Shown: positions 1 to 36,496 of the stretch, in pieces
Layout: each line of letters begins with the position of its first letter
How positions within the stretch are numbered: the first letter of the stretch is position 1
Assembly (NCBI GenBank): GCA_946408355.1
Contig: CAMJRX010000024.1
Span: forward strand, 1-36,496
DNA from: an uncultured Selenomonadales bacterium
GTDB lineage: Bacteria; Bacillota; Negativicutes; Selenomonadales; Selenomonadaceae
Length of the DNA stretch: 36,496 nt
Direction of reading: 5' to 3'
Made by a program: the position numbers and the translations under genes
Notes under the pieces: generated by a model
Databases searched by the model: none
What the model was told of the DNA's origin: nothing
The model's input: the letters and a program-made list of their open reading frames with translations, nothing else

Positions 1-35
1 TTTTCTGACTATCATAAAATTTCTTCTACTTTTTG

Positions 36-134
36 TTAAGTTAATGCCATTGCCATTTCGGTTGGAGTTTTATAACTCAAACTATTTCTGAACCGACTGT
101 TGCCGAACTCATTGCAGGAACCCGCGAAATATAT
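36..134 (-). pseudogene. IS3-family transposase C-terminal remnant
   Basis: On the minus strand an open segment of 32 residues ends at a TAA (36-38). It contains the pattern N-S-R-F-R-N-S-L-S-Y-K-T-P-T-E-M, which resembles the C-terminal tail of IS3/IS150-type DDE transposases (consensus like H-S-x-L-G-Y-x-T-P-x-E). An in-frame stop at 135-137 cuts it off, and no catalytic D-D-E region is visible to the right, so only a scrap remains. The match is by eye from a short motif; another integrase-core protein is possible. Confidence 0.45.
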
Positions 135-138
135 TTAA

Positions 139-580
139 AGAAGACGAAATCTTGCGCCGTTGCTCCTGCCTCTGTTATTCTACAATGCTTATCATAGGGT
201 TATTCAAATCTTGTATCATGACTACAATCTTTGCATTGCCGTTGAACGTGGGATCACTAAGCTCATTTACGTTATTCCAATCAATGGACTCAGTGACCAG
301 TGAATTACGCGCTATTTTCGGCATAAGGCAAAATTATTACGCGAGGTTATGGAGACTAAAATCTTACACGAATACATGATGGCTTAAGGAATTCATCAAT
401 GACTTTTCTGAGTTATTTTACAACCATCCTGGTCGTGTCTGCTGGACGAGCGACTACGCCGATGACTTCGTTTCTTTTCGCAATGAGCTTGTCGATTGGC
501 AATTACTCAAACAAAACGGAATTAGTTTTGCTATCTACCGCACTGGTTACGGCAAGAATACTTTCAAAGGTACTTTTTAA
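139..580 (+). pseudogene. Decayed gene, unrecognised product
   Basis: A continuous protein-like reading exists only if two lesions are bridged. From about 139 the frame reads through residues such as Y-H-R-V-I-Q-I-L-Y-H-D-Y-N and V-E-R-G-I-T-K-L-I-Y-V-I-P to an in-frame TGA at about 301-303, continues (R-Y-F-R-H-K-A-K-L-L-R-E-V-M-E-T-K) to about 378, and must then shift frame to continue (L-K-E-F-I-N-D-F-S-E-L-F-Y-N-H-P) to TAA 578-580. The composition is that of a soluble cytosolic protein, unlike the hydrophobic shadow readings in the other frames. No start codon with a ribosome site is visible. I do not recognise the family. A perfect 10-bp palindrome (GTAACGTTAC, 582-591) lies just after its end. 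Confidence 0.5.
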
Positions 581-711
581 CGTAACGTTACTGCTATTTT
601 CCGTGTTTTTCTATATAAAATTTACTCGCTTGATTGCGGCGTTTATTTAAATCGGCGGCAAGTAATTCGACGGTAAAGATAAATATTTAGACAATTAGGA
701 GGTTTATTTAA

Positions 712-1872
712 ATGACTTTTTGGGGATATAAGCGGGCGGATGGTCGTGCAGGAATTCGCAATCACGTTTTGATTCTGCCTACATGCGCTTGTGGAAGTGA
801 ATCTGCGCGGATTGTTGCAAGTCAAGTGCGCGGTGCAGTTAATATAATTTTCAACACGGGCTGTTCAGACGTTCAAGCCAATACGGACATGTCACAGAAA
901 ATTTTAAAGGGCTTTGCGTGCAATCCGAATGTTTTCGGCGTGGTGATAATCGGGCTTGGTTGTGAAACGGTTCCTCATGCCAAATTGCGCGATAAGATTA
1001 AATCAATGACTAGCAAGCCCGTTGTGTCGTTTGGTATTCAAGAGGAAGGCGGCACACTCAAGACGATTGAAAAGGCAGTTCGTGCGGCTCGTGATTTGGC
1101 GTCGGAGGCTGGTCTTCAACAAAAAGAACTCTGCGATATTTCCGAATTGTTGTTAGGGATTGAATGCGGCGGTTCGGACGCGACAAGCGGCATTGCGTCT
1201 AATCCTGCTGTCGGCGAGCTTAGCGATAAACTTATTGACTTGGGCGCGTCGACGCTTATGAGTGAGTCGATTGAATGGATTGGCGGCGAACACGTTTTGG
1301 CTAAGCGGGCGGCTACTCCTGAACTTCACAACAAAATTATAAAAATCTGCGCGGACTACGAAGCACATTTAAAAGCGGCTGGGCAAGATTGCCGCGCAGG
1401 TCAGCCGACGCCTGGAAATAAATTCGGCGGGCTTTCCACTATTGACGAAAAAAGTTTAGGCTGTATTCGCAAGGGCGGCACGCGACCGATTGTTGAAGTT
1501 TTGGAACAAGCGGAACGTCCGACTAAGCGCGGCGCAATCGTCATGGATACTGCTGGTTATGATATTTCGTCTGTAACGTCAATGGTTGCGGCAGGTTGCA
1601 ATGCAATTATATTTACAACGGGACGCGGCACGCCGACCGGTAACGCGATTGTTCCTGTGCTTAAAGTCACTGCTAACGCGCAAACTTATTCGTGGATGGA
1701 AGATAATATCGACGTGAACTTGAGCGGCATAATTGCGGGCGAGCTTACGATAGTCGACGCAGGTAATTTGCTCTTGAAAAAAACTCACGACATGTGCAAC
1801 GGACGACTTACTAAGGCAGAAGCTTATGGCTTTTCGGATATTGCTGTCGACCATGTTTGCAGATTCGTTTAA
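712..1872 (+). CDS. UxaA-family altronate/sugar-acid dehydratase, catalytic (large) domain
   Basis: The product has 386 aa and matches the C-terminal catalytic domain of UxaA/GarD-type dehydratases, metal-dependent enzymes that remove water from hexonates such as D-altronate. The N-terminus G-Y-K-R-A-D-G-R-A-G-I-R-N-H-V-L-I-L-P-T is the family signature, followed by conserved cysteine/glycine stretches (N-T-G-C, G-L-G-C-E-T, G-I-E-C-G-G-S-D). Full-length UxaA (about 495 aa) carries an extra N-terminal SAF domain of about 90-100 aa. In many Firmicutes this is a separate small gene just upstream, but here the upstream DNA is a pseudogene and no SAF protein is present. AGGAGG lies about 10 bases before the ATG. 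The substrate (altronate, galactarate or sulfolactate-like) cannot be fixed from sequence. Confidence 0.85.
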   Translation: MTFWGYKRADGRAGIRNHVLILPTCACGSESARIVASQVRGAVNIIFNTGCSDVQANTDMSQKILKGFACNPNVFGVVIIGLGCETVPHAKLRDKIKSMTSKPVVSFGIQEEGGTLKTIEKAVRAARDLASEAGLQQKELCDISELLLGIECGGSDATSGIASNPAVGELSDKLIDLGASTLMSESIEWIGGEHVLAKRAATPELHNKIIKICADYEAHLKAAGQDCRAGQPTPGNKFGGLSTIDEKSLGCIRKGGTRPIVEVLEQAERPTKRGAIVMDTAGYDISSVTSMVAAGCNAIIFTTGRGTPTGNAIVPVLKVTANAQTYSWMEDNIDVNLSGIIAGELTIVDAGNLLLKKTHDMCNGRLTKAEAYGFSDIAVDHVCRFV

Positions 1873-1923
1873 AATAAAAAAGCGACCCGCCTCAACTGGA
1901 GCTCATTATACGTAAAAATTTTT

Positions 1924-1953
1924 AACCGTCGGATTAAATACTCGGCGGTTTTT
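1924..1953 (+). terminator. Rho-independent terminator after the UxaA-family gene
   Basis: The arms AACCGTCG and CGGCGGTT form an 8-bp stem with one G-T pair and a loop of about 10 nt. The run of five T follows directly. It sits 50 bases after the stop codon and separates this gene from the next operon. Confidence 0.7.
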
Positions 1954-2001
1954 AATTGCTGAAGTGTACCTATTTAGTAAAGGAATTTGCTTTTCAGTTA
2001 A

Positions 2002-2039
2002 TCGACAATGAAAAATTTTTTGATAAAATATCTATCAAA
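2002..2039 (+). promoter_or_regulatory. Promoter with overlapping palindromic operator, upstream of the XRE operon
   Basis: A -35-like TCGACA (2002-2007) and a -10 TAAAAT (2024-2029) are 16 bases apart. A perfect 7-bp inverted repeat, TTTGATA (2019-2025) and TATCAAA (2033-2039), separated by 7 bases, covers the -10 and the likely start of transcription. Its position and symmetry suit an operator for the XRE repressor encoded immediately downstream; that regulator-site pairing is inference. Confidence 0.55.
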
Positions 2040-2061
2040 TAAGTAATTTTGGAGGCAAATT

Positions 2062-2439
2062 ATGAGGGAAAACTTTCAAGTTGAAATGCGCTGTATCGGA
2101 ATGAAAATTGCGGGTTTTCGCAAGTTACGAAATATGACACAAGCCGAGCTTGCCGATAAACTCAATATCAATAAAAGTTATCTGTCGCAAATCGAGAATG
2201 CCTCCGCAAATAAAATTATTTCGTTGCCCATGCTCATAAGAATTTCTCGCGTTTTAAATGTTGAATTGGCATTACTCACCGACATTGACGGCATTTATAA
2301 ATCGGATTTGAAAAATTTTTGGAGCGACATGAAAGAAACATTCGAGGAAATCAAAAAACTCAATGACGATATGGACAAAATGCTTGAGCAATTCGAGAGG
2401 GCAGATAAAATTTTTTCCAGCAAAAAAGATGAGGAGTGA
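2062..2439 (+). CDS. XRE-family helix-turn-helix regulator
   Basis: The product has 125 aa with a HTH_3/Cro-CI domain at about residues 12-72, including the typical M-T-Q-A-E-L-A-D-K-L, I-N-K-S-Y-L-S-Q-I-E-N and L-P-M-L-I-R-I-S-R-V-L-N-V segments. The C-terminal third is charged and probably coiled coil (D-M-K-E-T-F-E-E-I-K-K-L-N-D-D-M), suited to dimerisation. GGAGG lies 7 bases before the ATG. It is the first gene of a tightly packed operon and is preceded by a palindrome over the promoter, so autoregulation is likely. Its ligand or signal is unknown. Confidence 0.85.
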   Translation: MRENFQVEMRCIGMKIAGFRKLRNMTQAELADKLNINKSYLSQIENASANKIISLPMLIRISRVLNVELALLTDIDGIYKSDLKNFWSDMKETFEEIKKLNDDMDKMLEQFERADKIFSSKKDEE

Positions 2440-2444
2440 TTAAC

Positions 2445-2609
2445 ATGGCGGTTTCCAAAAGCGTGAATTGTCCGCATTGCGGGCGAAAACTCAATTCCTA
2501 CACGGTAGACACGGCAAGCACCCAACGCACGAGCGGCAGTTGTCCGAGTTGCGGCAAACGTTACACCGTCGAATACGGCAAGGGCAAAATTAAAGTCAGC
2601 AAAGGTTAA
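2445..2609 (+). CDS. Small zinc-ribbon protein (54 aa)
   Basis: An ATG at 2445 opens a 54-residue protein with two CxxC knuckles, C-P-H-C (residues 9-12) and C-P-S-C (33-36), spaced as in a single zinc ribbon, with a basic C-terminal tail (K-G-K-I-K-V-S-K-G). It starts 5 bases after the regulator's stop, preceded by GAGGAG, and ends 5 bases before the next ATG, so it is translated as part of the operon. Such ribbons bind nucleic acid or protein partners; which applies here is unknown. Confidence 0.75.
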   Translation: MAVSKSVNCPHCGRKLNSYTVDTASTQRTSGSCPSCGKRYTVEYGKGKIKVSKG

Positions 2610-2614
2610 GCATT

Positions 2615-3871
2615 ATGGCTTACGAAGAATACGGCGACAAGTTAAAAAATAAAATTGCGGGTAAAGTTGCCGAAAAAGCCGCGCCTGTTGTAAGCAAAAA
2701 ATTTGGCGACAAGGTGTCAGAAGAGGACTTTAGAGAATTTATTTCCGACGGCACGAAGACTTCACTTGATTTAGCAACGGGCACGAAAAATTTTGACGAG
2801 GCGACGATTTACGCCAAAGATAAAACCTGTTCAAAAATTGCGGATAAGGTTACGAAAGAAATTGCGCCGCCCGTAAGTCGCGAGCTTGTTAAATTCAGCG
2901 ACGCGGCATTGGAACGCAGTTATAAAGTTTCTTACGAGTTGGCAGAAGTAACTTTGCCGCCAAGAATTTCAAAAGAACTTACTCGTGACCTTAGAATCTC
3001 AACTAATCGTCTTAAAAAAGCAAACGCCGATAATTTGAACGCGGCGGCAGTTGAAATTGTTTCCTCAAGCACGAAAACGATATTTGACTTTGCGACGGGC
3101 GAAAAAAATTTTGACGAGGCAAGTCGTGCCATAGCCACGCAGACAAAAGTTGTCGTTAAAAAGGTCGTCGTCGAGAAAGGTAAAGAAATTGCCATTCAAG
3201 AGGCTAAACGGATTGGCGGCAATGCGGCGCAGAAAGTTTTGCTTAACGTTGGTATTAATTCAAATGTCGCGGCTAAAGCGTTGGTCTTCGGTAGCATGAT
3301 AAAAGATAACGTCTTGGATTTATTGGACGGTAAGATTGATGAAGAGCAATTTATTAAGGAAGTCGGCAAGAAGGGCTTGACGTTGGCGATTGAAACGGTT
3401 GGCGGTTTTGTCGGAGCGGAAATCGGAGCTACTTACGGCGCAGTTATCGGTCAAACGCTGATTCCTATTCCAGTCGTCGGTGCGGTTATCGGATCCACAG
3501 TTACGGCGGTCGCTTGCAGTGGATTAATCGTTGCGGTTGATGCCACGTTGAAACTTTGGGACGCTTCAAAAGTTAATGCGGCGGCGGACAGGCGCAAAAT
3601 CATTTCCAAAATAAAAACGGACGCTCTCGCCGAAATGGAACATCAACGCGGCGTTATGAAAAAATATTTTGCCGATGAAAAGTACAAATGGGATAAAAAT
3701 GTTCAAGACGGTTTCGAGCTGATTTCAAAGGGCACTTATTCAAACGACGTAGAAATTATCGCGAAGGGCTTGGATAAAATTTTGCAAAACTTCGGCGGAC
3801 AAGTTGCCTTTTCAAGTTATAAGGAGTTCGATGATTTCTTCATGGACGATAATTCTGTTTTAAAGTTGTGA
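2615..3871 (+). CDS. Unrecognised protein with internal repeats and a glycine-zipper membrane hairpin
   Basis: The product has 418 aa; I do not recognise the family. Residues 47-63 (T-K-T-S-L-D-L-A-T-G-T-K-N-F-D-E-A) are nearly repeated at 153-169 (T-K-T-I-F-D-F-A-T-G-E-K-N-F-D-E-A), and a weaker third copy may lie at about 230-250 (N-V-L-D-L-L-D-G-K-I-D-E-E-Q-F). Residues about 257-313 form a long hydrophobic, glycine-spaced stretch (G-G-F-V-G-A-E-I-G-A-T-Y-G-A-V-I-G, then P-I-P-V-V-G-A-V-I-G). This is typical of glycine-zipper hairpins that insert into or oligomerise in membranes. No signal peptide is visible; the rest is lysine-rich and helical. The gene lies between the zinc-ribbon gene and an unrecognised helical protein gene. 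A membrane-acting effector or scaffold is possible, but this is inference. Confidence 0.7.
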   Translation: MAYEEYGDKLKNKIAGKVAEKAAPVVSKKFGDKVSEEDFREFISDGTKTSLDLATGTKNFDEATIYAKDKTCSKIADKVTKEIAPPVSRELVKFSDAALERSYKVSYELAEVTLPPRISKELTRDLRISTNRLKKANADNLNAAAVEIVSSSTKTIFDFATGEKNFDEASRAIATQTKVVVKKVVVEKGKEIAIQEAKRIGGNAAQKVLLNVGINSNVAAKALVFGSMIKDNVLDLLDGKIDEEQFIKEVGKKGLTLAIETVGGFVGAEIGATYGAVIGQTLIPIPVVGAVIGSTVTAVACSGLIVAVDATLKLWDASKVNAAADRRKIISKIKTDALAEMEHQRGVMKKYFADEKYKWDKNVQDGFELISKGTYSNDVEIIAKGLDKILQNFGGQVAFSSYKEFDDFFMDDNSVLKL

Positions 3872-3880
3872 GGTGATTTT

Positions 3881-4705
3881 ATGGCTTTTCCAATTATTCC
3901 GATTGCTTACGGCGTCGGTGCAGTAAAATTTTTGAGCGACGTTTGGAAAGCTGACGAATACGCACGAGAGGCGCGGCATGTCAATTACGAGGCATTCACA
4001 ATGATTGAGGCGGCGGCGAGAAGATTACATTCTCAATACGAGAAACTGGAATCAACAATGATGAAGTTGGCGAACCGCAAAAAAGGTATAATGAGCGTCA
4101 CTCTTAAGGATTTCATCGGCGTCTATGAAAAAATTCTCAAGATTGATTTTGAAGAAATGCACACAGTTGACAGCTTGAATAGTTTAGCACTGCGCCCCGA
4201 AAATTTGAGCGGTATTAATCAAATGATTTCGATTTCGGGCGTTCAGATGTCTGATAAAGAAATTCTCGGCACGTTTTTATTTTCGTGGGAATATGGCGGC
4301 GTTAGCGGCGCGATAAAAAAAGACGCGAGAATTAATTTGGACATTGCCTATACGCGCAGTGACGAGGCAGAAGTTATCGCCCATAACACTGACACGGCAC
4401 GAATTGCGCTTGAAGGGATTGACGATAAAGCGAATTCGTTGTTGACGCTTTTAGCTAGGTTGAACGCGCTGTTTTTGAAAAGTATTCAGTACACGAGCGA
4501 AATTATCGAGCGGCGCGGACTCAACAAAAGAAATTACAGCGTCGACGACAAAAAAGCTTTGATGAATTGCGTAAATTTTGCAAAGACGCTTGCCGATATT
4601 TTGAAAGCCCCGCTGTTCGATTCAAATGGAAAACTTAGTGGGCAGATTGACAAAACTTTGAGCACAGGCAACGAGTATATCAAAAAAATGCAAGCTGTGA
4701 AGTGA
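3881..4705 (+). CDS. Unrecognised helical protein in the XRE operon
   Basis: The product has 274 aa. It starts with a short hydrophobic segment (F-P-I-I-P-I-A-Y-G-V-G-A-V-K-F-L) followed by a predicted coiled coil (about residues 30-75, rich in E, A, R, K and L), a central globular part (D-F-I-G-V-Y-E-K-I-L-K-I-D-F-E), and a second helical part (about 190-270). The N-terminal segment could be a membrane anchor or amphipathic helix. GAGGTG lies upstream of the ATG and only 9 bases separate it from the previous gene, so co-expression is near certain. I found no catalytic motif and propose no function beyond partnership with its neighbours. Confidence 0.65.
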   Translation: MAFPIIPIAYGVGAVKFLSDVWKADEYAREARHVNYEAFTMIEAAARRLHSQYEKLESTMMKLANRKKGIMSVTLKDFIGVYEKILKIDFEEMHTVDSLNSLALRPENLSGINQMISISGVQMSDKEILGTFLFSWEYGGVSGAIKKDARINLDIAYTRSDEAEVIAHNTDTARIALEGIDDKANSLLTLLARLNALFLKSIQYTSEIIERRGLNKRNYSVDDKKALMNCVNFAKTLADILKAPLFDSNGKLSGQIDKTLSTGNEYIKKMQAVK

Positions 4706-4714
4706 GGGAATTTT

Positions 4715-5524
4715 ATGTACAAGCTGAAAGTTCAAAAAGATAAATGTATTGCTTGCGGCATGTGTGCGCTTGAGTGCAATGTTTTGCAAGAAGATTCTTC
4801 CGGCAAGGTTGAAGTTATCGGCGCGGGAGTCGTCGCTGATTCGGAAGTCGGCAAAGTTAGAAATGTCGTGGAGCTTTGTCCGACAAAAGCATTGAGCTTG
4901 ACTGAAGAATTTGTAAACGTCGGTGCAAAGCTCGCGGAATTAAAATCTAAAATGCAACAGCCGTTGACGTTCACGCCGCCGCCTAAAAGCGATTATCGCT
5001 TTATGTTGGAAGATAGCGACCAATATGCAATGGAAATTTGGCAAAATTCTTTCGGCGGAGTGTCTGGAGAAGATGATTTTGATTATAAATCGTCGAGTTC
5101 GGCAAAATCTGCCGGTGAACGTGCTTTTCGTGATGAAATTTATTCACAGGCGGAGGCACTTGCCCAACAAGTCATCGTTATGTATGAACAGCGCAAAATG
5201 AATCGCGTTGCTCGTTATGCCGAAACCGAAGGCAATTATAAATATGGCGTTCACCGTCGACTGATTGCGGATTTGCGCTCCTTCGTTAATGAGCTGGAAA
5301 GTTACACGGGCAAAAAAATTTCTCTGCCGTCGAATTTCTTCACGTTCCGCACGAAGGACACCGAATATATTAACGACCGTCAAGAACACGCAAACGATTG
5401 GTTGGCGAGCAGAATCAAAGAACATTTGGAGCCGGCGAGCGAATTTTACGGTTTGTTAAGATCAATAAAACTTATGAATATGTTACAGTCAGCAGTTGGT
5501 TCGGTTCTGATAAAGAAAAAATGA
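4715..5524 (+). CDS. Ferredoxin-domain protein with a long helical C-terminus
   Basis: The product has 269 aa. Residues 3-65 form a ferredoxin-like domain: C11-x2-C14-x2-C17 with a distal C55-P is the ligand pattern of a single [4Fe-4S] cluster (C21 is an extra cysteine). After a glycine/serine-rich linker (about 105-130) comes a helical region of about 140 aa that I do not recognise, with basic and aromatic residues. It follows the previous gene by 9 bases with a GAGGG ribosome site. An iron-sulfur sensor or electron-transfer role in the operon's function is plausible but inferred. The stop TGA overlaps the next ATG. Near the end the alternative frame also looks protein-like, so a frameshift in this region cannot be excluded. 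Confidence 0.75.
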   Translation: MYKLKVQKDKCIACGMCALECNVLQEDSSGKVEVIGAGVVADSEVGKVRNVVELCPTKALSLTEEFVNVGAKLAELKSKMQQPLTFTPPPKSDYRFMLEDSDQYAMEIWQNSFGGVSGEDDFDYKSSSSAKSAGERAFRDEIYSQAEALAQQVIVMYEQRKMNRVARYAETEGNYKYGVHRRLIADLRSFVNELESYTGKKISLPSNFFTFRTKDTEYINDRQEHANDWLASRIKEHLEPASEFYGLLRSIKLMNMLQSAVGSVLIKKK

Positions 5525-5709
5525 TTGAGAAATATGCTTATTATATCGACGGCGACAATTCCAAACGTTTCTATCGGCGTGTTGCCCGTACTGCATGTAA
5601 AGACGGAAAATATACGTCGCAATTTTGCGAACGGGAACTTGACCGTTTCCACAAGGAGATTGAGGAAGAATGGAAGAGTAAAATAAATTATCTCCTTCGA
5701 CAGACTTAA
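5521..5709 (+). CDS. Small basic protein, last gene of the XRE operon
   Basis: ATG 5521 overlaps the upstream TGA (ATGA), the usual sign of translational coupling, and gives 62 aa rich in K, R, E and Y (M-I-E-K-Y-A-Y-Y-I-D-G-D-N-S-K-R-F-Y-R-R). I do not recognise it. The same frame stays open upstream to 5398, and its last 25 or so residues (K-T-Y-E-Y-V-T-V-S-S-W-F-G-S-D) look like real protein. It may therefore be the severed C-terminal part of the ferredoxin-domain protein after a frameshift near 5440-5470, rather than a separate gene. Confidence 0.5.
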   Translation: MIEKYAYYIDGDNSKRFYRRVARTACKDGKYTSQFCERELDRFHKEIEEEWKSKINYLLRQT

Positions 5710-5784
5710 AACTTTTTTCCGACTAGAGATTTTTTCAATAAAATTAATCCGCTTCCAATGCGGAGGCGACTAAGCTTGTATAAG

Positions 5785-5815
5785 AAGTTCGTTACAGAAA
5801 GTGGCGGACTTTTTT
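5785..5815 (+). terminator. Terminator closing the XRE operon
   Basis: The arms AAGTTCG (5785-5791) and CGGACTT (5805-5811) form a 7-bp stem with one G-T pair, followed by T residues. A smaller hairpin (TCCGC/GCGGA, about 5748-5764) precedes it without a T run. Confidence 0.6.
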
Positions 5816-5837
5816 CTTTTACATTTTGGTATTGTTA

Positions 5838-5866
5838 TTGATAAAATTTTTGTATCGAAATATAAT
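5838..5866 (+). promoter_or_regulatory. Promoter for lpxB-msbA
   Basis: TTGATA (5838-5843), 17 bases, then TATAAT (5861-5866): near-consensus housekeeping promoter. It is 26 bases before the lpxB start and just after the previous terminator. Confidence 0.6.
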
Positions 5867-5891
5867 TATTTTGAAAGGAGGTTTTGAAGCT

Positions 5892-6998
5892 TTGAAACTG
5901 TTTTTTTCCGCCGGTGAAGTCTCTGGAGACGTTCACGGGGCAAGTTTGGCTCGCGAAATCAAAAAAATCGCTCCGTCAACTGAAATTATCGGCTTCGGAG
6001 GCAATTTGATGGCTGAGGCGGGCGTTAAAGTCGTTCGCAACTTTAAAGATTATAACATTATGGGCGTCGTCGAGGTTTTGAGGAATTTACGCAAAATTTT
6101 TAAACTTTTGGACGACTTAACGGAAATTATTCGCGTTGAAAAACCCGATTTACTAATTTTGATTGATTATCCCGATTTTAATTGGCGTTTAGCTCGTCGC
6201 GTTAAAAAATTTGGCGTAAAAATACTTTCTTACATTCCTCCGAGTGCTTGGGCGTGGCGAAAAGGTCGTGCAAAGGACTGCGCAAAGATTGCAGATTTTT
6301 TTATTGCAATTTTTCCGTTTGAGTTGCCAGTTTACGAGGCGGCAGGCGCAAAAATTTATTTTTTAGGTAATCCTCTCGTTGATACAGTTAAACCTTCAAT
6401 GTCAAAGGCTCAAGCGCGTAAATTTTTTGGCGTAAATGAATCAGAAGAAGTAATTTTACTAATGCCAGGCTCGCGCAAGCAAGAAATTAAACTTTTATTG
6501 CCGCCAATGCTCGAAACGGTAAAACTTTTGCCAGATAAACGATTTTTTTTACCAGTAGCCGACGGAATTTCAAATTTAATCGACGTAAAAGGCTTAAATA
6601 TAGAATTAGTCGAATCATCGCGGCGTTATGATATAATGCAAATCGCAAATGCGGCAATCGCAACGTCCGGAACTGTAATTTTAGAGGCGGCATTGCTAAA
6701 TTTGCCGTGCGTCGTTCTTTACAAGATGAATTCGCTAAATTTTTTAATCGGAAAGCTTTTGGTCGATATAAAATACTTCAGCCTTCCGAATATTTTAGCC
6801 GACGAAAAAATTTTGCCGGAATTATTGCAGGATAATGTTACGCCGCAAAGAATTTTAGAAGAAATAAATAAAATACTAGACAATCGCGCAGAAATTGTAA
6901 AAAAATTGCAATCGGCTTGTAAAAAACTCGGCGAACATGGCGCGGCGGCTCGTGTAGCAAAAAAAATTTTGGAGACTGCAAAAAATGAAGAATTATAA
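5892..6998 (+). CDS. lpxB: Lipid-A-disaccharide synthase
   Basis: LpxB joins UDP-2,3-diacylglucosamine and lipid X to make the lipid A disaccharide at the inner membrane. The product has 368 aa, close to the family's usual 380. It opens with L-K-L-F-F-S-A-G-E-V-S-G-D-V-H-G-A and also has P-P-S-A-W-A-W-R-K-G-R and P-G-S-R-K-Q-E-I, all LpxB hallmarks. The start is taken as TTG 5892, because AAAGGAGG (5874-5881) lies 10 bases before it and the family begins exactly here. An upstream in-frame start at 5826 would lie before the promoter. The last 14 bases overlap msbA. Presence of lpxB means the organism makes lipopolysaccharide and so has an outer membrane. Confidence 0.95.
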   Translation: MKLFFSAGEVSGDVHGASLAREIKKIAPSTEIIGFGGNLMAEAGVKVVRNFKDYNIMGVVEVLRNLRKIFKLLDDLTEIIRVEKPDLLILIDYPDFNWRLARRVKKFGVKILSYIPPSAWAWRKGRAKDCAKIADFFIAIFPFELPVYEAAGAKIYFLGNPLVDTVKPSMSKAQARKFFGVNESEEVILLMPGSRKQEIKLLLPPMLETVKLLPDKRFFLPVADGISNLIDVKGLNIELVESSRRYDIMQIANAAIATSGTVILEAALLNLPCVVLYKMNSLNFLIGKLLVDIKYFSLPNILADEKILPELLQDNVTPQRILEEINKILDNRAEIVKKLQSACKKLGEHGAAARVAKKILETAKNEEL

Positions 6999-8709
6999 GC
7001 GACTTTTATCATATATAAAGCCATATTTAGGGCGATTTTTGCTAGCAATCATCTGTATAATCTGTGCATCTGGAGCAAATTTATATTTACCTTGGATAAT
7101 TAAAGATATGATAGATAAAGTGCTCGCCGAACGCGATATGGCAATGTTAAATTTTATTTCGGTGAGTATCGTGGTCGTTTTTGCGATTCGCGGCGTATTT
7201 TATTACGGACAATCGTATTTAGTGTCGTATATCGGTCAAAGAGTGGTTGTAGACGTGCGCGAAGTCATGTTTAGGAAATTTCAGCGCATGCCAATGGAAT
7301 ATTTCGACAAACACCAGACAGGCGAGACAATGAGTTATTTAACAAATGATGTCGGGGCAATTCAATCAGCTTTAGTGGATAATTTAATCGAAATGTTCAC
7401 GGAAGGTGCAATTTTAATCGGTTCAATCGTTATGATGTTCTATTTAGACTGGAAATTAACGCTTTTAACGCTAATAACGGTTCCATTAGTCGGAATTTCG
7501 ATGCGAATATTTGGGAAAAAAATAAAATCGACGAGCCGAATAATTCAAGAAAAATTAGCAGATATAACGTCACTTTTACAGGAAAGTATATCGTCAATTC
7601 GAGTTGTAAAGTCATTTGTGCGCGAAAAATACGAAATAGAACGCTTTAAAGTAGAAAATGAGCTAAATTTTAAGGCGACAATAGATAATGTAAAAATAAC
7701 GAGTTTATTAACGCCGACGGTTGAATTTTTAGCGGCAGTAGCAGTAACTTTTATCGTATGGTTCGGCGGATACGAGGTTGTAAACGGAATAATTTCTGCT
7801 GGAGCGTTGGTTGCGTTCCTAACATACGCGGTAAATCTTGCAAATCCGGTAAAAAGATTGTCGAGAATATACGGACGACTGCAAAAAGCAATGGCGGCAA
7901 TAGATAGGATATTTGGAGTGCTAGATTTACCGGAAAAAGTAAATGATAAACCAAATTCGATAGAATTACCGCCGATAAAAGGAAATATAAGCGTAGAAAA
8001 TGTAACATTTAGCTATGACGGGGTGCATAATGCGCTGGAAAATGTAAATTTCGAGGTAAAACCAGGTCAGATGATAGCATTTGTGGGACCAAGTGGCGCA
8101 GGAAAATCGACAATCGCGAATTTAATACCGAGATTTTACGATGTAACGTCGGGAGCGATAAAAATTGACGGATTAGACATACGCGACGTAAAAATAGAAA
8201 GTTTAAGGGAACAAATAGGAATTGTACCACAAGAAACGCTATTATTTTCGACAACAGTCATGGAAAATATCAGATATGGGCGATTAAATGCGACGGACGA
8301 GGAAGTAAAAGCGGCGGCGCGTGCTGCAAACGCAGAAAAATTTATTTTGGAACTTCCGGAAGGCTATCAAACAAAAATAGGAGAACGCGGATTAAATTTA
8401 AGTGGTGGACAGCGTCAAAGAATGGCGATAGCGCGTGCAATGTTAAAAAATCCGCAAATATTAATTTTGGACGAGGCAACGAGTGCATTGGACACGGAAA
8501 GCGAAAAAATTGTACAGTCTGCACTTGATGATTTAATGATTGGTCGCACGAGTTTTGTAATAGCGCACCGATTGAGCACGATTTTTGACGCGGATAAAAT
8601 TTTTGTAATTGACAAGGGAAAAATTTGCGAATCAGGCACGCATAAAGAACTTTTAGAGCTTGGCGGCGTCTATAGCAACCTTTACAACATACAATTTAGC
8701 AAATTATAG
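6985..8709 (+). CDS. msbA: Lipid A export ABC transporter (MsbA type)
   Basis: A 574-aa fused half-transporter. Residues 1-300 hold the six-helix ABC type-1 membrane domain; the nucleotide-binding domain follows, with Walker A G-P-S-G-A-G-K-S-T (368-376), signature L-S-G-G-Q (472-476), Walker B I-L-I-L-D-E-A (about 492-498) and a switch histidine in I-A-H-R-L-S-T. The homodimer flips lipid A-core across the inner membrane using ATP. The general family also includes drug exporters, but the 14-base overlap with lpxB argues for lipid A. From about 6500 onward codon choice becomes strongly A-ending (ATA, GGA, AAA), unlike most genes in the window. Confidence 0.88.
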   Translation: MKNYKRLLSYIKPYLGRFLLAIICIICASGANLYLPWIIKDMIDKVLAERDMAMLNFISVSIVVVFAIRGVFYYGQSYLVSYIGQRVVVDVREVMFRKFQRMPMEYFDKHQTGETMSYLTNDVGAIQSALVDNLIEMFTEGAILIGSIVMMFYLDWKLTLLTLITVPLVGISMRIFGKKIKSTSRIIQEKLADITSLLQESISSIRVVKSFVREKYEIERFKVENELNFKATIDNVKITSLLTPTVEFLAAVAVTFIVWFGGYEVVNGIISAGALVAFLTYAVNLANPVKRLSRIYGRLQKAMAAIDRIFGVLDLPEKVNDKPNSIELPPIKGNISVENVTFSYDGVHNALENVNFEVKPGQMIAFVGPSGAGKSTIANLIPRFYDVTSGAIKIDGLDIRDVKIESLREQIGIVPQETLLFSTTVMENIRYGRLNATDEEVKAAARAANAEKFILELPEGYQTKIGERGLNLSGGQRQRMAIARAMLKNPQILILDEATSALDTESEKIVQSALDDLMIGRTSFVIAHRLSTIFDADKIFVIDKGKICESGTHKELLELGGVYSNLYNIQFSKL

Positions 8710-8723
8710 GGAGAAAATTAATT

Positions 8724-9602
8724 ATGACATGTGAAATTTGCCCGCGCAGGTGCAAAGTAGACCGAAAAAATAATTTAGGATACTGCAGAGCGGGAAAAAA
8801 GGTAAAAATTGCGTTGGTGAGCTTACATAAATGGGAGGAACCGTGTCTAGTCGGAAAAAATGGAGCAGGCACGATTTTTTTTTCGTATTGCAACTTAAAA
8901 TGCGTTTACTGCCAAAATTATTTAATAAGTCACGAGGGATTTGGCGCAGAAATTGAAATTGAACGTCTTGCAGAGATATTTATTGAGCAAGAGGCGCGAG
9001 GAGCGGCAAATATCGAGTTGGTGACGCCGACGCATTACACAAAACAAATTTGCGAGGCGATAGATATTGCTAAAAATCGCGGATTGACGTTGCCGATAGT
9101 TTGGAACTCAAATGCTTATGAAAATTTGGAGACATTAGAGCTTTTACGCGGTCGAGTGGATATTTTTTTGCCAGATTTAAAGTATTTTGATGATGAGACG
9201 GCAAAAATTTTATCTAATGCGCCGAATTATTTTGAAATAGCGACGCGAGCGATAAAAAAAATGTTTGAACTGGTTGGAGCGGCGAAATTTTCGGGAAAAA
9301 ATATGATTCGCGGGGTGATAGTGCGTCATTTAGTCCTGCCGAATTACAGAAAAGACGCGATTAAGCTTGTCGATTGGCTTTACGAGACATTTGGCGACGA
9401 AATTTATATAAGTTTGATGAATCAATACACTCCGATATATCGAGCAGCAGAATTTAAAAAAATAAGCCGCGCATTGACGACTTTTGAATATAAATCGGTC
9501 GTCGAACACGCGGTTAAGCTTGGAATAAAGAATTGTTTCGTTCAAATAGGCAAAACAGCCGATAAAAATTTCATTCCGGACTTTAATTTGAGCGGAATTT
9601 AA
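8724..9602 (+). CDS. Radical SAM protein, PflX/pyruvate-formate-lyase-activase-like
   Basis: The product has 292 aa. C56-x3-C60-x2-C63 (C-N-L-K-C-V-Y-C) binds the radical SAM [4Fe-4S] cluster. An N-terminal cysteine cluster (C3, C6, C10, C21) resembles the extra metal-binding motif of PflX-like proteins, often annotated as putative pyruvate formate-lyase activating enzymes. Members cleave S-adenosylmethionine to start radical chemistry; the target protein of this subgroup is not established. It starts 14 bases after msbA with a GGGAGA ribosome site, in the same run of genes and with the same A-rich codon use. Its stop overlaps the stop of the convergent gene. Confidence 0.8.
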   Translation: MTCEICPRRCKVDRKNNLGYCRAGKKVKIALVSLHKWEEPCLVGKNGAGTIFFSYCNLKCVYCQNYLISHEGFGAEIEIERLAEIFIEQEARGAANIELVTPTHYTKQICEAIDIAKNRGLTLPIVWNSNAYENLETLELLRGRVDIFLPDLKYFDDETAKILSNAPNYFEIATRAIKKMFELVGAAKFSGKNMIRGVIVRHLVLPNYRKDAIKLVDWLYETFGDEIYISLMNQYTPIYRAAEFKKISRALTTFEYKSVVEHAVKLGIKNCFVQIGKTADKNFIPDFNLSGI

Positions 9603-11851
9603 TTATCACTTCTATGCGGGAGCCACTCAACTTGAATTTTAATTTCGTAGTTGGCTTTAGTGTCTATGGCGCAAATATAAGGTTTATCGTGCCAAGTTGG
9701 CGTGAGAATATCAAAAATTTCTTGTCCATTTATCGTTAATTTAGTGTAATCAATCCAATAAGGCACATTTTTAGATTTATCTTCGGGGTTGCGAATGTGT
9801 TTTCCTCTAAGTAGCAAGCGAATTTGCCCGTCAACCGTAGATTTAACTGCGAATTCCAATTTGCCGGCGTAAGATTGGATTTGATAGCCGATTCCGTCCT
9901 TTTGAAACCAGTTAGGCTTGAGAACATTGGCTTTATCGTCGGAGAGGGAAATAATTTGAAAATCGCCCGCTGTCGACATTAATTTAACGTCAATTCGCGC
10001 TGTAAGATAATCTTGGAACTTACTAGGAATTTTAAATTCGTCGTTGTTAATTGTTACAAAATCTTGTTCGAGGAAATGTTTTATATCGTGATACAACGGA
10101 CGCTTTGATTGGCTAATTTCCACGTCGGATAAAACTCGTGCGACGCCCAAAACGGAATATAACGGACGATTGCGCCCGAAAACATGATTATCGTAGTAAT
10201 TTGCCGCATAATTATAGAGTTCTTTATCGAAATACTTAGTGAAAAGCGCGAAAACCCCGCTGGACTCAAAAGCCGATTTCATGCAAGATTCCGGCAAATT
10301 TCCGGGCAAACCGGGATTATTTTGCTTTGAAGAGAGGATTTTTTCCGTTTGCAAATCACGCGGTTGTAAATAAAACGATTTATTAACGCTAGATTTATTT
10401 TTTTTCTCATATTTAGGGAAACGTTCATTAATTTTTTTAGCGAATAGCAAAGTTTCTTTTGCAATAGAGCGATTACTATCGAAAGGAAACGTCAATAAAT
10501 CTGGTGCATAGCGAGTAAAAATCAACGCAATTAGCAAATTATAATCTGGACATTCGGGAGTATTAAGTTTAATAGTTCTAAGTTCGGGGTCGAGTGCAGG
10601 AGAAATTGCCAAATTATTTCTTCTGTACAAACCGAGAGCTTCCTTGCCAAAATGATGTCTGCAACGAGTTTCTTCGTATAAATACTGCATAATATCTATT
10701 GAATCAAAATCTTTAATGTTATGTTTATTACAAATGGAATTATACGCGGATTCAAGGATATTTTTTACGGAGTTAAAAATTTTATCGGATAAAGCGGCGG
10801 GATAGCGAGTTGTTTTACTAATTTGATTCGCTATAAATTTTTTCGGCGGCATATGCCAACGTTTTCTAATTGATTCGCCGGCATGACCTTTCAGATAGTA
10901 AACCTTATTAACAGTTTTTCTTGCCCAAGACACGGTTGGTAAGTTGCGAAAAGTATTTTGACTATACAAATCAATATCCCAAGCATCATTAAGGCTATAA
11001 TTTAAAAATTGTTGGGCAGGAAGCGACTGATTTAAATTAAAACCATAATGCGCCGCAATTTTAGAGGCTATCTGATAATCTTCCGCATGAGTATGAAGTC
11101 CGTCCGTAGAAGAATTAATTCGCACGGTATTTAAATCTATTCCCGAATGTAATAGCGGCACAATGGAAACACGACTATCAAAGCCGCCCGACAAATCAGC
11201 TTGAATAAATTTCGTATGTTGAGCCACGCCGTACAATACATCGCCCCAAAATTCAATCCAATTATCTAAAACGGCAATACCGGTTTCAGAATCGGGGGAA
11301 ATGCTGTGTTCTTTATAATCAATCAATTTAATTTGGAGATTTTTTTCTGATATGCCAATCGTAAGAATCGCGCTTCTATCTACGAGCTGAATTTCATTAA
11401 TTGCCGTTTCCAGATAAGAATGACTAGCAAGTTCATTAATCAGCAGATGATGACAATAATCGTGATTAACAGTCAACGGATATTTAAACTTAACGTGGTC
11501 GAGCAAACGGAAAAAAGAATTACTCAGCGCGAAATAATCGCCGTGACGGAAAAGATAAATGCCCCATGCGCCGTTCAAGTCCTGCTTAATTGTGATTTTG
11601 CCGTCTTGAACGTCGACATAGACATAGCAACCGCGTCCGTCCAAGCCTGCGATTGCTTCGGGTGTAAGATTATCGTCCTCGTAAATGCCACTACGTTGAA
11701 TCGAGTAGCCGTAAAGTCGAGGACGAACTTGAAATAAATTGTCAGAATCGATAAGGAAAAATTCTTTCTCTACGTCGAAATAATTTACGCTGTTTTTTTC
11801 AAGTTGCGTGACTTGTGCCAATAATTTTTTATGTTCGTCAGCGTTTATCAT
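9599..11851 (-). CDS. Asparagine-synthase-like protein with a C-terminal unrecognised domain
   Basis: The product has 750 aa from the second ATG. The first ATG (11857) is only 3 bases from AGGAGG, the second (11851) 9 bases, so the second is preferred. Residues about 1-180 resemble the N-terminal nucleophile fold of asparagine synthetases, but there is no Cys2, so glutamine hydrolysis is unlikely. The ATP-pyrophosphatase loop is S-G-G-F-D-S-R (about 221-227), the variant found in asparagine-synthase-related proteins of peptide and polysaccharide clusters. The last 130 or so residues look like a beta-rich domain. These enzymes adenylate a carboxylate to form an amide or similar bond; the substrate here is unknown. 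A strong own promoter precedes it. No precursor-peptide gene was seen nearby. Confidence 0.72.
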   Translation of the reverse strand: MINADEHKKLLAQVTQLEKNSVNYFDVEKEFFLIDSDNLFQVRPRLYGYSIQRSGIYEDDNLTPEAIAGLDGRGCYVYVDVQDGKITIKQDLNGAWGIYLFRHGDYFALSNSFFRLLDHVKFKYPLTVNHDYCHHLLINELASHSYLETAINEIQLVDRSAILTIGISEKNLQIKLIDYKEHSISPDSETGIAVLDNWIEFWGDVLYGVAQHTKFIQADLSGGFDSRVSIVPLLHSGIDLNTVRINSSTDGLHTHAEDYQIASKIAAHYGFNLNQSLPAQQFLNYSLNDAWDIDLYSQNTFRNLPTVSWARKTVNKVYYLKGHAGESIRKRWHMPPKKFIANQISKTTRYPAALSDKIFNSVKNILESAYNSICNKHNIKDFDSIDIMQYLYEETRCRHHFGKEALGLYRRNNLAISPALDPELRTIKLNTPECPDYNLLIALIFTRYAPDLLTFPFDSNRSIAKETLLFAKKINERFPKYEKKNKSSVNKSFYLQPRDLQTEKILSSKQNNPGLPGNLPESCMKSAFESSGVFALFTKYFDKELYNYAANYYDNHVFGRNRPLYSVLGVARVLSDVEISQSKRPLYHDIKHFLEQDFVTINNDEFKIPSKFQDYLTARIDVKLMSTAGDFQIISLSDDKANVLKPNWFQKDGIGYQIQSYAGKLEFAVKSTVDGQIRLLLRGKHIRNPEDKSKNVPYWIDYTKLTINGQEIFDILTPTWHDKPYICAIDTKANYEIKIQVEWLPHRSDN

Positions 11852-11874
11852 ACGCATCAGCCTCCTGAATTATT

Positions 11875-11903
11875 TTTATACCACACGGTAAACGCTATGT
11901 CAA
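11875..11903 (-). promoter_or_regulatory. Strong promoter for the asparagine-synthase-like gene
   Basis: Reading the minus strand: TTGACA (11903-11898), exactly 17 bases, then TATAAA (11880-11875). This is close to the housekeeping consensus and leaves a leader of only about 15-20 bases before the ribosome site and ATG 11851. Confidence 0.75.
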
Positions 11904-11931
11904 AAAAATTGCCATTGCCCATTGTGACAAT
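11902..11931 (-). terminator. Terminator of the trpS-lipoprotein unit
   Basis: On the minus strand ATTGTC and GGCAAT pair (6 bp, one G-T) around a loop of about 12 bases, followed by a run of seven T. The T run continues into the TTGACA of the next promoter, so one unit ends where the next begins. Confidence 0.5.
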
Positions 11932-11970
11932 AGCGGATTAAATGTTTCTAAACAAGTCGATTACTCAAAA

Positions 11971-13179
11971 TTATTTCTTGACCTTAACGCAAGCAACAAA
12001 TTTTTCGTAATTTTCCTTGACAACAGGATTAGTTGAGCTTTGTTCGGCGGCTTTTTGAATATTTTTCCAAGCGTCTTCATATTTTTTTTGTTTAAAGTAA
12101 GCAACGGCGATATTATTATAAGCATCGGGACCAATCGTCTCAATCGTCAGTGCGGTCTCAAAATCTTTAATCGCACCTTTAAAATCGTCTTTGGCGAGTT
12201 TAAGCCGCCCGCGATTGTACCAGCCGTAAACAAACTTATCATCAATGCTTAAAAGTTCGTCGTAAGTTTTAATGGCGTCGTCAAATTTTTTAATTTTCTC
12301 TTGTGCAAGTGCGAGGTCGAAGAGAGCCTCTTTAAGTTCGGATTCAACTTCCAACGCCGCCTTAAAGTCATCGCGTGCGCCGTAGAAATTTTCGCGCTCC
12401 ATATTTACCAGTCCACGATAGACATAAGCCGCCGCCTTATCGGACTCAAGCGTAACTTTTAAATCTGCCGCTTCCAATGAGGCGTCGGAGCCGTCAGGCA
12501 TTTGCGCTTGCAACCACAAGTTTAAAATATCTTCGCCGTAGTGATGACCGGGAACCGCCCATACACCGTTTAAATCCGTCCACTTTGTCAGCTTACCGAA
12601 AATTTGCGGGCGGAAATTTTTTATCAAGTCATAGCGCGGGTCGACAATTTCAACTTTAGGTGGACGTTTAGAGGCGTAAGAAAGCAAATGTTGAATATGA
12701 GCGCGAGCACCGAGTTGCGGCGTAGCAAAAAATCCGCCTTTGACGCCGCCGCCAGTCGTGCCCAATCCGCAAAAATTATTTTGTTCGGGAACAACGTCGC
12801 CGCCATAAGCCCATGTACCCGTTTCCTTTATCGCTTGACAAAGTGCAATGTCGGGACGAATGCCCTCGCGACCGGCTTCGACGTAATAAAGATGGACGAG
12901 TTGTTCGACTGTGCAGTTGAGTTTAGGAGCGGGATTGCGCGTTTTTATAAAGTTTACCATTTGCGCTTGAGTAGCGACCGGCTCTCCGAAAATTGGCACG
13001 TCCGAATAGTCTTCGCGCAAGACAATCATTGGCGAGCCGTGTGACGGTGATTCAACCAGTTCAATTTTCTTGAGTTGCTTTTTGTTAAATTTTACCTTTT
13101 CTTTTTTGGCGGCGTCCGCGCAGGCAGTTAGCGATAAAATTAAAGTTAAGATTAACGCAAGACTTAAAAATTTTTTCAT
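11971..13179 (-). CDS. Lipoprotein with glucosaminidase domain and TPR repeats
   Basis: The product has 402 aa. The start is ATG 13179 (AAGGGG 9 bases upstream); from there the N-terminus is a classic lipoprotein signal (M-K-K-F-L-S-L-A-L-I-L-T, lipobox L-T-A-C with C20). Residues about 68-185 match the glucosaminidase/LytG fold that cuts peptidoglycan glycan strands (A-L-C-Q-A-I-K-E-T-G-T-W, Q-N-N-F-C-G-L-G). From about 225 to the end lie about four tetratricopeptide repeats (Y-V-Y-R-G-L-V-N-M, A-L-F-D-L-A-L-A-Q-E, G-W-Y-N-R-G-R-L-K-L, A-Y-N-N-I-A-V-A-Y-F). It is probably anchored in an envelope membrane, with the TPR part recruiting partners. It follows trpS by 13 bases and is likely co-transcribed. 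Wall turnover is inferred. Confidence 0.82.
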   Translation of the reverse strand: MKKFLSLALILTLILSLTACADAAKKEKVKFNKKQLKKIELVESPSHGSPMIVLREDYSDVPIFGEPVATQAQMVNFIKTRNPAPKLNCTVEQLVHLYYVEAGREGIRPDIALCQAIKETGTWAYGGDVVPEQNNFCGLGTTGGGVKGGFFATPQLGARAHIQHLLSYASKRPPKVEIVDPRYDLIKNFRPQIFGKLTKWTDLNGVWAVPGHHYGEDILNLWLQAQMPDGSDASLEAADLKVTLESDKAAAYVYRGLVNMERENFYGARDDFKAALEVESELKEALFDLALAQEKIKKFDDAIKTYDELLSIDDKFVYGWYNRGRLKLAKDDFKGAIKDFETALTIETIGPDAYNNIAVAYFKQKKYEDAWKNIQKAAEQSSTNPVVKENYEKFVACVKVKK

Positions 13180-13192
13180 AAAATAAGACCCC

Positions 13193-14212
13193 TTACACAT
13201 TAAAGTAATCAATCTTCATAGCTCGTTTGACACGGTTAAGAACTTGCGACGCCTTAGCGCGAGCTTTCTTAGTGCCTTCTTTGAGAATATCCATAACTTC
13301 ATCGGGACGCGCCTCGTATTGAGCATGGCGACGGCGAATCGGCTCCAAAGTTTCCTCCAACACTTCGCGCAAATATTTTTTGACGGCAACATCTCCAAGC
13401 CCGCCGCGTTGATAATGTTCCTTAAGCTCTGCAACTTTGGCAGTGTCCTCCGCGAAGGCGTCAAGGTACGTGAAGACAACATTGCCCTCGATATGTCCAG
13501 GGTCGGAAATCTTTATGTGCGTCGGATCCGTGTACATATTTTTAATTTTAGTGGCAACCGTTGCGTTGTCGTCACTTAGGTAAATGCAGTTGCCAAGAGT
13601 CTTGCTCATCTTAGCCTTGCCGTCAATGCCGGGCAATCTTCTGCAAACTTGACTGCGCGGCAAGAAAATTTCCGGCTCAACTAAAAGTCCTTCGCCGTAA
13701 AGTTCATGCATTTTGCGAACGATTTCCCGCGTTTGCTCAAGCATAGGAGCTTGGTCTTCACCAACGGGCACAAGGTTTGCGTCGAAAGCTGTAATATCTG
13801 CCGCCTGACTGACAGGATAGCACAAGAATCCAGCGGGTATGCTAGTCTCGAAATTTTTTTGCGCGATTTCGCTTTTGACTGTTGGATTGCGCTCAAGCCG
13901 CGAAACCGTAACGATATTCATGTAGTAAGCGGTTAACTCGAACAGTTGCGGAATTTGCGATTGAATAAAAATCGTAGACTTAGCAGGGTCAATTCCAACG
14001 GCAAGATAATCTAATGCGACGTTCAAAATATTTTCGTGAACTTTAGCTGGCGTGCCCGCATGGTCGGTTAAAGCTTGCGCGTCGGCTATCATGATATAAA
14101 TTTCGTCGAATTCGCCCGAATTCTGCAAGCGAACGCGCTCGCGAAGAGAGCCAACATAATGTCCAAGATGAAGTTTACCTGTGGGTCTGTCGCCCGTCAA
14201 AATTATTTTCAT
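13193..14212 (-). CDS. trpS: Tryptophanyl-tRNA synthetase
   Basis: The product has 339 aa, the usual bacterial TrpRS length. The class I signatures are present: T-G-K-L-H-L-G-H near residues 11-18 (HIGH motif) and K-M-S-K-T near residue 200 (KMSKS motif); G-E-D-Q-A-P and the tryptophan-binding region are also recognisable. It charges tRNA-Trp in the cytosol. The start at ATG 14212 is chosen because GAGGAG lies just upstream and the family begins [12 protein letters not shown]; the further upstream ATG (14254) would add 14 unrelated residues. It shares its transcript with the lipoprotein gene downstream. Confidence 0.96.
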
Positions 14213-14242
14213 ACTGAAAACTCCTCTGTAAAAATTTCGTTG

Positions 14243-14270
14243 ATTATAACACATGCCAGAAAATTTTCAT
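14243..14270 (-). promoter_or_regulatory. Promoter for trpS
   Basis: Minus strand: ATGAAA (14270-14265), 16 bases, TATAAT (14248-14243), about 30 bases before the trpS ATG. The -10 is perfect, the -35 weak. No T-box motif was found in the leader. Confidence 0.5.
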
Positions 14271-14375
14271 ACACGCAGTAAAAAAAATCTACTCGCGGCT
14301 GATTGATTATAATGTTAATAGAATTGTCGCCATATCAATAACTCCTAACAAGTAATGAGACAGAAAACAAAAAAT

Positions 14376-14404
14376 TTGACAAAAAAGACTCCAGCAACTA
14401 TAAT
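14376..14404 (+). promoter_or_regulatory. Promoter for tRNA-Arg
   Basis: TTGACA (14376-14381), 17 bases, TATAAT (14399-14404): perfect consensus, ending 20 bases before the tRNA, as expected for a stable RNA gene. Confidence 0.85.
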
Positions 14405-14424
14405 CAGCGCGTTGTAAAAAATTT

Positions 14425-14501
<77 letters not shown>

Positions 14502-14515
14502 TATCGAAATAAACA

Positions 14516-14542
14516 AAGTCTCGTCAATCGACGGGGCTTTTT
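14516..14542 (+). terminator. Terminator after tRNA-Arg
   Basis: The ten-base arms AAGTCTCGTC and GACGGGGCTT pair (two G-T pairs) around the tetraloop AATC, then T5. Confidence 0.75.
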
Positions 14543-14549
14543 CCGTCTC

Positions 14550-14570
14550 GTGGGTCCATTTGTGGGTCCA
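14550..14570 (+). repeat. Short direct repeat near tRNA-Arg
   Basis: GTGGGTCCA occurs twice (14550-14558 and 14562-14570), 12 bases apart, followed by a simple GACGG/CGGAC-rich stretch to about 14606. Such repeats beside a tRNA gene could be remnants of an integration junction, but no matching copy of the tRNA 3' end was found in the window. The rest of 14571-14714 shows no gene. Confidence 0.35.
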
Positions 14571-14714
14571 CTGCCAAAATCGACGGACGGGACGGACAAA
14601 CGGACAATTTTGCATTAAAAATTGAAGCACTTAGTCTTTGTATAAATTTAAAGAAACTTTCGCGGCTATGTCGAAATTTCAAAAAATTTTTATATGTAAG
14701 GGAAATGTTCAGCT

Positions 14715-17700
14715 GTGGTCACCGTAGATGAGTTGCTCGAAAAATATCGTAGTGCAGAAATGCCGGAGCGTGACAAAGGTACAAAGTTCGAGCGGCTTAT
14801 GAAAAATTTTTTGCTGACCAATCCTGTTTATCGCGGGAAATTTTCTGACGTGTGGCTCTGGAATGAATTTCCTTTCCGTGACGAATTCGGCACTGTTGAT
14901 TTGGGAATTGATATTGTTTGCAAAGCCATTGACGGCGAATTTTGGGCTGTCCATTGTAAATTCTACGCTGAAACTTCGGTAATCGATAAAGCCGCCGTTG
15001 ATACCTTCCTTGCGACAAGTTCAAAGACTTTTGACGGCGATAAAAAATTTTCTGCGCGGCTGTGGATTTCAACTTCAAATAACTTGACCAATAACGCCGA
15101 AATTACTTTGCAGAATCAATCGCCGCCTGTTGCCCGAATCGGCATGGAAGAATTAAGAAAAGCCGCCGTCGATTGGGAAAAACTCGACGCGGGAACTTTC
15201 GGCGAAGAGGCCATCAAAAATTTTCGCGAACCAAAAGAACATCAGCTGAACGCAATCGACGCCGCGAAAAATTATTTTCAAAATCACACGCGCGGAAAAT
15301 TAATCATGGCTTGTGGAACCGGTAAAACTTATACGTCGCTGAAAATCGCCGAAAAACTTCTCCCGAACGGAAAAATTCTATTTCTCGTGCCGTCAATCTC
15401 TCTGCTCGGACAAATTCTCTACGAATGGGCGACCTTCGCCGAAAAAATTTTTCAATTACATTTGCGTTTGCTCCGATGAAACCGTTTCAAAGAAGACTGA
15501 AGACGAAATTTTAAGCGTAAACTTGCCGTTGCCCGCCACGACCAATTCCGACGAAATTTCTCGCCGCTAAGATTGAATTCGACTTGATAATTTGCGACGA
15601 GGCGCACCGCACCACAGGTTACGGCAAGGACGCGACTTCTTTTACCGCCGTTCACGACGAAAATTTTATTCACGGCAAGAAACGCATTTACATGACCGCA
15701 ACGCCGCGCCTGTACACCTCCGAATCCAAGAAAAAAGCCGCCGATAATGATTTAATGCTTTGGAGCATGGACGACGCAGAAACTTACGGCGACGAATTTT
15801 ATCATCTCGGTTTCGGCGACGCCGTTGAAAAAAATCTCCTCTCCGATTACAAAGTTTTAATCCTTACCGTTAATCAGCCGCTCGAAGTCGGCGATAAAAA
15901 AATTTCTACCGACGACAAAGAAAAAGTCACCGGCTGTATCAACGCTCTGTAAAAAAAATTAACCGATATTGAAGTTCTCGGCGATCCCGCGCCCATGAAA
16001 ACCGCCATCGGCTTTTGTTCGCGCATTAACGATTAACTTTCTTGGCTGAAAGAAACGCCTGAAAACGACTGCAGAATCATTACGAACGCTCGTTGCTTGT
16101 CCGAAGGTGTAGACGTTCCGAGTCTTGACGCAATTTTATTTCTCTCAAGCAAACGTTCGCAAGTCGATATAGTGCAAGCTGTCGGGCGCGTCATGCGCAA
16201 GGCTCCGGATAAAAAATACGGCTACATAATTATTCCCGTCGTCGTGCCGCTCGATAAAAGCCCCGAAGAAGCCCTTGCCAAAGGCGAATTCGATATTGTC
16301 TGGAAAATTTTAAACGCCCTTCGCGCTCACGATAGCCGCATGGATATTTTCATTGAGGAGATTAAACTTCACATCGGCAAAGGCGGTAGTAAAAATCCCA
16401 GCGATAAAATTTTTGTCGAAAATCCCGACCAAATCTCCTTGCAAACTTTGCTGAACTTCGACGAACTCAAAAATTTAATTTATGCCCGCATGGTTGAGCG
16501 CGTCGGCAATCGTCGTTATTGGGAACAATGGGCTAAAGACATTGCGCAGATTGCTGAACGCCACATCAAGCGCATAAAAGAACTTGTCGCTACAGATTCG
16601 GAGGCGAAACGCGAATTTGACAACCTTGTCTATAATCTTCAAAAAAATTTAAATTTAAAAGTCACTTCTAAAGATGCTTATGACATGCTCGCTCAACATC
16701 TTATCACGCGCCCCGTCTTTGCGGCTCTCTTTGAAAATTATTCTTTCGTCAAGAATAATCCTGTGTCAAAATATCTCTAAAACATTTTGTCAATCCTCGA
16801 CAGGAAAAATATTGCCGATGCCTCCGAACAACTCAAGAAATTTTATGACTCCGTGCGCGAACGTTGCAAAATCGCTACCTCCGCTGAAGACAGGCAGAAA
16901 ATTATCATCGAACTCTACGAAAAATTTTTTAAGACCGCCGCGCCGCTGACCGTCGAAAGGCTCGGCATTGTCTATACGCCCGTCGAAGTTGTCGATTTTA
17001 TTCTCCGCGCCGTTAATGACGTACTCAAGGAAATTTTCGGCAAAACCCTTTCAAGCAAAGGCGTTCATATCCTCGATCCCTTCGCGAGCACAGGTACTTT
17101 TATCGTCCGCTTGATTCAATCCGATTTGATTAAGCCACGCGACCTCATGCGCAAATATTTTAACGAACTCCACACCAACGAAATTATTTTGCTCGCTCAT
17201 TACATCGCCACCATTAACATTGAAAACGCTTTCCAGGACAGAGTTGACGCCAAAAATTATCAGCCGTTCGAGAGAATTTGTTTCACCGATACTTTTCAAG
17301 CCTACGAACAGGACGACAACGCCAAAGGTCAAACTGATTTTAAAGATAACGAGATTTATATTTTCAACCTGCGCGGCGATATTCGCGCTAAGGAACGAGC
17401 GGATTCAAAGCGCGACGGCGAAAATGTTTTCAATATCATGACGGGCGTTGCAATTACAATTCTTGTGAAAAATCATGAACATATTGGCGACGCAAAAATT
17501 TTTTACAAAGATATTGGAGATTATCTCAAGCGCGAACAAAAATTTAACGAGCAGAATCTTTATTACGACAACGGCTTAAATGAACGGCATTATAAAATGT
17601 CAAAAATTTTCCCGACGGGACGCGAAGAAAATCTTTTAATCTGTGTGACGGGTGCAAACGCAAGAAAAAATTTTTCTGCGATGATTACCGATAAAATTCC

Positions 17701-18386
17701 ATGCCTCGACACTATTAAAAAGTGTCAATGTTTTGCGCTGTATTATTATGAACGAGCGGCGCAGGGAAATTTATTCGGCGAAAATCTTCAGCGGCGCGAC
17801 GGAATCAGCGATTTTATCTTGAATCGGGCGCAAAATCTCTTCGGCGACGTTAGCAAAGAAGATATTTTCTATTATGTTTAAGGCTTCTTGCATCTGCAGA
17901 GTTATCGTGAAAAATTTTCTGACGAGCTGAAAAAATCTTTGCCGCGAATCATTTTGACACCCGACGCGAAAAAATTTTGGGAGCTAAGCCGCGCAGGTCG
18001 CAACCTTGCCGAGATTCATTTGAATTACGAATCACAGCCACCCGCGCAAGTTGAAATTATTGGCGACGGAGATTTTAGCGTAAATAAAATGCGCCTATCC
18101 AAAGATCGCACGACATTAATTTACAACGAGCACATCACGATAAAAAAATATCCCGCCGCGCAGGTTTGAGTACGTGGTAAATGGTCGCAGTCCTCTGGAG
18201 TGGATAATTGACCGCTATCAAGTTAAAACGGACCCGCCGAGCAACATTGTCAACGACCCGAACGATTGGGCGGCTGAACACGATAACCCGCGCTACATTT
18301 TGGATTTAATCTTGAGCTGTATAACAGTTAGCCTGAAAACTTTGGACATTGTGGAAAATTTGCCTGACGTAGAGTTTAGAGCTTGA
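14715..18386 (+). pseudogene. Type ISP (single-polypeptide) restriction-modification enzyme, multiply broken
   Basis: Reading across frames gives the domain order of Type ISP enzymes such as LlaGI: an Mrr-like nuclease (F-R-D-E-F-G-T-V-D-L-G-I-D-I then V-H-C-K-F-Y, about 14820-14970), helicase Walker A (A-C-G-T-G-K-T, about 15310), DEAH box (C-D-E-A-H-R-T, about 15592), motif VI (V-Q-A-V-G-R-V-M-R-K), adenine methyltransferase motif I (D-P-F-A-S-T-G-T-F, about 17076) and a C-terminal specificity-type tail. Lesions: frameshift near 15450; deletion/frame change near 15550-15580; TAA at 15950, 16034, 16778 and 17879; frameshift near 18168. Stretches are also missing after 16033 (helicase lobe) and near 17337, where the N-P-P-Y motif should be. 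About 1,220 codons remain of the roughly 1,550-1,600 usual for the family. Neither cutting nor methylation can work. Confidence 0.88.
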
Positions 18387-18411
18387 AAAAAATTAAATTA
18401 TGGTTTAAAAT
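18383..18411 (+). promoter_or_regulatory. Promoter-like element of tandem unit 1
   Basis: TTGAAA (18383-18388), 17 bases, TAAAAT (18406-18411). It lies 40 bases before hairpin copy 1, at the tail of the restriction pseudogene. Confidence 0.45.
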
Positions 18412-18450
18412 GCAACCGATAAGTAAGGAGCATTTTATCATCGATGTCAC

Positions 18451-18501
18451 AAAGCAAAAACCCCCGAGAAATCTGTTAGTACCATACACTCGGGGATTGC
18501 G
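18451..18501. repeat. Hairpin repeat, copy 1
   Basis: This 51-base element is about 88% identical to copy 2 at 18593-18643. An outer stem GCAA/TTGC flanks an inner stem CCCCGAG/CTCGGGG, with a CTGTTAGTACC-type loop. On the minus strand the stem is followed by TTTTT, so it could end minus-strand transcripts; on the plus strand no T run follows. Just before and into it, an AAGGAG (18425-18430) and ATG (18445) open an 11-codon reading frame (M-S-Q-S-K-N-P-R-E-I-C) that copy 2 does not keep. Confidence 0.6.
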
Positions 18502-18522
18502 CTGTTTATGGATAAAATTTCC

Positions 18523-18551
18523 TTGCAAAAAGTTTATACATAATTTATAAT
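18523..18551 (+). promoter_or_regulatory. Promoter-like element of tandem unit 2
   Basis: TTGCAA (18523-18528), 17 bases, TATAAT (18546-18551). It starts 140 bases after the equivalent element of unit 1 and 70 bases before hairpin copy 2. Confidence 0.55.
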
Positions 18552-18592
18552 ATGAATAACGATTGCGAAGTTAATTTTTTACCGTTATCACG

Positions 18593-18643
18593 AAAGCAAA
18601 AACCCCCGAGGAATCTGTTGGTACCAGACCCTCGGGGGTTGCG
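18593..18643. repeat. Hairpin repeat, copy 2
   Basis: Second copy of the 51-base element. The inner stem is a perfect 9 bp (CCCCCGAGG/CCTCGGGGG), the outer stem GCAA/TTGC is kept, and an inner TCTG/CAGA pairing closes a loop around TTGGTAC. The stem is stronger than in copy 1. The minus strand again reads into TTTTT. Confidence 0.6.
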
Positions 18644-18801
18644 TTATTTATTAGTGCAGTTAAGGTTCAATCGTTGTACCTGAATAAAAATTTGAACATT
18701 TGCTGGCTGAGGAGTTTCTTAGCCGAAATTATAAAGCTACGTTGAAATTTTTTTGTTGACGTGATAACATTGCCGCATTGACAAACGAGGAGGAAAAAAT
18801 T
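18644..18801 (+). promoter_or_regulatory. ileS upstream region with possible promoter
   Basis: No gene is visible. A 7-bp hairpin (GGCTGAG/CTTAGCC, about 18704-18724) has no T run. A promoter-like TTGAAA (18742-18747), 17 bases, TAACAT (18765-18770) would start transcription about 10 bases before the ileS ribosome site. I looked for a T-box leader (AGGGTGGNACCGCG and specifier loop) and did not find one. Confidence 0.4.
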
Positions 18802-21800
18802 TTGTTATATCGCAAGGTTGAAACCAATTTAAATTTCGCGAGCCGCGAGAAGGAAGTTGAAAACTTTTGGGCGGAGAAAAATATCGCGCAGAGGGCAATT
18901 GACAATCGCGACGGTTGCGAGGAATATACTTTTTACGACGGACCTCCAACGGCAAATGGACAGCCGCATATCGGTCACGTTTTAACGCGAGTTATTAAGG
19001 ATTTATTCCCGCGCTATCACTCCATGAAGGGACAAAAAGTTTTGCGCAAGGCGGGCTGGGACACTCATGGCTTGCCCGTCGAACTTGAAGTTGAAAAGCT
19101 AATCGGCATTAACGGCAAGGAACAAATCGAGGCTTATGGAATGGAGCCGTTTATAAAAAAATGCCGCGAATCTGTTTGGAAGTATAAGACGATGTGGGAA
19201 GAATTTTCTGGCGTCGTGGGCTTTTGGGCTGACATGGATAATCCCTATATCACTTACGAGAACAATTATATTGAATCCGAGTGGTGGGCACTCAAACAAA
19301 TTTGGGATAAAGGTTTGCTCTACAAAGGGCATAAAGTCGTTCCGTATTGTCCGCGTTGTGGCACGCCGCTTTCCAGTCACGAGGTCGCGCTTGGCTATAA
19401 GGACGTAAAGGAGCGTTCAGCTGTCGTTAAGTTCAAAGTTGAGGGCGAGGACGCATATTTTCTTGCGTGGACGACGACGCCTTGGACGTTGCCTTCAAAC
19501 TTGTGCTTGTGCGTCAATCCCAAAGTCGATTACGTTAAAATCCAAGTTGGAGACACGGTTTATATTTTGGCGGAGGCTTTGGTAGATAAAGTTTTCGAGG
19601 GCGTTGAGGGCGAGCGCAAAGTTTTGGCTAAGTACAAGGGCGCGGAACTTGAATATAAAAAATATGAACCACTTTATCCGTTCGCTGACGAGATTGTCAA
19701 ACGTTCGGGCAAGCAAGCTCATTACGTCACCTGCGACGATTATGTTACGACTGAAGACGGCACGGGCATTGTCCACTGCGCACCAGCATTTGGCGAAGAC
19801 GATAATCGCGTTTGCAAAAAATATGATATTCCGTTTGTTCAGTTCGTCGACGGCAAGGGCAACATGACTAAGGAAACTTATTGGGAAGGAACTTTCGTTA
19901 AGGACGCCGACCCGCTGATTCTTAAGGACTTGAAAACTTCTGGCAAGCTGTTTAAGGCTCCGCCATTTGAACACAGTTATCCGCATTGTTGGCGTTGCGA
20001 TACTCCGTTGATTTATTATGCTCGTGAATCGTGGTTTATAAAAATGACGGCGGTTAAAGATGACTTGCTTAATAATAATGCAAAAGTTAATTGGATACCT
20101 CCGACGATTGGCAAGGGGCGTTTTGGCGATTGGCTGGAGCATGTGCAGGATTGGGGCATAAGTCGCAACCGCTATTGGGGCACGCCGTTAAATATTTGGG
20201 AATGCGAATGCGGTCATCAACATTCAATCGGCTCAATCGAGGAATTAAAGTCGCTGTCAACGAATTGTCCAGACGATATAGAGTTGCACCGCCCGTATAT
20301 CGACAAGGTAACTTTCCCGTGTCCGAAGTGCGGCAAGGAAATGCACCGCGTGCCGGAAGTTATTGACTGCTGGTTTGATTCGGGAGCAATGCCGTTTGCT
20401 CAATTCCATTATCCGTTCGAGAATAAAGATTTCTTCCACAAACATTTTCCCGCCGATTTTATCAGCGAGGCCGTTGATCAAACTCGCGGCTGGTTTTATT
20501 CGTTAATGGCGATTTCCACGCTGATTTTTAATGACACGTCGTTTAAGAATTGTATTGTGCTCGGTTTGGTTTTGGACAAGGACGGGCAAAAAATGTCGAA
20601 GTCAAAAGGAAATGCCGTTGCGCCAATGGAAACTTTAGCTAAGCACGGCGCAGACGCAATTCGCTGGTACTTTTATGAAAATTCCGCGCCTTGGCTCCCG
20701 AATCGTTTTCATGATGACGCCGTTGTTGAGGGGCAGAGAAAATTTTTAGGCACGCTGTGGAATACTTATGCGTTCTTTGTGCTTTATGCAAACATTGATG
20801 ATTTTGACGCCACGAAATATACGCTTGATTACAATAAACTTTCCGTCATGGATAAATGGCTCCTCTCGCGCTTAAATACAATGGTTAAGACTGTCGACGA
20901 TGCACTTGCTAATTATAAAGTTCCGGAATCAGCGCGGGCGTTGCAGGATTTTGTAGACGAGCTGTCTAATTGGTACGTTCGCAGAAGTCGTGCGCGTTTC
21001 TGGGCTAAGGGCATGGAGCAGGACAAAATTAACGCTTACATGACGCTGTACACTGCACTTGTTACGTTGGCTAAGGCGGCGGCTCCTATGGTTCCATTTA
21101 TTACGGAAAATATTTATCGCAATCTCGTTTGCTCAATCGACAAAACTGCGCCCGAAAGCGTTCACCTTTGCGATTATCCCATTGCTGACGAAAAATTTAT
21201 CGACGCTGAACTTGAGCGCAATATGGACGCCGTCTTAAAAATTGTCGTGCTGGGGCGTGCGGCTCGCAATGCGGCTAACATTAAAAACCGTCAACCCGTC
21301 GCTGATATGTTCGTTAAGGCAGAAACTTTACCGGAATTTTTCGTCGAGATTATCGAGGACGAACTTAACGTTAAGAACGTCGAATTCCGCGCAGATATGG
21401 GAGAGTTCATCAAATATAATTTTAAGCCGAACTTCCGCGTACTCGGTAAAAAGGTTGGTAAACGCATGAGCGAAGTTAAAGCCGCGCTTGAAAAACTCGA
21501 CGGGCAATCGGCTAAATTGGAGCTTGACAAGACCGGCGAACTTAAACTCGGCGACATAACTTTGACGACGGAAGATATTGAGATTGTTATCACGCAAAGT
21601 GAGGGCTTTAACTGCCAAAGTGAAGGCGACGTTTCGATTGCCTTGTCGACGACGCTGACGCCCGCGCTGATTGAGGAAGGCTTTGTCCGCGAAATTATCA
21701 GCAAGGTACAAGTCATGCGCCGCGAAAGTAATTTTGAAGTCACTGACAGGATAAAAATTTTCGTGTCGGGCAATGACAAGCTCGCCGAAATTATCAAACG

Positions 21801-21921
21801 CAACGCCGCAGAAATTCAAGCTGTCACTCTCGCCAACGAAATTATTTTCTTCGCGAACGGCAACGCTAAAGAATGGGACATTAACGGCGAAAAAATTGCC
21901 CTCGCCGTAGAAAGGATTTGA
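18802..21921 (+). CDS. ileS: Isoleucyl-tRNA synthetase
   Basis: Charges tRNA-Ile with isoleucine. The product has 1039 aa, the length of the longer IleS2-like group (about 1035-1050). HIGH motif H-I-G-H at residues 56-59 within Y-D-G-P-P-T-A-N-G-Q-P; K-M-S-K-S-K-G-N near residue 600; C-x2-C pairs of the zinc-binding insertions (Y-C-P-R-C-G-T-P; F-P-C-P-K-C-G-K). The start is TTG 18802: GAGGAGG (18787-18793) is 8 bases before it, and the family starts with Y-R-K-V-E-T-N-L-N-F. An upstream TTG at 18778 lies before that ribosome site. The DUF1919 gene follows after 6 bases, so they probably share a transcript. Confidence 0.95.
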   Translation: MLYRKVETNLNFASREKEVENFWAEKNIAQRAIDNRDGCEEYTFYDGPPTANGQPHIGHVLTRVIKDLFPRYHSMKGQKVLRKAGWDTHGLPVELEVEKLIGINGKEQIEAYGMEPFIKKCRESVWKYKTMWEEFSGVVGFWADMDNPYITYENNYIESEWWALKQIWDKGLLYKGHKVVPYCPRCGTPLSSHEVALGYKDVKERSAVVKFKVEGEDAYFLAWTTTPWTLPSNLCLCVNPKVDYVKIQVGDTVYILAEALVDKVFEGVEGERKVLAKYKGAELEYKKYEPLYPFADEIVKRSGKQAHYVTCDDYVTTEDGTGIVHCAPAFGEDDNRVCKKYDIPFVQFVDGKGNMTKETYWEGTFVKDADPLILKDLKTSGKLFKAPPFEHSYPHCWRCDTPLIYYARESWFIKMTAVKDDLLNNNAKVNWIPPTIGKGRFGDWLEHVQDWGISRNRYWGTPLNIWECECGHQHSIGSIEELKSLSTNCPDDIELHRPYIDKVTFPCPKCGKEMHRVPEVIDCWFDSGAMPFAQFHYPFENKDFFHKHFPADFISEAVDQTRGWFYSLMAISTLIFNDTSFKNCIVLGLVLDKDGQKMSKSKGNAVAPMETLAKHGADAIRWYFYENSAPWLPNRFHDDAVVEGQRKFLGTLWNTYAFFVLYANIDDFDATKYTLDYNKLSVMDKWLLSRLNTMVKTVDDALANYKVPESARALQDFVDELSNWYVRRSRARFWAKGMEQDKINAYMTLYTALVTLAKAAAPMVPFITENIYRNLVCSIDKTAPESVHLCDYPIADEKFIDAELERNMDAVLKIVVLGRAARNAANIKNRQPVADMFVKAETLPEFFVEIIEDELNVKNVEFRADMGEFIKYNFKPNFRVLGKKVGKRMSEVKAALEKLDGQSAKLELDKTGELKLGDITLTTEDIEIVITQSEGFNCQSEGDVSIALSTTLTPALIEEGFVREIISKVQVMRRESNFEVTDRIKIFVSGNDKLAEIIKRNAAEIQAVTLANEIIFFANGNAKEWDINGEKIALAVERI

Positions 21922-21927
21922 TAATTT

Positions 21928-22804
21928 ATGTTAAGAGTTTTAATTTGGCAAGTCTCGGATGACAAAACTTTTAAAGACTTCGCGCTGAAAGTTTTGGAAT
22001 ATCAACACGATGGCTTGGAAATTGTCGGCGAAGCGGTAAACGATGACATTGCCAAAGTTGACCGGGGGGGGTTATGAAATTCTCGCTGTTGGCGCAAAAA
22101 AAATCGGCATGAGCACAGTTACGCAAAATGCTCGCCGACTTAACCTGCCCGAAGAAAAACTTTTAGGCGATTGGATTGTTACCATTCCTGGTTTCACGCT
22201 CGAAAAGTATCGTAAACTTCAACGTTCGCGCCTGTCGATTTTTGCGATTAATTGTTTTGGCGGAATGTTATCAAATACGCTCGGTTTGCCTTTTCGCTCT
22301 CCGTTTATTAATTTATGGCTTGATGCGCTTGAATACATTCGTTTTCTAAGTACACCGCATATATACATGGAAAAACAATTTCTTCTTAAGAAAACGGTAT
22401 GGTCTGACATTTTAAAAATCAATTATCCAATTGTTGCGCTTGGAGACATTACTATTTATATGAATCATTATCCTAGTTTTGACGAGGGTGTTACTAAATG
22501 GAATGAACGCAAGCAAAAAATTAACTGGTACAATATTTTCGTAATGGCTTATACTACGGATGAAAAAATTTTAGAGAAATTTGACGAACTCCCTCATGCA
22601 AAAAAAGTCTGTTTTTTCCCGTTTAAATCCGATTTAGATTCAGCGTGGTATATCAATCCGGAAATAGATAAACGTACTCCGAAAAATTTTACTCCGAAAA
22701 ATTTTGGTGAAGCTATTCTTCGTTTCGCCGCTGGTACTCTTTTTTACTACGATGTATTCGACATGCTCCTCTACGGCAAGAAGACGCCACTGATTGAAAT
22801 GTAA
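21928..22804 (+). pseudogene. DUF1919 family protein (glycan-related), frame broken at a G8 tract, probably phase-variable
   Basis: ATG 21928 opens a frame (M-L-R-V-L-I-W-Q-V-S-D-D-K) that runs into eight G residues (22064-22071) and stops at TGA 22075. With seven G the frame would join V-D-R-G-G-Y-E-I-L-A-V-G and continue to 22804, giving 291 aa. The larger part is DUF1919: I-N-C-F-G-G-M-L-S-N-T-L-G-L-P-F-R-S-P-F-I-N-L, W-N-E-R-K-Q-K-I-N-W-Y-N-I-F-V and a C-terminal L-Y-G-K-K-T-P. The family occurs in exopolysaccharide and surface-glycan loci. The first 85 or so residues resemble the sugar-nucleotide/Rossmann-like half seen in such proteins. The body is otherwise intact, so this reads as an OFF state rather than decay. 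It starts 6 bases after ileS, with AAAGGA 12 bases before the ATG. Confidence 0.78.
22064..22071 (+). repeat. Homopolymeric G8 tract inside the DUF1919 gene
   Basis: Eight consecutive G within the coding region, the longest G run I noticed in the window. Loss of one G, or gain of two, restores the frame. Such tracts change length by slipped-strand mispairing and act as on/off switches in surface-structure genes of many bacteria. A sequencing error in the run is the main alternative. Confidence 0.8.
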
Positions 22805-22806
22805 CC

Positions 22807-24429
22807 TTATGTTCCCTTAAAATTTTTTGCCGACGAAATCATTTCGGAGGCATTTTTTATTGCAACAAGTGATTCTTCGCCCGATGCCATACGCGCAATT
22901 TCTTTAATGCGTTCTTCTTCGTCGAGACGTTTAACTTTTGTAATTGTGCGCCCGTTGACTTCTGATTTTGTAATTTGTAAGTGAATGTCTGCCATACTCG
23001 CGATTTGTGGCAAATGAGTTATGCAAAAGACTTGCCAGCCTTGTGAAATTCTAGCAATACATTCTGCCACCGTTTTTGCCGTAACGCCGCCAAGCCCCGT
23101 GTCTATCTCGTCGAAAACCATTGTCTTAAAATTGTCGCCGCGTTGTTCCGCCGCCATGACAATTTTTGTTGCCAATGCGATTCTCGACAGTTCGCCGCCC
23201 GATACGACTTTTGATAGCGGTAATTTCTCTTCGCCGACATTCGCGCAAAATAAAATGTCTGCTTTGTCGCCGCCGTTTTTAGAAAGTTTTTCTGCTTGCT
23301 CCACGACGATTTCAAATTGCGCACTCGCCATTCCTAATTTCTGAACTTCCACTTCAATCGTTGCGCTCAAAGCTTTTGCCGACGCTTGACGCATAGTAAA
23401 AAGTTTTGCCGCGCAGGATTTTGTTTTAACTTCCAATTCGGCAACAGCTTTTTGGAGTTCCTCGACGTCCGAATCAAAATTTTCAACCTCCGCAATGTCG
23501 CCGCGAATTTTTTCCAGCCGCGTTAAAATCTCGTTGACTGACGCGCCGTATTTCTGCTTGAGTTTAAAAATCTCGTCTGCCCGCTCATGAAGTTTATCCA
23601 AAAATTCGGGCGAGAACTCAAAATCATAGCCGTAATTGCGAATCTCGTCATAAGCCTCGCGCAGATAAATTTCCGCGTCCTCCAAAAGTTTTCGTGCCGA
23701 GTTCAACTTGTTATCATAACGCGCTACGTCGTTTAAATTTTTCTGAACCTTAGTTAACGCCGTCAAAATATCATAGTCGCCGTCGTTAAGAATCTGCGCG
23801 GACTCTTGGACATGTTCAGCAATTTTTTCTGCGTGTGACAACTTTTTTATCTTTGCGTCAAGTTTTTCGTCCTCGTCGGGCTTGAGATTAGCCGCAGAAA
23901 TTTCCCGCTCCTGCCAACGCAAAAAGTCCAAACGTTGAAGATTTTCAGCCCGCGCAGATATTTTTTTCTCCAGCGCACGATTTTTAGAATTCAGCTCGCG
24001 ATAAAGACTTTGGAAAGTTTCTAGCTCGGATAAAATATTTTCGTCGTCAATTAGTTTGTAAATATTTTCCTCGCGCAAAAGCTCCAAGTTTTTATTTTGG
24101 TCGTGAGTGTCTAAAAGTTCCGCGCCAATTTTTTTCAACGACGCCAAAGTTATCGACTTGCCGCCCGCCGTGATTGAATTCTTACCTGTGCGGGAAATTT
24201 TCCGCGTAATAATTAAGCCGTCAGAAAAAATTGCCTCGATGCGCAAAAAATCCGCGCCTTTACGAATTTTGCTTACACCGATTTTATTTCCAAGAATCGC
24301 GCCCAAAGCCTCAACAAGAATTGATTTACCCGCGCCGGTTTCACCCGTCAAAATATTTAAACCCGCGCCAAATTCAACGGTGATATTTTCAATCAGCGCG
24401 AAATTTTCAACCGTTAAAGTTTTGAGCAT
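22807..24429 (-). CDS. recN: DNA repair protein RecN
   Basis: The product has 540 aa, an SMC-like ATPase used in double-strand break repair. The N-terminal head has Walker A G-E-T-G-A-G-K-S (29-36); two coiled-coil arms (about 150-370) follow, then the C-terminal head with signature S-G-G-E-L-S-R, Walker B V-F-D-E-I-D-T-G-L-G-G, and the switch T-H-L-P-Q-I-A. Its ATG is directly next to the pyrE stop (24430), so it is the last gene of pyrF-pyrE-recN. It converges on the DUF1919 gene with only two bases between stops and no visible terminator. Confidence 0.95.
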   Translation of the reverse strand: MLKTLTVENFALIENITVEFGAGLNILTGETGAGKSILVEALGAILGNKIGVSKIRKGADFLRIEAIFSDGLIITRKISRTGKNSITAGGKSITLASLKKIGAELLDTHDQNKNLELLREENIYKLIDDENILSELETFQSLYRELNSKNRALEKKISARAENLQRLDFLRWQEREISAANLKPDEDEKLDAKIKKLSHAEKIAEHVQESAQILNDGDYDILTALTKVQKNLNDVARYDNKLNSARKLLEDAEIYLREAYDEIRNYGYDFEFSPEFLDKLHERADEIFKLKQKYGASVNEILTRLEKIRGDIAEVENFDSDVEELQKAVAELEVKTKSCAAKLFTMRQASAKALSATIEVEVQKLGMASAQFEIVVEQAEKLSKNGGDKADILFCANVGEEKLPLSKVVSGGELSRIALATKIVMAAEQRGDNFKTMVFDEIDTGLGGVTAKTVAECIARISQGWQVFCITHLPQIASMADIHLQITKSEVNGRTITKVKRLDEEERIKEIARMASGEESLVAIKNASEMISSAKNFKGT

Positions 24430-25008
24430 TTATTTTTTACCAGTTGAGCCGCGCTTAGTCAGCGAAATATTTTCCTTGCACAGCGGGCAATCTTCGGGCT
24501 TGTAAGTCTCAACGTCCATGTGCAAAAGCGCGTAACTCGGAACGTCACCGAAATTAACTTTACCGCCCGACCTGTCGACAAGCATACTAACTGCAACGGG
24601 CACGCCGCCGAATTGCTTAACAACGTCGATAACCTCGCGGATTGAGCCACCTGTCGTGACAATATCCTCGACAATTAAAACTCGCTCACCCTCATGCAAT
24701 GTAAAGCCTCTGCGGAAAGTCATAACACCATCGACGCGCTCCGTAAAAATCGCTCGCGTTCCCAATGCTTTACCGGTTTCATGCGCCAGAATAATTCCGC
24801 CCGTCACAGGTCCGACAACTGTCTCAATCTGCGCGTCCTTGAAATGTTCCGCCATTGCCTTGCAAAGTTTTTCGGTAATTTCGGGGTGTTGAAGGACATT
24901 AAATTTTTCAACGTAGTGCGGGCTGTGCAAACCACTTGTAAGTTTGAAGTGCCCGTTCATAATTGCGCCCGTCTCAACGAGTAAATCGTAAACTTCTTTT
25001 TCCGTCAT
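24430..25008 (-). CDS. pyrE: Orotate phosphoribosyltransferase
   Basis: Converts orotate and PRPP to orotidine monophosphate in pyrimidine synthesis. The product has 192 aa, normal for the family. The PRPP-binding loop R-V-L-I-V-E-D-I-V-T-T-G-G-S-I (about 108-122) is intact, and the N-terminus N-G-H-F-K-L-T-S-G-L-H-S-P-H-Y is typical. A C-terminal extension carries C-P-L-C, a possible metal-binding pair. It starts 2 bases after the pyrF stop, giving consecutive pathway steps in one operon. Confidence 0.96.
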   Translation of the reverse strand: MTEKEVYDLLVETGAIMNGHFKLTSGLHSPHYVEKFNVLQHPEITEKLCKAMAEHFKDAQIETVVGPVTGGIILAHETGKALGTRAIFTERVDGVMTFRRGFTLHEGERVLIVEDIVTTGGSIREVIDVVKQFGGVPVAVSMLVDRSGGKVNFGDVPSYALLHMDVETYKPEDCPLCKENISLTKRGSTGKK

Positions 25009-25010
25009 TA

Positions 25011-25715
25011 TTAAACACCTCGTATTTCTGCTAAAATTTTTTCTGCCGCCTCGCGTGGATTTTCCGCCGCACGAATTGGACGCCCGATAACTAAATGCGT
25101 TGCGCCGTTTTGAAGTGCCGCCGACGGTGTAGAAATTCTTTGCTGGTCGTTAATGTCGGCTCCTGCCGGTCTGATTCCAGGTGTTACGATTAAAAAGTTT
25201 TCTCCGCAAGCCTCGCGAATTAATTTTGCTTCCTGCGGCGACGCAACTACTCCGTCAAGCCCTGCCGATTGTGCAAGCTTTGCAAACTCGACAACTTGCT
25301 CCGAAATTTTCAACGCGCCGCACCATTCCGCTTGCCCGATACTTGTCAAAACGGTCACAGCGATTAACTTTGGACACTCGACGCCGCGCAGATTTGCTTC
25401 CTTGTGAAGGGCTTGAGCCGCTATTTTCATCATTGTAAAGCCGCCGGACGCATGAACGTTTAAAATATTCGCGCCCAAATTCATAAGCGAACACAAGCCA
25501 CCCGCTACCGTATTTGGTATATCGTGGAGCTTAAGGTCAAGGAAAATTTTTTTATCCTGCGACTTAAGCCACTCGACGACACCCGCGCCGACCGAATAAA
25601 AAAGTTCCATGCCAACTTTGTAAAAGTTCACGCTGTCGCCGAGCTCGTTGACTAAATTTTTAACGTCGTCAAACGTGTGAAAATCCAGCGCAACGATTAA
25701 TCGTTCATCAGCCAT
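25011..25715 (-). CDS. pyrF: Orotidine 5'-phosphate decarboxylase
   Basis: Last step of UMP synthesis. The product has 234 aa, the family's usual size. The catalytic D-x-K-x2-D is D60-K62-D65 (D-L-K-L-H-D-I-P-N-T); G-I-R-P is the phosphate-binding end. The start is ATG 25715 with GGAGGTG about 9 bases upstream. The same frame stays open for another 191 codons to 26288, but that is the antisense of the flagellar gene and lies beyond the promoter. It heads pyrF-pyrE-recN. Confidence 0.95.
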   Translation of the reverse strand: MADERLIVALDFHTFDDVKNLVNELGDSVNFYKVGMELFYSVGAGVVEWLKSQDKKIFLDLKLHDIPNTVAGGLCSLMNLGANILNVHASGGFTMMKIAAQALHKEANLRGVECPKLIAVTVLTSIGQAEWCGALKISEQVVEFAKLAQSAGLDGVVASPQEAKLIREACGENFLIVTPGIRPAGADINDQQRISTPSAALQNGATHLVIGRPIRAAENPREAAEKILAEIRGV

Positions 25716-25734
25716 TTTTTGGACACCTCCGCTA

Positions 25735-25774
25735 AAAATATTTCCTTGAAAAATTCTGTGCAAAGCTTTAAAAT
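25735..25774. promoter_or_regulatory. Divergent, interlocked promoters for pyrF and the flagellar gene
   Basis: Plus strand: TTGAAA (25746-25751), 17 bases, TAAAAT (25769-25774), toward the flagellar gene. Minus strand: TTGCAC (25763-25758), 17 bases, TATTTT (25740-25735), toward pyrF. The two overlap by 18 bases, so RNA polymerase could not sit on both at once. Confidence 0.6.
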
Positions 25775-25808
25775 CCTTTTTATAAATAACAGAGGAAGTG
25801 ATATATAA

Positions 25809-26813
25809 ATGTGGCGCGGACTTTACACGGCGGCAACTGGCATGATTAGCGAACTTAAACGCACCGACGTTATCGCGCATAACCTTGCCAACGCCGCGAC
25901 AACCGGCTATAAAAAAGATATTACCGTTCACAAGGAATTTCACAACATGCTGATTCAGCGCGTCAACGACTTTGACAACGGCGGCGTGCTCGGCGTGGAT
26001 GGTGCACCTTTTAATACGCTGGCTGAACTTGGAACGTCTAAGGAAGATATCACGCAGATTAAAGGTTTTAACGCCGACCCATTTAATGTTCCGAGTATCG
26101 GTAAGCTCGGTTTGGGCGATTACATTGACGAAATCGCAGTTGACTATCAGCAAGGCGCACTTGAGACGACTGGCAACACTTACGATTTGGCGATTGTTGG
26201 CGACGGATTTTTTGCACTGCAAACCCCCGACGGTGTTCGCTACACTCGCAATGGAGCTTTTTTTAAAAATGCTCAAGGCTATCTGCAAGACATTCGCGGC
26301 TACAATTTGCTTGACGCAACGAGCAATCCGATTCGCATTCCTGCAAATGTTGCCGATTCAAGCGTCGTCGTCACGGGCAACGGGATAATTTACGTACCAG
26401 GCACTGAATTACGTCTTAATCCGGAGCTTAATCGTTGGGAGGCTTTTGGAAATATGGATATTCAACAGCCGCTCGCGCAAATTCGGTTCGTTGAATTCGG
26501 CGATAGGCTTGCCACGCAAAAACAGGGCGATAATCTTTATTACATAGTCAACGACAACGAAGGCAATCCGCCGCCGATAGCAGGTGTCAATCCGAACTTG
26601 CAGGCGCGAATAATGAATCCCGACGCACAGCCGCGCCCAGCCTCCGGTGAATTACTTCAGGGCGCATTGGAAAAATCTAATACGTCGGTTGTTTATGAGA
26701 TGGTCGAATTGATTCACAATCAGCGGCTTTACGAGTCTAATGCAAAGGCTGTTCAAACGCAAGATAGCATGCTTGAAAAGTCCGTTAATAGTGTCGGCAG
26801 TCTCAATGGCTAA
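25809..26813 (+). CDS. Flagellar hook-basal body rod protein (FlgF/FlgG family)
   Basis: The product has 334 aa, longer than the usual 250-265 of FlgF or FlgG. The N-terminal rod motif W-R-G-L-Y-T-A-A-T-G-M, then V-I-A-H-N-L-A-N-A-A-T-T-G-Y-K-K-D, is diagnostic. The middle has the hook-basal body core (Y-D-L-A-I-V-G-D-G-F-F-A-L-Q), and the C-terminus V-Y-E-M-V-E-L-I-H-N-Q-R-L-Y-E-S-N-A-K-A-V-Q-T is the family's helical tail. It builds the rod that crosses the envelope. It is alone here, without other flagellar genes, so FlgF and FlgG cannot be told apart from context. GAGGAAG precedes the ATG. Confidence 0.88.
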   Translation: MWRGLYTAATGMISELKRTDVIAHNLANAATTGYKKDITVHKEFHNMLIQRVNDFDNGGVLGVDGAPFNTLAELGTSKEDITQIKGFNADPFNVPSIGKLGLGDYIDEIAVDYQQGALETTGNTYDLAIVGDGFFALQTPDGVRYTRNGAFFKNAQGYLQDIRGYNLLDATSNPIRIPANVADSSVVVTGNGIIYVPGTELRLNPELNRWEAFGNMDIQQPLAQIRFVEFGDRLATQKQGDNLYYIVNDNEGNPPPIAGVNPNLQARIMNPDAQPRPASGELLQGALEKSNTSVVYEMVELIHNQRLYESNAKAVQTQDSMLEKSVNSVGSLNG

Positions 26814-26842
26814 AAGTAATTAGGAATTAGGAATTATGAATT

Positions 26843-27562
26843 ATGATTGATATAAAAGGCTTAAAAAAATCTTTTGGCGATTTGCACGTTTTAAAAGGAA
26901 TTGACTTGCACATTGACGAGCGCGAAGTTGTCGTTATAATCGGACCTTCCGGTTCGGGCAAGTCGACATTGTTGCGTTGCATAAACTTTTTAGAGGAGCC
27001 AACGGACGGAACAATAGCTGTTGACGGCATTCCGTTAGACAGTGACGCCAATATTAACAAAGTGCGCGAGGAAGTCGGTATGGTTTTTCAGCGATTTAAT
27101 TTGTTCCCGCATATGACTGTTCTTGACAATATCACGCTTGCGCCGCTCAAAGTTCGCAAAATGGAAAAATCCCGCGCAGAACAAACCGCACAAGATTTAC
27201 TTGACCGTGTAGGCTTAGGCGACAAGGCGGACGCTTATCCTAACCAACTTAGCGGCGGACAACAACAGCGTGTTGCAATCGCCCGCGCCTTAGCTATGAA
27301 TCCAAAAGTTATGCTCTTTGATGAGCCGACTAGCGCATTGGATCCGGAAATGGTTGGTGAAGTTCTTGACGTTATGCAACGCCTCGCCGAAAGCGGAATG
27401 ACTATGGTAATCGTAACGCATGAAATGGGCTTTGCTCGCGAAGTCGGCACGCGATTATTATTCGTCGACGGCGGCTATATAGTCGAACAAGGCAATCCTA
27501 GAGAAGTTTTCGAGAATCCAAAAGAGGAACGCACTCGCGCTTTCCTGTCGAAAATTTTATAA
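26843..27562 (+). CDS. glnQ: Polar amino acid ABC transporter ATP-binding protein
   Basis: The product has 239 aa. Walker [10 protein letters not shown] (34-42), Q-loop F-Q-R-F-N-L-F-P-H, signature L-S-G-G-Q-Q-Q-R, Walker [12 protein letters not shown] and switch T-H-E-M-G-F-A place it in the GlnQ/HisP group, which powers uptake of glutamine and similar amino acids. No permease or binding-protein gene is adjacent, so the substrate and partners are unknown. The 25 bases before the ATG are a small tandem repeat of AATTAGG-type units, one of which serves as ribosome site. It follows the flagellar gene by 29 bases. Confidence 0.88.
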
Positions 27563-27570
27563 AATATTTC

Positions 27571-27595
27571 CTCGATAAACGTCGAGAATTTTTTT
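27571..27595 (+). terminator. Terminator after glnQ-like gene
   Basis: CTCGA (27571-27575) pairs TCGAG (27582-27586) around TAAACG, then AA and a run of seven T. It abuts the next promoter. Confidence 0.6.
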
Positions 27596-27596
27596 A

Positions 27597-27625
27597 TTTA
27601 CAATCTGCGCGGCGTCTGATAAAAT
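27597..27625 (+). promoter_or_regulatory. Promoter for the rubrerythrin fusion
   Basis: TTTACA (27597-27602), 17 bases, TAAAAT (27620-27625), 39 bases before the ATG. No PerR-like palindrome was obvious. Confidence 0.6.
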
Positions 27626-27664
27626 GCGTTTGCGTATGCAAAATGTTTATAAGAGGTGACTTTA

Positions 27665-28831
27665 ATGGACAGCAAAGTTTTATTTAACGTTCAGTATGGA
27701 CTGTTTGTGTTGAGCGCGAACGACGGCACGAAGGATAACGCTTGCATAATCAATACCGTGACGCAAGTGACAGCCGCGCCGATTACCAAAGACAGAATTT
27801 CAATCGCTGTAAACAAGTCGAACTACACGCACGACATCATAGCTAAAACAAAAAAATTTACCGCGTCGATAATTTCGGAGGCGGCGACTTTTGATTTATT
27901 TAAGCGTTTCGGTTTCCAAAGTGGACGCAACGTCAACAAATTCGCAGACTTCGACAAAGTTCAGCGCACGGCTAATGGCACGCTCGCCATAACTGAGGGC
28001 ACGAACTCTTACATTAGCGCAAACGTCATTCAGCAGGTCGAACTTGATACGCACTCGATTTTTATTGCTGAAGTCGTCGACATGGAAAAATTTAATAACG
28101 TTTCCTCCACGTCGTACAATTTCTATCAGGCGCACATTAAACCGAAACCCGCCATTAAAGCTATGGGCGGAAAAACTAAATGGGTCTGCAGGATTTGCGG
28201 TTATGTTCACGAGGGCGACGAACCGCCCGCCGTTTGTCCTCTTTGCAAGCACCCCTCCACAGATTTTGAAAAAGTCGTCGAAGAGGCTCCGAAGGGCAAC
28301 AAATTAGCTGGTACTAAAACCGAGAAAAATCTTCGTGAGGCGTTCGCGGGCGAATCTCAAGCACGCAACAAGTACACTTACTTTGCCGGCGTCGCTAAGA
28401 AAAATGGATATGAACAAATTGCCGCGCTCTTCCTTAAGACTGCCGACAACGAGAAAGAACACGCAAAACTTTGGTTTAAGGCTTTGGGCGAACTTGGCAG
28501 TTTAGAAGAAAATCTTTTGCACGCGGCGGAAGGCGAAAATTTCGAGTGGACAGACATGTATCCGCGTATGGCTCGCGAGGCTGATGAGGAAGGTTTTCAC
28601 GAACTCGCCGAACAATTCCGCGGCGTTGCGGCTATCGAAAAACATCACGAGGAACGTTATCGCAAACTTTTAAAGAACGTCGAAGCGCAGGAAGTCTTCA
28701 AAAAGGCTGGCGTAACGCTTTGGGAGTGCAGAAATTGTGGACATCTTGTTTTGGGCACGAATGCCCCTGATACTTGCCCCGTATGTAATCACCCGCAAAG
28801 TTTCTTCGAGGTTAACGCAGAAAATTATTGA
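27665..28831 (+). CDS. Flavin reductase-rubredoxin-rubrerythrin-rubredoxin fusion
   Basis: The product has 388 aa. Residues 1-165 match the FMN-binding flavin-reductase fold used in high-molecular-weight rubredoxin (Hrb). Rubredoxin 1 has C175-x2-C178 and C191-x2-C194. Residues about 213-345 are the rubrerythrin diiron four-helix domain, with ligand candidates E225, E263-H266, E305 and E325-H328. Rubredoxin 2 has C355-x2-C358 and C371-x2-C374. Rubrerythrins reduce hydrogen peroxide using electrons from rubredoxin; here the flavin domain may supply them within the same chain. The start is ATG 27665, with AGAGGTG just upstream; a GTG at 27656 lies inside that ribosome site. It has its own promoter and is flanked by terminators, so it is probably transcribed alone. 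Confidence 0.88.
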
Positions 28832-28854
28832 ACGTAAATTAACATAAAAAAATT

Positions 28855-28886
28855 AGGCGAACGGTCGGTTGACTGCTCGCCTTTTT
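28855..28886. terminator. Bidirectional terminator between convergent genes
   Basis: AGGCGA and TCGCCT pair, with an inner GGTC/GACT stem, then T5 on the plus strand; the minus strand also reads into a T run. It serves both the rubrerythrin fusion and the minus-strand DUF5672 operon. Confidence 0.7.
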
Positions 28887-28888
28887 GT

Positions 28889-30034
28889 TTACTTGCCGAG
28901 ATTGTGGAAAAGTTTTTCTTCATACGCCATATACTCTTGCCGGAAGGAAATAACATCTTCGCCATAGCGTAATCCTTTTTCTTTTATTTGTTTAGTTAAA
29001 GACTCGTCATATTCCTCGCTAATAACCAGATGAGGTAATTCTTCGCGTGTCACGTCACGAACGAGATTTAGATAATCTTTCACATCATAGAAAAAAATTT
29101 TATCGGTAAAAGAGCTATCCTCTTGAATTATACCTGCCAAAATTTTCATTGCTTCGGGACTACGAATAACGCGAACAGAGGCAAAACGTTTCGTCGGCAA
29201 ATATTGGAGAACAGATTGTCCATGCTTAATCCCGCGAATCAAACGATTTATCGCTACGTTTTCTAAAGTTAATGTTAATCGGAGTTTATAATCTTCGTTG
29301 CCCATTTTATCTCGGAGCGGGCGCAAATCCCAACCATATTTTGCAAAAGCCTTAACATAAAAATCTGCGCCGAATCTTGACCAACCATGACAGCCAAAAG
29401 GAATTTTTCCAGTCCTTTTTATAAAGCGTTCAGGATAAAAATCAAAAGCAAAACGCACTGCAACGAACACGGGAGCAGTTTTAAAATCTACGTCATCTCT
29501 GACGCCGCAAAAACCAAAGAAAGCATCTTCGTAAAATTTATCAAGAAAATAATCCCAATTCGGCAACACAGAACATTCCTTAACGAGTTGATAACAGGCT
29601 TTAACTTTACGCAGAGAAAAGCCACCGTTACCGACACGTGGAATTTTGTTTGCCTTATATCCGTACCACGAACTATAAGTAACGGGCGCACCAATATAAT
29701 CGTAACCAAGCGAGCAAAAAAATTCTAGCGCGTCATAAAAAACAAAAGCGTCAAGCTGATAGATTAAAATGTAATCGAAACTTAGGAACGTTTCGTAAAA
29801 TTGAGGCGACATCATAAGATGATTATAACTTTCAAGACTTTGGAAGAATTGCGGCGGACAATGAACAATCATATCGCTCGATTGGAAGTAAGAGAAAATT
29901 TTTCCTTCAGGCGCAACAAAAACAAGCGGATAATTGCCCAGAACTTTTCTAACTTGCGCAAGAGAAATTTTTTCAAACTCGTCAAGCTCTTCTTTGTAAG
30001 TCGGGATAACTACTGCGACTTTAGTTGATGACAA
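28889..30034 (-). CDS. DUF5672 family glycosyltransferase-like protein, copy A
   Basis: The product has 381 aa from a TTG start with AAAGGAGG 10 bases upstream. It opens V-A-V-V-I-P-T-Y-K-E-E-L and carries the DUF5672 core: Y-Q-L-D-A-F-V-F-Y-D-A-L, G-Y-D-Y-I-G-A-P and V-G-N-G-G-F-S-L-R. In the sugar-transferase fold these correspond to nucleotide-binding and acceptor regions; activity is not proven for the family. It is clearly a tandem paralogue of the gene at 30049-31185 and lies 14 bases after it. Last gene of pncB-DUF5672-DUF5672. Confidence 0.8.
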   Translation of the reverse strand: MSSTKVAVVIPTYKEELDEFEKISLAQVRKVLGNYPLVFVAPEGKIFSYFQSSDMIVHCPPQFFQSLESYNHLMMSPQFYETFLSFDYILIYQLDAFVFYDALEFFCSLGYDYIGAPVTYSSWYGYKANKIPRVGNGGFSLRKVKACYQLVKECSVLPNWDYFLDKFYEDAFFGFCGVRDDVDFKTAPVFVAVRFAFDFYPERFIKRTGKIPFGCHGWSRFGADFYVKAFAKYGWDLRPLRDKMGNEDYKLRLTLTLENVAINRLIRGIKHGQSVLQYLPTKRFASVRVIRSPEAMKILAGIIQEDSSFTDKIFFYDVKDYLNLVRDVTREELPHLVISEEYDESLTKQIKEKGLRYGEDVISFRQEYMAYEEKLFHNLGK

Positions 30035-30048
30035 AATTATTCCTCCTT

Positions 30049-31185
30049 TTATTTGCCGAGATTATGAAAAAGTTTTTCGCAATGATTCAAATATTCGCGT
30101 CGGAAGGAAATTATATGCTCGCCGTAACGAAGACCTTTTTTTTCTATGTTGTCGATTAACGACGTGTCATAATCTTCCAAAGTAAACAACAGGTGCGGCA
30201 AATTTTCGCGTGTCATATCTTCAATAAGTTTTGGAACGTTAGCTTTATCGTACAGAAAGATTTTATCTGCAAGAAAATTTTTTTCCGTCAAAAGTTGCGC
30301 CAAAATTTTCATTGTGTCAGAGTTGCGAATAACACGAACGGAATCAAAATGTTCAATCGGCAGATAACATAAAATTGATTGCCCGCGTTCGGCACGACGA
30401 ATCAAACGTTCTATAGCTATTTTTACAGCGTTTATCTTAAGAATTATGGTATCTATATTTGCGAGTTTATTTCTCATTGGGCGCAAATCATAGCCAAATT
30501 GTAAAAGGATTTTAACGTAAAAATCTGCGCTCATTTTCGTCCAGCCGTGACAACCAAACGGCAATTTATTTCCAATATTTTTCAAAGAATGTTCAAGAAC
30601 ATATTCGACTGAAAAGCGAGCGGCAACATAAATAGGCGCGACGCTAAAATTTATATCTTTATTCGCGCCACAATATGAAAAGAAATCATCTTCCGCTAAA
30701 TGGCTCATATCTCTAACCAATTTCGGATAATCCGTTACGAGCTTATAGCAAGCTTTAGTATTTCTAAGAGAAAAACCACCGTTGCCAACATGCGAGATTA
30801 TATTATTCCAATTTCTTCGACACATTCGCGGCCACGGTGCACCGATATAATCGTAGCCGAGCGAACAGAAAAATTCTAACGCGTCATAAAAAACAAAGGC
30901 GTCAAGCTGGTAAATCAAAATATACTCAAAATTTAAAAATGCCTCGTAAAATTGCGGCATTGTCATAAGTTGGCTATAACTCATAACGTTTTGGAAGAAA
31001 TGCGGCGGGCAATGAACAATCATATCGCCCGATTTAAAGTAAGAAAAATTTTTTCCTTCGGGAGCGACAAAAACAAATGGATACTTGCCCAAAACTTTTC
31101 GGGCTTGTGCAAGCGAAATTTTTTCAAGCTCGTTTAGTTCCTCTTTATACGTCGGGATAACTACAGCGACTTTAGTTGATGACAA
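30049..31185 (-). CDS. DUF5672 family glycosyltransferase-like protein, copy B
   Basis: The product has 378 aa from a TTG start preceded by GAGGTG. The first 40 residues are almost the same as copy A, and Y-Q-L-D-A-F-V-F-Y-D-A-L-E-F-F-C is identical. The middle differs (after G-A-P copy B has W-P-R-M-C-R-R-N-W-N-N, copy A has V-T-Y-S-S-W-Y-G), as expected if the copies use different acceptors. It follows pncB by 14 bases. A role in surface glycan modification is inferred from the family. Confidence 0.8.
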   Translation of the reverse strand: MSSTKVAVVIPTYKEELNELEKISLAQARKVLGKYPFVFVAPEGKNFSYFKSGDMIVHCPPHFFQNVMSYSQLMTMPQFYEAFLNFEYILIYQLDAFVFYDALEFFCSLGYDYIGAPWPRMCRRNWNNIISHVGNGGFSLRNTKACYKLVTDYPKLVRDMSHLAEDDFFSYCGANKDINFSVAPIYVAARFSVEYVLEHSLKNIGNKLPFGCHGWTKMSADFYVKILLQFGYDLRPMRNKLANIDTIILKINAVKIAIERLIRRAERGQSILCYLPIEHFDSVRVIRNSDTMKILAQLLTEKNFLADKIFLYDKANVPKLIEDMTRENLPHLLFTLEDYDTSLIDNIEKKGLRYGEHIISFRREYLNHCEKLFHNLGK

Positions 31186-31199
31186 AATTAATCACCTCG

Positions 31200-32654
31200 C
31201 TAAATAGTGGATCGTGTCTTGTGCAGTAAAGACATTTTCATATCGTAATAATCGGGTGTCATGTCAAGATAATGGCGGTGCGGATTTTCAAAGCGTTGTT
31301 CTTCCTGCCAAATCTCCTGCGCGAGTTGGTGCTTGACATAATCGCGAATTTCATTAAGTTGGGGTAAATTTTCCACGCGCCGCCCGTCTTTAACGTAAAG
31401 CCGCGATAATTTTTTAGCTGTGCAATTCTCAAAGCGACGATTTTTCCAGGGCTTAACAGGGTCAACATAACGGAAAGGATTGCTCATGTCTACAGGCTCA
31501 TCAAACAGCGCAATTAAATCTGCTACAGCATGTCCGTCTTTGTCGTAGACGCGGTAAATATTTTTCAAGCCAGGATTGGTAATTTTTTCGACGTTCTCGC
31601 TAACTTTGATTCGAGGAATAAAGACGCCGCCCTCCTCTACTGCAACAATTTTATAAACTGCACCGAAGACCGGCTCGCTTTTGGCAGTTATCAAACGTTC
31701 ACCGACACCGAATGAATCAATCGCCGCACCCTGACTTATCAGCGAAGTTATCGTGAATTCGTCGAGACTATTTGAGGCGATAATCTTGCAATCGTTTAAG
31801 CCCGCGTCGTCAAGCATTTTACGAATTTTTTTAGACAGATAAGCCAAGTCGCCCGAATCAATTCGCACGCCGCGCAGACGTTTACCTTGCGGCTCTAAAA
31901 CTTCTTTAGCGACACGAATCGCGTTAGGTATTCCGCTGTGAATAACATCGTAAGTGTCAACTAAAAGCGTCGTCGAATTTGGATAAACTTCTGCGTATCT
32001 TTTGAACGCTTCAAATTCGTCGCGGAAATACATAACCCAACTGTGCGCCATCGTGCCGTTAACGGGAATGTTAAAAAGTTGCCCCGCGCTAACAGTTGCC
32101 GTGCCGTTGACGCCGCCGATAAACGCCGCCCGCGCCCCATAAGTTGCAGCGTCCATGTTGTGAGCGCGTCTGGCTCCAAAGTCTGAAACAAAACGTCCCT
32201 CCGCCGCCCGAACGATTCGCCGCGCCTTAGTCGCAATCAACGACTGGTGATTAATCTGCGCTAAAATTGCCGTCTCTACAAGTTGCGCGTCAATCAAGTT
32301 GGCAACGACTGTTAAGAACGGCTCGTTGGGATACATAATCGTACCTTCTGGGAAAGCGTAAATATCGCCGTGAAAATGAAAATCCTTAAGGCTCTCCAGA
32401 AAATCCTCGCTGAAAATTTTTTGCCCGCGCAGATAATCTATATCTTTCGCGCTAAACTGCATATTTTCGACGTATTCGATAACCTGCTCAAGTCCCGCGA
32501 AAATTGCGAAGCCGCCGGCGTCGGGATTGCGCCGATAAAATACGTCGAACGCCACGCGAGTATTTTCCCCGCCATTGACAAAATAGCCATTCGCCATTGT
32601 CATTTCGTAGAAATCCATCATCATCGATAAATTTCTTTTATCAAACTGCGACAT
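31200..32654 (-). CDS. pncB: Nicotinate phosphoribosyltransferase
   Basis: Makes nicotinate mononucleotide from nicotinate and PRPP in NAD salvage. The product has 484 aa. Family motifs: D-F-Y-E-M-T-M-A-N-G-Y-F near the N-terminus, A-F-P-E-G-T, S-D-F-G-A-R-R-A-H (phosphoribosyl-binding region; H is the phosphorylated histidine in this family), and R-G-V-R-I-D-S-G-D-L. The start is ATG 32654 with GGAGGA upstream; an ATG at 32675 overlaps that ribosome site and is not used. It leads a three-gene operon with the DUF5672 pair, an association with no obvious metabolic logic. Confidence 0.94.
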   Translation of the reverse strand: MSQFDKRNLSMMMDFYEMTMANGYFVNGGENTRVAFDVFYRRNPDAGGFAIFAGLEQVIEYVENMQFSAKDIDYLRGQKIFSEDFLESLKDFHFHGDIYAFPEGTIMYPNEPFLTVVANLIDAQLVETAILAQINHQSLIATKARRIVRAAEGRFVSDFGARRAHNMDAATYGARAAFIGGVNGTATVSAGQLFNIPVNGTMAHSWVMYFRDEFEAFKRYAEVYPNSTTLLVDTYDVIHSGIPNAIRVAKEVLEPQGKRLRGVRIDSGDLAYLSKKIRKMLDDAGLNDCKIIASNSLDEFTITSLISQGAAIDSFGVGERLITAKSEPVFGAVYKIVAVEEGGVFIPRIKVSENVEKITNPGLKNIYRVYDKDGHAVADLIALFDEPVDMSNPFRYVDPVKPWKNRRFENCTAKKLSRLYVKDGRRVENLPQLNEIRDYVKHQLAQEIWQEEQRFENPHRHYLDMTPDYYDMKMSLLHKTRSTI

Positions 32655-32720
32655 GAAAATTCCTCCATAAAACAAGAAAAACTTTTAACCACAAATATCT
32701 GCATATTTTTTATTTATTTA

Positions 32721-32749
32721 ATTATAATGTAGCGTATCCCAAAATTCAA
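32721..32749 (-). promoter_or_regulatory. Promoter for pncB operon
   Basis: Minus strand: TTGAAT (32749-32744), 17 bases, TATAAT (32726-32721). It leaves a leader of about 60 bases before pncB. Confidence 0.65.
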
Positions 32750-32781
32750 CTGCAATTTTCTTGCCATAAATACTAATCCTG

Positions 32782-32810
32782 TTGAAGTTTTCTGCAAGTT
32801 GAATTATAAT
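32782..32810 (+). promoter_or_regulatory. Promoter for ilvE
   Basis: TTGAAG (32782-32787), 17 bases, TATAAT (32805-32810), 30 bases before the ATG, divergent from the pncB promoter. The expected transcript start (about 32817) rules out the upstream in-frame start at 32799. Confidence 0.7.
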
Positions 32811-32840
32811 AACCAAAAATTTATTAGGAGGAAATCTTTA

Positions 32841-33914
32841 ATGGAGATTAAATTTGTCGAGGCTAAAACGCTCAAGACAAAGCCCGACGTTTCTAAAATC
32901 GGATTCGGTACGCACTTTAGCGATTATATGTTCGTAATGGACTACGACGCCGCGCAGGGTTGGCACGACGCAAGAATTGTCCCGCACGAAAAAATTTTGC
33001 TTGACCCTGCCAATGCGACGCTTCACTATGGACAGGCGATTTTCGAGGGTCTCAAGGCTTATCGTCAAGGCAACAAGGCTGTCCTCTTCCGCGCAAAAGA
33101 TCATCTCAATCGCCTCAATCGTTCAGCTAAAATTCTTGATATTCCCGAACTTCCCTTTGACGTGATTCACGCGGGCTTGATGAAACTTGTCGACATTGAA
33201 AAAGATTGGATACCGACGGAGAAAGGTCAAAGCCTTTACATTCGCCCGTTTGTTTTCGCGACCGATGAGGTTTTGGGTGTCAGTGTCAGCAAGAAGTATA
33301 AGTTTATGATAATTTTGTCGCCAGTTGCCGCTTATTATGCTCATGGTTTCGCTCCCGTTAAAATTCTCGTCGAGGATAAATATGTCCGCGCAGTTCGTGG
33401 AGGTTTAGGTGCGGCGAAAACTCCTGCCAATTATGCGGCGAGCCTTCACGCGGGACTTGCCGCTCACGAAATCGGCTTTGACCAAGTGCTTTGGCTTGAT
33501 GGCGTTGAGCGCAAATATATCGAGGAAGTCGGCTCAATGAATATTCTGTTCAAAATTAACGGAGAAATCGTTTCGCCCTCTCCGCAAATTCAAACGTCGA
33601 TTTTAGACGGAATTACGCGCCGCACTGTTAATCAAGTTGCTAAGGCTTGGGGCGTTCCGGTTGTTGAGCGCAGAATTTCAGTCGACGAGATTATTGCGGC
33701 TCACGAGGACGGACGCTTGGAAGAAGTTTTCGGTAGTGGAACGGCGGCAGTTATTTCGCCCGTCGGTGTTCTGCGCTACAAGGGAAAAGATTATGTTATT
33801 GGCGACGGCAAAATTGGAGCGTTCGCGCAGAAAATGTACGATTACATTGAGGGCTTGCACGTCGGCGATGTTGAAGATACTTTCGGCTTTATCGAAGTTG
33901 TTGGCGAATATTAA
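32841..33914 (+). CDS. ilvE: Branched-chain amino acid aminotransferase
   Basis: Transfers amino groups between glutamate and the keto acids of leucine, isoleucine and valine, using PLP. The product has 357 aa. PLP lysine K193 lies in G-G-L-G-A-A-K-T-P-A-N-Y-A-A-S. Also present are H-Y-G-Q-A-I-F-E-G-L-K-A-Y-R and Y-I-E-E-V-G-S-M-N, both typical of the group with extended N-terminus (BCAT/IlvE type II). AGGAGG (32826-32831) is 9 bases before the ATG. It has its own promoter and terminator; no other ilv or leu genes are nearby. Confidence 0.95.
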   Translation: MEIKFVEAKTLKTKPDVSKIGFGTHFSDYMFVMDYDAAQGWHDARIVPHEKILLDPANATLHYGQAIFEGLKAYRQGNKAVLFRAKDHLNRLNRSAKILDIPELPFDVIHAGLMKLVDIEKDWIPTEKGQSLYIRPFVFATDEVLGVSVSKKYKFMIILSPVAAYYAHGFAPVKILVEDKYVRAVRGGLGAAKTPANYAASLHAGLAAHEIGFDQVLWLDGVERKYIEEVGSMNILFKINGEIVSPSPQIQTSILDGITRRTVNQVAKAWGVPVVERRISVDEIIAAHEDGRLEEVFGSGTAAVISPVGVLRYKGKDYVIGDGKIGAFAQKMYDYIEGLHVGDVEDTFGFIEVVGEY

Positions 33915-33935
33915 ACTTAGTTGTACAAACAAAAA

Positions 33936-33969
33936 GCCCCTCTCGATTGTCGGGACGGGCAATTTTTTT
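33936..33969 (+). terminator. Terminator after ilvE
   Basis: GCCCCTCTCGA pairs TCGGGACGGGC (one C-C mismatch, one G-T pair) around loop TTG, then AA and T7. A preceding A run may let it act on trkH transcripts too. Confidence 0.75.
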
Positions 33970-33979
33970 ATTTAAAATC

Positions 33980-35440
33980 TTACCAACTCTTAGATTTATG
34001 CCAAAAACTCGGACTGAACAGCGCGAGAACAGTAAAAATTTCCAAACGGCTCAAAAACATAAAACCGCAGGCGCAAAACTTGCTAAAGCTCGGCAAAAGG
34101 GCATATGTGCTGGTTGCGCCCTCAATGCCGAAACCCGGACCGACGCTAGCCATAGTCGAAACACTGACACTTATGGCATCTACGAATTCAATTCCGTCGA
34201 ACATCATCACGGCGGCAAATAAAATATCCAACATGACGACCGCAAAGAAAAATTTCGCCGCGCCGTATACAACATCCTCGTCAATGGCTCGCCCGTTCAA
34301 TTTTACTTGATTAATTACATTCGGGTGAAGTTTTTGCCTGACAATCAGCGCAACGAATTTAAACAGCAAAATTATTCGCGCAACTTTTAAGCCGCCCGCC
34401 GTTGAACCAGCGCAACCGCCTAAAAACATTGTCATCAATAAAAAAGCTTTGCTAAGTGGCGGATAAGTGTCAAAATCGTGCGCAACAAAACCTGTCGTCG
34501 AACTCAAACTTGCCACGTGGAAAATCGCCGCTCTAATCGCCGTTTCAGACGGTGAATTCATTTCGACAATCAAATCACACGCTACAACGACAGCTGCAAT
34601 AAAAATTATCATCAAATACGTTCGGAACTCTGTATTTCGGAAAATGACGCCGATACCTTTTTTGCAAGCGATAACATACATAGCAAAACTGCCGCTGGAC
34701 ACAACCATAAAAAACGCCATGCAGTATTCGAGATAAATATTTCCGTATTCGGCAACAGTTCCATTGTAAATTCCATAGCCGCCGGTCGCAATCGTAGTCA
34801 TAGCGTGATTTATCGAGGCAAATGGACTTAAGCCACATAAAAAATAAGCAATCGCACAAAGAATCGTAAGCAAAACATAAATCGAGAAGAGAGCCTTTGC
34901 ATTATCGCGGATTCGTGGCATTTGCCTATCTTTAGTCGGACCGGTCGTTTCTGCTTTTAAGATAAACATTGCGCCGCGCCCGAATTGCGGCATAATCGCC
35001 ATAAAAATTACGACGATACCTAAGCCGCCAACCCAATTTGACATCGAACGCCATAAAAGGATACTGCGCGGCAAAATTTCAACGTCCTCAATTACAGTTG
35101 CGCCCGTTCCGCTGAAGCCCGAAAACGATTCAACTAAACTATCCAATAAATTTAAATAGCCACCCGCGAAATACGGCACGAGTCCTAAAATCGAGATTAA
35201 GAGCCAGCCTAATCCGGTAATGGCAATGCCTTCGCGAATGCCGACATTATCTTTATCTTGCAGACCGCCGAAACGCTCCAGTTCAAAAGTTGTGGCAATG
35301 CACAGGAAAATTGACAGCAAAAAAGCCGCCGCGCCGTCGAATTCTTCGGCAACTGTAGCCAAAATAAACGGCGGAATCATTGCCGCGCCGCAAAATAATG
35401 TTAAGTAGCCGAGCAAGCCCGATACAATTCGACGATTCAT
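33980..35440 (-). CDS. trkH: Potassium uptake membrane subunit, TrkH family
   Basis: The product has 486 aa with about ten membrane segments arranged as four pore modules. The four filter glycines are visible: S-G-T-G-A-T, T-I-A-T-G-G-Y-G, S-S-T-T-G-F-V and S-V-G-P-G-F-G. It imports potassium, normally with a cytosolic TrkA regulator, which is not in this window. The start ATG is preceded by TAGGAG. It converges on ilvE. KtrB is a close relative, but the length and N-terminus favour TrkH. Confidence 0.92.
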   Translation of the reverse strand: MNRRIVSGLLGYLTLFCGAAMIPPFILATVAEEFDGAAAFLLSIFLCIATTFELERFGGLQDKDNVGIREGIAITGLGWLLISILGLVPYFAGGYLNLLDSLVESFSGFSGTGATVIEDVEILPRSILLWRSMSNWVGGLGIVVIFMAIMPQFGRGAMFILKAETTGPTKDRQMPRIRDNAKALFSIYVLLTILCAIAYFLCGLSPFASINHAMTTIATGGYGIYNGTVAEYGNIYLEYCMAFFMVVSSGSFAMYVIACKKGIGVIFRNTEFRTYLMIIFIAAVVVACDLIVEMNSPSETAIRAAIFHVASLSSTTGFVAHDFDTYPPLSKAFLLMTMFLGGCAGSTAGGLKVARIILLFKFVALIVRQKLHPNVINQVKLNGRAIDEDVVYGAAKFFFAVVMLDILFAAVMMFDGIEFVDAISVSVSTMASVGPGFGIEGATSTYALLPSFSKFCACGFMFLSRLEIFTVLALFSPSFWHKSKSW

Positions 35441-35504
35441 TTTTAACTCCTAAAGTTTAAATCTTTTCAGCGACATTTTATCAAGTAATTTATTTTTAGG
35501 CAAC

Positions 35505-35534
35505 GAAAAACCCGCACGGAAAATCTGCGCGGGT
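35505..35534 (-). terminator. Terminator downstream of the hyi pseudogene
   Basis: Minus strand: ACCCGC pairs GCGGGT around about 13 bases, then T5. The plus strand also reads into a long A/T run. It separates the pseudogene from trkH. Confidence 0.65.
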
Positions 35535-35558
35535 AAAAAAAATATAATTGTGAAGGGG

Positions 35559-36325
35559 TTAATCTTGCATAATCGCCTTGACGGCAGTTTTGGTATCGGT
35601 TAACGGGAAAAGTTCATAACCGACGCGATATTTGTAATCAAGACGCTTTAACGTTTCGTAGACGACGTGATAGTTAATTTCGCCGGTACCAGGTTCGTGA
35701 CGACCGGGACAATCAGCAATGTGAATATGTCCGATTTGGTCAAAATATTTTTCAATGTTGTAGCAGAGTGCGCCCTCGTTGTACTGCATGTGATAAGCGT
35801 CGAACAGAATCATAAGATAAGGCGTGTAACTTCTGCCGCCATTTGCGTTGTCTGCAGGAAATTTCCAACGTGGTCAACTTTGATATTCAAGCCTTCCAAG
35901 TTCATGCGAATTTTGTATTCTTCAGCAAGCTTGACGGATGCCAGCAAAGTATCATACATGGAGCAAAGCTTAACTGTGTCAGAAAGTTCGTCGTAGTGAT
36001 TGACGACAATGCCGCCGTCGCCGAGCGCGTTAGAGTGAATGGTAACTGTGACTGCACCGATTTTTTTAGCCGCATCGAGGGAAGTTTTAAGATTTTCTAG
36101 ATATTTTTCTTTGTGCGTAGGGTTGACGAGGGAAAAATCATTATCGCCATTGAAGCCGCTGATTGTAATTTAAGCCGCTTGAGCCGCGTCACGAACTTTA
36201 TCCAAGTCGCGAATTCTCCAATCCCAAAATTCAACCGCGTCGAAACCGTCAGCTTTAGCCGCCTTGAATCTCTCGTAAAAATCAAGTTCAGTGTAAAGCG
36301 TATCGATACATGCGCCACGTTTCAT
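35559..36325 (-). pseudogene. hyi: Hydroxypyruvate isomerase, broken by a stop and a frameshift
   Basis: From ATG 36325 (GGAGAA upstream) the frame reads M-K-R-G-A-C-I-D-T-L-Y-T-E-L and V-E-F-W-D-W, meets TAA at codon 52 (36170-36172), then continues through I-S-G-F-N-G-D-N, V-T-I-H-S-N-A-L-G and N-L-E-G-L-N to A-A-E-V-T-R-L-I. There a small deletion near 35820-35830 shifts the frame. The rest (I-L-F-D-A-Y-H-M-Q, H-I-H-I-A-D-C-P-G-R-H-E-P-G-T-G-E-I) runs to 35559. The TIM-barrel metal and substrate residues are all recognisable, so the decay is recent. The intact enzyme interconverts hydroxypyruvate and tartronate semialdehyde in glyoxylate and sugar-acid catabolism. Confidence 0.88.
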
Positions 36326-36348
36326 AATAAAATTCTCCTTTAAAATTT

Positions 36349-36450
36349 TTAAGCTTTAGCCTCGCCGCGTTTATGGAACATTTCCTCGATTTGTTCAAGC
36401 GATTTGCCCATAGCTTCAGGCGCGAAGAAAAAATAAATCCGATAGGAAAC
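36349..36450 (-). pseudogene. C-terminal remnant of an MFS sugar transporter
   Basis: A 33-residue open stretch ends at TAA (36349-36351). The sequence Y-F-F-F-A-P-E-A-M-G-K-S-L-E-Q-I-E-E-M-F is the classic tail of major-facilitator sugar porters (consensus P-E-T-K-G-x-S-L-E-E-I). A stop at 36451-36453 lies directly upstream in frame, and the remaining 40 or so bases to the window edge show no transporter sequence. The gene is therefore truncated, shifted, or interrupted by an insertion at about 36450. It sat just upstream of hyi, probably in the same operon. Confidence 0.55.
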
Positions 36451-36496
36451 TTAGAATAGGTGTTCATAAAGGGTAAAAAGTGATATAGTAAGTGTA

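What the first reader, a model, noticed from the sequence alone, without database searches (positions are those of the whole stretch)
2002..5815. Candidate undescribed six-gene cassette: XRE regulator, zinc ribbon, glycine-zipper hairpin protein, helical protein, ferredoxin-domain protein, small basic protein
Six genes with gaps of 5-10 bases or overlaps, bounded by their own promoter/palindrome and a terminator, and flanked by unrelated genes. None of the four larger parts matches a pathway I know, yet the mix is suggestive: a regulator, a metal ribbon, a potential membrane-inserting protein, and an iron-sulfur protein. This looks like a self-contained, sensor-controlled module (stress, defence or envelope response). 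The module reading is inference; gene order, spacing and motifs are seen.
Basis: partly seen in the sequence, partly recalled or inferred. Interest (0 to 1): 0.75.

Follow-up and report, generated by a model that had tools for sequence, protein, structure and literature searches.

The report
Ferredoxin-type variant of defence candidate PDC-M09
A five-gene bacterial operon, miscounted as six, that belongs to a cross-phylum and untested candidate virus-defence cassette, in a version where an iron-sulphur protein stands in for the usual cysteine-cluster protein.

Summary
The operon is real, but it has five genes. 'Gene 6' is the tail of the ferredoxin gene, split by a one-base length difference; intact relatives run on as one ~330-aa protein. 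The cassette is not wholly undescribed. The 418-aa and 274-aa proteins are divergent homologues of PDC-M09B and PDC-M09A, a two-gene 'phage defence candidate' in PADLOC (window M09B E=2.2e-10; profile-profile E=2e-19 and 6e-14). The pair recurs across phyla (71 of 77 named loci), often with a TerB-like gene (54 of 77), a CxxCxxCC protein (21 of 77) or a WYL or XRE regulator. In 21 loci of the window's class (Negativicutes, inferred) a [4Fe-4S] protein follows M09A, no CxxCxxCC gene was seen there, and M09A forms one clade (support 0.999). M09B carries interchangeable N-terminal domains: an HNH-like motif in 8 of 8 complete Fd-type M09B outside the window's genus, 0 of 9 inside it. Most likely reading: a membrane-associated effector held by its partner and gated by a metal-cysteine sensor. 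Anti-phage activity is untested; the defence-island test was inconclusive.

The parts
2002..2029 (+). sigma-70-like promoter of the operon
   Evidence: 10 of 12 consensus matches with TG before the second hexamer; similar -35/-10 upstream of xre orthologues in L034, L038, L039
2016..2042 (.). inverted repeat over the -10, possible XRE operator
   Evidence: 10-nt arms, 90% complementary, 7 nt apart; right arm varies in relatives, imperfect repeat in L039
2062..2439 (+). XRE/Cro-family regulator, 125 aa
   Evidence: Pfam HTH_3 3.8e-14; relatives 45-89% identical upstream of the cassette in L034, L036, L037, L038, L039 (in two pieces in L039)
2445..2609 (+). two-CxxC zinc-ribbon-like small protein, 54 aa (57 aa if GTG at 2436 is used); optional
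   Evidence: best Pfam matches, zinc-ribbon and similar models, all below their cut-offs; present in L034 and L037, inside a 126-aa HTH protein in L035, not found in L036, L038, L039
2615..3871 (+). M09B homologue, 418 aa, without a recognised N-terminal domain
   Evidence: PADLOC PDC-M09B 2.2e-10; profile-profile with M09B family E=2e-19
3374..3538 (+). glycine-zipper hydrophobic hairpin inside M09B (residues 254-308)
   Evidence: 19-residue hydropathy peaks 1.75 and 2.09; GxxxG run
3881..4705 (+). M09A homologue, 274-aa helical protein, without the glycine-rich hairpin of other M09A
   Evidence: profile-profile with M09A family E=6.2e-14, probability 98%; homologues in the same place hit PDC-M09A up to 1.5e-33
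4715..5524 (+). [4Fe-4S] ferredoxin-domain protein, 5' part of a split gene
   Evidence: Pfam Fer4_15 6.6e-7; four cluster Cys invariant in 19 of 19 aligned proteins
5521..5709 (+). out-of-frame 3' part of the ferredoxin-domain gene, not a separate gene
   Evidence: 61 aa 100% identical to the C-terminus of the intact G017 protein; one-base gap near 5453
5782..5814 (+). terminator-like hairpin after the operon
   Evidence: 14-pair stem with T tail; such sites are near chance in number

Best explanation
The operon is a ferredoxin-type member of the PDC-M09 cassette family: XRE regulator, optional zinc ribbon, M09B, M09A, and a [4Fe-4S] protein with a ~270-aa C-terminal domain (probability about 0.93, shown by sequence). 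M09B is most likely the effector: a conserved C-terminal core with a membrane-inserting hairpin in most members, which elsewhere carries exchangeable N-terminal domains (HNH-like nuclease, LRAT, others). M09A would be its partner and restraint. The Fe-S protein (here) or the CxxCxxCC protein (elsewhere) would be the metal/redox switch that senses damage to the envelope or electron flow and releases M09B. The XRE protein would keep expression low. In the window no nuclease domain is recognised, so the output would be membrane damage alone. Membrane effector role about 0.5; gating by the Fe-S protein about 0.35; purpose anti-phage rather than other stress about 0.5. All mechanism steps are inferred.
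For: Homology to PDC-M09A/B. Neighbour pairing in 71 of 77 named loci. Fixed order M09B-M09A-Fd on one strand, gaps of -52 to 41 nt between neighbours where the genes were called whole. Fd and CxxCxxCC not found together in any locus of the set and not homologous, i.e. two unrelated Cys-metal proteins in the same slot. Four cluster Cys invariant in 19 of 19. M09B N-terminal regions: 9 BLAST groups among 64 proteins, with GmrSD_C-type HNH (8.9e-8 in L040; 5.4e-6 in L265) and LRAT (4.4e-19 in L134). HNH-like motif in 8 of 8 complete M09B of Fd-type loci outside the genus. HTH fused to M09B in L132 (4.1e-8), linking regulator and effector. Plasmid copies beside conflict-linked genes.
Against: The window's M09A has no direct PADLOC hit. 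Neighbour enrichment for defence genes was inconclusive. The window copy has a split Fd gene and no HNH motif. The hairpin is weak or missing in several close orthologues. Several class loci have the pair with neither Fd nor CxxCxxCC (L042, L043, L047, L048, L050, L052, L276, L278, L279, L281), so a Cys-metal partner is not obligatory. Phage records gave no match and viral contigs two partial ones, which says little about function. No structural support: the one model is poor (mean pLDDT 57).
Confidence: 0.5

Rival explanations
1. A housekeeping-type envelope, metal or redox stress module (in the manner of Ter or Psp), not anti-phage: the Fe-S/Cys protein and TerB sense metal or redox, and M09A/M09B remodel or seal the membrane.
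For: TerB-like gene in 54 of 77 loci; TerD-like genes stand upstream of lpxB in relatives L238, L239 and L241 (identity by eye); inconclusive defence enrichment.
Against: Patchy presence (15 of 398 phylum genomes with PDC-M09A), different flanking genes in each relative (by eye), and nuclease-like or LRAT domains fused to M09B fit conflict better than housekeeping.
Confidence: 0.28
2. A polymorphic-toxin or toxin-antitoxin-like selfish cassette: M09B is a modular toxin with swappable N-terminal domains, M09A the immunity/antidote, and the third protein an accessory.
For: Nine N-terminal BLAST groups on one C-terminal core; two-gene core; XRE regulator; carriage on five plasmids.
Against: M09A is well conserved across loci (mean column identity 49% over 70 rows) whatever the M09B N-terminus; the third Cys gene recurs. 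Secretion or delivery genes were not searched for.
Confidence: 0.15
3. The window copy is a decaying remnant of an Fd-type nuclease cassette: HNH domain lost in the genus, Fd gene split.
For: No HNH motif in 9 of 9 genus M09B; one-base gap near 5453; M09A fragmented in G015.
Against: Whole M09A and Fd genes in 7 of 10 Fd-type loci of the genus (L034-L038, L270, L271); 90% and 96% identity of window and G017 for M09B and Fd over shared parts (M09A only 66%); breaks could be assembly errors in incomplete genomes.
Confidence: 0.2

Closest known systems
PDC-M09 (PADLOC-DB v2.0.0 phage defence candidate, proteins M09A and M09B)
   Same: Adjacent homologues of both proteins; window M09B is detected directly (2.2e-10), M09A by profile comparison.
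   Different: M09A lacks the conserved glycine-rich hairpin; M09B lacks a recognised N-terminal domain; a ferredoxin-domain protein follows; XRE and zinc ribbon precede.
GmrSD-type HNH nuclease (Pfam GmrSD_C)
   Same: Matched at the N-terminus of M09B in Fd-type cassettes L040 and L265, and below the cut-off in L264.
   Different: No match and no HNH motif in the window's M09B; Pfam showed no other GmrSD domain in those proteins.
YkgJ-family CxxCxxCC proteins (PF03692)
   Same: Cys-rich metal protein in the slot after M09A in sister cassettes.
   Different: Not homologous to the ferredoxin-domain protein.
Tellurite-resistance Ter systems (TerB, PF05099)
   Same: TerB-like gene in 54 of 77 named M09 loci.
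   Different: No TerB match within four genes of M09A in the Fd-type loci.

Membership tests
PDC-M09 | M09B homologue | tested here: met
   PDLC04409 2.2e-10 and PDLC04408 2.3e-7; profile-profile E=2e-19
PDC-M09 | M09A homologue detected by the PADLOC model itself | tested here: not met
   no PADLOC match for the window's 274-aa protein at E<=1; PDC-M09A model finds nothing in G000 at 1e-5
PDC-M09 | M09A homologue by profile-profile comparison | tested here: met
   E=6.2e-14, probability 98.2%, 243 columns
PDC-M09 | M09A and M09B adjacent on one strand | tested here: met
   9 nt apart in the window
PDC-M09 | embedded among known defence genes | tested here: inconclusive
   195 vs 16 PADLOC families matched at 1e-10, but nearly all by one protein each, in 142 neighbours vs 142 control proteins
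PDC-M09 | anti-phage activity | not testable with these tools
   needs an experiment; PDC systems are described as not yet validated (PMC12988326, PMC10855318, passages)
GmrSD-type restriction nuclease | HNH domain in the window's M09B | tested here: not met
   no such Pfam match and no HNH motif
Ter stress system | TerB gene in the cassette | tested here: not met
   no TerB match near M09A in the window or other Fd-type loci; TerD was not searched with a model
single-cluster [4Fe-4S] ferredoxin | CxxCxxC ... CP cluster ligands | tested here: met
   C11, C14, C17, C55-P56 in 19 of 19 (L269 and L273 not in that alignment); solved ferredoxin 2z8q 8.8e-7

The most novel reading that the evidence does not exclude
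PDC-M09 is one large, cross-phylum immune family in which a membrane hairpin protein carries interchangeable effector domains (HNH-like nuclease, LRAT, others), is restrained by M09A, and is released by an interchangeable metal-cysteine redox sensor: CxxCxxCC in many lineages, a dedicated [4Fe-4S] protein in one clade of the window's class.
Probability: 0.3. Interest if true: 0.85.

Novelty: new variant of a known kind. Interest (0 to 1): 0.58.

Why it matters
PDC-M09 was met here only as a pair of database models; no paper naming it was found (related searches; open-licence PMC library without bioRxiv). This work gives it a fuller anatomy: recurrent third and fourth genes, swappable N-terminal domains on M09B, and an Fe-S variant found in a single M09A clade. 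If redox or metal sensing gates a membrane effector, that would be an uncommon trigger for bacterial immunity (recalled, not searched), and it is easy to test because cysteine mutants and domain deletions give clear predictions.

Tried and rejected
Six genes: rejected, the last is the split tail of the fifth.

Phage-structural or housekeeping identity: no Pfam, PHROG or NCBIfam match at E<=0.001 for the 418- and 274-aa proteins; no phage record for an M09A of the class (only that protein was searched).

Empty site: the dehydratase-family gene before the window's operon is not beside lpxB in relatives L236-L241 (L235 holds only about 400 bases upstream), so no clean empty site was shown.

ApoL resemblance of M09A (E=0.007 in L044): not seen at E<=0.01 in the 70 rows of A7, dropped.

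Neighbours: JukA models 3 proteins, mad3 2, and single proteins for RtcR-CARF, type II methyltransferase, type I specificity, orphan methyltransferase and others (first 25 of 195 families shown). Control: mad3 5, mad8 3, AriA 2, and single ones for PDC-S13, S07, S05, a type I specificity subunit, DrmD, SspA, DndA, PsyrT, MzaA and others. One protein can match many models, so family counts are inflated. Inconclusive.

Solved-structure relatives of M09A, M09B and CxxCxxCC: none at E<=0.01. Structure: the M09B model (Dialister copy) is confident only over about residues 381-470, long helices; M09A was never folded and no fold search was run.

HNH motif: three regular expressions were written after seeing sequences; the first covered A1 and A8 proteins, the second matched nothing because it was mis-specified, the third is reported.
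Full report
What is there. The window lies in an incomplete genome (2.45 Mb, 84% complete, 85 contigs). No call names the organism; I take its class to be Negativicutes (inference from lpxB in a Bacillota-like setting). The + strand carries, with gaps of 5-9 nt, an XRE regulator, a small double-CxxC protein, a 418-aa protein, a 274-aa protein and a ferredoxin-domain gene. Before them lies a galactarate/altronate dehydratase-family gene and after them lpxB.

The sixth gene is not a gene. In five relatives (L034-L038) the ferredoxin-domain frame runs on to 329-345 aa (545 aa in L039) and its later part matches 'gene 6'. Against G017 the window differs by one one-base gap near 5453 (995 vs 996 bases, 95.4% identity). 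The operon is therefore a five-gene one with a split last gene in this assembly; intact copies exist.

What the 418- and 274-aa proteins are. The 418-aa protein matches PADLOC's PDC-M09B directly (2.2e-10). The 274-aa protein has no direct hit, but homologues in the same position match PDC-M09A at up to 1.5e-33. With the window-type proteins kept apart from the family, profile-profile comparison gives E=6.2e-14 for M09A and E=2e-19 for M09B. The pair is thus a divergent PDC-M09. PDC systems are candidates found by 'guilt-by-embedding' and described as unpublished or not yet validated (passages in PMC12988326, PMC11811056, PMC10855318).

How widespread the core is. By record title they come from Clostridia, Lachnospiraceae, Bacteroidales, Treponema, Synergistaceae, Azospirillum, Vibrio, Campylobacter, Coriobacteriaceae, Fibrobacter, Hydrogenedentota and others. 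In 77 of the 80 the script called an M09A gene. Within four genes it found M09B in 71 of 77, a TerB-like gene in 54, a CxxCxxCC protein in 21, a WYL-type regulator in 11 and a small XRE in 7 (the WYL and XRE clusters were named by eye). TerB (PF05099) and CxxCxxCC (PF03692) were confirmed by Pfam on examples, though one TerB-cluster member (L106) had no TerB hit. In the window's phylum the PDC-M09A model was found in 15 of 398 genomes and in 0 of 14 control genomes.

The ferredoxin type. A profile of window-type M09A matched 30 of 380 class genomes. Reading the loci gives 21 with the ferredoxin-domain gene after M09A: the window, L034-L041 and L262-L273. In each the cassette genes are on one strand. 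M09B is missing in L041, L268 and L272 (the last two begin at or near a contig end), is in two pieces in L273, and M09A is in three pieces in L039. The script did not call the Fd gene of L038; BLAST did. Eight other class loci (L044, L045, L046, L049, L274, L275, L277, L280) have the CxxCxxCC gene in that slot, and ten (L042, L043, L047, L048, L050, L052, L276, L278, L279, L281) have neither. No locus has both: one search tested whole loci where Fd scored above 60 bits; for L038, L269 and L273 one search shows no CxxCxxCC within four genes. The two families are not homologous. In the M09A tree (115 tips) all 17 Fd-labelled tips plus L273, whose Fd gene scored just under the label threshold, form one clade with support 0.999. 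No Fd protein was found in the 80 named loci, but that scan used motifs absent from Fd-type M09A, so it does not show absence elsewhere. In a phylum sample 76 of 398 genomes matched the Fd profile, but full-length matches came only from G062 and G092, and in two pieces from G000; the others cover at most about 150 of 330 positions, mostly the ferredoxin domain. The Fe-S ligands C11, C14, C17 and C55 are invariant in 19 of 19 proteins, and the domain matches single-cluster ferredoxins of known structure. The C-terminal ~270 aa had no match beyond these loci in the searches run.

M09B is modular. On a common C-terminal core, the regions before it in 64 M09B fall into nine groups by BLAST at 1e-4, two of them single proteins; in one group of eight the core match starts late, so its boundary is uncertain. 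Identified domains are a GmrSD_C-type HNH (L040 8.9e-8; L265 5.4e-6, and L264 2e-4 below the cut-off; no Pfam hit of this kind in L262, L263, L266, L267, L269), LRAT (L134 4.4e-19, L125 1.3e-16) and an HTH fusion in one protein (L132). An HNH-like motif is present in all 8 complete M09B of Fd-type loci outside the window's genus, in 0 of 9 in the genus, and in 0 of 266 unrelated proteins (the pattern was tuned on sequences already seen). With the tree, the simplest history is loss of the nuclease domain in the ancestor of the genus. The window's N-terminus instead has a helical stretch that looks internally repeated (by eye).

The hairpin. The window and G017 M09B have two hydrophobic segments with a GxxxG run; L035 has one strong segment, L036 and L038 a marginal one, L037 none. 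L038 and L036 instead have a hydrophobic glycine-rich stretch in M09A. In the wider family 57 of 70 M09A rows (the window among them) have two strong segments, and 31 of 50 M09B rows have one. The hairpin is thus a family trait that can sit in either partner, which suggests that the two act together at the membrane (inference).

Regulation. An XRE match sits 174-206 nt from M09B in seven Fd-type loci by the script (window, L034, L036, L037, L266, L270, L271), and BLAST also finds it in L038 and L039. The promoter region is similar in several; the palindrome varies. The zinc ribbon is present in some relatives only, and in G005 it lies in one frame with an HTH-like N-terminus, so a regulatory role is likely (inference).

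Defence context. Five plasmid copies of M09A (of 72,556 records) lie near a WYL regulator and a PD-(D/E)XK protein, SIR2 and toxin-antitoxin genes, a type I-like restriction gene set, a phosphorothioation-associated methyltransferase, or TcmP/Gp37 genes, as annotated. The PADLOC comparison of neighbours and controls was inconclusive. Flanks of the window's operon are metabolic, not defensive.

How it may work (inferred). M09B is the membrane-associated effector, M09A its partner, and the Cys-metal protein (Fe-S or CxxCxxCC) a sensor of redox, metal or envelope damage; XRE or WYL proteins hold expression down. In the window only the membrane part of the effector is recognised. Rivals are a general stress module, a toxin-antitoxin-like cassette, and a decaying copy.

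Novelty. No held paper names PDC-M09. Searches for TerB with glycine zipper, PDC-M with PADLOC, TerB domain with phage defense, guilt-by-embedding, and cysteine cluster protein with anti-phage gave listings of 1, 10, 1, 4 and 0 papers; passages of four of them were read, the rest were seen as listings. The library holds open-licence PMC only, no bioRxiv, and no supplements were read. The family exists as database models; the cassette anatomy, the modular M09B and the Fe-S clade are, as far as these searches go, new details of a known candidate kind.

Noticed in passing
window:14715-17881: Four consecutive ORFs read like pieces of one restriction-type helicase (a DEAH-like motif seen by eye; no family search run), so a second split gene may lie about 9 kb from the operon.
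   Followed up: no
L238:686-2506, L239:1731-2993, L241:610-2416: TerD-like genes (recognised by eye) stand upstream of lpxB in relatives, near the place where the window has the M09 operon; the site may be a hot spot for stress or conflict modules.
   Followed up: partly
L125:1101-2186 and L134:11059-12156: M09B proteins of Thalassolituus and Marinobacterium carry an N-terminal LRAT domain, i.e. a possible lipid- or acyl-directed activity on the M09 core.
   Followed up: partly
L105-L116 and others (32 M09B): The commonest M09B N-terminal type has an E...D...QxK pattern that looks like a PD-(D/E)XK nuclease by eye; no Pfam match in the examples scanned (L044, L105).
   Followed up: no
L042:13613-14851: Beside one M09 cassette lie an LRAT-looking protein and a YaaW-like protein with its own glycine-rich hairpin (both by eye).
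   Followed up: no
L120:14495-16363: Two extra M09A-like genes lie downstream of the Dialister cassette, with no M09B called beside them.
   Followed up: no
window:28889-31185: Two adjacent, near-identically starting genes look like a recent tandem duplication.
   Followed up: no
L035:4432-4812: In G005 the zinc ribbon (96% identical to the window's over 53 aa) is in one 126-aa frame with an XRE-like HTH (by eye), hinting that the ribbon is part of the regulator.
   Followed up: partly
window:3881-4705 against L034 and L035: Window M09A is 80% identical to that of G005 but 66% to that of G017, whereas M09B and Fd are closest to G017 (90% and 96%): the operon may be a mosaic.
   Followed up: no
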